From NCBI GenBank assembly GCA_017514685.1, contig JAFWJN010000020.1:1-42787 (forward strand): a stretch of DNA of 42,787 bases. The letters run 5' to 3'. How positions within the stretch are numbered: the first letter of the stretch is position 1; each line of letters starts with the position of its first letter. Below the pieces are notes generated by a model. That model saw only the letters and a program-made list of their open reading frames with translations, did no database searches and was not told the origin of the DNA. Shown here piece after piece: positions 1-42,787 of this stretch. Position numbers and translations under genes: made by a program. The stretch is from Clostridia bacterium (lineage in GTDB: Bacteria; Bacillota; Clostridia; Christensenellales; CAG-138).

Positions 1-1
1 A

Positions 2-91
2 CGAAGGACTGAAAAAGATCAGTTCCTGAGAGACCATAAGAAACGTAGGGCCGGGCGAGCCCGAACGGAAACGCCTGTGGAGACCGTGTAA
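2..91 (+). CDS. tnpB: TnpB, IS200/IS605-family RNA-guided nuclease, C-terminal 29 residues (partial)
   Basis: The frame is open from the window edge to TAA at 89-91. It encodes a basic tail ending in RAGRARTETPVETV. Tails of this kind (GRARTETPVET) are characteristic of OrfB/TnpB proteins of the IS200/IS605 family, where the end of the gene overlaps the transposon right end and the guide (omega) RNA. The catalytic RuvC-like and zinc-finger parts would lie upstream of the window, so it is not known whether the gene is intact. The call rests on the tail motif and on the right-end hairpin that follows. Confidence 0.7.
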   Translation, partial: RRTEKDQFLRDHKKRRAGRARTETPVETV

Positions 92-165
92 GACTTCCCT
101 TGGGAAGCAGTGATCTATGAAGCAGGAATCCCCCATCTTCTAAAGTGGTGGGAGAACGTCAATGA
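92..165 (+). mobile_element. IS200/IS605-type right end and omega-RNA scaffold 3' part
   Basis: Immediately after the tnpB stop come two small hairpins: CTTCC/GGAAG at 94-107, and CCCCCA/TGGTGGG at 130-152 with one bulged T. A GTCAA motif follows at 158-162. This is the usual layout of the right end of IS605-group elements, in which the sequence just past the end acts as guide in the TnpB RNA. The exact end is inferred from the motif. The left end is outside the window. Confidence 0.6.
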
Positions 166-178
166 ATTCTATCAGGGG

Positions 179-216
179 AAAAAGCCCAAAAAACACGATA
201 AAACGGGCTTTTTTTT
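179..216 (+). terminator. Intrinsic terminator after the IS end
   Basis: AAAAAGCCC (179-187) pairs with GGGCTTTTT (205-213) across a 17-base loop and is followed by more T. The A-run on the left arm means it could also work on the minus strand. It separates the IS remnant from the regulator gene. Confidence 0.65.
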
Positions 217-219
217 CTA

Positions 220-248
220 TTGACGGATATTATAAAAAATGATATATT
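220..248 (+). promoter_or_regulatory. Promoter of the XRE regulator gene
   Basis: TTGACG (220-225), a 17-base spacer and TATATT (243-248). Transcription should begin near 255, directly before the inverted repeat at 257-289. Confidence 0.65.
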
Positions 249-256
249 ATTTGCGT

Positions 257-289
257 TCTATAGGAAAAAGAAATCTGTGCTCCTATAGA
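257..289 (+). repeat. Inverted repeat TCTATAGGA/TCCTATAGA between promoter and XRE gene
   Basis: A perfect 9-base inverted repeat has arms at 257-265 and 281-289. Each arm contains the self-complementary hexamer CTATAG, and the two hexamers are 25 bases apart. It lies at the predicted transcription start of the regulator gene, so it may be a two-site operator for the regulator itself or a 5'-UTR hairpin. The operator role is inferred. Confidence 0.5.
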
Positions 290-306
290 TTGCGAGGAGA
301 AGACCC

Positions 307-699
307 ATGGATGAATTGACTACAGTAATTAAGAATGAGATCAAGCGGCAATACCGTAGCGTTCGTCAATTCTCGATGGCGATTGGCGTACCGCAATCGA
401 CCATCGTGACTGCACTGCAGAAGGGAATCGGAGGAACTTCATTTTCAACGATTGTTTCCATCTGCAAAACTCTGGGCATTAAGCCGGCGTTCGGGGATCA
501 GTCTGATATGTACCTTGATCGTGATGCACGTACCCTGCTGGAGCGTTATATGCTTCTGGATGACAGAGGAAAACTGACCGTTCGTGCGCTGACTGAAGTG
601 GAAGTACTTCGTGCAACGAATGATCCGCTTTACTATGAGTTGGGTAAGCAGCTGGATTCTTTGACATCCAGAACACCCTCCTCAAATCCGGAAGAATAA
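307..699 (+). CDS. XRE-family helix-turn-helix transcriptional regulator
   Basis: This 130-residue protein has an N-terminal Cro/CI-type HTH at about residues 14-60. It shows the pattern RQFSMAIGVPQSTI...GTSFSTIVSICKTLGI, meaning a first helix, a recognition helix after VPQST and the usual later SIxxICKxLGI helix. The C-terminal half (LLERYMLLDDRGKLTV) resembles the short helical tail common in phage-like repressors of Bacillota. A GAGGAG ribosome binding site at 293-298 supports the ATG at 307. The gene stands alone between two terminators, next to an IS end. Its target is unknown, but the inverted repeat at 257-289 in its own leader makes self-regulation plausible. No ligand-binding or protease domain is visible. 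Confidence 0.75.
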   Translation: MDELTTVIKNEIKRQYRSVRQFSMAIGVPQSTIVTALQKGIGGTSFSTIVSICKTLGIKPAFGDQSDMYLDRDARTLLERYMLLDDRGKLTVRALTEVEVLRATNDPLYYELGKQLDSLTSRTPSSNPEE

Positions 700-731
700 A
701 GATCAGGCTTCAGGAAACAACAACTCGGAAT

Positions 732-757
732 AGCAGCGCGTAATTGTGCTGCTTTTT
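732..757 (+). terminator. Intrinsic terminator of the XRE gene
   Basis: AGCAGCGC (732-739) and GTGCTGCT (746-753) form an 8-pair stem with one G-U pair. The loop is 6 bases and a T-run ends at 757. Confidence 0.75.
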
Positions 758-782
758 CTGTTGAATTAAGGGAACGCAAGGG

Positions 783-840
783 ACAGCATCGGCTGTTTTT
801 CAGCGTTTTTACGACCTGCCGGGATGGATGCTGTTCTTTT
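783..840 (+). terminator. Second, weaker terminator-like inverted repeat before acpP
   Basis: ACAGCATC (783-790) pairs with GATGCTGT (827-834), followed by TCTTTTT. The wide 36-base interior contains a smaller GCTG/CAGC hairpin. It may back up the terminator at 732-757 and shield the acpP promoter at 845. The long loop makes it uncertain. Confidence 0.35.
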
Positions 841-844
841 TCGG

Positions 845-873
845 TTGACAAAAGATAGAGAAACAGATAAAAT
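845..873 (+). promoter_or_regulatory. Promoter of acpP
   Basis: Consensus TTGACA (845-850), a 17-base spacer and TAAAAT (868-873). The expected start near 880 leaves a short leader of about 36 bases. No sequence resembling a FapR operator was seen around it. Confidence 0.75.
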
Positions 874-915
874 ATGCCGTAGATGAAAACCCAAAGGGAG
901 ATTAGGAGTATAAAT

Positions 916-1137
916 ATGGTATTTGAAAAAGTATGTCAGATCATTGCAAATCAGCTTGACCTGGATCCTGCAGAAATTACGATGGACAGCAATCTGATTG
1001 AGGATCTGCGCGCGGATTCTCTTGATATCGTAGAACTCGTTATGGACATGGAGCAGGAATTCGATGTTGAGATTCCGGATGAGGAACTGCCCAAGGTTCA
1101 GACGGTCGGAGATATTGTCCGCTATCTGGAAAAATAA
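916..1137 (+). CDS. acpP: Acyl carrier protein
   Basis: A 73-residue acidic helical protein, the usual ACP length. It carries the growing acyl chain on 4'-phosphopantetheine during cytoplasmic type II fatty-acid synthesis and phospholipid precursor supply. The attachment site is Ser35 in the motif [10 protein letters not shown], followed by the expected acidic recognition helix ([16 protein letters not shown]). The ATG at 916 is chosen because TAGGAG lies at 903-908 and it gives the standard N-terminus MVFEKV. An ATG at 883 in the same frame would add 11 atypical residues and lies almost at the predicted transcription start. In Bacillus acpP is preceded by fab genes and followed by rnc. Here the fab genes are absent upstream and acpP has its own promoter and terminator. 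Confidence 0.97.
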
Positions 1138-1158
1138 GAACAGACTGTTAGCAGGCAT

Positions 1159-1183
1159 GCCCGCACCAACGTGCGGGCTTTTT
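1159..1183 (+). terminator. Intrinsic terminator of acpP
   Basis: GCCCGCAC (1159-1166), loop CAAC, GTGCGGGC (1171-1178) and a T5 run. This is a perfect 8-pair GC-rich stem. It would insulate acpP from rnc or reduce read-through into it. Confidence 0.9.
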
Positions 1184-1194
1184 GTGAAAATAGA

Positions 1195-1241
1195 TACTGT
1201 TCCCAAACCGTTTCCTATAGGGGAACTGCTTGGGAACGGTA
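1195..1241 (+). promoter_or_regulatory. Long imperfect hairpin in the rnc leader
   Basis: TACTGTTCCCAA (1195-1206) pairs over 12 bases with TTGGGAACGGTA (1230-1241), with one wobble. Inside it GTTTCC (1210-1215) pairs with GGGAAC (1221-1226) after a small internal loop. The result is a near-continuous stem of about 18-20 pairs that stops two bases before the AAGAGGA ribosome binding site of rnc. It lacks a T-run, so it is not a terminator. In Escherichia coli RNase III cuts a hairpin in its own leader, and this one is placed and sized for the same control. The function is inferred. Confidence 0.55.
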
Positions 1242-1256
1242 CAAAGAGGATAATCA

Positions 1257-1964
1257 ATGAATACCGAACATGTAAAAGAACTGGAAGCCGCAATCGGCTA
1301 TACCTTTCTCAACAGCGCATATCTGGAACAGGCGCTGACGCATTCTTCTTTCCACAAAGCAGAAAAAGGAAAACACGAGTCGAAGGACAATGAACGAATG
1401 GAGTTTCTCGGGGACGCAGTGCTGGAGCTCTGCGTGTCTGAGGAATTGTTTTTGCGCTTTCCCGGAATGAAAGAAGGACAGATGTCCCAGACGCGGGCAA
1501 GCATTGTCTGTGAATCAGCATTGTCTCAGGCAGCGCATCAGATTGGTCTCGGCGCATATCTGAAACTGGGACACGGCGAGGAACTCGGCGGAGGCAGGAA
1601 CAAGCCTTCCATTTTGTCGGATGCATTTGAGGCACTGATCTGCGCGATCTATCTGGACAGCGGATTTGAACAGGCAAAAGCATTTGTTCACAGAACAGTT
1701 CTTCCGCTTCTGGATATGAATCCTCATCAGGCTGCGGAGAAGGATTACAAGACTCGTCTGCAGGAAAAAATTCATCAGAGGACACATGGAAAGCAGGTTC
1801 AGTATCTTCTTCTGAAGGAAGAAGGCCCCGATCACAAGAAGACATTTACAATGGCGGTTGAACTGGAAGGAACCGTTCTCGGAACCGGAACAGGAAACTC
1901 CAAACAGAGCGCAGGTCAGGCGGCAGCGAAGTATGCGCTGGAGCAGATGGGTGAATCAATATGA
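1257..1964 (+). CDS. rnc: Ribonuclease III
   Basis: A 235-residue double-strand-specific endoribonuclease that matures rRNA and processes structured mRNAs in the cytoplasm. The signature NERMEFLGDAVLEL is at residues 45-58 with catalytic Glu49 and Asp53. The second acidic pair is Asp123 and Glu126 in LSDAFEALI. A double-stranded RNA binding domain runs from about residue 160 (DYKTRLQEKIHQ) to the end (GTGNSKQSAGQAAAKYAL). The length is standard. A ribosome binding site AAGAGGA at 1244-1250 supports the ATG at 1257. The stop overlaps the smc start in ATGA. A leader hairpin at 1195-1241 may be its own substrate. Confidence 0.97.
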   Translation: MNTEHVKELEAAIGYTFLNSAYLEQALTHSSFHKAEKGKHESKDNERMEFLGDAVLELCVSEELFLRFPGMKEGQMSQTRASIVCESALSQAAHQIGLGAYLKLGHGEELGGGRNKPSILSDAFEALICAIYLDSGFEQAKAFVHRTVLPLLDMNPHQAAEKDYKTRLQEKIHQRTHGKQVQYLLLKEEGPDHKKTFTMAVELEGTVLGTGTGNSKQSAGQAAAKYALEQMGESI

Positions 1965-4900
1965 GACTGACAAGGCTGGATATATCGGGATTTAAATCCT
2001 TCGCAAAAAAAACGGAACTCCAGTTCGGAGACGGCATCACTGCCGTTATCGGCCCAAACGGGAGCGGAAAGAGCAATATCGCGGATGCCGTGCGCTGGGT
2101 GCTGGGTGAGCAAAGCGCAAAGGCACTTCGCGGGACAAAAATGGAAGACGTTATTTTCAACGGAACACAGACCCGCAGACCGCAGTCCATGTGTGAAGTC
2201 ACATTGACATTCGATAATTCAGACCATAAACTGCAGACGGAATATCAGGAAGTAGCCGTAACCCGCAGAATGTATCGCTCCGGTGAGAGTGAATATGTGC
2301 TGAACGGAAAAACCTGCCGTCTGAAAGATATTATGGAACTGTTCCGTGATACCGGTATCGGGAAGGACGGCTATTCGATCATTTCTCAGGGAAAAGTCGA
2401 TGAGATCCTGTCCAATAAATCAAATGACAGGCGCGTAGCTTTGGAAGAAGCCGCAGGCGTAACGCGTTACCGTGCCAGAAAAGAAGAGGCGGAACGGAAA
2501 CTGGATGCAACCGAGAAAAATATGGAAAGATTGCTGGACCTGCTCCAGGAACTCGGTGACCGGCTTGGACCGCTTGAAGAGCAGAGTGCGGCTGCCCGTA
2601 AGTTTTTAAAACTCCGGGAGGAATTGAAAGACCTGGATGTGAATATGTTCCTCTATCAGACCGACCGGCAGAAGGAACGTCTTGCGGCGCTGAAAGAAAC
2701 GGCTGAGCAGCTGGAACATGAACTCGCAGTCAATGCCGAGAGCGACAGAAATCTTTCCGGACAGTCATCCGAACTGGAGGAGCAGGTTCGTTCGCTGGAT
2801 GAACGGCTCTCGGAACAGCAGGCGAAACTGATCGAGATGCTTTCCGGCGTGGAAGCGCATGTCGGGGAGAGCAACATTCTGGTAGAACGCCGGGATCATG
2901 CGAAAAAAGAAACGGAAAGAATCACCGGTGAGAAGGATACTCTCAAAGAACAAATTGAAGAACTGACCGGACTGATTGAAAAGAACAGGATCAGCGAGGA
3001 AGAAATACAAAAACGCGCAGAGACGGACGAGAAGATCAATGCAATAGCGCGAGCGGTATCGGAAATGGATACGCAGATCGTAGCAAAAGAGCAATCGATC
3101 GAGGAAGCCAAGAACGCAATGATGGAAGCCATGAACCGTCTGGCGGACGCGAAAAGCGATCTGACGCGTTTCGAAACGATGAAAGCATCGCTGAATGACC
3201 GCCTTACGGCTTTGGAGAACGAGGAAGCATCCGCGAAAGAAAAAACGCAGGCGCTGGAAGAGGAACTTTCCGAAGCGGCGAAAAAACTTGAAGAAATTGA
3301 ATCGATCCATCGCGAGCATGTAAAAGAGCATAAAGAAGCGCAGGCAAATCGGCTGAAACTCGAGTCTGATTATCTTGCTGTACAGGAAGAACTCAGAATG
3401 GCTGAGCAGAACGAGGGAGCTCTGACTAGCCGTGAGCATGTGCTGAGGGATATGATGCGTTCCCATGAAGGATATCAGAACAGCGTCAAAGCGCTCATGC
3501 AGGCGGCGGACAAGGATGAAAACCTTCATAAATGCATTATTGGCGCAGTGGCGGAGCTGCTTCGGGTGCCAAAGGAATATGAGACAGCAATCGGAATGGC
3601 GCTTGGCGGTTCCATGCAGAATCTTGTCACGCAAAGCGCGGAAGACGGAAAAACCGTCATTGAATACGCGAGGAAAAATGATCTCGGACGGATCACCCTG
3701 CTTCCGCTGTCCATGCTAGTTCCGAATCCGCTCACAGACCGGGAGAGGGAATTTTTGAATCATCCCGGAGTTATCGGTCTTGCCAGCGAACTCGTCACGT
3801 GCGGCAAAGACCTTGAAATCGTAGCGGATTATCTCCTGGGAAGAACCGTAATCGTTAAAAATCTGGACAGCGGTATCGCGCTGAAAAAACAGTCAAAGAA
3901 TATCTTCCATATTGCGACCCTCCAGGGTGATTTTCTGTCAACCGGAGGCACAATGACCGGCGGAAGCGTCAAGAAAGCAAGTTATTCGCTCCTCGGCCGT
4001 GAGCGTGAAATCGAAGAGGTTTCCGCGCTCCGGAAAGCAGCGCTGAAGACCGTGGATCGGAAGCGGGAAGAAATCGAAGCATTGAAGAAGCAGATTCTTC
4101 TTGCGGATACCCAGACGGAAGCGTTCCTGAATGAGACACATGCGGATGAACTGGCGCTGGTCAAGCAGAACGAGCAGCATGATATCATCGCTCGTGACCT
4201 GAATGACGCACGTCAGGCGCTGAAAGAAGTATGTGAAGAACGGGAAGACATCCTGTCAAGCCTGAAAGAAATCGAACGGAGAAAAGAAGCGTCGACTTCC
4301 GTGCAGGCAGATATCGAACAGAAGAACACGGTATCCAGGGCCGAGATCATTCAGGAGCAGCAAAAACTGAATGCTCTTCGCGCGGAACGTGAGAAGCAGA
4401 ATAATGAACTCACGGAGATCAAGATCGTCCGGACGGCGATGCAGAAGGAAGATGATGCGAGACAGGCTGAAATGCACCGTCTCATGAGAGATCAGGCTCT
4501 GTCCGCGCAAAAGATAGAATCCTTTGAAGCTGAACTTCTGACCCTTGCAGAACAGATTGAGAATGCGGATGCCAGGCTGGCTGAAATGGAAAAAGGAATT
4601 GCCGGGGAGCAGGATGAACTGAAGACTGCAAAGGAAGAGCAGCAGCGGCTGGAAAAAGAACGCCAGCGCGCGAGTGAACTTCTGTCACAGTTCCGGCAGC
4701 GGAAAGACGAACTGGCAGAATCCTATCGTCAGACAGGCGACCGAAAGCATAAAACAGAGATCACGATCGACCGAATCGAACTGGAATGCAGGCAGATGGC
4801 GGACAGGATCTTCAACGATTATGAACTGACATATGAGAATGCGCTGCCGATGAGGCATGACTTTGCGGTCGGCGCGACTTCCGCAAGAATCAATGCGCTG

Positions 4901-5521
4901 AAGAACGAGATCAGAGGACTCGGCGATATCAACGTTTCAGCAATCGAGGATTACAAGAGCGTATCGGAACGGCATAGTTCCTTAAAGACCCAGTATGAAG
5001 ACCTGGAGAAGGCGAAGGAAGATCTGTATACGCTGATTGCTCAGATCACGAGGCAGATGGAAACTACATTTACCACGGAGTTCGAGAAGGTCCAGAAGAG
5101 CTTTTCGGAAGTGTTCATCCAGCTGTTTGGCGGCGGGCACGCGGAGCTGCGTCTTGCGAACAAATCCGATGTCCTGAACTGCGACATCGACATCATCGCG
5201 CAGCCGCCGGGAAAGAAACTGCAGCTGCTGTCGCTTCTGTCGGGTGGAGAACGTGCTCTGACGGCAATCGCGCTTCTGTTCGCAATGCTCAGAATCAAAG
5301 CTCCGGCATTCTGCGTCCTGGATGAGATCGAGACCTCGCTGGATGAAGAGAACGTTTCGAAATTTGCAGAATATCTGACCAATTATTCCAAAGAGACCCA
5401 GTTTATCATGATTACGCACCGGAAGGGCAGCATGGAGGTCTGTAATACGCTTTACGGCGTGGCAATGGAGGAGAAAGGCGTGAGTTCCATTGTCTCTGCC
5501 AGATTCGGAGAGACAGCGTAA
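1961..5521 (+). CDS. smc: Chromosome segregation ATPase SMC
   Basis: A 1186-residue condensin subunit, standard length, that dimerises at its hinge and organises the origin region with ScpA and ScpB. Walker A is GPNGSGKSN at about residue 31. Two long coiled coils (about 165-500 and 670-1015) flank the hinge at about 515-665, where GTMTGGS is recognisable. The ABC signature LLSGGERALTAIAL and Walker B FCVLDEIETSLDEENV lie near the C-terminus, followed by ITHRKGSMEVCNTLYGVAM. The D-loop reads TSLDE where AALDE is more usual. The start overlaps the rnc stop by four bases, so translation is probably coupled. scpA and scpB are not nearby. Confidence 0.97.
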   Translation: MRLTRLDISGFKSFAKKTELQFGDGITAVIGPNGSGKSNIADAVRWVLGEQSAKALRGTKMEDVIFNGTQTRRPQSMCEVTLTFDNSDHKLQTEYQEVAVTRRMYRSGESEYVLNGKTCRLKDIMELFRDTGIGKDGYSIISQGKVDEILSNKSNDRRVALEEAAGVTRYRARKEEAERKLDATEKNMERLLDLLQELGDRLGPLEEQSAAARKFLKLREELKDLDVNMFLYQTDRQKERLAALKETAEQLEHELAVNAESDRNLSGQSSELEEQVRSLDERLSEQQAKLIEMLSGVEAHVGESNILVERRDHAKKETERITGEKDTLKEQIEELTGLIEKNRISEEEIQKRAETDEKINAIARAVSEMDTQIVAKEQSIEEAKNAMMEAMNRLADAKSDLTRFETMKASLNDRLTALENEEASAKEKTQALEEELSEAAKKLEEIESIHREHVKEHKEAQANRLKLESDYLAVQEELRMAEQNEGALTSREHVLRDMMRSHEGYQNSVKALMQAADKDENLHKCIIGAVAELLRVPKEYETAIGMALGGSMQNLVTQSAEDGKTVIEYARKNDLGRITLLPLSMLVPNPLTDREREFLNHPGVIGLASELVTCGKDLEIVADYLLGRTVIVKNLDSGIALKKQSKNIFHIATLQGDFLSTGGTMTGGSVKKASYSLLGREREIEEVSALRKAALKTVDRKREEIEALKKQILLADTQTEAFLNETHADELALVKQNEQHDIIARDLNDARQALKEVCEEREDILSSLKEIERRKEASTSVQADIEQKNTVSRAEIIQEQQKLNALRAEREKQNNELTEIKIVRTAMQKEDDARQAEMHRLMRDQALSAQKIESFEAELLTLAEQIENADARLAEMEKGIAGEQDELKTAKEEQQRLEKERQRASELLSQFRQRKDELAESYRQTGDRKHKTEITIDRIELECRQMADRIFNDYELTYENALPMRHDFAVGATSARINALKNEIRGLGDINVSAIEDYKSVSERHSSLKTQYEDLEKAKEDLYTLIAQITRQMETTFTTEFEKVQKSFSEVFIQLFGGGHAELRLANKSDVLNCDIDIIAQPPGKKLQLLSLLSGGERALTAIALLFAMLRIKAPAFCVLDEIETSLDEENVSKFAEYLTNYSKETQFIMITHRKGSMEVCNTLYGVAMEEKGVSSIVSARFGETA

Positions 5522-5567
5522 AGAAACCCATTTGCAAAAGTGCAGAACAGGGAAAGGAATTATAGAA

Positions 5568-6467
5568 ATGGAAAAGAAAAAAAGCTGGTTCAGCAGGCTG
5601 AAGGAAGGTCTGACAAAAACAAACAGCTGGTTTGCGGGACTGTTCGGAAGTGAGAGAATCAATGAAGAGTTCTACGAGGAACTGGAAGAAGCGCTGATTC
5701 TGGCTGACATGGGAATGGAGACGGCGGAAAAACTGCTGGATCAGCTCAGAGAGCGCGTCAAGCGTGAAAAACTGACCGCAAGGGATGAAGCAAAAGAAGC
5801 ATTGATACAGCTGATTGCAGAGTCTCTTCAGCATGAAACCGGTTTTTTGGCAGACAATGGTCCCTGCGCGGTGCTGATCGTTGGAGTGAACGGTGTCGGA
5901 AAAACCACGACAATCGGAAAGATCGCTCATCTGTATAAGGAACAGGGCAGATCGCCGATGATTGCGGCGGCGGACACGTTCCGTGCGGCAGCTGCGGAAC
6001 AGCTCGGTGAATGGGCACAGCGTTCCGGATGTCCCATGGTACGCCATCAGGAAGGCGCGGATCCCGCAGCGGTCGTATTTGACGCAATCGCCTCCAGCAG
6101 GGCAAAGGGATGCGATCTGCTGCTGATCGATACTGCAGGACGGCTGCATAACAAGAAGAATCTGATGAATGAGCTTTCCAAGATTCGCAGGGTAATTGCG
6201 CGGGAAATGCCCGATACACCGTGCGAAGTTCTGCTTGTTCTGGATGCTACAACCGGTCAGAACGCGACAGCGCAGGCAAAAGCGTTTATGGAAGTCTGTG
6301 ACCTGACGGGTGTTGTTCTGACAAAGCTGGATGGAACGGCAAAAGGAGGCGTCACGGTTCAGATTCATGATACCCTTCATGTACCGGTAAGGTTCATCGG
6401 AGTAGGGGAAGGAATCGATGATCTCCAGAGATTTAACGCGGAAGAATTCAGCAAGGCACTCTTGTAA
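5568..6467 (+). CDS. ftsY: Signal recognition particle receptor FtsY
   Basis: A 299-residue SRP GTPase that docks ribosome-SRP complexes at the membrane for co-translational insertion. It has a short basic N-terminus (MEKKKSWFSRL), an N domain to about residue 95 and a G domain with GVNGVGKT (106-113), AADTFRAAAAEQL, DTAGR and TKLDGTAKGG. It lacks the long acidic A domain of enterobacterial FtsY, as is normal in Gram-positives. The ATG at 5568 is preferred because GGAAAGGAA lies at 5551-5559 and the smc stop is at 5521. An in-frame ATG at 5490 would lie inside smc. It follows smc and precedes the YlxM-Ffh genes, which encode its partner. Confidence 0.96.
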   Translation: MEKKKSWFSRLKEGLTKTNSWFAGLFGSERINEEFYEELEEALILADMGMETAEKLLDQLRERVKREKLTARDEAKEALIQLIAESLQHETGFLADNGPCAVLIVGVNGVGKTTTIGKIAHLYKEQGRSPMIAAADTFRAAAAEQLGEWAQRSGCPMVRHQEGADPAAVVFDAIASSRAKGCDLLLIDTAGRLHNKKNLMNELSKIRRVIAREMPDTPCEVLLVLDATTGQNATAQAKAFMEVCDLTGVVLTKLDGTAKGGVTVQIHDTLHVPVRFIGVGEGIDDLQRFNAEEFSKALL

Positions 6468-6507
6468 CGGGAGAGGAAACAGCTTTTGCAAAAATAGTAT
6501 AAAATGC

Positions 6508-6535
6508 TTGACAATCAGGCAGAACCATGTATAAT
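6508..6535 (+). promoter_or_regulatory. Promoter of the ylxM-ffh-rpsP operon
   Basis: Perfect TTGACA (6508-6513), a 16-base spacer and perfect TATAAT (6530-6535). The start of transcription should fall at about 6541-6543, at the first base of the inverted repeat 6540-6569. This is one of the strongest promoters in the window. Confidence 0.8.
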
Positions 6536-6539
6536 GAAC

Positions 6540-6569
6540 AAGGTGTAAAGCAAAAATACTTTACACCTT
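6540..6569 (+). repeat. Perfect 11-bp inverted repeat at the 5' end of the ylxM mRNA
   Basis: AAGGTGTAAAG (6540-6550) and CTTTACACCTT (6559-6569) with an 8-base loop. It begins at the predicted transcription start and ends next to the GAGG ribosome binding site (6570-6573) of ylxM. As RNA it would form a 5'-terminal hairpin, which could stabilise the mRNA or limit ribosome access. As DNA it could be an operator. No T-run follows, so it is not a terminator. Confidence 0.6.
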
Positions 6570-6579
6570 GAGGTTTTTT

Positions 6580-6924
6580 ATGGATCGGATTTTTGAACTC
6601 GGCAGGCTGCTGGACATCTACGGCTCGCTGCTGACAGACCGGCAGAGGGAAGTTGTGGATCTTTACGCGAACGAAAATTATTCGCTCGCGGAAATCGCAG
6701 AACATACGGGTGTTTCACGGCAAGCTGTCCGTGACCTTCTGGTGCGTGCGGAAAGTATTCTTCACGGCTACGAGGTCAAGCTGAGGATTTCCGAAAAGCA
6801 GATTCAACAGAATACGATTCTGATGTCGATGGAGCGACGGTTTCACGATGTGGAACTGCAGCCGGCGGATCGGGATGCGTTTGATGGATATCTGCTGACT
6901 TTGAACGAGATCTGGGAGGACTGA
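6580..6924 (+). CDS. ylxM: YlxM/p13-family SRP-associated DNA-binding-like protein
   Basis: A 114-residue protein with a sigma-70 region-4-like helix-turn-helix. TDRQREVVDLYANENYSLAEIAEHTGVSRQAVRDLL contains the two helices and turn. The YlxM family is encoded with ffh across Bacillota, and in Streptococcus a homologue stimulates SRP GTPase activity. Here the gene ends two bases before ffh starts (6926). The ATG at 6580 has GAGG at 6570-6573 and yields MDRIFELGRLLDIYGSLLT, the usual beginning. A TTG at 6568 would lie in the hairpin and adds only four residues. It is the first gene of the ffh-rpsP-khpA-rimM-trmD operon. Confidence 0.88.
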   Translation: MDRIFELGRLLDIYGSLLTDRQREVVDLYANENYSLAEIAEHTGVSRQAVRDLLVRAESILHGYEVKLRISEKQIQQNTILMSMERRFHDVELQPADRDAFDGYLLTLNEIWED

Positions 6925-6925
6925 C

Positions 6926-8266
6926 ATGGCATTTGAAGGCATATCGTCCAAGCTTCAAAGCATTTTTAAGAAACTGACCGGAAAAGGACGTCTTTCGGAG
7001 AAGGAAGTGCGCGAATCCATGCGCGAGATCAAGCTCGCACTGCTGGAGGCGGATGTCAACTTCCGTGTCGTGAAGGACTTCGTGAAAACCGTGGAAGAGA
7101 GGGCAATCGGTGCAGATGTGCTGGAGAGCCTGACACCCGGTCAGATGATCATCAAGATCGTTAATGAAGAACTCACCTCACTGATGGGAAGCACGAACAC
7201 GAAACTGGAATTCGGTTCGAAAAAGCCTGCGGTGATCCTGATGGCGGGTCTTCAGGGCGCCGGCAAGACGACCATGTGCGGAAAACTTGCTGCATTGATC
7301 AAAAAGCAGTATGGGAAAAATGTCCTGCTTTGTGCCTGCGATATTTACCGCCCGGCTGCAATCGATCAGCTGAAGGTCGTCGGTGCGAAAGTCGAGACGC
7401 CTGTTTTCGAGAAAGGTACACAGAAACCCGAAAAGACTGTTGTCGAGGCAATCGAATACGCCAAATCCCATTTTATGGATGTCGTAATCGTTGATACCGC
7501 AGGTCGTCTGCACATCGACGGTGACATGATGGAAGAGTTGCAGCGTGTGCGAGATGCATGCCAGCCTTCTGAAATCCTGCTCGTGATCGATGCGATGACC
7601 GGCCAGGACGCTGTCAACGCCGCAAAAGCGTTTGATGAAACCGTCCCGCTGACAGGCGTGATTATTACGAAACTGGATGGCGATACCCGAGGCGGCGCGG
7701 CGCTTTCCGTGCGCGCTGTTACCGGAAAACCAATCAAGTTTGCCGGAACCGGAGAAAAACTGACGGATATCGAAGTGTTCCATCCGGATCGCATGGCAAG
7801 CCGGATTCTCGGAATGGGTGATGTGCTGACGCTGATTGAAAAAGCCGAAAAGGCTTTTGATGAGCAGAAAGCCAAAGAACTTGAGCGCAAGATGCGCACA
7901 GACGCTTTCACCCTGGACGATTTCCTGGACCAGATGGAACAAATGAAAGATATGGGTTCCATGGAGGAACTCATGGGAATGATTCCGGGAATGAGCGGAA
8001 AACTCGGAAATCTGACCGTGGATGAGAAAGCGATGGGGAGAACCAAAGCAATCATTCAGGCGATGACTCCGAAGGAGAGAACCAATCCGGATATCCTGAA
8101 CGCTTCCAGAAGGAGAAGGATCGCCAGAGGCAGCGGAACACAGATCCAGGATGTCAACCGGCTGATCAACCAGTTTGAACAGAGCCGCAAGCTGATGAAA
8201 CAGCTCAGCGGAGGAAAACTGGGAAAGAAAATGAAAAAACGTGGAGGATTCCCGTTCAAGTTTTAA
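6926..8266 (+). CDS. ffh: Signal recognition particle protein Ffh
   Basis: A 446-residue SRP54 GTPase that binds signal sequences and SRP RNA and hands nascent membrane proteins to FtsY. The N domain covers residues 1-95. The G domain has GLQGAGKT (108-115), DTAGRLHID, TKLDGDTRGG and the closing loop FAGTGEKLTDIEVFHPDRMASRIL. The methionine-rich M domain from about residue 325 (LDQMEQMKDMGSMEELMGMIPGM) includes the RNA-binding SRRRRIARGSG and ends in a basic, glycine-rich tail. The start overlaps no gene but lies two bases after ylxM, with GGGAGGA just upstream. Nothing is unusual in it. Confidence 0.97.
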   Translation: MAFEGISSKLQSIFKKLTGKGRLSEKEVRESMREIKLALLEADVNFRVVKDFVKTVEERAIGADVLESLTPGQMIIKIVNEELTSLMGSTNTKLEFGSKKPAVILMAGLQGAGKTTMCGKLAALIKKQYGKNVLLCACDIYRPAAIDQLKVVGAKVETPVFEKGTQKPEKTVVEAIEYAKSHFMDVVIVDTAGRLHIDGDMMEELQRVRDACQPSEILLVIDAMTGQDAVNAAKAFDETVPLTGVIITKLDGDTRGGAALSVRAVTGKPIKFAGTGEKLTDIEVFHPDRMASRILGMGDVLTLIEKAEKAFDEQKAKELERKMRTDAFTLDDFLDQMEQMKDMGSMEELMGMIPGMSGKLGNLTVDEKAMGRTKAIIQAMTPKERTNPDILNASRRRRIARGSGTQIQDVNRLINQFEQSRKLMKQLSGGKLGKKMKKRGGFPFKF

Positions 8267-8284
8267 GGGAATCATGAATGAAAG

Positions 8285-8314
8285 TCAAGAACACGGTATG
8301 GCCGTGATATTTGA
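8285..8314 (+). other. Small hairpin in the ffh-rpsP spacer
   Basis: CACGG (8292-8296) pairs with CCGTG (8302-8306), with an outer TCAA/TTGA clamp (8285-8288 and 8311-8314). It sits about 40 bases before the rpsP start. There is no T-run. It could be an mRNA processing or stability element between ffh and rpsP, or of no consequence. Confidence 0.3.
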
Positions 8315-8355
8315 ATAAAAAACAGAAAACGAATAATATATGGAGGAAACAAATC

Positions 8356-8598
8356 ATGTTGAAAATCAGACTCAGAAGAATGGGTTCCAAGAAGCAGGCT
8401 TTTTACCGCATCGTAGTAGCAGACTCCCGTGCACCCCGTGACGGCGCATTTGTCGAGGAAATCGGTTATTACAATCCCATCACGGAACCGGCAGAGCTGA
8501 AGGTTGACAATGACCGCGCGAAGGAATGGATGAAGAACGGCGCACAGCCGACTGACACCGTCCGCGGACTGCTCAAGAAGGCCGGCGCAATCGACTGA
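8356..8598 (+). CDS. rpsP: 30S ribosomal protein S16
   Basis: An 80-residue small-subunit protein needed early in 30S assembly. It begins [20 protein letters not shown] and contains [21 protein letters not shown], the family hallmark. GGAGGAA at 8342-8348 supports the ATG at 8356. A frame open from 8311 has no ribosome binding site and adds 15 unrelated residues. It follows ffh by 89 bases and precedes khpA by 16, in the order conserved in Bacillota. Confidence 0.97.
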
Positions 8599-8614
8599 TC
8601 AGACGAGGTCTGTC

Positions 8615-8842
8615 ATGGATAAGCTGGTAGAAATGATTGCAAAGAGCCTTGTCGATCATCCGGAAGCCGTAAAGGTGGAAAAACGGGAAGAAGAGGACCG
8701 GGTCGTCATCGAGCTGACCGTCGATCCTTCTGACACCGGCAAGGTAATCGGGAAGTCTGGCAGGATTGCAAAAGCAATTCGCACCGTTGTCAAAGCAGCT
8801 TCCATCAACGATGAAAAGCACGTCGTTGTCGATATCCTGTGA
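8615..8842 (+). CDS. khpA: KH-domain RNA-binding protein KhpA (YlqC family)
   Basis: A 75-residue protein that is almost entirely one KH domain. The GxxG loop is IGKSGRIAKAIR, about residues 45-56. KhpA pairs with KhpB/Jag and binds many mRNAs and sRNAs, affecting cell length and division in streptococci. It lies between rpsP and rimM as in Bacillus, but the ylqD gene found between ylqC and rimM there is missing. Its TGA shares bases with the GTG start of rimM (GTGA), so the two are probably translated together. The identification rests on the KH signature and position. Confidence 0.92.
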   Translation: MDKLVEMIAKSLVDHPEAVKVEKREEEDRVVIELTVDPSDTGKVIGKSGRIAKAIRTVVKAASINDEKHVVVDIL

Positions 8843-9357
8843 ACACGGTTTTTTACCGCATCGGTGAGATCGCCCGCCCGCATGGCGTTCATGGCGCAGT
8901 CAAGGTCAATCCGACCACGGATGATGTCAAAAGATTCCGCGGGCTGAAAGAGGCATTTATAGAACTGCACGGGGATTATGTTCCCGTGCAGCTTTTGGTG
9001 TCTTCTGTCGCGGAAAACGGCGTGATCCTGACGATTGAAGGGTATGATACCCCAGAGAAGGCAAATACGCTCAGAGGAAAATATCTGTGCGTTGACCGGG
9101 AGCACACCATAAAACTACCCGAATACACTTATTTTGTAGCTGATCTGATCGGCTGCGAAGTGTTCGATACGGACGGCATCTGTTATGGAAAACTGACGGA
9201 TGTTCTGGAAACCGGCGCAAATGATGTATACGAGATCGAAAAGGGAAAGCTGATGGTCCCTGCACTGAAGAAACTGATCAGTGAAGTTGACACGGAGCAG
9301 AAGCGAATCGTATTTCATGCGGAGGTTCTGAAGGAGGTCGGTCTGTTTGAAAATTGA
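8839..9357 (+). CDS. rimM: Ribosome maturation factor RimM
   Basis: A 172-residue 16S rRNA processing factor that assists 30S head assembly around S19. The N-terminal barrel begins YRIGEIARPHGVHGAVKV. The C-terminal PRC barrel has DLIGCEVFDTDG and ends in VPALKKLISEVDTEQKRIVF, all typical. The start is a GTG at 8839 that overlaps the khpA stop. No separate strong ribosome binding site is present, which supports coupling. The 3' end overlaps trmD by 11 bases and carries the trmD ribosome binding site AAGGAGG (9331-9337). Confidence 0.95.
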   Translation: MNTVFYRIGEIARPHGVHGAVKVNPTTDDVKRFRGLKEAFIELHGDYVPVQLLVSSVAENGVILTIEGYDTPEKANTLRGKYLCVDREHTIKLPEYTYFVADLIGCEVFDTDGICYGKLTDVLETGANDVYEIEKGKLMVPALKKLISEVDTEQKRIVFHAEVLKEVGLFEN

Positions 9358-10036
9358 TATCCTGACTTTGTTTCCGGAGATGTTTGAAGGAGTGTTCAGT
9401 TCCAGCATCTTGAAAAGAGCACAGGAAAAGGGACTGCTCCAGCTGACTACGCATAATATCCGGGATTACACGGATAACAAACACAAAAAAGCAGACGATT
9501 ATCCCTTCGGCGGAGGTGCAGGAATGGTTATGATGGCACAGCCGATCTTTGACTGCATGGAGGCTGTGCAGCAGGGAGAACCGGTGCACAGGATTCTTCT
9601 GACTCCGCGCGGAAAACTGCTGACGCCGAAAAAAGCACGGGAACTCGCGAAAATGGATCGGATGATTCTTCTTTGCGGGCACTATGAAGGCGTGGATGAG
9701 AGAGTATCGACAATTATCGATGAGGAACTATCTATCGGCGACTACGTGCTGACCGGCGGAGAACTGCCCGCAATGGTTTTGGTTGATTGTGTGTCCAGAT
9801 TTATCCCCGGGGTTCTTGGAAGTGAGCAAAGTGCAGAAGATGAATCACATTCCAATGGGTTGCTGGAGTATCCGCAGTATACAAGACCGGCAGTTTTCAG
9901 GGGAATGGAGGTTCCTGAGATTCTTCAGAACGGATATCATGCGAAAATCGAACAGTGGCGATATGAACAATCTATGCAAAAAACAAAAGAAATGCGCCCG
10001 GTTTTACTTGGACGGTTTGGGAAAATAGAGGACTGA
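9347..10036 (+). CDS. trmD: tRNA (guanine-N1)-methyltransferase TrmD
   Basis: A 229-residue SPOUT methyltransferase that makes m1G37 next to the anticodon and prevents +1 frameshifting. The N-terminus is KIDILTLFPEMFEGVFSSSI. The knot region has LCGHYEGVDERV and SIGDYVLTGGELPAMVLVD, followed by LEYPQYTRPAVF. It starts with TTG at 9347, nine bases after AAGGAGG. It is the last gene of the operon and a terminator follows at 10063. In Bacillus rplS comes next, but here a sugar-use module intervenes. Confidence 0.96.
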   Translation: MKIDILTLFPEMFEGVFSSSILKRAQEKGLLQLTTHNIRDYTDNKHKKADDYPFGGGAGMVMMAQPIFDCMEAVQQGEPVHRILLTPRGKLLTPKKARELAKMDRMILLCGHYEGVDERVSTIIDEELSIGDYVLTGGELPAMVLVDCVSRFIPGVLGSEQSAEDESHSNGLLEYPQYTRPAVFRGMEVPEILQNGYHAKIEQWRYEQSMQKTKEMRPVLLGRFGKIED

Positions 10037-10062
10037 CGTCATATCCAAGTAATCAGAAAAAA

Positions 10063-10086
10063 CAGCCTGCATGGCTGCTTTTTTTT
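10063..10086 (+). terminator. Intrinsic terminator of the ffh-trmD operon
   Basis: CAGCC (10063-10067), loop TGCAT, GGCTG (10073-10077), then C and a T8 run. An A6 run on the left arm extends the stem. Confidence 0.85.
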
Positions 10087-10139
10087 GTACCTTCAGAAGT
10101 ATATATTATTCTTCAGATCTGAATACAACCTTTTTTTCC

Positions 10140-10168
10140 TTTACTTTGATGAAAAAACACTGTAAAAT
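10140..10168 (+). promoter_or_regulatory. Probable promoter of the GH3-symporter module
   Basis: TTTACT (10140-10145), a 17-base spacer ending in TG and TAAAAT (10163-10168). The -35 is weak. No inverted repeat of operator type or CcpA-like cre site was recognised between it and the start at 10204. Confidence 0.5.
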
Positions 10169-10203
10169 GAAAATGTATTATTCTGACCGGGGGGAATGTT
10201 GAT

Positions 10204-12630
10204 TTGAAGCATGAAGATTTGATTAAACAGATGACGCTGGAAGAAAAGTGTCATATGCTGTCAGGAAGAGATTTCTGGCAGACACAATCCGTCAGGCGTT
10301 TAGGCGTTGAAAGCATGACATTGTCGGACGGACCGCATGGAATCCGTAAACAGGAAGGAACCGGGGATCAGCTTGGTTTGAATGGATCAGTTCCCGCAAC
10401 CTGTTATCCGACAGCGGCAACAATGGCCAATTCATGGGATCCCGATTTAGGTGAAGAATTGGGGCGCCATCTCGGGACAGAAGCTGCTGCCCAGGATGTG
10501 TGCGTTCTTTTAGGACCGGGGCTCAATATCAAAAGAAGCCCCTTCTGCGGCCGCAATTTCGAATATTTTTCCGAAGACCCGTACCTGGCAGGAAAAATGG
10601 CTGCCGGTTATGTGCGCGGAATACAGGCAAACGGTGTTTCCGCTTGTCCGAAGCATTTCGCCGCAAACAATACGGAACTGCGGCGCATGGCTTCGAACTC
10701 GGTCATGGATGAGCGCACTCTCCGCGAAATCTATCTGACCAATTTTGAAATCGCCGTGAGAGAAGGACATCCGAAATCCATTATGTCCTCTTACAATATG
10801 GTAAACGGCGTATACGCAAATGAAAATGCTCATCTTCTTCAGGAGATTCTACGGGACACCTGGGGATTCGACGGGTTTGTTGTTTCCGACTGGGGCGCGA
10901 ACAATGATTTTACGGAAGGCGTTCGTGCAGGCTCTCATCTGGAAATGCCGTCCACTGGCGGCGATTCCCCTCGCCAGCTGATGAAAGCGATTCAGGAAGG
11001 ACGCATTACGGAGCAGGAAGTTGATGTCAGGGTTGATGAACTGCTGGATGTCATGCTTCTGACCCGCAAAGCTGTTGACCCATTGAAAGGCAAAGGATTT
11101 GATAAGGAAGCTCATCATGCGTTTGCGCAAAAGGCCAGCGAACAAAGCATTGTCCTGCTCAAAAACGAGAATGGTATCCTCCCGCTGAAAAAAGGAAGCA
11201 AAGTCGCAGTGATCGGCGAATTTGCCAAAGTCGCACGTTATCAGGGCGCAGGATCATCGGTCGTCAATTGCACAAAGCTTGATCACACGATGGATGTAAT
11301 CGGGAATTTTGATCTGGATGTTGTGGGATTCGAAGCGGGATATCCGCGTCACGGGGATCCGGTGCCTGAGATGCAGGCAAAAGCAGTCGAATTGGCGAAA
11401 AAGGCGGATTATGTACTGCTTTATATCGGGTTGGATGAGATTTCCGAATCGGAGGGCCTTGACCGTTCCACGCTTGCGATTCCGAAATGCCAGACAGAAG
11501 TGCTGAAAGCAGTTTCGAAAGTGAATCCGAATGTGATCGTAGTAATGTCCGCAGGCTCTTCCGTAGAAATGCCGTGGCTGGATCAGTGCAAAGGCTTGGT
11601 TCATGGATATCTTTGCGGTCAGGCGGGGGCGAGTGCAGTCTTGAAGGTCTTGCTTGGGGATGTTAACCCGTCCGGAAAACTCTCCGAGAGTTATCCGATC
11701 AAATATGAAGATTGCTCCACCTCCACATATTTCCCGGCAAAAGAGCGTTCAGTTGAGTATCGGGAAGGACTTTATGTCGGATATCGGTACTACAATACCG
11801 CAAAGGTTCCGGTATTATTCCCGTTTGGATTTGGCTTAAGCTATACGACTTTTACCTACAGTGATTTACAGGTAACAGAAGAGAAAGCAACTTTCACGCT
11901 GACCAATACGGGAAATGTTGATGGTGCTGAAGTGGCTCAGCTGTATGTGCACGCGGTCAATCCTTCCGTCTACCGTCCGAACAGGGAACTGAAAGGATTT
12001 GCAAAAGTGTTCCTGAAAGCAGGAGAAAGCAAAACCGTCACGATTCCGCTGGACGACAAAGCGTTCCGCTATTGGAACGATTTGACAGGAAAGTTCGAGA
12101 TCGATGGCGGAGAGTATGAAATCCAGATTGGTGCGAGTGTTGAAGATATCAAGCTGTGCGCATCTGTTTCGATCAAGGGAACGGATGCTCCGAAGTGTGA
12201 AGATCTTGCAAAACTGCCGAGTTATGTAACCGGCAATATCAAGGCTGTTTCGGATGAAGAATTCAAAGCGCTTCTGGGTCATGAGATTCCGGATGGTAAA
12301 TGGTCCGGGACCATCCAGGCCAACGATGCGATTGCTCAGCTCTACTATGCTAAGAGCCTCAAGGCTCGTTTTGTGTGGAAGGTTATGACCGGAATGCTGA
12401 ATAAGTCGATTGAAAAAGGCGTACCGGATTTGAACATCACGTTTATCTATAACATGCCGATCCGCGCAATCGGGAAGATGGCGGGCGGAATGGTCAGCCA
12501 GGAAATGTGCGATGGAATTCTGGATATCATCAATGGCCACGGAATTGCGCTGCTGAAGGGACTCGGCAAGATCATTGCCGGATTCGTCAAGCAGATGGGC
12601 GTCGCAAAGAAACAGAAAGCGCTGGAGTAA
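10204..12630 (+). CDS. Glycoside hydrolase family 3 beta-glycosidase
   Basis: An 808-residue retaining exo-beta-glycosidase. The (beta/alpha)8 domain (about 1-290) contains CPKHFAANN (Lys150-His151) and the nucleophile Asp229 in GFDGFVVSDWGANND. The second domain (about 310-540) carries the acid/base motif ESEGLDR with Glu417. A fibronectin-III-like domain follows at about 565-675. The last ~120 residues form an extra helical region that ends in a basic tail. There is no signal peptide, so it probably acts inside the cell on imported oligosaccharides or glycosides. It starts with TTG at 10204 behind a GGGGG site at 10189-10194. The symporter 212 bases downstream is the likely uptake route. 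The exact sugar cannot be read from sequence, though beta-glucoside or beta-xyloside is most likely. Confidence 0.92.
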   Translation: MKHEDLIKQMTLEEKCHMLSGRDFWQTQSVRRLGVESMTLSDGPHGIRKQEGTGDQLGLNGSVPATCYPTAATMANSWDPDLGEELGRHLGTEAAAQDVCVLLGPGLNIKRSPFCGRNFEYFSEDPYLAGKMAAGYVRGIQANGVSACPKHFAANNTELRRMASNSVMDERTLREIYLTNFEIAVREGHPKSIMSSYNMVNGVYANENAHLLQEILRDTWGFDGFVVSDWGANNDFTEGVRAGSHLEMPSTGGDSPRQLMKAIQEGRITEQEVDVRVDELLDVMLLTRKAVDPLKGKGFDKEAHHAFAQKASEQSIVLLKNENGILPLKKGSKVAVIGEFAKVARYQGAGSSVVNCTKLDHTMDVIGNFDLDVVGFEAGYPRHGDPVPEMQAKAVELAKKADYVLLYIGLDEISESEGLDRSTLAIPKCQTEVLKAVSKVNPNVIVVMSAGSSVEMPWLDQCKGLVHGYLCGQAGASAVLKVLLGDVNPSGKLSESYPIKYEDCSTSTYFPAKERSVEYREGLYVGYRYYNTAKVPVLFPFGFGLSYTTFTYSDLQVTEEKATFTLTNTGNVDGAEVAQLYVHAVNPSVYRPNRELKGFAKVFLKAGESKTVTIPLDDKAFRYWNDLTGKFEIDGGEYEIQIGASVEDIKLCASVSIKGTDAPKCEDLAKLPSYVTGNIKAVSDEEFKALLGHEIPDGKWSGTIQANDAIAQLYYAKSLKARFVWKVMTGMLNKSIEKGVPDLNITFIYNMPIRAIGKMAGGMVSQEMCDGILDIINGHGIALLKGLGKIIAGFVKQMGVAKKQKALE

Positions 12631-12643
12631 AGGGGGAACGGAT

Positions 12644-12820
12644 ATGAAAAAGAATGCAAATGGAATTCTTCCTGCTGTCGCGATTGCGCTGACCGTTATC
12701 ATGCTCGGCCTGACGGTGCTGATGTTTGTAAAAAGCCATATATTCTGGGGCATCATATTCTGCCTGATCGCAATTGACTTCGCTGCTGATGCGGTGTTGT
12801 CGTTTAAGAAAGTATCTTAA
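12644..12820 (+). CDS. Small two-helix membrane protein of unknown function
   Basis: A 58-residue protein starting MKKNANGILPAVAIALTVIM. It has two hydrophobic helices (about 9-29 and 33-50) joined by a short KSHIFW turn, and ends in SFKKVS. An AAGGGGGAA ribosome binding site at 12630-12638 supports the ATG at 12644. It lies 13 bases after the GH3 gene and 22 before the symporter, so it is surely co-transcribed. It is not recognised as a named family. A role as accessory subunit of the symporter is possible but unsupported by anything except position. Confidence 0.65.
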   Translation: MKKNANGILPAVAIALTVIMLGLTVLMFVKSHIFWGIIFCLIAIDFAADAVLSFKKVS

Positions 12821-12842
12821 TGAAGAAATGGAGTATAAGTAA

Positions 12843-14651
12843 ATGGAGAAGAAAAAAGGCAACTTTTTTGACAAACTCCCCCCGAGTCTGATCAAAAAGA
12901 ACAATGTCACTCTGATCCCGGAGGCAGCAATCGGATATCTGGTCGGCCCGACGCTTGCTTTGCTGGCGAACTCGATTCTGGCGAACTATTTCAACAAGTA
13001 CATGACCGACGTTCTCAAAGTGAACAGCTGGGCATCTGCATTCTTCACCTGGCTGCCGGTTATTTCCGTCATATTTGTTGTGATAGGCAACATCCTTGTC
13101 GGACGTCTCATGGACAATATGAAGTCCAAAGCCGGAAAGGCCCGTCCGCTGCTGCTAATCTCGCTGCCAATCAGTTTGATTGCACTGTTGTTCCTGTTTG
13201 TATTTCCACCTTATAATGCAAACGATACGAGCTGGTATACCGGAATGCTGGTGTGCATCGCGATCGGTTACAATCTGTGGTTTGCGTTTGCATATCCGAT
13301 GTATTACACGCCGCATGCAGGACTTGTAAACCTTTCGACCCGTAACTCCAAAGACCGTTCACTGCTGGCAACCGCATCGAACGCGACCATGCTCGCCGCA
13401 ATGGGTCTTTCCAGTATGATCCTTCCGTTCTTTCTTCCGCTGCTGTTTGTCTATGACATGAGCGGAAAGGGAACACCGTTTATGAACGACGCGGGAGTTG
13501 TACAATATTATGTCGACGCTGACGGCGCGGTGCTGTATGACGTACAGGCTTCTTACGATCACTGGAAAGTGTTTGTAATCGCACTTCTTGTCATTACCGT
13601 GATCGGCGTACTGGTAGAGTATTTCTTTACCCGCGAGCGTGTAACAGAAGAGACGCTTTCACAGGGAGATCAGGAAACAAAGAAAGCTCTGTCTTTCGGA
13701 CAGCAGGCGAAAATCTGCTTTAAGGATAAGTTCTGGATCATTATGATGGTCTTCTTCTTCCTGTATCAGTTCGGCGGCATGATTAAGAACGTGTCCCAGA
13801 ACTATTTCTGCACTTCGATGTTTGCGGACGCTAACGGCAATTATACGATTGCATACGGCGGACAGCTGCAGGGCATTCTGGCGATTATCGGCGCGGTCCC
13901 GACCGCAATCGGCATGGTAATTGCGTTGCCACTTGCCAATAAGATCGGCAAAGGAAAAGCAATCATGCTCGGAGCTGCACTGGCGGTAGTCGGCGGTGTG
14001 ATCGGAATGATCAAGCCGGACAACTTCGTTGTCGTGACGATTTCTTTCGTGATCAAGGCACTGGGTTCCACACCGGCAATGTATCTCTCGCTTGCTTTGC
14101 TCGCAGACATCCTGGATCATCAGGAAGCGCTTCACGGTGTTCGTACCGATGGCTTCTCCATGATGATCTACGGCGCAATTATGGCAGGTATGACCGGCCT
14201 TACCACCGGTGTTCTCAACGCGGTTCTCGCTGCGACCAACTACGACGTAGCAACATTGAATACCAATACTACAATCCGCGCGGCAATGCCGTGGGTCTTC
14301 ATCGGCGGCGAAACGATTTGCTATCTTGTGATCGGACTCACTTTCGTCATGATGCTCGTTGAGAAATACGGCAAACTGGACCATCTTGCCATCGTGCAGG
14401 ATCAGAAGGCTGCAGCAGAAGCCGAAGGAAGAGTGTTCATTACCGCTGAAGAGAAGATTCGGCTGGAAGAAGGCGAGGAGGCCTATGAAGCCGAATTGAA
14501 GAAGCAGGCAAAAGCGGCAGAGGATGCAGCAAAGAAACTGGAGAAGATGACTCCGGAACAGCGTAAGGCTTATGACGAAAAAGAGAAGGCTTTGCTGGAT
14601 GAATACAATGCTTTGAGAGCGGCGAACAACAGAACTCCTGTTGAAGGATAA
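12843..14651 (+). CDS. GPH-family (MelB/LacS-type) sugar:cation symporter
   Basis: A 602-residue polytopic membrane protein with about 12 hydrophobic segments between residues 25 and 505. The start (IPEAAIGYLVGPTLALLANS) and the loop GRLMDNMKSKAGKARPLLLIS match the glycoside-pentoside-hexuronide:cation symporters, where the loop between helices 2 and 3 has D-x3-K-x2-GKxRP. It differs from LacS in having no EIIA domain. The last ~100 residues are a charged, helical, probably cytoplasmic tail (KKQAKAAEDAAKKLEKMTPEQ). It follows the GH3 enzyme and the 58-residue peptide, which suggests import of a glycoside for hydrolysis by the GH3 enzyme. A GGAG-like site precedes the ATG at 12843. Confidence 0.88.
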   Translation: MEKKKGNFFDKLPPSLIKKNNVTLIPEAAIGYLVGPTLALLANSILANYFNKYMTDVLKVNSWASAFFTWLPVISVIFVVIGNILVGRLMDNMKSKAGKARPLLLISLPISLIALLFLFVFPPYNANDTSWYTGMLVCIAIGYNLWFAFAYPMYYTPHAGLVNLSTRNSKDRSLLATASNATMLAAMGLSSMILPFFLPLLFVYDMSGKGTPFMNDAGVVQYYVDADGAVLYDVQASYDHWKVFVIALLVITVIGVLVEYFFTRERVTEETLSQGDQETKKALSFGQQAKICFKDKFWIIMMVFFFLYQFGGMIKNVSQNYFCTSMFADANGNYTIAYGGQLQGILAIIGAVPTAIGMVIALPLANKIGKGKAIMLGAALAVVGGVIGMIKPDNFVVVTISFVIKALGSTPAMYLSLALLADILDHQEALHGVRTDGFSMMIYGAIMAGMTGLTTGVLNAVLAATNYDVATLNTNTTIRAAMPWVFIGGETICYLVIGLTFVMMLVEKYGKLDHLAIVQDQKAAAEAEGRVFITAEEKIRLEEGEEAYEAELKKQAKAAEDAAKKLEKMTPEQRKAYDEKEKALLDEYNALRAANNRTPVEG

Positions 14652-14680
14652 AGGTTTATCGAAGTATTGATAAAACACAC

Positions 14681-14711
14681 CGGACGGGCGGCTTTGTTGA
14701 CAGCCCGTCCG
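14681..14711 (+). terminator. Inverted repeat, probable end of the sugar module
   Basis: CGGACGGGC (14681-14689) and GCCCGTCCG (14703-14711) form a perfect 9-pair stem with a 13-base loop. Only a poor T-tract follows, so it may stop transcription weakly or act as a 3' stabiliser. Confidence 0.5.
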
Positions 14712-14767
14712 TTGCATAAACAGGCTAAGAAAGGGCATGGTTTACGTTGTTTTTCCTGAAAAAACAC

Positions 14768-14796
14768 TTGCAATTCAGGAATTGGTATGTTACAAT
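14768..14796 (+). promoter_or_regulatory. Promoter of rplS
   Basis: TTGCAA (14768-14773), a 17-base spacer and TACAAT (14791-14796) with an extended -10 TG at 14788-14789. It gives rplS a promoter independent of the upstream ffh-trmD operon. Confidence 0.7.
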
Positions 14797-14802
14797 ACGC
14801 CT

Positions 14803-14872
14803 TGCGACATCGGGCGGTCCGCCAATGAGTTCTCGTTGTGAACGTCTGTGAAGTAATATTCAAAAGGAGAAA
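14803..14872 (+). promoter_or_regulatory. rplS 5' leader, possible L19 autoregulatory leader
   Basis: The leader is about 75 bases. It holds a GGCGG/CCGCC inverted pair at 14812-14822 and a GTTC/GAAC hairpin at about 14829-14843, then AAAGGAG. L19 leaders that bind the ribosomal protein are known in Bacillota. The size and place fit, but the consensus could not be confirmed by eye. Confidence 0.35.
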
Positions 14873-14879
14873 ATCAAAT

Positions 14880-15236
14880 ATGTCAGACATCATTCGTGAA
14901 CTCGAAAAAGAGCAGCTCCGCAGTGATCTGCCCGAACTGGAGATCGGCGATACCGTACGTGTATACGTAAAGGTCGTCGAAGGCAACCGTGAAAGATTGC
15001 AGAACTTTGAAGGTATTGTTATTAAGAAGCAGGGCGGCGGAATCCGCGAGTCCTTCACCGTACGTCGTATGTCCTATGGCATCGGTGTTGAGCGTACATT
15101 CCCGTATCACAGCCCGCGTATCGGCAGAATCGAAGTTCTTCGTCATGGCGTTGTCCGCAGAGCGAAACTGTATTACCTGCGTGATCGCAACGGTAAATCT
15201 GCTAAGATCCGTGAGCGCATCGACGAAAAGAAATAA
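14880..15236 (+). CDS. rplS: 50S ribosomal protein L19
   Basis: A 118-residue large-subunit protein located at the 30S-50S interface. Hallmarks are [54 protein letters not shown] and the basic end [18 protein letters not shown]. The ATG at 14880 has AAAGGAGAA at 14863-14871. A start further upstream at 14838 is not needed. It is normally next to trmD. Here it has its own promoter and a strong terminator, so it is a single-gene transcription unit. Confidence 0.97.
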
Positions 15237-15252
15237 TTTACAAAAACAATTG

Positions 15253-15283
15253 ACAACTCCTCCGGCTGAGCCGGAGGAGTTGT
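15253..15283 (+). terminator. Strong hairpin terminator of rplS, shared with the convergent gene
   Basis: ACAACTCCTCCGGC (15253-15266), loop TGA and GCCGGAGGAGTTGT (15270-15283) form a perfect 14-pair stem. T-rich sequence lies on both sides, so it probably also ends the convergent minus-strand operon at 15372. Confidence 0.85.
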
Positions 15284-15371
15284 TTCGTTGTATACTGAAA
15301 ACGCAATCTGCCGCCTGGACAGATTGCGAGATCGCTTTTCTATTCTTCAGTCAAGGAAAGAGAAGAAAATA

Positions 15372-16556
15372 TCACGTCATCGGGATGATCAGGCTGATCA
15401 GAACGAACAGCCAGTGAGCGGAAACACCCGCTGCGATACCGCCGATCGTATGGCACAGGATCGCTTTTCCGGTAAAGCGGTTACACTTTAAAGCATCCAT
15501 CATGGATACATGTGTGCTTAAGAAACCGCTCCAGCACATGCAGATCGCGGTAAAGACGGCGATATCATTCAGACTTACGGTACCGTCAGCCACGAACTGT
15601 GTGATTAAAGAAAGGGCGGCGCCGGCAGAGCCGAGAGCGGTAACAGGAACAGCAAGGGCTTCACTGGTTGAGAATCCGAACAATGGCCTCAGAATAAACC
15701 CGATATATTCTGCAATTTTCGGAAGCAGGGCGATTCCTTCCTTTGCGCTTCCGGTATAGACGCCGTCGGCGGGAGGTCCATAGGTCAGCATCATGACCAG
15801 AGAGCAGATGACCAATACACCCGGAATGATCGCGAGACCCAGGTCAACGCCCTTTTTTCCTCCTTCCATGAGAGCGTTCAGCACCCTAAGGAATCCTTTC
15901 GGTTTTTCGCTTTCCGGAATAATCTTTTCCGGAGTGTCCGGCATCGGGGCGTCCGCTTCCGTTCCATAGGCTTTTTTCATGAAATAGAGCATCAGGCGGG
16001 TGCTGACGATTGCACCGACGATGGTTCCCAGATTTCCGCACAGGGCTGACCAGGCAACACCGCCGCCGAGCTTGATGGAAAGCGCCAGCATGGAACTTGT
16101 GACAATCAAGCCCATTCCGAAAGCCGTTCCGAGATTAGTCAGCGCCGGAACCTGATATGCTTTGAAATATCTTCGGAATTCCCGGTCATTGGCGAGGGTG
16201 AGGATGGCCGGATTGTCGGACAGATAGGTCGTTACGACACCAAGCGCAGAGGCGCCGGGCATTCCGAAGAGAGGACGCATGAGCGGAGAAAGCAGAACGT
16301 TGATCAGACGGACCACGCCGTACTCACTCAGCAGTTCGGAGATCGCTCCGGCAATGACGGCAATTGCCATGATGTAGAATACGGTGTTCATCAGAATATA
16401 ATATGCCGTATTCATCAGGGTATTGATCGCCTGACCGACGCCCATCGGGATTACAAAGATGCTGAAAAAAAGAAGGAATACGATCAGGAAAATGATCGGG
16501 GTGATATACCACGGAAAACGCTTGCTGGTCCGTGCTTCTTTGCGAATATGATTCAT
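15372..16556 (-). CDS. Gate-domain (nucleoside-recognition-like) multi-spanning membrane protein
   Basis: A 394-residue membrane protein with roughly nine or ten hydrophobic segments. It has the pattern IAGAISELLSEYGVVRLINVLLSPLMRPLFGMPGASALGVVTTYLSDNPA, which marks the Gate or nucleoside-recognition family (YjiH/SpoIIIAE-related). Its substrate is unknown. The gene starts 18 bases after the end of the glutamine synthetase homologue on the same strand, so the two form an operon. This pairing suggests transport of a nitrogen-containing compound, which is inference. The start ATG at 16556 gives a basic cytoplasmic N-terminus (NHIRKEARTSKR). The shared terminator at 15253-15283 lies 90 bases downstream. 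Confidence 0.75.
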   Translation of the reverse strand: MNHIRKEARTSKRFPWYITPIIFLIVFLLFFSIFVIPMGVGQAINTLMNTAYYILMNTVFYIMAIAVIAGAISELLSEYGVVRLINVLLSPLMRPLFGMPGASALGVVTTYLSDNPAILTLANDREFRRYFKAYQVPALTNLGTAFGMGLIVTSSMLALSIKLGGGVAWSALCGNLGTIVGAIVSTRLMLYFMKKAYGTEADAPMPDTPEKIIPESEKPKGFLRVLNALMEGGKKGVDLGLAIIPGVLVICSLVMMLTYGPPADGVYTGSAKEGIALLPKIAEYIGFILRPLFGFSTSEALAVPVTALGSAGAALSLITQFVADGTVSLNDIAVFTAICMCWSGFLSTHVSMMDALKCNRFTGKAILCHTIGGIAAGVSAHWLFVLISLIIPMT

Positions 16557-16574
16557 TTTGGTGCCTTTTTATCC

Positions 16575-17999
16575 TTACAGGTTATAATATCGTTCAAACT
16601 CAGCGGGGTGGGGGATTCTGGCCAGCTCAGCACATTCTGCGCGCTTGCGCGCAATGTATGCGTTCAGCAGTTCCGGAGGGAAGACGCCTCCTGCAGTCAG
16701 ATAATCGTGATCCTGTTCCAAAGCGTCAAGCGCAGCTTCCAGAGTTGCCGGCAGCTGATGCAGTTTCGCTTTTTCCTCAGGCGGCAGATCAAACAGGTTG
16801 ATATCATATGGTCCCCAGCCATTTTCATGCGGGTCGATCCGATTCTGAATGCCGTCAATTCCGGCCATCAGGATCGCCGCATAGCAAAGATAGGGGTTGC
16901 AGGTAGCATCCGGATTGCGCAGTTCAAAACGCCGTCTGGCCGGATTTTTGGCATATGCAGGGATCCGGATGACTGCGCTCCGGTTGGATGTTGCGTAACC
17001 AACCGTGACAGGAGCCTCGAATCCGGGAACCAAACGTTTGAAAGAGTTCGTAGAGGGATTTGTGATCGCACACAGGGATGAAATGTGTTTCAGAAGACCG
17101 CCCATAAACCAGTGAGCTTCCTTGGAGAGATAGGCATATCCGCTGTCGTCGGAGAAGACGGGTTCGCCGTTTTTCAGAAGCAGCATGTGAACATGCATTC
17201 CGCTTCCGGCTTCTCCAAAGACGGGTTTGGGCATCAGAGTTGCAGACAGGCCGTACTTCTTTGCAGTATTCTGAATGATGTATTTGATCATCATGGTTCC
17301 GTCAGCCATTTTGCAGACTTCTCCAAGATGCGGTTCGATTTCAAACTGGCCGGCTCCGCCGACCTCGGGATGATGATACTTGACAGGAATTCCGGCTCTC
17401 TGGATTTCCATGCACATCTCGCTCCGACATTCATAAGTCCTGTCCAGAGGCTTTGCCACATGGTAATGCTTTTGAAAAGGAACGACACATCCGCTGCCTT
17501 CCGTTTCGCTGTTCCAGTAGGCCTGTTTGGCGTCAACGTAGGCGCTGACCGCCTGATGTTCGATTTTCCAGCCGGCGCTGTCAAAAAGATAGAACTCGAA
17601 TTCCGGAAGGATCATCATAGTATCCGCAATGCCGGTCTTCTGGAGATAGTTGTTTGCAGCCCGGATGATATTGCGGGGATATTGCGCCAGCGGACGGTTT
17701 TCCGGATGGCCGATGATCATGGCGTTGCCGATCATCGAGAGTGTTTTGACTCCGCAAAACGGGTCGATCATAGCCGTATCGGGATCTGCGATATAAACCA
17801 TATCACTGTTTTCCACAACGGCATATCCGTAGTTGGAAGCATCGAATCCAATCCCGTCGGTCATCATATCTTCACTGAAATTACATGCCGGAATTGTGAC
17901 ATGCCGAAATCTTCCGTCGATATCGACAATCTTGAAGTCAACCATTAATATATCTTCTTCCTGGATGCGGCGCATAATATCCTGTGCAGTTGTGTGCAT
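16575..17999 (-). CDS. Type I glutamine synthetase family protein
   Basis: A 474-residue protein, standard GSI length, expected to join an amine to glutamate gamma-carboxylate with ATP. Conserved catalytic positions are Glu133/Glu135 (LPEFEF), Glu212 and Glu220 (HHPEV, GQFE), His269 in AGSGMHVH and the NRSAVIRIP arginines. The numbering matches the E. coli enzyme almost exactly. Three hallmark residues differ: Asn264 is Ala, the Ser53 equivalent is Asn56 (FDASNYG), and the adenylylated Tyr397 equivalent is Phe403 (NLFDLPPEE). It could be a true ammonia-assimilating GS without adenylylation control, or a gamma-glutamyl-amine ligase like PuuA. GGAGG lies 15 bases before the ATG, a long spacing. 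It precedes a Gate-domain membrane protein in an operon. Confidence 0.88.
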   Translation of the reverse strand: MHTTAQDIMRRIQEEDILMVDFKIVDIDGRFRHVTIPACNFSEDMMTDGIGFDASNYGYAVVENSDMVYIADPDTAMIDPFCGVKTLSMIGNAMIIGHPENRPLAQYPRNIIRAANNYLQKTGIADTMMILPEFEFYLFDSAGWKIEHQAVSAYVDAKQAYWNSETEGSGCVVPFQKHYHVAKPLDRTYECRSEMCMEIQRAGIPVKYHHPEVGGAGQFEIEPHLGEVCKMADGTMMIKYIIQNTAKKYGLSATLMPKPVFGEAGSGMHVHMLLLKNGEPVFSDDSGYAYLSKEAHWFMGGLLKHISSLCAITNPSTNSFKRLVPGFEAPVTVGYATSNRSAVIRIPAYAKNPARRRFELRNPDATCNPYLCYAAILMAGIDGIQNRIDPHENGWGPYDINLFDLPPEEKAKLHQLPATLEAALDALEQDHDYLTAGGVFPPELLNAYIARKRAECAELARIPHPAEFERYYNL

Positions 18000-18071
18000 G
18001 GTACTTGCTTTTAACCTCCTTCAAAGAACCATTCGATTTGTACTGAATGGCAGCATTTACATTCCGTTTAC

Positions 18072-18100
18072 ATTATATCGGATGCGTGTGATTTCGTACA
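18072..18100 (-). promoter_or_regulatory. Possible promoter of the GS operon
   Basis: On the minus strand TATAAT lies at 18077-18072, with a poor -35 (TGTACG, 18100-18095) at 17 bases. Just downstream ATGTAAA occurs twice, ten bases apart. No TnrA/GlnR-type operator (TGTNAN7TNACA) was found. The rest of the 371-base gap to rbgA shows no further gene, only short A/T-rich hairpins near 18187-18197. Confidence 0.35.
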
Positions 18101-18370
18101 GGGGGAGAAATGATATATTCTTGCAAAAAAACACAGAGGAATCAGGTTTTACCATTTTTCCACATTTTCGTTGCTTTTGGGGTCTTCCATTTTGGAAACA
18201 GTTATTGCATAATAATAGGAAGAAATTCCGTACAGAGCAATAAATAAACTTGATTCGGCATCTGTTTTTCGGTCAAGAAACAGAATGGACGACGGAGATT
18301 ATATGCTCGGTTGTCCAAAGAAAAGAAAAACCGATCGGCAATCAATACAATCATCAGAGATAAAGAATAC

Positions 18371-19273
18371 ATGGACGAGAATAAAATCACAATTAACTGG
18401 TATCCGGGACATATGGCGAAAGCCAAGAGGGAACTTGCGGAAAGCCTGAAACTGATCGATGTCGTTGTGGAGATCGTAGATGCTAGAGCTCCTGCTGCAT
18501 CCCAAAATCCAGACTTCGACGATTTGTTCGCTTCGAAGTCCAGGGTCGTGCTTTTGAACAAAAGTGATCTTGCAGACCCCTCGGTTTCTAAAGCCTGGAT
18601 GAAAGAATACAGAACGAAAGGAATCTCCGCGGGAGAGATCGTTTCCACTTCCAACAGCGGAAAAGCGCTGGCGGTTCGTCTGATTGAAGAAGCCGCCCGT
18701 GAGGAAGTGGAGCGTATGAAAGCGAAAGGCGTCAATAAGACGATCCGTGCTTTGGTCGTAGGGATACCGAATGTCGGGAAATCCACTTTTATCAACAGAA
18801 TCGCAGGAGAAGCCAGGGCAAAGGTAGGGGATAAACCCGGCGTGACAAAAGGAAAGCAATGGGTGAAGATTACCCCTTATCTGGAACTCCTGGATTCACC
18901 GGGACTGCTATGGCCAAAGCTGGAAAATCAGATAATGGCAAGACACCTGGCTTACCTCGGCTCTATCAGGGATGAGGTTCTGGAACTGGAAGAACTTGCA
19001 TGGAATCTGATCCGGGAACTGCGCAGCATTTGCCCCGATGCGCTGTATGCCCGTTTTAAAAAACTGGATGACAATACGCCGGAGGAAGAGCTTCTCGATG
19101 CGGTTGCGAAAAGCAGGGGGTTGATTTTAAAAGGCGGCGTGCTGGATACCGAGCGTGCAGCAAAGATCCTTCTTGACGAGTTCAGAAGCGGCAAAATCGG
19201 CCGCATAACCTTAGAAACTCCCATAAAGACAGAGAACCAGCCAGCGGAGGTACCGGATGGCAAAGAAGAATGA
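18371..19273 (+). CDS. rbgA: Ribosome biogenesis GTPase RbgA (YlqF)
   Basis: A 300-residue circularly permuted GTPase that acts late in 50S assembly. The G motifs come in permuted order: NKSD (G4) near residue 60, GIPNVGKST (G1) near 133, and DSPG (G3) near 177. The start WYPGHMAKAKREL is the family hallmark, and a C-terminal helical RNA-binding domain follows. The ATG at 18371 gives MDENKITINWYPGHM. Its ribosome binding site is weak (AGAGAT). Frames open from further upstream add unconserved residues. No convincing promoter was seen. It overlaps rnhB by 17 bases, as in Bacillus where ylqF and rnhB follow rplS. Confidence 0.95.
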   Translation: MDENKITINWYPGHMAKAKRELAESLKLIDVVVEIVDARAPAASQNPDFDDLFASKSRVVLLNKSDLADPSVSKAWMKEYRTKGISAGEIVSTSNSGKALAVRLIEEAAREEVERMKAKGVNKTIRALVVGIPNVGKSTFINRIAGEARAKVGDKPGVTKGKQWVKITPYLELLDSPGLLWPKLENQIMARHLAYLGSIRDEVLELEELAWNLIRELRSICPDALYARFKKLDDNTPEEELLDAVAKSRGLILKGGVLDTERAAKILLDEFRSGKIGRITLETPIKTENQPAEVPDGKEE

Positions 19274-19892
19274 ACAGGAACGCCTTTGGGTTTTATCGGA
19301 ACCGGACCGTGCTTTCTGGTCAGAAGAGGGTGTGGTTCTTGCCGGAATGGATGAAGTCGGACGTGGTCCTCTTGCCGGACCGGTTGTCGTCGGCTGTGTT
19401 GTTATGCCGCCCGAACCTTTGCTTGAATATGTGAACGATTCCAAAAAGGTGACGGAAAAAAGACGGGAGATGCTTTACGACAGGATCATGGAGACCTGTA
19501 TTGAAGCACAGACGGCATGGATCTGGCCAGAAGAGATTGATCGGATCAATATTCTGGAAGCTACCAAAAAAGCGTTTGCACAGGCTTTTGCCAAAATGAA
19601 AACGCCGATAACGGATGTAATGATCGATGCCCTGACTGGATTGGCGATTCCTGCAAAACAGCATTCCTTGATACACGGAGACGCTCTGTGCTATTCGATT
19701 GCATCGGCATCGATCGTTGCGAAGGTAGAGCGTGACCGGTATATGATCGAGCAGGATAAGTTGTATCCTGAGTATGGATTTGCGAAAAACAAGGGTTATG
19801 GGACGAAAGAACATATGAACGCCGTTTTGCAATACGGCATGACGCCGATTCACAGGAGAAGCTTTCTCAAGAATCTGAATCTGCATCAGTAA
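19257..19892 (+). CDS. rnhB: Ribonuclease HII
   Basis: A 211-residue enzyme that cuts RNA within DNA at embedded ribonucleotides. The motif LAGMDEVGRGPLAGPVVVG puts catalytic Asp32 and Glu33 in place. The other hallmarks are DALTG, SIASASIVAKVERDR and GYGTKEHMNAV...HRRSF. CGGAGG lies just before the ATG at 19257, inside the end of rbgA. The next gene begins 59 bases downstream. Standard length, nothing unusual. Confidence 0.96.
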   Translation: MAKKNEQERLWVLSEPDRAFWSEEGVVLAGMDEVGRGPLAGPVVVGCVVMPPEPLLEYVNDSKKVTEKRREMLYDRIMETCIEAQTAWIWPEEIDRINILEATKKAFAQAFAKMKTPITDVMIDALTGLAIPAKQHSLIHGDALCYSIASASIVAKVERDRYMIEQDKLYPEYGFAKNKGYGTKEHMNAVLQYGMTPIHRRSFLKNLNLHQ

Positions 19893-19950
19893 TAAAGAAA
19901 AACAAATGGTCCGGAGCGGTTCTGATCGGTCCGGGCAGGAGGTTATCATT

Positions 19951-22365
19951 TTGCGGAAACGAATCAGCGCATGGCAGATACTTTGCGTGGGGCTTGTGCT
20001 CATGCTGCTTGCCGGATGTGCAAAATCGACCGGAACCGTCAAGGAAACATTTGACCTATCTGAGCTGAACGACAGTGGAATGCCGTTCGGCTGGTCTTTG
20101 TTATCCTTTGAAAATCAATATGAGGCAAACTGCGAGAACGGTATCGTCACTCTTTCCAGCGAGATCGCGGATGATGTCCGACTGGTGCATACAGTCGGGG
20201 TGGAATCCGGAACAAAATATGTGTTATCCGCTGAGATCCGGACGGTGAATGTGATTGGAGGTGCCGGAGCTTCGCTGTCAATTGATAATTACAGTATTGA
20301 CGGCAGTTATATCTATTCGGCAGGGCTCCACGGCAATAATGACTGGACGTATGTAGAACTTGCTTTCGAGACCGATCGCGATCAGGAAGCGGTTCAGCTT
20401 GCTTTACGGATGGGTGGATATTCAGCGGTTGCTTCCGGAACAGTTTCCTACCGGAATGTTTCATTGGTTCAGACGGACACCGCTTCTGTTCCGTTTCAGA
20501 AGCTGAAGGTGAGCAGCTCGCAGAGCAGTACCGATTCTGACAAAACAGCCGAAGAGTATGAAGCGTTTTTCTCGTTTCTGTTCTGGGCAACCATAATCGT
20601 TGCAGCGGGACTTCTGTTCGGAATTTACAGATATCGTGACCGGATGATGTCAGCCCGGATGGATCCGAAAAGCAAATGGATTGGTTTTTGCATCCTGATT
20701 TTGATTGGCTTTTTGATTCGGCTTTTGCTGTGCAAATACTTCAAAGGTCACGCAACAGATATGTCCTGCTGGATTGGGTGGGGCAATCAGATCGCTGACG
20801 GAAGATGGTCTACCTTCTATGACGGAACCTGGTACGATTATCCGCCCGGGTACATGCTGATACTCGGTCTGCTGACTCAGATTATGCGCATTTTGCGTGT
20901 TTCCGAATGGGGAAGCGAGACTCTCCGTCTCTTCTGGTACATGGTGCCTGCTTTCCTTTGCGATATTGCGTGCGGAGTACTGCTGATAAAGTTTTGCGAG
21001 GAGAGGAAACTTCCTGACGGTGCAGGGCTTCTGCTGGGAGGTTTGATTGTGCTGAATCCTGCGGCGGTTTATCTTTCTGGCGCGTGGGCACAAATCGATT
21101 CAATCCTGACATTGTTCCTGCTGCTTACTTACGGTGCGCTTCGAAAAAACCGGAGAATCCTTGCCGGTTTTCTGTATGCCGTTGCGATTCTGATCAAATG
21201 GCAGGCGCTGATCTATGGACCGGTTCTTGCTTTGATTTATATCGGAACACTGCTGACCGCAGGTGATACAAAAACAACGGTACGGGATATTCTGAAAACG
21301 GCAGCAGCTGTCGTATTGGCGCTGGCAGTAATCTTTCTGGTCTCGCTCCCGTTCCGCGGCAGCATGGATCTGTTATGGATTGTCCGGAAATTCATGTCGG
21401 CATCCAGCGGATATGATTACGCAACGGTTGAAGGATACAATTTCCTTGCCCTGCTTGGCCTGAACTGGAAGAATGCCAATCTGGACCTGCTGGGAAGCGG
21501 GAATCTGTTTTCCGGTCTCCTGCAGGTGACAAATGCGATCGGCAAACTGCTCCTTCCGATTGCAGCGGTTGCGTTGGTCAAGGACTCAATCGATGAATTC
21601 CTGAACGAACGCGGACGTGCGGCAAGGATTGCAATGCTGACGCTTCTGATCCTGTCTGTTGCTTTGTTCGTGTTCGGATATGCGGTTCCGAAGTCTGACT
21701 CTTTCATATGGACGCTGTACGGCGTTTCTGCCCTGATCTCTCTGGGAGGATGGATCGTTCAGAAGGCGGAAACACAAACAATCCGGGCAACGGTGATGGA
21801 GAATGAAACGATGCGCTATGCGCTGCTGACAGCAGTTATTGCATGTGGGCTGGGCGCAGGAATCTTCAGTTTCTGGATGGTGTTTCGACTCGTCGGGGCG
21901 ACGCTGACAAGCAAATTATTCGGGACGGTTATGATCGTGCTGGCCTTTGCTGCCTGCGTATGGATGCTATACCGCTATTATCTTGCGGGCAGACTGAAAA
22001 CGGATGATCCAGAAATGATCTATCTGGTCTCAGCTTGCTTTATGCTTTGGGTGTTTACGTTCGGACAGTATATGCACGAACGATATGTGTTCCCAGTATT
22101 GATTCTTTTGCTGTTTGCATTTGCGGCAAATGGAGACCGGAAGATACTTTGCGCGGCTCTTCTTCTTACGGTAACAACGTTCCTGAATGAAACGGTCGCG
22201 ATGTACGTCGTTTCCGAAGGCGCTATCAATGCGATACGGGGCGGGGAAACGCATAACCGGTTCCTGATGGTCTGCTCCATTGCTGAAACCGTATCGGCCT
22301 TGTATCTGACAGCTACCGTCTTTTTGCGCATGCGGGGGATGGAGAAGAGGAGGGAACAGGTATGA
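19951..22365 (+). CDS. Large membrane glycosyltransferase-like protein with N-terminal lipobox and beta-sandwich
   Basis: An 804-residue protein. Residues 1-23 resemble a lipoprotein signal with lipobox LAGC (Cys23). Residues about 30-185 look like an extracytoplasmic beta-sandwich of carbohydrate-binding-module type (FGWSLLSFENQYEA...NDWTYVELAFETD). From about residue 200 it has many hydrophobic helices. An early loop reads ATDMSCWIGWGNQIADGRW then WYDYPPGYMLIL, as in polyprenol-phosphate-sugar-using GT-C enzymes related to GT39 and GT87. TTG at 19951 with AGGAGG at 19937-19942 is the preferred start. A longer reading from 19906 has no ribosome binding site. Its stop overlaps the start of the PMT-like gene (ATGA). 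Likely role: transfer of a lipid-linked sugar outside the membrane. The acceptor is unknown. Confidence 0.7.
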   Translation: MRKRISAWQILCVGLVLMLLAGCAKSTGTVKETFDLSELNDSGMPFGWSLLSFENQYEANCENGIVTLSSEIADDVRLVHTVGVESGTKYVLSAEIRTVNVIGGAGASLSIDNYSIDGSYIYSAGLHGNNDWTYVELAFETDRDQEAVQLALRMGGYSAVASGTVSYRNVSLVQTDTASVPFQKLKVSSSQSSTDSDKTAEEYEAFFSFLFWATIIVAAGLLFGIYRYRDRMMSARMDPKSKWIGFCILILIGFLIRLLLCKYFKGHATDMSCWIGWGNQIADGRWSTFYDGTWYDYPPGYMLILGLLTQIMRILRVSEWGSETLRLFWYMVPAFLCDIACGVLLIKFCEERKLPDGAGLLLGGLIVLNPAAVYLSGAWAQIDSILTLFLLLTYGALRKNRRILAGFLYAVAILIKWQALIYGPVLALIYIGTLLTAGDTKTTVRDILKTAAAVVLALAVIFLVSLPFRGSMDLLWIVRKFMSASSGYDYATVEGYNFLALLGLNWKNANLDLLGSGNLFSGLLQVTNAIGKLLLPIAAVALVKDSIDEFLNERGRAARIAMLTLLILSVALFVFGYAVPKSDSFIWTLYGVSALISLGGWIVQKAETQTIRATVMENETMRYALLTAVIACGLGAGIFSFWMVFRLVGATLTSKLFGTVMIVLAFAACVWMLYRYYLAGRLKTDDPEMIYLVSACFMLWVFTFGQYMHERYVFPVLILLLFAFAANGDRKILCAALLLTVTTFLNETVAMYVVSEGAINAIRGGETHNRFLMVCSIAETVSALYLTATVFLRMRGMEKRREQV

Positions 22366-24485
22366 ATCGGATGAATATCAGTGATATCAGCCAGCCGTCC
22401 GGACCGAAAATCAACAGAACAGATCGTATTCTTCTGATTCTTCTGCTGCTTGTTTACTCCGTTGTTGCTTTCGTCAATCTGGGAACGACTGTCTTTCCAG
22501 AAACAGTCTGGAAACCGGAATTGTATGAGACAGCCATCATTGACCTGGGCGAGGAGCGTCATGTCGCCGAGATGTGGCTGAATGGCAACATCGCGGAAGG
22601 CACTTTACAGATCTATGATGACGATGATCACTATACGGAGTTCAAACAGGACTTCGGCGATATGTTCAAATGGAAAAACGCAGGATGGGAGTCCAAAGGG
22701 TTTTCCATGGATACACGTTATATCCGCCTGTTTGTTTCGGAAGACTGGATATCCCTCAACGAAGTAGCCTTTTTTGACGAAAACGGCAACCGGATTGATG
22801 CGAAAGTTTATATTCAGGCGGATGCAAACGGAAAAGATCAGTTCCCGCAGCAGCAGCATCTCATGGACGAACAGGATACGGTTCCCGCTTATTCATCGTA
22901 TCTGAACGGGATGTATTTTGACGAAATCTATCACGCGAGGACAGCATATGAGGTCGTAACCGATACGGATCTGTACTGGCTGGGGCGTTCAGCCGGCGTA
23001 AAGGATTTTTCCTTCGTGCAGGATAACGGATATACGATTTATGAATGGACGCATCCTCAACTTGGTAAGGTCCTGATTGCCCTGGGAATCCGTATTTTCG
23101 GAATGAATCCCTTTGGCTGGCGGTTTACCGGAACGCTCTTCGGCGTATTGATCCTATGGGTGCTGTATATCCTTGCAAAAAGGATTTTCCGGCGTTCTGA
23201 CTTTGCACTTCTGAGCGCGGGTTTGTTTGCAGCCGATTGCATGCATTTTTCCCAGACCAGAATCGCGACGATCGATGTATATGCACTGTTCTTTACTTTG
23301 CTGATGTTCTTGTTCATGCTCGATTTTATCGAGTTGAACCGTACGGAAGCTCCGTTTATAAAGAAACTGATCCCACTTGGATTGTCCGGACTGTCATTTG
23401 GTCTGGGTGCATCCAGTAAATGGACGTGCTTCTATTCGGGCGCCGGTCTGGCAGTTCTGTTTTTCGGATCATTCATCCTTCGGACGGTGGATATCATCCG
23501 TGAGAGGATTCATGCAAAACGGGAAGGACAGACTGTTAAGCCGGTTGTGATAAATCCGGTACCGGCACTGCCGGTTCTGTTCGTAATCGGTGCTGCCGGA
23601 CTGTTCGCTGCGGCGAAGCTCAGCCATGCTTCCGGTGGAATCCTTTATCGCTGGAAGTATAACCTGGAATGGTATGATCTTTTACTGAACGAAAAATTCT
23701 GGATACCGTTCCTCGTACTGTGTGCGCTGGCAGTCATCAGCGCGTTCCTGTTCAGAAGATTTCTGATAAGAGGCAGAGAACTGGATCTTCGATATAATGA
23801 ACAGCTGCAGACCCTTGTGATGTGCTGCGTGTTCTTCATTGTGATTCCGGTCATTCTCTATTTCTGCTGCTCTTATAGCTTTTTCCTCTCCGAGAACCGG
23901 AACACTCTGCATGCGCAGTTGAAATGCCTGTGGGAGAAGCAGCTGTCCATGTACAGATACCATGCAGGATTGGATGCGACACATCTGTGCCAGTCAAACT
24001 GGTATCAGTGGCCGCTTGCCGAAAAATCGGTATGGTTCTATGCCGGATATCCTGATGGCAAGATTTCCAACATTTCCTCGACAGGTAATCCTGCGGTATG
24101 GTATGTGTCCGCGTTCGGAGCTGTTTTGATGGAAGTTGAGTGGTGCTTCCGCCCTGAATGCAGGAAGAACAAAGGATTTTACGTGATATTTGTTGGAATC
24201 CTTGCAGGACTGCTGCCGTGGACGCTTGTAACCAGGTGCGTATTCCTGTACCATTACTTCTCGACAATACCGTTCATGCTTCTTGCTTCCGTTGCGCTGC
24301 TGTACTATTTTGAGCAGAGATATCCGAAGCTGAAGCCGGTAAAATGGATATGGCTTGGAATCGCGGTTGTGTTCTTCATTCTGATGTATCCTGCAATCTC
24401 GGGACTGCCGAGTTCATATGCTTACGCGGGATTCATTGAACACGTGCTGACAGTGTTCGGAAAGGTGTATTATGTCGGTGTTTGA
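22362..24485 (+). CDS. Protein O-mannosyltransferase-like (PMT, GT39) membrane glycosyltransferase
   Basis: A 707-residue multi-spanning protein. A first membrane helix (about 24-42) is followed by an external region of about 130 residues with a discoidin-like beta-sandwich pattern. Next comes the PMT catalytic loop YFDEIYHARTAYE with the Asp-Glu pair, then EWTHPQLGKVLIALGIRIFG, which is the PMT hallmark. A later loop has YHAGLDATHLCQSNWYQWPL, matching the PMT extracytoplasmic segment. The family moves mannose from polyprenyl-phosphate-mannose to Ser/Thr of exported proteins. Its start overlaps the preceding gene by four bases and its end overlaps the GtrA gene by 14. Whether the sugar is mannose cannot be told from sequence. 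Confidence 0.82.
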   Translation: MNRMNISDISQPSGPKINRTDRILLILLLLVYSVVAFVNLGTTVFPETVWKPELYETAIIDLGEERHVAEMWLNGNIAEGTLQIYDDDDHYTEFKQDFGDMFKWKNAGWESKGFSMDTRYIRLFVSEDWISLNEVAFFDENGNRIDAKVYIQADANGKDQFPQQQHLMDEQDTVPAYSSYLNGMYFDEIYHARTAYEVVTDTDLYWLGRSAGVKDFSFVQDNGYTIYEWTHPQLGKVLIALGIRIFGMNPFGWRFTGTLFGVLILWVLYILAKRIFRRSDFALLSAGLFAADCMHFSQTRIATIDVYALFFTLLMFLFMLDFIELNRTEAPFIKKLIPLGLSGLSFGLGASSKWTCFYSGAGLAVLFFGSFILRTVDIIRERIHAKREGQTVKPVVINPVPALPVLFVIGAAGLFAAAKLSHASGGILYRWKYNLEWYDLLLNEKFWIPFLVLCALAVISAFLFRRFLIRGRELDLRYNEQLQTLVMCCVFFIVIPVILYFCCSYSFFLSENRNTLHAQLKCLWEKQLSMYRYHAGLDATHLCQSNWYQWPLAEKSVWFYAGYPDGKISNISSTGNPAVWYVSAFGAVLMEVEWCFRPECRKNKGFYVIFVGILAGLLPWTLVTRCVFLYHYFSTIPFMLLASVALLYYFEQRYPKLKPVKWIWLGIAVVFFILMYPAISGLPSSYAYAGFIEHVLTVFGKVYYVGV

Positions 24486-25002
24486 GAAAAAGAGTATCGG
24501 GCAATTGTTCCGCTTTCTGATTGTCGGCGTTTCGAATACGCTGGTCGATCTGATTGTAACGCGCCTTCTTCAGGGAGGATTCGGACTATTGACAAGCCTG
24601 CCTCTTTTGACCTATTATATTCCGAAAGTCATAGGATACGGCTGCGGAATCGTAAACAGTTACTTTTGGAACAGCAGATGGACCTTTAAAGAGAGCAGAA
24701 GACGTGATGCGCGGGAGATGATCAGTTTCCTGGCGGTCAATCTTCTGACCCTCGGTCTGTCGCTCCTTCTGATGTATCTGTTCCGGAATGTATTCGGAAT
24801 CGCTGCTTACTGGGACAGCCTTTTCGCAGAAACAGCATTCGGACGCTTGATTACAGGTGAGTTTTTCTGCACGATTCTGTCAACGGGAATCAGCCTGATT
24901 GTGAACTTTATCGGGAACAAACTGTTTGTTTTCGGAAAAAGAAGCGAAGACCGGTCTGAAGAAAAGACCGAGCCGGAACAGCAGGAGGAAGAGGACAAAT
25001 GA
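24472..25002 (+). CDS. GtrA-family membrane protein
   Basis: A 176-residue protein with four hydrophobic helices. It begins near LFRFLIVGVSNTLVDLIV and has YGCGIVNSYFWNSRWTFKE, the typical GtrA pattern. GtrA proteins are thought to flip or help flip polyprenyl-phosphate-sugars so that outer-face glycosyltransferases can use them. This fits its place behind two such enzymes. The last ~22 residues are strongly acidic (SEDRSEEKTEPEQQEEED), an unusual cytoplasmic tail. The start at 24472 lies inside the preceding gene and the stop overlaps dprA in ATGA. Confidence 0.85.
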   Translation: MSVFEKKSIGQLFRFLIVGVSNTLVDLIVTRLLQGGFGLLTSLPLLTYYIPKVIGYGCGIVNSYFWNSRWTFKESRRRDAREMISFLAVNLLTLGLSLLLMYLFRNVFGIAAYWDSLFAETAFGRLITGEFFCTILSTGISLIVNFIGNKLFVFGKRSEDRSEEKTEPEQQEEEDK

Positions 25003-26135
25003 CGCCGGAAGAACGTCTTTGGCTCTGGTTGAATTATGCAACAGGGCATGATGCTGAACTCTTTTACACGATTCTGGAGCAGATCGGCGACCTTGAGGAA
25101 GCATATGATCTGGTGCAGAACAAAGACTGGGAAGCTTTTGACCAGATGGACCAGTCGATCCGAAACAGGCTTTCTTCCGCAGCGGAAGAGCGGTTTCTGG
25201 AACGCTATACCGGCTGGATGGAGAAGAACGGCGTCAAAATCGTAACCCCTGCATCCGATGACTATCCTGCACTGCTGGAACGGACACAGAATCCGCCTTC
25301 CGTACTGTTTTACCGGGGATTTATGTGCTCGGATCTGAAACTTCCGATTGCGTTTATGTCTTTTTCCAATGCATCTGAATACGGAAAGGATACAGCGCGT
25401 ATTCTAGGAAGGCAGATCGCAGAAAACGGGGGCACAGTGGTCGCGGGTGTGGATAAAGGAATCGGGTCAGCAGCACTGGGCGGCGCTCTGGAATGTGTAC
25501 TGTCTAAGGTCCCGGCGGTAGGGATTCTTCCGTGTGGGATTGATCGGATTCCGGATGGAGAGGAGTCCTTGTGCAGGGAACTTTCCGAACGGGGGTGCTT
25601 GCTTACGGAGTTCCTACCGAAGTCGGATCCGGGCAAAGGAATTGCCGGACGGATGAATAGACTCGCTAAACGTTACAGTCGGGCAATGATCCTGATTGAA
25701 GCAAATCCGGATGCACAGTATACAGGGAAAAACGATTCGCGTCAGGAAAACGGTTGGTATGCTGTTCCGGGACGGATCTCTGATCCGTACAGTTCACTTT
25801 CCAACCGTATGATACGGGAACAAAACGCGAAGCCTGTTCTTGAAATCAATGATATATTGTCCGATTTTTCGGACTTAATCGATCCGCAGAGACAGGAGCA
25901 GAGAGCAAAAAGAAGCATTTCTTTTCTGAAGCTGAATGATCTTGCCCAAAGGATCTATATGGCACTGCGGCAGGGAAACAAGTCCCCGGATGACCTGGCG
26001 GAGTGGGTTGACGCAGAACCGGACGAGATCGAAGAGATGCTTCGGAAGATGAAAAACGCGGAGATCGTAAATACAACCGCTCAGAACCTCTATACGATCG
26101 ACCAGACCAATACAGTTGTTACCTTTGGTGAATAA
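24999..26135 (+). CDS. dprA: DprA/Smf-family DNA-processing protein, divergent
   Basis: A 378-residue protein in the usual dprA position before topA. DprA binds incoming single-stranded DNA and loads RecA during transformation. An N-terminal helical domain (1-95) is followed by the Rossmann-like core (about 100-290) with GILPCGIDRIPDGEESL...LLTEFLP and WYAVPGRI. It ends with a winged-helix-like region (about 305-378). The core is degenerate. The usual VGSR is MSFS, RGID is KGIG, FPxRNR is AGRMNR, and SGSLITA is absent. The N- and C-terminal parts remain recognisable, so the fold is probably kept while DNA binding may be altered. It is translationally coupled to GtrA (ATGA). Confidence 0.8.
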   Translation: MTPEERLWLWLNYATGHDAELFYTILEQIGDLEEAYDLVQNKDWEAFDQMDQSIRNRLSSAAEERFLERYTGWMEKNGVKIVTPASDDYPALLERTQNPPSVLFYRGFMCSDLKLPIAFMSFSNASEYGKDTARILGRQIAENGGTVVAGVDKGIGSAALGGALECVLSKVPAVGILPCGIDRIPDGEESLCRELSERGCLLTEFLPKSDPGKGIAGRMNRLAKRYSRAMILIEANPDAQYTGKNDSRQENGWYAVPGRISDPYSSLSNRMIREQNAKPVLEINDILSDFSDLIDPQRQEQRAKRSISFLKLNDLAQRIYMALRQGNKSPDDLAEWVDAEPDEIEEMLRKMKNAEIVNTTAQNLYTIDQTNTVVTFGE

Positions 26136-26194
26136 ACAGAATCAATTCATACGATTGATCGGATACATATCATTATTATTAGGAGAACTCAAAG

Positions 26195-28279
26195 ATGGCG
26201 GATACGCTGGTAATCGTGGAATCGCCCGCAAAGGCGAAGACCATCGGAAAATTTTTAGGAACAAAATATAAAGTCATTGCATCCAACGGACACATCCGTG
26301 ACCTGCCAAAGTCAGCTCTCGGCGTGGACCCGGAGAAGAATTTCGCGTGTAAGTATATCACGCTGCGCGGAAGAGGCGATGTTCTGGAAACGATTCGCAG
26401 GGAAGCAAAGGAAGCAAACCGAGTCCTTCTGGCAACCGACCCTGACCGCGAAGGAGAAGCCATTTCATGGCATCTGGCGCAGGTCTTGAATCTCGATCTG
26501 AAGGATAAGTGCAGGATCGAGTTCAATGAGATCACTGCGAATGCGGTCAAAGGATCGATTAAAAAACCCAGAACAATCAACATGGATCTGGTGGACGCGC
26601 AGCAGGCGCGCCGCGTGCTGGATCGTCTGGTCGGATATAAGATCAGCCCGATTCTGTGGCATAAAGTTCAGAAAGGGCTTTCAGCCGGACGAGTTCAGTC
26701 GGTTGTAACCCGCATTATCTGCGACAGGGAAGAAGAAATCAATGATTTTGTTCCGGAAGAATACTGGGTGATCACCGCAAAACTCAACGGGGCGAAACTC
26801 TTTGAGGCGCGCTATTATGGCGAGCAGGGAAAGAAACGGGATGTTCATAACGAGGCGGAAGCAAACGAAATCAAGAACCGTGTCACAGGGGCGTCCTTTG
26901 TGGTAACGGAATGCAAGACGGCGGATAAGCGCAAACATGCTCCGGCACCCTTTACGACTTCAGGCCTCCAGCAGGATGCGTCCAGGAAACTTGGCTTTAC
27001 GACAAAGAGAACCATGATGGTTGCTCAGCAGCTCTATGAAGGCGTGGAACTCGGCAAACGCGGTCCGGTCGGATTGATTTCCTATATCCGTACTGATTCT
27101 GTCCGAATTGCCAATGAAGCGCAGGATGCTGCAAGAGCTTTTATCGGTGAGACATACGGAGAAAAGTATGTGCCTGAGAAGCCGAACATTTACAAGGGAA
27201 GACGCGGAGCACAGGATGCGCACGAAGCAATTCGTCCGACCGATGTTCAGAATACCCCGAAATCGCTGAAAGCATTTCTCAGCGCGGATCAATATAAGCT
27301 TTATAAGCTGATCTACGAACGGTTCCTGGCAAGCCAGATGAGCGAGGCAGTCCAGGCGGTGACACAAGTTACGTTCGACGCCAATGGGGCAACGTTCAAG
27401 GCATCCGGAGCCAGAACGCTGTTTGACGGTTATACTGCCGTATATACGGAAAGCCGTGAAGAAGGGGAAGAGGAAGTTGCTCTCCCGCCGATCGAGAATG
27501 GAGATGCGTTCTCAGCGAAATCCGTTGAAACGCAGCAGAAGTTCACACAGCCTCCCGCACGATACACAGAAGCAACGCTGGTGCGTACGCTTGAGGAAAA
27601 AGGAATCGGCCGTCCTTCTACTTATGCTCCGACAATTTCCACCGTCATAGACCGCGGATATGTTGCCAGGGACAAGAAAATCCTGACGCCTACGGAGCTT
27701 GGATTCATCGTAACGAACCTGATGAAGAAGAGTTTCCCGGATATCGTAGATATCGCTTTTACAGCGAACATGGAGGAAGAACTGGACGAAGTGGAAGAAG
27801 GAAAAGTCGATTGGACGAAACTTCTGAAAAACTTCTATGATCCATTTATGGAAACCGTCAAAATCGCCGATAAAGAAGTCGACAAGATCAAGATACCGGA
27901 CGAAGTCAGTGATGTTGTCTGCGACCGGTGCGGCGCGAAGATGGTATATAAAAACGGAAGGTTCGGAAGATTTTTGGCTTGCCCGAATTTCCCAACCTGC
28001 CGTAATACGATGCCGATCGTTGAAAAGATCGATGTGCCCTGTCCAAAGTGCGGAGCAGCGCTGATCAAGCGTCATAACAAGAAGAACAAGGTCTTCTATG
28101 GCTGCGAGCGGTATCCGGAATGCGATTTTATCAGCGGGTACCTTCCGGTCAGCATGAAATGCCCCAAGTGCGGCGGATATATGGTGCAGAAGCGCGGACA
28201 GAACGGTACGTTCATCGCCTGCGCGGATTCCAAGTGCGGTTACGTTCATAGAAAGACGAAAAAAGAAGATGACAAATAA
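26195..28279 (+). CDS. topA: DNA topoisomerase I
   Basis: A 694-residue type IA topoisomerase that relaxes negative supercoils. The TOPRIM domain holds [16 protein letters not shown] and TDPDREGEA (81-89). The active-site Tyr297 lies in [14 protein letters not shown]. Three C-terminal four-cysteine zinc ribbons follow (CDRCGAKM..., CPKCGAAL..., CPKCGGYM...), each with its second CxxxxxC pair. GGAGAA at 26181-26186 precedes the ATG at 26195. It comes 59 bases after dprA with no clear promoter, so read-through is likely. The stop overlaps trmFO by 11 bases. Confidence 0.97.
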
Positions 28280-29558
28280 GATTACAGTCGTCGGCGCGGG
28301 ACTGGCCGGTTCGGAAGCAGCTTATCAGCTTTTAAAAAGAGGCTTCTGCGTGACGCTGTACGAGATGAAACCGAAAAAGTATTCACCGGCTCATAAGAAA
28401 GAGACTTTTGCGGAACTGGTCTGTTCCAACTCGCTTCGTTCCGACCGTATTGAAAATGCGGTTGGTCTTCTGAAGGAAGAATTGAGAAATCTGGATTCGC
28501 TGATCTTGAAGTGCGCGGATGAGACGCGCGTTCCTGCGGGAGGAGCGCTTGCCGTTGACCGGGACGGGTTTTCGGAGCTTGTGACAAAGCGTCTGAAAGA
28601 GTTCGAGAATCTGACGGTAGTTCATGAGGAGGTAACGGATATTCCTTCCTCTCCATGTATTGTCGCAAGCGGCCCTTTGACCAGCGATGCTTTGTATGAA
28701 GCAATTGAAAAGCGGCTTGGTACGACTCTGCATTTTTATGATGCGGCGGCGCCGATCGTCACGAAGGAGTCACTGAATTTTGATAAAATCTATGCCGCGT
28801 CCCGGTATGGCAGGGGAGAAGATTACCTGAACTGCCCTATGACGAAGGAAGAGTATTTCGCGTTCTACCGGGAACTGGTCAACGCTGAAACCGCTCCGCT
28901 GCATACGTTTGAAACACCGCGCGTGTTTGAAGGGTGCATGCCGGTCGAAATTATGGCCAAAAGAGGAGAGATGACACTGGCATACGGACCTATGAAACCG
29001 GTCGGGCTGGAAATCGACGGAAAGCGGCCGTTCGCTGTTGTCCAGTTAAGGCGCGACAATGCGGACGATACACTCTACAACCTGGTCGGATTTCAGACAA
29101 ATCTCAAGTTCGGGGAACAAAGACGGGTATTCGGAATGATACCGGGGCTGGAGAATGCTGAATATGTCCGGTACGGTGTGATGCACCGGAATACGTTTTT
29201 GAACAGTCCCAAACTGCTGAACGCGGATTTTTCCACGAAAGCAGATCCTCTCTGCTTCTTCGCGGGGCAGATGACAGGCGTGGAAGGATATGTGGAATCT
29301 GCGGCAAGCGGCTGGACGGCAGGCGTCAGTCTGGCGCGGAAGCTGAACGGGCAGGAACCTTTGGATTTAACATCAGAGACAGCGATTGGATCACTTGGAC
29401 ATTACGTTGCTGAATACAGCGGAAATGATTTTCAGCCGATGAACGTTACCTTCGGCATCATGGATTCCTGGCCGGAACGGATCCGGAACAAACAGGAACG
29501 TTATCACAAAATTGCGGAGCGTTCACTGGAACGTATTCGAAACGGAAAGATTTTTTAA
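28269..29558 (+). CDS. trmFO: Methylenetetrahydrofolate-tRNA-(uracil-5-)-methyltransferase TrmFO
   Basis: A 429-residue folate- and FAD-dependent enzyme that makes m5U54 in the T-loop of tRNA. The FAD motif [12 protein letters not shown] begins at residue 7. Cys52 ([10 protein letters not shown]) and Cys223 ([10 protein letters not shown]) match the functional cysteines of the Bacillus enzyme. The C-terminal part has GYVESAASG and [10 protein letters not shown]. It starts inside topA at 28269. In Bacillus the order is topA-trmFO-xerC-hslV. xerC is absent here and hslV starts 11 bases later. Confidence 0.96.
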
Positions 29559-29568
29559 CGGAGGAACT

Positions 29569-30102
29569 ATGGATCTTCAGGGAACAACTATTTTAGCCGT
29601 GAAACGCGACGGAAAGACCGCGGTATGCGGGGATGGTCAGATCACATTGGGACAGCAGGCGGTTATGAAAGCGTCTGCAAAGAAAGTGCGGCGTTTGTAC
29701 CATGACCGCGTTGTAGTCGGGTTTGCCGGATCTGTTGCGGACGCATTCAGCCTTTGCGACCGGTTTGAAGAGAAACTGCAGATGTACGGTGGAGCATTGA
29801 CCCGTTCCGCCATTGCACTTGCCCAGGACTGGCGGAACGATAAAGTGATGCGGAAACTGGAAGCAATGATGATCGTTGCGGACAAAGACAATTTACTGGT
29901 CCTCTCCGGCACAGGCGAAGTGATCGAGCCGGACGACGGAGTTGCGGCAATCGGTTCGGGCGGCCTTTATGCACTGGCTGCTGCGAAAGCCTTGATTCAG
30001 AACACAGATCTGCCCGCCCGGGAAATTGCTGAGAAGGGTTTGAGAATCGCAGGGGAAATCTGTATCTTTACGAACGGAAACCTGACGATTGAGGAGGTGT
30101 GA
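29569..30102 (+). CDS. hslV: ATP-dependent protease peptidase subunit HslV
   Basis: A 177-residue proteasome-like peptidase that forms the chamber of HslUV. The ATG at 29569 with GGAGGAA gives [15 protein letters not shown]. The catalytic threonine Thr6 must be exposed by removing five residues, as in Thermotoga (MKFHGTTI). This is unlike B. subtilis CodW, where a serine near the start is used. [33 protein letters not shown] and [15 protein letters not shown] are all typical. It overlaps hslU by one base. Confidence 0.96.
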
Positions 30103-31487
30103 TGAGTATGATGACTCCGAAACAAATCGTCGATGCGCTTGATCGTTATATCATCGGTCAGGAAGAAGCAAAGCGCGCTGTCGCAATCGCATTGCGGAAC
30201 CGCTATCGCCGTTCCTGCCTGTCAGAAGAACTCCGTGAGGAGATTACTCCCAAAAACATTATTATGCTTGGACCGACAGGCGTCGGAAAAACCGAGATTG
30301 CACGCCGGCTCGCAAAGCTTGTGGATGCGCCATTCATAAAAGTTGAGGCAACGAAATTTACAGAAGTCGGATATGTTGGCAAAGATGTTGAGAGCATGAT
30401 CCGGGATCTGGTCGAGGAATCGATCCGGCTCACAAAAAACATCAAAATGAACGAAGTAAAATCCGCGGCAGAAGCAGCGACCGAGGCAAGAATCGTGGAG
30501 CTGCTGCTTCCGAACGCCAAAAAACATCGTCCTCCGGTGAATCCGCTTCAGTACCTGCTTGGCTCCGGAACGGTGCAGGAAAGTGAAGAACCGAAGCAGA
30601 CAGAAGAAGAGAAGGAAAAGACCCGTTCCTTAAGGGAACAGACGCTCGGGCGTCTGCGGGCAGGCCTTCTGGAAAATGAGATCATAGAGATCGAAGTGGA
30701 AGAGAGCTCAGCAAGCCCGATTCTAGCCATGGGCGTTGATATGGATCTCGGCTCGGTCCTCGGAGATATGCTTCCCAAAAAGCGTAAGCAGAAAAAGATG
30801 CCGGTTTCACAGGCAAGGCCGATTCTGATGCAGCAGGAGAGCGAGAAGAGAATTGATATGGACGATGTCAATCGTCTGGCTCTGATCAATGCGGAGCAGA
30901 ACGGTATCATCTTCCTGGATGAAATCGATAAGATTGCCGGAGCAGCAAACCGCGGCGGTGCAGATGTATCCCGTGAAGGTGTTCAGAGAGATATTTTGCC
31001 GATTGTTGAGGGCACGACGGTATCGACAAAGTACGGACCAATCAAAACAGATTTTATTCTCTTCATTGGTGCAGGTGCATTCCATGTCTCCAAAGTCAGC
31101 GATCTGATTCCGGAATTACAAGGCCGGTTCCCGATCCGCGTTACATTGAAAGACCTGACGGAAGAGGATTTTTATAACATTTTAACACAACCGGACAATG
31201 CCGTAACAAAACAGTACGCGGCGCTGCTTCGCCCGGACAACGTAAATCTGTCTTTCACGGAAGATGCTCTGAGAGAGATTGCAAAGTATGCATTCCGGGC
31301 AAATGAACAGAATGAGAATATCGGCGCACGCCGTTTGCACACCGTGATGGAGAATCTGCTGAATGATATCTCTTTCAATGCGAACGGTCAGCATCCGTTA
31401 ATCGATGTTGTGATTGACGGTGAGTATGTTGATTCTCATTTGGATTCTGAATGGACGGAAGATAATATCCATAAGTATATTTTATAA
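30102..31487 (+). CDS. hslU: HslUV protease ATPase subunit HslU
   Basis: A 461-residue AAA+ unfoldase that feeds substrates to HslV. It begins TPKQIVDALDRYIIGQ. Walker A is GPTGVGKT (57-64), the pore loop is GYVGKDVESM, and Walker B is IIFLDEIDKI followed by sensor motifs up to NIGARRLHTVME. The I domain (about 110-235) is rich in charged residues. GAGGAGG at 30091-30097 serves ATG codons at 30102, 30108 or 30111. The first is used here but 30108 has better spacing. codY, which follows hslU in Bacillus, is not present. The next gene is RNase J. Confidence 0.96.
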   Translation: MSMMTPKQIVDALDRYIIGQEEAKRAVAIALRNRYRRSCLSEELREEITPKNIIMLGPTGVGKTEIARRLAKLVDAPFIKVEATKFTEVGYVGKDVESMIRDLVEESIRLTKNIKMNEVKSAAEAATEARIVELLLPNAKKHRPPVNPLQYLLGSGTVQESEEPKQTEEEKEKTRSLREQTLGRLRAGLLENEIIEIEVEESSASPILAMGVDMDLGSVLGDMLPKKRKQKKMPVSQARPILMQQESEKRIDMDDVNRLALINAEQNGIIFLDEIDKIAGAANRGGADVSREGVQRDILPIVEGTTVSTKYGPIKTDFILFIGAGAFHVSKVSDLIPELQGRFPIRVTLKDLTEEDFYNILTQPDNAVTKQYAALLRPDNVNLSFTEDALREIAKYAFRANEQNENIGARRLHTVMENLLNDISFNANGQHPLIDVVIDGEYVDSHLDSEWTEDNIHKYIL

Positions 31488-31507
31488 TAAAGCAAGGTGA
31501 GATTAGC

Positions 31508-33163
31508 ACGAATCGAAAATCACATAAATTAAGGATCATCCCGCTCGGAGGAGTCGGGGAGATCGGGAAAAATATGACAGTCCTTGAATATGGGGACGAT
31601 ATCATTATCATAGACTGTGGTATCAGCTTTCCGGATGACGAGATGCCCGGAATCGATGTTGTGATCCCGGATATGACATATCTGGAGAGCAATCAGGACC
31701 GCATCAAAGGCATGTTGATTACGCACGGACATGAGGATCATATCGGCGCAATTCCGTTTGCTATGCAGAAGTTCCTTTGTCCGATTTACGGTACAACATT
31801 TACAAATGCGCTGATCCGGCACAAACTGGATGAGCACCATATAGAAAACGTTGAGCTTCATGATGTCAGACCGGGTGAGACTGTTGAACTCGGATCGATG
31901 AAAGTGGAGTTTATCAAAACAAGTCATTCCATCGCGGGTGCAGTAGGACTGGCTATTATGACGCCAATCGGAACGGTAATCCACACCGGGGATTTTAAAA
32001 TCGATCTGACACCGATGGATGGAGAACCGATTAATATCAATCGTTTCGCTTACTATGGAAGCAAAGGCGTTTTAGCTTTGCTGTCGGACAGCACAAATGC
32101 GGAACGGACAGGATATACGCAATCAGAACGAGAAATTGGAAAGACTTTTGAATCTGTCTTTTCTCAGGCAAAAGGCCGCGTGATCGTAGCTACCTTCGCT
32201 TCCAATGTGTACCGGATGCAGCAGGTGGCAGATGTCGCAATCGAGCATGGCCGTGTTGTCTGCTTCCAGGGCAGAAGCATGGAGCAGATTGTAGGAATCG
32301 CCCAGGAGCTGGGATATATGCATATTCCGGAAGAAAAAATCGTTCAGCTGGATAAATTGAAGGACTACCGGGACGAGCAGATCTGCGTTATGACAACCGG
32401 CAGCCAAGGTGAACCGATGAGCGGGCTTTTCCGCATGGCTAACGCAACTCATAAACTGAATGTCGGAGCGGGGGATACGGTCATTATATCGGCATCCGCA
32501 ATTCCGGGGAATGAGCTTGGAGTAGCAAGAGTTATCAACCAACTGTACGAAAAAGGCGCACATGTGGTATACGACCAGATGGCTGATGTGCATGTTTCCG
32601 GCCATGCATGCCGTGAAGAACTGAAGCTGATGCTCTCTATTACCAAACCGAAGTATTTTATTCCGGTGCATGGAGAAGCAAGACACCTCAGAATACATGC
32701 AGGACTGGGAGAACAGATGGGAATCAGGAAAGAGAATATCTTCATTCCCCAGCTCGGCGGAATTATTGAACTGACATCAAGAAAAGGAATTCAGAGCGGA
32801 ACAGTACCTGCCGGAAGCGTTATGGTAGATGGGCTGGCGGGAATCGAGGACATCGTTCTGAACGACCGGAAACTTCTGAGCAAGGATGGAGTTGTTCTGG
32901 TAATCATCACAATGGATGGGGAAACCGGAAGACTCTGTGCGCCTGTTGAAATCATGTCCCGCGGATTTATCTATATGAAAGAAGCGGAAGAACTGATTGA
33001 AGAGTCGGTGAAACTGGTGAAAGAGGAAGCGGGACGTTTCGAAGAAGCTGATAAGAGCGAATATACGGAAATCAAGAACGCCATCAAGAGCCGACTAAAA
33101 TCTTATCTTTACGCAAAGACACACAGGCATCCTATGATTGTACCGTTTACGATAGAGATCTGA
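31508..33163 (+). CDS. rnj: Ribonuclease J, probable non-standard start codon
   Basis: A 551-residue metallo-beta-lactamase/beta-CASP RNase that degrades mRNA and trims rRNA from the 5' end. The metal-binding motif THGHEDH (His73, His75, Asp77, His78) is one position from that of B. subtilis RNase J1 (His74) with the start chosen here. SHSIAG, HTGDFKIDLTP, SDSTNAERTGYT and VHGEARHL follow. The conserved first strand IIPLGGVGEIGKN lies before the first ATG (31574). Between the in-frame stop at 31472 and that ATG there is no ATG, GTG or TTG. AAGGTGA lies at 31494-31500. ACG at 31508 gives the natural N-terminus, and ATT at 31502 is the alternative. A sequencing error is possible. Confidence 0.93.
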   Translation, partial: TNRKSHKLRIIPLGGVGEIGKNMTVLEYGDDIIIIDCGISFPDDEMPGIDVVIPDMTYLESNQDRIKGMLITHGHEDHIGAIPFAMQKFLCPIYGTTFTNALIRHKLDEHHIENVELHDVRPGETVELGSMKVEFIKTSHSIAGAVGLAIMTPIGTVIHTGDFKIDLTPMDGEPININRFAYYGSKGVLALLSDSTNAERTGYTQSEREIGKTFESVFSQAKGRVIVATFASNVYRMQQVADVAIEHGRVVCFQGRSMEQIVGIAQELGYMHIPEEKIVQLDKLKDYRDEQICVMTTGSQGEPMSGLFRMANATHKLNVGAGDTVIISASAIPGNELGVARVINQLYEKGAHVVYDQMADVHVSGHACREELKLMLSITKPKYFIPVHGEARHLRIHAGLGEQMGIRKENIFIPQLGGIIELTSRKGIQSGTVPAGSVMVDGLAGIEDIVLNDRKLLSKDGVVLVIITMDGETGRLCAPVEIMSRGFIYMKEAEELIEESVKLVKEEAGRFEEADKSEYTEIKNAIKSRLKSYLYAKTHRHPMIVPFTIEI

Positions 33164-33193
33164 GAAGCGAAGAATAAAGGAGAACCACCTGAA

Positions 33194-33535
33194 ATGGTCT
33201 ATGATAACGCAAGAAAACTTGCACAGGAATTGAGAGAAAGCGATGAATACCGCGCATACTGCGAGGCAAGAGACCGCGCTTTTCAGAATGAATCCACAAA
33301 GAACCTGATTGCTGAATACCATAAGCTTCAGATGAAAGCGCAGGCAAATGCAATCAGCGGAGAGAAGAATGAGGAACTGCTTCAGAAACTGCAGAAGCTC
33401 GGAGAACTGCTTCAGTTCGATATGGACGCGGCATCTTTTCTAATGGCGGAATATCGGATGAACTCTATGCTGGGTGACGTTTACAAGATTTTAGCGGAAG
33501 CAATCGATATTGATCTTTCAGCACTGGAAGCATAA
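33194..33535 (+). CDS. YlbF/YmcA family protein
   Basis: A 113-residue, mostly helical protein of the Com_YlbF family. The pattern ARKLAQELRESDEYRAYCEARDRAFQNESTKNLIAEYHKLQ is typical. In Bacillus YlbF and YmcA with YaaT form a complex that directs RNase Y to mRNAs and supports competence and sporulation. Here the gene lies 30 bases after RNase J and 15 before mltG. The RNase J neighbour is suggestive of a role in RNA turnover, which is inference. An AGGAGAA at 33178-33184 supports the ATG at 33194. Which paralogue it corresponds to is unclear. Confidence 0.85.
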   Translation: MVYDNARKLAQELRESDEYRAYCEARDRAFQNESTKNLIAEYHKLQMKAQANAISGEKNEELLQKLQKLGELLQFDMDAASFLMAEYRMNSMLGDVYKILAEAIDIDLSALEA

Positions 33536-33550
33536 GAAAGGAGGATCCAT

Positions 33551-34696
33551 ATGAAGCAGAAAGAGGAACACGAGCTTTCTCCGGTACAGCGCCGGTGGAA
33601 ACTGTTCTGGCATTATATGAGACCGGTTACGATCTGGGTCGCCAGCATTGCGATTGTTCTTGTGATCATGTCTCTGTCAATCAATTATATTGTTTCGCAT
33701 TATGTTTCTGCTGTGGATCCGGATGATGCGACTCCTTATGAGGTTACGATCCCTGCCAATTCTTCTGCAGGGACGATTGCACAAATTCTGTACAGGGCAT
33801 GCGGAGAGGACCGGGAGGGTCTGATTGTCTCAACGGCTTCCTTTAAGATTTATGTGGACTTCGTTGGAAAAGCCAACAGTCTGAAAGCAGGAACATATAT
33901 TCTCTCAAAGAATATGTCCATCAAGGAGATCGTCAATATTCTGGAAGAAGGCGTTCCTGCCCGGACTTCTGTGCGAATTATGATTCCGGAAGGATATACC
34001 GTGGAAGCAATCGCGGCTGTTCTGACGGAGCAGGGTGTATTGACAGAAGCTTCTACATTCAAGACTCTTTGTAAAACGACTGATGCTTTCAGTAAATATA
34101 ACTTCCTTAACGAACTGACCGGAGCGCAAGACAGAACGTATGCGCTGGAAGGTTATCTGTTCCCGGATACATACGATTTTTATCTGGAATCAACTGCTGA
34201 GGAAGTAATTGAAAGAATGTTGGCCAGATATTATGAGATTTACAGCGGTGAGTATGTAGACCGTGCCGAGGAGATGGGTATGACCCGTGATCAGGTCATG
34301 ATTCTGGCTTCCATCATTGAGCGTGAAGCGAGAGAGGATGAGGACTTTGCCAAGGTGTCCGCTGTGTTCCATAACCGACTGAAAGCAGGAATGAAACTGG
34401 AATCCTGTGCTACGCTTTCCTATGCGACAGGAACGACAAGACTATCCTTCTCGGCTCAGGAGATGGCGATTGTATCTCCTTATAATACATATCTGAACAG
34501 CGGACTGCCGATCGGACCGATCTGCAATCCCGGCCAGGCAGCGATCCGTGCGGCGCTCTATCCGAATGAGGAATACGTGGAAGAGAACTATCTGTATTTC
34601 TGCAACGGTAACCCGAACGAAACGTCAAAACTGTTTTTCTCCAAGACCTATGAAGAGCATCTGGTGAATGTGGAAAAATACAGTAAGTACTGGTGA
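33551..34696 (+). CDS. mltG: Endolytic murein transglycosylase MltG
   Basis: A 381-residue membrane-anchored enzyme that cleaves nascent glycan strands and ends their elongation. A cytoplasmic N-terminus is followed by one membrane helix (about 26-50), a LysM-like part (about 60-135), and the YceG domain with LEGYLFPDTYDF and catalytic Glu257 in ASIIEREAREDEDF. The later motif is GLPIGPICNPG. AAAGGAGGA at 33537-33545 supports the ATG at 33551. It ends the long run that began with rbgA. The ABC-F promoter follows directly. Confidence 0.96.
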   Translation: MKQKEEHELSPVQRRWKLFWHYMRPVTIWVASIAIVLVIMSLSINYIVSHYVSAVDPDDATPYEVTIPANSSAGTIAQILYRACGEDREGLIVSTASFKIYVDFVGKANSLKAGTYILSKNMSIKEIVNILEEGVPARTSVRIMIPEGYTVEAIAAVLTEQGVLTEASTFKTLCKTTDAFSKYNFLNELTGAQDRTYALEGYLFPDTYDFYLESTAEEVIERMLARYYEIYSGEYVDRAEEMGMTRDQVMILASIIEREAREDEDFAKVSAVFHNRLKAGMKLESCATLSYATGTTRLSFSAQEMAIVSPYNTYLNSGLPIGPICNPGQAAIRAALYPNEEYVEENYLYFCNGNPNETSKLFFSKTYEEHLVNVEKYSKYW

Positions 34697-34704
34697 TAAA
34701 AGAC

Positions 34705-34734
34705 TTGACCCCGTCAAGGGACATTTGATATACT
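34705..34734 (+). promoter_or_regulatory. Promoter of the ABC-F leader
   Basis: TTGACC (34705-34710), an 18-base spacer and TATACT (34729-34734) with an extended -10 TG at 34726-34727. Transcription should begin near 34741, just before the leader ORF's ribosome binding site. Confidence 0.7.
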
Positions 34735-34756
34735 CAAGACAAAGAGAGGAAGTGAA

Positions 34757-34868
34757 ACGATGCGCAAATAATCTGTTTTTTCGGCTGGCTGCAAAGCCCT
34801 GCAAGGGGTTTTGTTTCCTATGGAAAACAGATCGCATCGTGAAAGAATGACCGCTCTGCGGATTGTTT
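34757..34868 (+). promoter_or_regulatory. Leader with mutually exclusive hairpins upstream of the ABC-F gene
   Basis: Structure A: ACGATGCG (34757-34764) pairs with CGCATCGT (34833-34840), and ATCTGTTTT (34771-34779) with AAAACAGAT (34824-34832). This gives 17 pairs with a six-base bulge, and it encloses the leader ORF's start and stop. Structure B: AAACAGATCGCA (34825-34836) pairs with TGCGGATTGTTT (34857-34868) with one mismatch. A and B cannot coexist. A ribosome on the leader ORF would block A. A terminator follows. The logic resembles ribosome-mediated attenuators of antibiotic-resistance genes. The antiterminator is not resolved. Confidence 0.65.
34760..34771 (+). CDS. Three-codon leader ORF (Met-Arg-Lys)
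   Basis: ATG CGC AAA TAA with a good ribosome binding site GAGAGGAAG at 34744-34752, seven bases upstream. It lies about 20 bases into the predicted transcript. It is far too short for a protein but of the size of uORFs that sense stalled ribosomes. Its start codon is inside the left arm of structure A and its last stop base begins the second part of that arm. Confidence 0.6.
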   Translation: MRK

Positions 34869-34873
34869 GCGTG

Positions 34874-34906
34874 AAACCGTTTTCTGTAGGAGAAAACGGT
34901 TTTTTT
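34874..34906 (+). terminator. Intrinsic terminator directly before the ABC-F gene
   Basis: AAACCGTTTTC (34874-34884), a 7-base loop and GAAAACGGTTT (34892-34902) form a perfect 11-pair stem with a T-run. It ends 20 bases before the ATG at 34926, between the promoter and its gene, so it must be conditional. Confidence 0.85.
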
Positions 34907-34925
34907 GTTTGACAGGAGTATAAAA

Positions 34926-36455
34926 ATGCTGCAGATACAGAACTTATCAATCACACAGAAAAAGGACGATAGAGTCCTGGTAGAGGACCTTTCATTTGTC
35001 ATTAACAACGGCGAAAAAGCGGCGCTGATCGGAGAAGAAGGAAACGGGAAATCAACTGTCCTGAAATGGATTGCAAAACTTCCGGAAGTACATGAATATG
35101 CAAACATTTCGGGAAGTATGGTCTGTGATCATGTGATCGGATATCTTCCTCAGGAACTGAGACCGGAGGAAGCCGTTCTTTCCGTAGCGGATTATTTGGA
35201 ATCCAACTGTTCCATATCCATGCAAAACCCAAAGGATGTTTCGGTTCTGATGAGAAAGCTGGGAATCGATAAATCCCTTCGCTATGAGACAAGACCTGTG
35301 AACACACTTTCAGGCGGTGAAAGAATCAAACTGCAGATGCTTTCCCTGATGCTGAATGACTGCGATCTTTTTTTGCTGGATGAGCCTTCGAACGACTTGG
35401 ATCTGGACACATTGGAGTGGCTGGAACAGTTTATTAAAGAGTCAAACCGGACATTTCTGTTTGTTTCCCATGATGAAACGCTGCTGGAAAATACAGCGGA
35501 TGTGCTCATCCATCTAGAACAAGTCAGAAGAAAAACGATTCCACGCGCAACGGTTGCCAGAACGGGATACCGGGAATATCTGAGCAGAAGAGAACGCGCT
35601 ATGGAGCATCAGACTCAGGTCTCGACTTTTGAACATGATCAGTTCAGGAAGAAAAAGGAACGTTATCTCTCTATCTATCAATCCGTGGAACATGCGCAGA
35701 AGGAAATCAGCAGAGCAGATCCATCGGGCGGAAGACTCTTGAAAAAGAAGATGCACACGGTGCAATCACTTGGGAGAAGATTGGAAAAGGAGCAGGAGCA
35801 ACTGACAGAATTGCCGGAAGCGGAATGGGCGATTCTCCCGAAATTTCCGGAAGGAATCGAAATCAAAAGAGGAAAGACAGTTCTGGATTTGTATCTTCCG
35901 GAACTGGAGGCAGGAGGGCGAGTGCTTTCCCATGATATCAGGTTGAATGTAACCGGGCCGGAGCATATTTGCATCATCGGGAAAAACGGGTGCGGAAAAA
36001 CAACTTTGATGAAAAAGATAGTTGAAGCGGTCAGAGCAAAGAAGGAACTATCTGTCGGATATCTTCCTCAGAATTACAATGATCTTCTGAACCCGGAAAT
36101 GACCCCGATCGAAATTCTGGCGCCGAATGGAGACAAGGAATCAGTGACCAGCGCGCGGATTTATCTTGGAAGCATGAAATATACCACAGAAGAGATGGAA
36201 CATTCCGCATCGGAACTGTCCGGAGGGCAGAGAGCGAAAATTCTTCTCCTGAAAATGATTCTGGAAGGAAACAATGTTCTGATTCTGGATGAACCGACAC
36301 GTAATTTCAGTCCGCTTTCCAATCCTGCTCTTCGCACGCTGTTTAAAAATTATAAAGGAGCCATTATTGCGGTCAGCCATGACCGGAGATTTCTGGCTGA
36401 AATTGCAGACCGAACACTCCGGCTGACAAAAGACGGGCTGATCGAAGTCTCCTGA
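34926..36455 (+). CDS. ABC-F ATPase, probably a ribosome-protection type
   Basis: A 509-residue protein with two ATP-binding domains and no membrane part. Domain 1 has GEEGNGKS (36-43), NTLSGGERIKLQ and LLDEPSNDLDLD. A charged linker (about 200-290) follows. Domain 2 has IIGKNGCGKTT, ASELSGGQRAKIL and LILDEPTRNFSPLS. The usual DEPTNHLD of domain 2 is thus replaced. ABC-F proteins bind the ribosomal E site and either tune translation or dislodge antibiotics. CAGGAG at 34913-34918 supports the ATG at 34926. The attenuator-like leader argues for an antibiotic-inducible protection protein, which is inference. Confidence 0.85.
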   Translation: MLQIQNLSITQKKDDRVLVEDLSFVINNGEKAALIGEEGNGKSTVLKWIAKLPEVHEYANISGSMVCDHVIGYLPQELRPEEAVLSVADYLESNCSISMQNPKDVSVLMRKLGIDKSLRYETRPVNTLSGGERIKLQMLSLMLNDCDLFLLDEPSNDLDLDTLEWLEQFIKESNRTFLFVSHDETLLENTADVLIHLEQVRRKTIPRATVARTGYREYLSRRERAMEHQTQVSTFEHDQFRKKKERYLSIYQSVEHAQKEISRADPSGGRLLKKKMHTVQSLGRRLEKEQEQLTELPEAEWAILPKFPEGIEIKRGKTVLDLYLPELEAGGRVLSHDIRLNVTGPEHICIIGKNGCGKTTLMKKIVEAVRAKKELSVGYLPQNYNDLLNPEMTPIEILAPNGDKESVTSARIYLGSMKYTTEEMEHSASELSGGQRAKILLLKMILEGNNVLILDEPTRNFSPLSNPALRTLFKNYKGAIIAVSHDRRFLAEIADRTLRLTKDGLIEVS

Positions 36456-36476
36456 GTATCTATGGGAAATTGGAAA

Positions 36477-36513
36477 AAGACCGTTGAGGACTTTTCAGGT
36501 TCTCAACGGTCTT
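36477..36513 (-). terminator. Terminator of the argS-serS operon
   Basis: AAGACCGTTGAG (36477-36488) and CTCAACGGTCTT (36502-36513) form a 12-pair stem with a 13-base loop. Read on the minus strand, the stem is followed by TTT, so it terminates serS. Only 21 bases separate it from the ABC-F stop, so it may also mark the end of that gene. Confidence 0.8.
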
Positions 36514-36535
36514 CTAATGTACTATATAGAAAGAC

Positions 36536-37816
36536 TTATCCGATCTGTGTCTTTCCGCCCATATACATACGAAGCACTTCCGGAATACGGACGGTACCGT
36601 CTGCATTCAGGTTGTTTTCCAGGAAAGCGATCAGCATGCGGGGAGGAGCAACAACGGTGTTGTTCAGGGTGTGAGCAAAATAATTGCCTTTTTCCTTGTT
36701 CTTGATGCGGATCCCGAGACGGCGAGCCTGTGCGTCGCCAAGGTTCGAGCAGCTTCCGACCTCGAAATACTTTTTCTGGCGTGGCGACCAGGCTTCTACG
36801 TCAAGACTCTTGACTTTCAGATCGGCAAGGTCCCCGGAGCAGCATCCGAGCGTGCGGACTGGAATGTCCAGCGTGCGGAAGAAATCAACGGTGTTCTTCC
36901 AGAGTTCATCGTACATCGCGTTGCTCTCTTCAGGACGGCAGATCGCAATCATTTCCTGCTTTTCGAACTGATGGATACGGTAAACACCGCGTTCTTCAAT
37001 TCCATGGGCACCGACTTCCTTGCGGAAGCAGGGAGAATAGCTGGTCAGACGAAGCGGAATCTGTGCTTCCTCCAAGAAGGTATTCTGGAAACGGCCGATC
37101 ATGCTGTGTTCGCTGGTTCCGATCAGATACAGATCTTCGCCTTCAATTTTGTACATCATGTTTTCCATTTCGGAGAAACTCATGACGCCATCGACAACCG
37201 CACTCCGGATCATGAAAGGCGGAATGCAGTAGGTATAGCCGCGGTCGATCATGAAATCACGGGCATAGGAAAGAATTGCGCTGTGAAGACGTGCAATGTC
37301 GCCGGTCAGATAATAGAAACCGTTTCCGCTTGTTTTGCGGGCGCTGTCCAGATCGATACCGCTGAGACGCTCCATGATATCAACATGATAAGGAATTTCA
37401 AAATCGGGAACAAAGGGATCGCCGAACCGTTCGATCTCAACATTCTCAGAATCGTCTTTTCCAATCGGAACAGACGGATCGATGATGTTGGGGATCACCA
37501 TCATGCGCTTTTTGATCTCTACTTCCAGTTCTGTTCCCTGCGCTTCAAGGGCAGTCATTTCTTCGCCCATGGAAGAGACTTCTTTTTTGGTTTCGGCTGC
37601 AAGATCAAATTCCTTGCGTGCCATCATTCCGCCGATTTGCTTGGAGAGAGCATTTCTGCGGCTGCGAAGAAACTCTAAACGCTGATTGCCTTCGCGGTAT
37701 TTCTTGTCAAGTTCAATGACTTCATCGACCAGAACGAGTTTTTCATCCTGGAATTTCTTCCGGATATTGTCTTTGACGACGTCAGGATTGGCGCGTACAA
37801 ACTTGATATCAAGCAT
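36536..37816 (-). CDS. serS: Seryl-tRNA synthetase
   Basis: A 426-residue class II synthetase that charges tRNA-Ser. A long N-terminal coiled coil (about 30-105) binds the tRNA variable arm. The class II motif 2 region has CFRKEVGAHG and GVYRIHQFEKQE. Motif 3 is LNNTVVAPPRMLIAFLENN. The N-terminus MLDIKFVRANPDVVK is typical. AAAGGATG in the end of argS serves as ribosome binding site. The ATG at 37816 lies six bases after the argS stop. Confidence 0.97.
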   Translation of the reverse strand: MLDIKFVRANPDVVKDNIRKKFQDEKLVLVDEVIELDKKYREGNQRLEFLRSRRNALSKQIGGMMARKEFDLAAETKKEVSSMGEEMTALEAQGTELEVEIKKRMMVIPNIIDPSVPIGKDDSENVEIERFGDPFVPDFEIPYHVDIMERLSGIDLDSARKTSGNGFYYLTGDIARLHSAILSYARDFMIDRGYTYCIPPFMIRSAVVDGVMSFSEMENMMYKIEGEDLYLIGTSEHSMIGRFQNTFLEEAQIPLRLTSYSPCFRKEVGAHGIEERGVYRIHQFEKQEMIAICRPEESNAMYDELWKNTVDFFRTLDIPVRTLGCCSGDLADLKVKSLDVEAWSPRQKKYFEVGSCSNLGDAQARRLGIRIKNKEKGNYFAHTLNNTVVAPPRMLIAFLENNLNADGTVRIPEVLRMYMGGKTQIG

Positions 37817-37822
37817 AGATAT

Positions 37823-39514
37823 TTACATCCTTTCCGGGGCTTGAATGCCCAAAAGATTTAATCCGTTGGCGAGTACCTGACGGGTAGCATCCGTCAGAGC
37901 GAGTCTTGCTGCCTTTACAGCGGGGTCATCTGCCATGATGCGCTGCTCGTAATAGAATTTATTGAAAGCAGATGCGACGGACATGATGCAGCGGGATACC
38001 ACATAAGGCTCGTTTTTATCTGCAGCGGACAACACGGCAGCAGGGAATGCGTCGAGCGCTTTTAACAGTGTCTGCGCATACGGGTCGTCCAGCAATGATG
38101 CGTCGGGGGAGGAGAAATCGAAGTCCTCTGCTTTCCGGAGAACGGAGCAGCAGCGAGCGTGCGTATACTGCACATAAGGAGCCGTTTCTCCGTCAAAATT
38201 CAGAATCTTGTCCCAGGTGAACGATACATCCTTGATCCGGTTGTTATAGAGAACGGACCAGAGAATTGCGCCGACACCGACCGATTCCGCTGCGCTTTGC
38301 TTATCTTCCAGATCAGGACTTTTTTCGCAGATGATTGCATAGGTCTTATCAACTGCTGCCTGAAGAATATCGTCCAGATAGAGAATGTTGCCACTGCGCG
38401 TCGAGAAGCTAGCATCTTCCATACTTACCATGCCGAAGTTGACATGGGTGCAGTCCTTGACCCATTCACGTCCCATCAGTTCGAGAACCTTGAAGAACTG
38501 GCGGAAATGCAGATCCTGCTGATAAGCAACGACATAAAGCGATTTGCAAAAATCGTATTCCTGCTTCCGATAGCATGCAGCAGCGATATCGCGCGTGGCA
38601 TAGATCGTACTTCCGTCCGACTTGACGATGATGCAAGGCGGCATATTCCACTCGGAGAGATCAACGATTTCCGCGCCCTGATCGAGCTTGGAGATTCCCT
38701 TATCCCGCAGTTCCTGAATGATAGCGCCCATCTTGTCCTCATAGAAGGATTCACCGGCCCAGCTGTCGAAATCAATACCCATTCGGTGATAGGTCACTTT
38801 CACCTCTCGAATCGTATTGTCTTTCATCTTGGCCCACAGTTCCATCGCTTCCGGATCGTTGGACTCGATCTTGTGGAACCAGGCGCGTGCAGTATCATTG
38901 AGAGAAGGATCCTTTTCCGCTTCTTCATGAAAACGGACATAAAGAGATACCAGCTCACGGATGGAATAATCATCGATCGGTTTGGAGCCCCACAGTTTAT
39001 ACGCTGTGATCATTTTCCCAAACTGGGTTCCCCAGTCACCGAGATGATTGATGCCGATCGTGCGGTAGCCAAGGAATTTATAAATCCGATAAAGTGCGTT
39101 CCCGATGGCTGTAGAAGGAAGATGATGAAAACCGAACGGCTTTGCGATATTAATGGAACTGTATTCCACACATACCGTTTTGCCGGAACCGATTTTTGAG
39201 GACCCATAGTTCTCTTTTTCGGAGAGAACTTTCTGAAGGACAGAGCCTGCCTGAGAGGCTGTGTCAACATAGAAATTCAGATAGGGACCGACCGCCTCCG
39301 CTTTGGAAAAACCGGAAGGCAGAACAAGTTGTTCCTTCAGCTCGGAAGCAATTGCAGCCGGAGCCTTGCGGAGCACTTTACTGAGACGGAAACAGGGAAA
39401 GGCATAATCGCCCATTTCCGCTTTTTTCGGTACTTCAAACCAATCCAGAATTGCAGATGCATCCATTCCGCAGAGGGGAGCGATTGCATTGGCAAGGTTT
39501 TGTTTTGCGTCCAT
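37823..39514 (-). CDS. argS: Arginyl-tRNA synthetase
   Basis: A 563-residue class I synthetase. An N-terminal Add1 domain (1-110) precedes the catalytic core. The core starts VCVEYSSINIAKPFGFHHLPST. The HIGH motif is GFHH, so only its last histidine is kept. The KMSK-like site reads FSTRSGN without the lysine of KMSTRKGN, as in several ArgRS. The C-terminal anticodon-binding helices (DALSRV type) follow with APYVQYTHARCCSVLRKA. Length is normal. Its ATG at 39514 has AAAGGAA upstream and its own extended -10 promoter (39550-39555). It is co-transcribed with serS, six bases away. Confidence 0.95.
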   Translation of the reverse strand: MDAKQNLANAIAPLCGMDASAILDWFEVPKKAEMGDYAFPCFRLSKVLRKAPAAIASELKEQLVLPSGFSKAEAVGPYLNFYVDTASQAGSVLQKVLSEKENYGSSKIGSGKTVCVEYSSINIAKPFGFHHLPSTAIGNALYRIYKFLGYRTIGINHLGDWGTQFGKMITAYKLWGSKPIDDYSIRELVSLYVRFHEEAEKDPSLNDTARAWFHKIESNDPEAMELWAKMKDNTIREVKVTYHRMGIDFDSWAGESFYEDKMGAIIQELRDKGISKLDQGAEIVDLSEWNMPPCIIVKSDGSTIYATRDIAAACYRKQEYDFCKSLYVVAYQQDLHFRQFFKVLELMGREWVKDCTHVNFGMVSMEDASFSTRSGNILYLDDILQAAVDKTYAIICEKSPDLEDKQSAAESVGVGAILWSVLYNNRIKDVSFTWDKILNFDGETAPYVQYTHARCCSVLRKAEDFDFSSPDASLLDDPYAQTLLKALDAFPAAVLSAADKNEPYVVSRCIMSVASAFNKFYYEQRIMADDPAVKAARLALTDATRQVLANGLNLLGIQAPERM

Positions 39515-39549
39515 TTTGTTCCTTTCATTTCTGAGAAAAACTTCATAAT

Positions 39550-39555
39550 ATTATA
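39550..39555 (-). promoter_or_regulatory. Promoter (-10) of the argS-serS operon
   Basis: Read on the minus strand TGCTATAAT gives an extended -10 with perfect TATAAT. The -35 region is not consensus. The predicted start lies 30-35 bases before the argS ATG. No T-box leader or terminator is present in this short leader. Confidence 0.55.
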
Positions 39556-39625
39556 GCATTATCATTTATAAAAAGGAAGTAGCGAATTGTCTGAAATGGG
39601 TAAAAGGTGAAATGGGGTAAATAAT

Positions 39626-39651
39626 ACGGGGCTGCGTTTTCGCAGCCCCGT
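39626..39651 (-). terminator. Terminator of the alaS operon
   Basis: ACGGGGCTGCG (39626-39636), loop TTTT and CGCAGCCCCGT (39641-39651) form a perfect 11-pair GC-rich stem, 17 bases after the DUF695-like gene. The following minus-strand sequence (ATTATTTACC) is only partly T-rich. Confidence 0.7.
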
Positions 39652-39667
39652 TGCAGGTAGATGGTAG

Positions 39668-40405
39668 TCAGTGCTTTTCAATAAACTCCGCACTGAGATC
39701 GGTCAGCATGCCGTCTTCTTCTGCAGCGGAACGAATTGCACGGGCAGTACACCGATTCAGATCGGATAGTTTCAGCGTGGAATAGCCATAGACCGTTACG
39801 ATATAGGGATGGGTTGGATGCTCTTCCGTTTCCGAGACTCCCATAATAAGCCCAATATCGTCAAGATGCGACAGATAGTTTTCTCTTGCTTCAAAAGAAG
39901 GAAATGCCATTTTCATCCCAACCCGACGCACCAGATTCAGGTCTCCGCCTTTTTTTGCGACTGAATTGATGAAGGCTTCGTTTTCTACCGATTGCAGTTT
40001 CACATCATCAGGGAAGAGAAACTTGTAATAGGTTGCGTAAGTAGGCTCTTCCACCTGACCGTATGTCGTTCTGAGCCGTGTCTCTGCACGGCAGATGGTG
40101 GATGCCTGGTTCAGCAGCTTTGGATCGGATGAATAGAAATAATATTGCCTGAGAGAGGGTGTTTCCACCATGCCGACATAAATCGCCTGTTCCTGAAGAT
40201 GATCCAAAAGTGAATGATAAAGCGCAGAAAGGCGCTTTTCCTCAACCAGGGAAAAGGAATGTGAGGCCGGATTTTTTGGCGCACATGCAATATAGATCAA
40301 ATGCGGATATGCCAGAGTCGGCAACAATTGCCAATACTGCATATCCACATGGATCAGAATGGGATGCTGCTCCCATTCCCATTGATACTTCAGCCAATCA
40401 CTCAT
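39668..40405 (-). CDS. DUF695/RraB-like protein
   Basis: A 245-residue soluble protein. The first ~130 residues (WLKYQWEWEQHPILIHVDMQ...) have the W-x2-Y and acidic pattern of DUF695. The C-terminal part (about 165-240, KMAFPSFEARENYLSHLDDIG...) resembles the regulator of RNase E activity B fold (RraB), often fused to DUF695. RNase E is not typical of Bacillota, so the RraB-like part probably does something else. Its ATG lies in the alaS stop (overlap of eight bases), so it is translated with alaS. The similarity is judged by eye and moderate. Confidence 0.5.
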   Translation of the reverse strand: MSDWLKYQWEWEQHPILIHVDMQYWQLLPTLAYPHLIYIACAPKNPASHSFSLVEEKRLSALYHSLLDHLQEQAIYVGMVETPSLRQYYFYSSDPKLLNQASTICRAETRLRTTYGQVEEPTYATYYKFLFPDDVKLQSVENEAFINSVAKKGGDLNLVRRVGMKMAFPSFEARENYLSHLDDIGLIMGVSETEEHPTHPYIVTVYGYSTLKLSDLNRCTARAIRSAAEEDGMLTDLSAEFIEKH

Positions 40406-42194
40406 GAGTCAGGACTGCTTTAATTCTGCGGACACCGCTTGAGGACGCTTCTTCTTTTACGATATGGAAGTGACCGAGATCACCGGTATTCTTGGCGTGA
40501 GGACCTCCGCAGATTTCCTTGGAGAACTGCCCCATTGTATAAACCTTGACCTTTTCGCCGTACTTGCTTTCGAACAGACCGATTGCACCCTGGTCTTTGG
40601 CTTCTTTGACTGTCATTTCTTCACAGGTGATCGGAACATGTGCGTCAATTGCTTCATTGACCAGCTTTTCAACTTCAGCCAGTTCTTCCGGAGTAACTTT
40701 GCGACCGAAACTGAAGTCAAAGCGGAGACGCTCAGCGGTGATATTGCTGCCCTTCTGAGCAACGGAATCATCATGCAGAACTTTACGGAGAGCAGCATGC
40801 ATCAGATGCGTTGCGCTATGCAGAGCCGCAGTTGCTTCACTGTGATCGGCAAGTCCGCCTTTAAAACGCTGCTCCGCACCTGCCTGCGATTTTTTCTGAT
40901 GCTCTTCAAAAGCAGCATGGAATCCGTCAACATCAACGGTGTAGCCTTTTTCAGTCGCAAGTTCCATCGTGAGCTCGATCGGGAATCCATAGGTGTCATA
41001 CAGGTGGAAAGCACTGACGCCGTCGATCTGAGTCCCATCCAGATTCTGGATGACTTTGCCGAATTCACGAATTCCTTTTTTCAGTGTGTCTGCAAAACGG
41101 TTTTCTTCCTTGCGGAGCTCTGTAAGGATCTTCTCATGATTATCCTGAAGTTCCGGATAGAACTCACCGTATATTTCAATGACCTTGGCGGCAATTGTGC
41201 AGAGCGCGTAGCGGGGAAGGTTCAGAGTGGAAGCGTATCTCAGACTCCTGCGGATAAGGCGGCGGAGGATATATCCCTGATCAACATTGGACGGGGTGAC
41301 ACCGCGCTGATCGCCGAGGATGAAAGTTGCACAGCGGACATGATCTGCAATAATGCGGAAAGCACGCGTTGTATCGGGATCATCCTTGTAACCCTTATGG
41401 GAAAGTTCGGAGATGAGCTCAATGATTCCGGAGAAGGAATCCGTATCAAATACGCTCTCAACACCCTGAAGAGTGGCGACCGTACGGTCAAGACCCATTC
41501 CCGTATCAACATTCTTCTGCTTCAGAGGTTCAAACACTCCGTCTGCAACCTTGTTGTACTCCATGAAGACGTTGTTCCAGATTTCGAGATACTTATGGCA
41601 GTCGCATCCGGCTTTGCAGTCGGGACCACAGGGTTCTGCACCGGTATCATAGAAAATTTCAGTATCGGGACCGCAAGGACCGGTCTGTCCGGCCGGACCC
41701 CACCAGTTATGTTTCTTGGGAAGATAAACGATGTGATCGGGAGAAACACCCATTTCAACCCAGCGATCATGCGCAACGGTATCACGAGGGGCATCCTTGT
41801 CTCCTTCAAAGCAGGTAAAGAACAGTTTTTCCTTGGGAATACCGAGCCATTTTTCGTCTGTTAAGAATTCCCAGGAGTAAGCAATACTTTCCTTTTTAAA
41901 ATAATCACCTAAAGACCAGTTTCCGAGCATTTCGAAAAATGTGCAGTGAGAGGTATCGCCGACTTCATCAATGTCTCCGGTACGGACACATTTCTGAACA
42001 TCGCAAAGACGGGTACCCATGGGATGCTTTTCACCCATTAAATAAGGAACAAGGGGATGCATGCCTGCCGTGGTGAACAGGACGGTCGGATCGTTCTCAG
42101 GGATCAGCGACGCTGATGAAATAACGGTATGACCCTTTGAACGGAAAAAATCTAAATAGAGCTGACGCAGCTCTTTACTGGTTAATGAACGCAT
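40398..42194 (-). CDS. alaS: Alanyl-tRNA synthetase, short form
   Basis: A 598-residue class II synthetase for tRNA-Ala, about 280 residues shorter than the usual ~875. The aminoacylation and tRNA-recognition parts (1-~425) are intact (RQLYLDFFRSKGH, LFTTAGMHPLVPYLMG, TFFEMLGNWSLGDYF). The editing site is present with HSATH (459-463) and CGGPH (Cys562, His566). Two regions are missing. One is the beta-barrel normally between the middle and editing domains. The other is everything after the editing domain (coiled coil and C-Ala). FKGGLADHSE leads straight into the editing site. Its promoter is TTGACA-17-TAAAAT (42224-42252) and GGAGG precedes the ATG. There is no T-box. Confidence 0.93.
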   Translation of the reverse strand: MRSLTSKELRQLYLDFFRSKGHTVISSASLIPENDPTVLFTTAGMHPLVPYLMGEKHPMGTRLCDVQKCVRTGDIDEVGDTSHCTFFEMLGNWSLGDYFKKESIAYSWEFLTDEKWLGIPKEKLFFTCFEGDKDAPRDTVAHDRWVEMGVSPDHIVYLPKKHNWWGPAGQTGPCGPDTEIFYDTGAEPCGPDCKAGCDCHKYLEIWNNVFMEYNKVADGVFEPLKQKNVDTGMGLDRTVATLQGVESVFDTDSFSGIIELISELSHKGYKDDPDTTRAFRIIADHVRCATFILGDQRGVTPSNVDQGYILRRLIRRSLRYASTLNLPRYALCTIAAKVIEIYGEFYPELQDNHEKILTELRKEENRFADTLKKGIREFGKVIQNLDGTQIDGVSAFHLYDTYGFPIELTMELATEKGYTVDVDGFHAAFEEHQKKSQAGAEQRFKGGLADHSEATAALHSATHLMHAALRKVLHDDSVAQKGSNITAERLRFDFSFGRKVTPEELAEVEKLVNEAIDAHVPITCEEMTVKEAKDQGAIGLFESKYGEKVKVYTMGQFSKEICGGPHAKNTGDLGHFHIVKEEASSSGVRRIKAVLTHE

Positions 42195-42223
42195 TGAAAT
42201 GCCTCCTAAAAGAAATCATTCCT

Positions 42224-42252
42224 ATTTTAATGAAAAGACAGATGCTTGTCAA
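42224..42252 (-). promoter_or_regulatory. Promoter of alaS
   Basis: On the minus strand TTGACA (42252-42247), a 17-base spacer and TAAAAT (42229-42224). It leads to a leader of about 23 bases with GGAGG. Upstream of it, CGGGC/GCCCG (42264-42268 and 42276-42280) forms a small hairpin between the divergent alaS and rRNA promoters. Confidence 0.75.
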
Positions 42253-42314
42253 TATGAACGAAACGGGCAAAAAACGCCCGAATGTCAAAAGCTTGAAAAA
42301 TGATAAAAAAGGGC

Positions 42315-42342
42315 TTGCAATTTAAAAAAGAGGTGGTATATT
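42315..42342 (+). promoter_or_regulatory. rRNA operon promoter P1
   Basis: TTGCAA (42315-42320), a 16-base spacer and TATATT (42337-42342) with an extended -10 TG at 42334-42335. It precedes a leader of about 400 bases to the 16S gene. Confidence 0.65.
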
Positions 42343-42546
42343 ACACAAGCTGTCTTGAGACGGACCCGAAACGGAATGCATACGGATAGAAAATATGCAA
42401 ACTGAAGAAGGCCTCGGAACAGAGCAGCCGGACAGATCTCTGAGAGGATTCCCGAGTCGGATTGGGTATGAAAACCCGGCCTGCTACCACATGTAGTAGC
42501 GGAAAAGAGCCCCAAAAATTTTTTTAAAAAAAAGAAAAAAAGGGTA
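42343..42546 (+). other. Structured spacer between the two rRNA promoters
   Basis: No gene is visible in these ~200 bases. The region carries several short hairpins, such as CTCTGAGAG, GGGTATGAAAACCC and CTGCTAC/GTAGTAG (about 42480-42500), then an A/T-rich track (42515-42540) that acts as UP-like sequence for P2. It would be transcribed only from P1. Confidence 0.4.
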
Positions 42547-42575
42547 TTGACAAAGGGAAGGGAAAGAGATATAGT
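42547..42575 (+). promoter_or_regulatory. rRNA operon promoter P2
   Basis: Perfect TTGACA (42547-42552), a 17-base spacer and TATAGT (42570-42575). The likely first base is G in GGGG (42579-42582). G-starting rRNA promoters in Bacillota respond to the GTP pool, so growth-rate control is expected. Confidence 0.8.
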
Positions 42576-42578
42576 AAT

Positions 42579-42749
42579 GGGGCTGTCGCAAGACAGGGCA
42601 CCTTGAAAACTATATAGTGCATAAAAAATACAACAAACAAGCCAGTCAATTCTTTACTGAAAAGTAAGAAAGACAACAAAACGCAAGAGAGCAAAACGAC
42701 CAAGCGAAAAGCAAAGAGCTAATAACGGCGGAGACGCTGTTTAGAGATT
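42579..42749 (+). other. 16S rRNA leader
   Basis: The transcript begins GGGGCTGTC with a CTGTC/GACAG hairpin (42582-42595). ACCTTGAAAACTATATAGT (42600-42618) follows, a motif similar to the TTGAAAACT of rRNA leaders in Bacillota. The remaining bases are A-rich and hold no ORF, but include the likely RNase III-processing arm (GGAGACGCTGT). Confidence 0.6.
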
Positions 42750-42787
42750 GAACTCAAGAGTTTGATCCTGGCTCAGGACGAACGCTG
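42750..42787 (+). rRNA. rrs: 16S ribosomal RNA, 5' end (partial)
   Basis: The window ends in AGAGTTTGATCCTGGCTCAG (from 42757), the universal 27F region at E. coli positions 8-27, followed by GACGAACGCTG. The mature 5' end is estimated at about 42750. The gene continues beyond the window. Confidence 0.97.

Follow-up and report, generated by a model that had tools for sequence, protein, structure and literature searches.

The leader of the vmlR gene of Bacillus subtilis carries a three-codon upstream open reading frame (uORF), encoding MIN, which sits within a bulge of the anti-antiterminator hairpin and is followed by a small pause hairpin that becomes the apex of an antiterminator and by a terminator (PMC9226507). 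MRK is a variant of this uORF in other Bacilli; when placed in B. subtilis it works and induces less than MIN (PMC9226507). For cplR of Clostridioides difficile, a clostridial uORF consensus of MR[I/M] and induction by lincomycin and retapamulin are reported (PMC10201436). For CplR and VmlR leaders whose uORFs resemble the one described below, the inducer is lincomycin or retapamulin (PMC10201436, PMC9226507). The Listeria lmo0919 (vgaL) leader, rli53, likewise places an ABC-F gene under uORF-linked attenuation (PMC10201436), and the streptococcal msrD leader regulates an ABC-F gene through drug-dependent stalling on a leader peptide (PMC10314930). In literature searches limited to open-licence papers, we recognised none as covering the ABC-F clade described below.

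The window, meaning the whole 42,787-nucleotide stretch of DNA that was analysed, comes from a Clostridia bacterium (Christensenellales; CAG-138) and comprises positions 1 to 42,787 of the forward strand of contig JAFWJN010000020.1 in assembly GCA_017514685.1. The leader under study lies at approximately positions 34705–34926 of the + strand, where a promoter, a uORF, a hairpin that we call A, a small hairpin, a terminator and an ABC-F gene follow one another in that order (Table 1). It has in common with the vmlR leader a three-codon uORF in the bulge of an anti-antiterminator hairpin, a small hairpin as the antiterminator apex, an intrinsic terminator and an ABC-F gene (PMC9226507). With cplR it shares a clostridial ABC-F gene, a three-codon uORF under a 5' hairpin, a terminator and an antiterminator of the induced form; the Shine–Dalgarno (SD) sequence of the cplR gene lies within the terminator stem (PMC10201436), whereas that of the window's gene lies 10 nt past the stem. 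The vmlR gene and the gene in the window belong to different ABC-F clades. As in vmlR-type attenuators, a very short SD-bearing uORF lies inside the first hairpin, and anti-antiterminator, antiterminator and terminator are mutually exclusive. We hold with good confidence that the leader is a ribosome-mediated transcription attenuator of vmlR architecture, switched by an antibiotic-stalled ribosome. The attenuator logic is already known from vmlR and cplR; what is new here is the lineage, the exact base pairs and the covariation.

Table 1. Positions of the leader elements and the downstream gene in the window
Feature	Positions	Strand	Basis
Promoter: TTGACC, 18-nt spacer, TG-containing extended −10, TATACT	34705–34734	+	10 of 12 consensus matches (sigma-70-type)
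uORF Shine–Dalgarno region, GAGGAAGTG...	34746–34756	+	sequence
Hairpin A, left arm (anti-antiterminator; contains the uORF)	34757–34779	+	fold; equivalent stem has 92.4% of cells paired in 18 leaders
uORF ATG CGC AAA TAA, Met-Arg-Lys	34760–34771	+	sequence; ATGCRC-x-stop uORF in 29 of 55 homologous leaders
Apical hairpin within A	34791–34814	+	minimum-energy fold
Antiterminator, 5' arm, UUUCCUAUGGAAAAC	34814–34828	+	duplex search; covariation in 19 leaders
Hairpin A, right arm	34824–34840	+	fold, nascent-RNA model
Small hairpin CCGC-UCU-GCGG (antiterminator apex in model)	34851–34861	+	0.99 at 3' ends 34890–34896, uORF masked
Intrinsic terminator: 13-bp stem (34873–34903) and T-rich tail	34873–34910	+	fold, terminator scan
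Antiterminator, 3' arm, GUUUUCUGUAGGAGA	34879–34893	+	duplex search, covariation, nascent-RNA model
ABC-F gene Shine–Dalgarno sequence, AGGAG	34914–34918	+	sequence
ABC-F gene, 509 amino acids	34926–36455	+	profile and structure-database matches

The protein has two PF00005 matches in a single 521-amino-acid frame, and so the two ABC domains on one chain that define ABC-F proteins, with no membrane part as judged from sequence only. On the NCBIfam model NF000355 (ribosomal protection-like ABC-F) it scored 379.7 bits, below the cut-off of 380, and six relatives scored 270.0–297.8 bits; the NCBIfam CplR model gave 215.9 bits, far below its cut-off of 780. The closest PDB chains were an ABC-F type ribosomal protection protein, YheS (two chains), ExpZ and Uup, together with a lincosamide–streptogramin A resistance protein, a further ExpZ chain and Lmo0919. 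By its best matches the protein thus appears ARE-like, while falling outside the ARE members as defined by NF000355, and it likely acts by protecting ribosomes. The named relatives are mostly metagenome assemblies, several of them from rumen or reticulum.

A previous sequence-only reading of this DNA had called an extended −10 promoter, a Met-Arg-Lys ORF with a good ribosome binding site, a 17-pair structure A and a terminator between promoter and gene, and all four were borne out. The promoter matches consensus at ten of twelve positions and carries the TG element; scanning of 4 kb gave 10 promoter-like sites where 4.6 were expected, so that the site by itself is weak evidence. The upstream gene ends at position 34696, and the scan found no strong + strand terminator between that gene and the promoter. 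The ribosome-binding sequence that precedes the uORF is GAGAGGAAGTG. Three-codon ATG ORFs number 34 in the window (19 and 15 on the two strands), two of which bear an SD, and an SD-bearing uORF arose in 20 of 2000 Markov-sampled leaders; in these ORF counts an SD was defined by a custom list of 5-mers.

The leader as a whole (34737–34912) folds at −65.2 kcal/mol compared with −44.6 kcal/mol for shuffled sequences (z −4.86; none of 200 shuffles as good). In the minimum-energy fold, hairpin A takes the coordinates previously proposed, as two runs of 8 and 9 pairs separated by a 6-nt bulge that falls within the uORF, and the stretch that contains it (34757–34845) is considerably more stable than its shuffles (z −5.56; 0 of 200 as good). 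The equivalent of A in 18 leaders has 92.4% of its cells paired, as against at most 61.1% for versions slid out of register. One pair among these leaders shows a double change, a count matched by 126 of 500 shuffles; hairpin A is conserved, not covarying.

Structure B, an incompatible alternative that the same reading had drawn between 34825–34836 and 34857–34868, fared differently. It has a computed energy of about −11 kcal/mol, yet the stretch has a z of only −1.30, with 22 of 200 shuffles as good, and 3 of 19 leaders, counting that of the window, have a predicted counterpart. In the folding model with the uORF masked it reached 0.50–0.73 at 3' ends 34870–34880 and was later displaced. We rejected it as a functional alternative; at most, the model suggests, it may be a transient competitor. 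The small hairpin may be a pause hairpin. A TTNTTT motif, of the kind associated with NusG-type pausing, follows it in the window and is found in 6 of the 19 leaders overall.

The terminator stem comprises 13 pairs (z −4.09; 0 of 200 shuffles as good). For the antiterminator, the sequence-only reading had put forward a weak pairing of 34807–34813 with 34872–34878. That region pairs at −8.5 kcal/mol, compared with −20.9 kcal/mol for the 26–27-nt regions that hold the helix listed in Table 1, and we replaced it with the latter, which consists of 15 contiguous pairs. When the 5' region was shuffled, 2 of 5000 versions paired as well with the left side of the terminator, as did 14 of 6109 other 26-nt places in the window. 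The 3' arm of this helix consists of the five-base loop of the terminator, flanked by seven bases from the left arm of the terminator and three from the right, and the 5' arm takes in the start of the right arm of A (the bases common to both are 34824–34828). Because it shares bases with each of them, the antiterminator excludes both A and the terminator.

We modelled the switch by folding the nascent RNA at successive 3' ends, either free or with positions 34745–34776 kept unpaired (mimicking a ribosome on the start codon). In the free leader, at 3' ends 34893–34910, A stood at 0.93–0.99 and the antiterminator at 0.00, and the terminator rose to 0.97–0.98. With the uORF masked, the antiterminator reached 0.78 at 34890, 0.92 at 34893–34896 and 0.90 at 34898; over these ends the terminator did not exceed 0.01. 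Once the terminator's right arm was complete, the terminator prevailed at equilibrium even under masking (0.97 at 34904 and 0.94 at 34910); the choice would therefore have to be kinetic, as is usual for attenuators. In these folding models, blocking the uORF turns the antiterminator on before the terminator is completed. The same was predicted for most of the 19 closest leaders (those of the window's genus and of genus g6). With the uORF masked the antiterminator exceeded 0.5 in 19 of 19 at completion of its 3' arm, and in 17 of 19 a value of no more than 0.36 with a free uORF became 0.76 or higher under masking. The two others (L020 and L041) had it at 0.82 and 0.90 already with a free uORF. 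At full length under masking, it remained above 0.5 in L020 and L039 only (2 of 19).

Accessibility of the gene SD was 0.39–0.48 in all four modelled states of the window's leader. Since the SD is about equally open in every state, we see no second, translational layer in the window, a difference from the vmlR leader, which has hairpin SL-4 over the gene SD (PMC9226507). We count such a hairpin as an extra layer and not as a defining part of vmlR-type attenuators.

We propose that without drug the three-codon uORF would be translated and left quickly by the ribosome, so that A would form and tie up some bases of the antiterminator's 5' arm, and transcription would halt at the terminator, ahead of the ABC-F gene. 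With drug, a ribosome would stall on the uORF, in all likelihood at initiation or directly afterwards, and would cover the left arm of A. The freed 5' arm could then pair with the 3' arm before the right arm of the terminator is made, giving read-through into the gene. The earlier proposal, in which a stalled ribosome on the uORF disrupts A and alters read-through, thus gains a located antiterminator and a set of related leaders, while its own antiterminator was misplaced and its structure B is unsupported. By analogy with the described systems, the drugs sensed would be pleuromutilins, lincosamides and streptogramin A. The msrD leader responds to macrolides. Its leader peptide is longer, and macrolide sensing in the manner of msrD is unlikely for a uORF of three codons.

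The comparison with relatives was based on 103 genomes of the same family, 55 of which have a relative of the protein at an E value of 1e-80 or better. We read the DNA upstream of the gene in each of the 55, among them the window; these leaders were chosen by protein homology and not by structure. Four weak relatives (L013–L016) were left out, and five loci (L001–L004 and L010) that match whole-genome loci identically over their last 200 nt were counted once. By inspection, 29 of the 55 leaders contain an ATG-CRC-x-stop uORF (hereafter MR-type) at −139 to −259, with 22 encoding MRN, two MRK, two MRD and one each MRR, MRC and MHN. A further 19 have a uORF that starts with TTG, and seven have neither (L040, L043, L047, L057, L058, L062 and L064).

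Arginine is codon 2 in 28 of the 29 MR-type uORFs, and attenuators can read any cause of stalling; both points would suit a leader that responds to slowing of a non-antibiotic kind, for instance undercharged arginine or lysine tRNA, or a general stress on initiation. Codon 3, however, is variable (22 N, 2 K, 2 D, 1 R and 1 C; n = 28), a classical amino-acid attenuator needs more than three codons, and the downstream gene encodes an ABC-F protein rather than being a biosynthesis or tRNA gene. We consider a non-antibiotic signal improbable, as CplR and VmlR leaders with uORFs of this kind respond to lincomycin or retapamulin (PMC10201436 and PMC9226507).

A contiguous helix of 6–15 bp between the region to the right of the apex of A and the downstream hairpin is present in all 29 MR-type leaders. 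When partners were swapped between clades, none paired as well as the native helix in 22 of 29 leaders; the seven exceptions were L023 (8 of 23 swaps), L026 (7 of 19), L031 and L048 (2 of 19 each), and L039, L045 and L046 (1 of 16 each). Taken singly, the helices of 14 leaders were matched by 0–5 of 200 shuffles and those of the other 15 by 7–46 of 200. The case for the antiterminator therefore rests on the whole set, many of its helices being unexceptional on their own. Duplex energies for the whole regions averaged −31.7 kcal/mol for native and −26.5 kcal/mol for swapped partners, with the native partner best in 3 of 29 and poor separation for some.

MAFFT did not bring the antiterminator's 3' arm into register across clades, and we therefore counted its pairs with a custom anchored script. 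Across the 19 closest leaders the antiterminator has 83.5% of its cells paired, compared with 40–55% in slid registers and a mean of 77% for partner permutations, a count that leans towards its own register, which was picked for the longest helix in each sequence; the alignment-free swaps are the fairer test. Six of the 15 pairs show a double change; double-change cells number 16 and further pair types 18. Among 500 permutations, none reached the number of paired cells, 50 the number of double-change pairs, none that of double-change cells and 3 that of further pair types. Compensatory changes in related leaders, which the earlier reading had named as a check on its proposal, are present in the antiterminator and nearly absent in A. 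RNAalifold returned eight weak pairs for alignment A4 (L041 left out), 42 mostly invariant pairs for A3 and zero pairs for A2; L053, L063 and L065 were left out of a further alignment, A5. A scan for terminators (an uninterrupted stem with a T-rich tail) was positive for 6 of 6 leaders of the window's clade, for 10 of 13 in the sister clade (some at other hairpins) and for 3 of 10 in genus g20, where the matches lie at an inner hairpin.

These data bear on a simpler reading, in which the terminator is constitutive and partial, the hairpins merely reduce expression and the uORF is incidental. A strong terminator can lower expression without any regulation, and A has little covariation. Against this stand the covariation of the antiterminator and the retention of the uORF in 29 of 55 leaders picked by protein alone; we judge this reading to be somewhat less probable even than that of a non-antibiotic signal. 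That the hairpins are chance, or that the terminator serves the transcript of the upstream gene (which ends at 34696 with no strong + strand terminator before the promoter), is very improbable, as a promoter-like site stands between that gene and the terminator, and the uORF and antiterminator recur in relatives.

We also searched for the leader more widely. In the window no Rfam family matched at its gathering score; at the same threshold 12 loci gave one tRNA and nothing else, and a permissive search of 34690–34940 gave four matches, every one far below the gathering score. A model of the first half of the leader, R1, built from 18 leaders, found the window's copy in its own genome at E 1.4e-16, the next match being at E 0.11. 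Among 297 genomes of the order, 16 had a match at E 0.01. Four were strong (1.4e-16 or better) and are sequences used in building R1; the other 12 have E values of 2.7e-4 to 0.0099, with an ATGCGC-x-stop uORF in the locus of one of them, and most are probably chance matches. That one, genome G030 (genus g15), has its ATGCGC-x-stop uORF, AAGGAGATGAAAGG-ATGCGCAACTGA, approximately 220 nt before an Lsa-type ABC-F gene, whose product, cut by the end of the locus, scores 544.4 bits on NF000167 (cut-off 750). At E 1e-80 the window's protein has no relative in G030, and the sequence there gives an independent hint that MR-type uORFs may accompany ABC-F genes. As a small control, no SD-bearing uORF of seven codons or fewer was present upstream of four other ABC genes in the window's own genome. 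Of these four only one (L114) resembles an ABC-F gene, as judged from the start of its sequence.

In a tree of the first 166 residues of the protein, leader classes track the protein: three groups with MR-type leaders and three leaderless rows form one clade (98/92), and proteins with TTG-type leaders form a separate clade (100/99), these bootstrap values being not settled. The ten leaders of genus g20 have a predicted long hairpin, with the uORF in its left arm, that runs into UUUUUCUAUU, and a second predicted hairpin over the gene SD (UCUGCC with GGCAGA); almost every pair in these predictions is invariant.

The TTG-type uORF is found in the 19 leaders of g13 and g23; the TTG never varies, 18 of 19 encode I at codon 3, and 15 of 19 encode R at codon 4. 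The gene SD region pairs with the uORF's own SD region (for example in L055, L059, L060, L061, L063 and L065) or, alternatively, with the UUCGCUGA of the uORF (for example in L049, L051, L052, L056 and L066–L069). Native pairings of the SD averaged −10.3 kcal/mol compared with −7.6 kcal/mol for swaps; four natives beat all swaps and the others were beaten by 1 to 16 of 18. Masking of the uORF raised the modelled accessibility of the gene SD in 14 of 19 leaders and lowered it in 5. Some hairpin with a T-rich tail was found by the scan in 8 of 19, as against 6 of 6 in the window's clade, so that some TTG-type leaders may have a terminator. We infer that translation of the TTG-type uORF controls the gene SD, and this type is possibly a translational attenuator.

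We give about even chances to a broader reading, namely that within one family, and on one homologous ABC-F gene, the whole sensing device has been exchanged while a very short uORF was kept. Its three forms would be the MR-x three-hairpin transcription attenuator of the window; the g20 form, whose long hairpin carries the uORF in its left arm and which has another hairpin over the gene SD; and the compact g13 and g23 leader with its invariant TTG and peptide M-x-I-R. In this last form the gene SD would pair with the ribosome-binding site or last codons of the uORF and no strong conserved terminator is seen, making it a translational attenuator whose two ribosome-binding sites occlude one another. 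The 55 homologous leaders offer a natural series for the change of an antibiotic sensor between attenuator types with the gene unchanged, in which one can ask if the uORF peptide (MRN, MRK or M-x-I-R) sets the drugs sensed. They add a lineage of Clostridia to the ABC-F genes under likely ribosome-sensing control, with exact base pairs that can be tested.

A sequence model of the TTG-type leader found one copy each in 18 of the 103 family genomes, always at the start of the homologous gene, and 16 of these 18 matches are sequences from which it was built. The exact pattern of the TTG-type leader occurs in 3 of the 297 genomes of the order, all of them in g13 or g23.

In the clade that is sister to the window's genus, leaders carry CTCC or CCTCC 3′ of the right arm of hairpin A, the proposed anti-antiterminator that in the window holds the Met-Arg-Lys upstream open reading frame (uORF). 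These leaders are L032–L039, L042 and L044–L046 (L-numbers denote the DNA upstream of ABC-F genes in relatives). Because the motif is the complement of the AGGAG(G) in front of each leader's own uORF, A may also close that uORF's ribosome-binding site in this clade, as judged from base complementarity.

The leaders of genus g20 (L022, L024–L031 and L048, taken upstream of the ABC-F start) are predicted to form a long hairpin that contains the uORF in its left arm and extends into UUUUUCUAUU, and a second hairpin that covers the Shine-Dalgarno (SD) sequence of the gene. A short stretch around GCAGGCTTTTTCTATTCTGC is near-invariant among them. Upstream of the homologous genes in genera g13 and g23 (L049–L056, L059–L061, L063 and L065–L071), the leader differs from the window type: the uORF start codon is invariably TTG, the encoded peptide is M-x-I-R in most, and the SD sequence of the gene has a predicted pairing partner in either the ribosome-binding site or the last codons of the uORF.

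Four relatives from outside the family (L006, L007, L008 and L012) have short uORFs encoding MNK, MIK or MLK. Two of these, L006 and L012, contain a strong terminator-like hairpin, to which a long helix joins the right side of the uORF hairpin. An MRN uORF is found in G030, a genome of genus g15 in which the window's protein has no close relative.

The leader is absent from three close relatives (L040, L043 and L047), in which another reading frame, resembling an acetyltransferase when judged by eye, lies directly 5′ of the ABC-F gene.

The small palindrome in the window's promoter was picked out as terminator-like on the − strand in the sequence scan.

Positions of the promoter palindrome and the MRN uORF
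Feature	Location	Strand	Basis
Small palindrome CTTGAC-CCC-GTCAAG containing the −35 hexamer	window 34704–34718		sequence
MRN uORF with a good SD, ahead of an Lsa-type ABC-F gene	L079 (G030), 1150–1560	−
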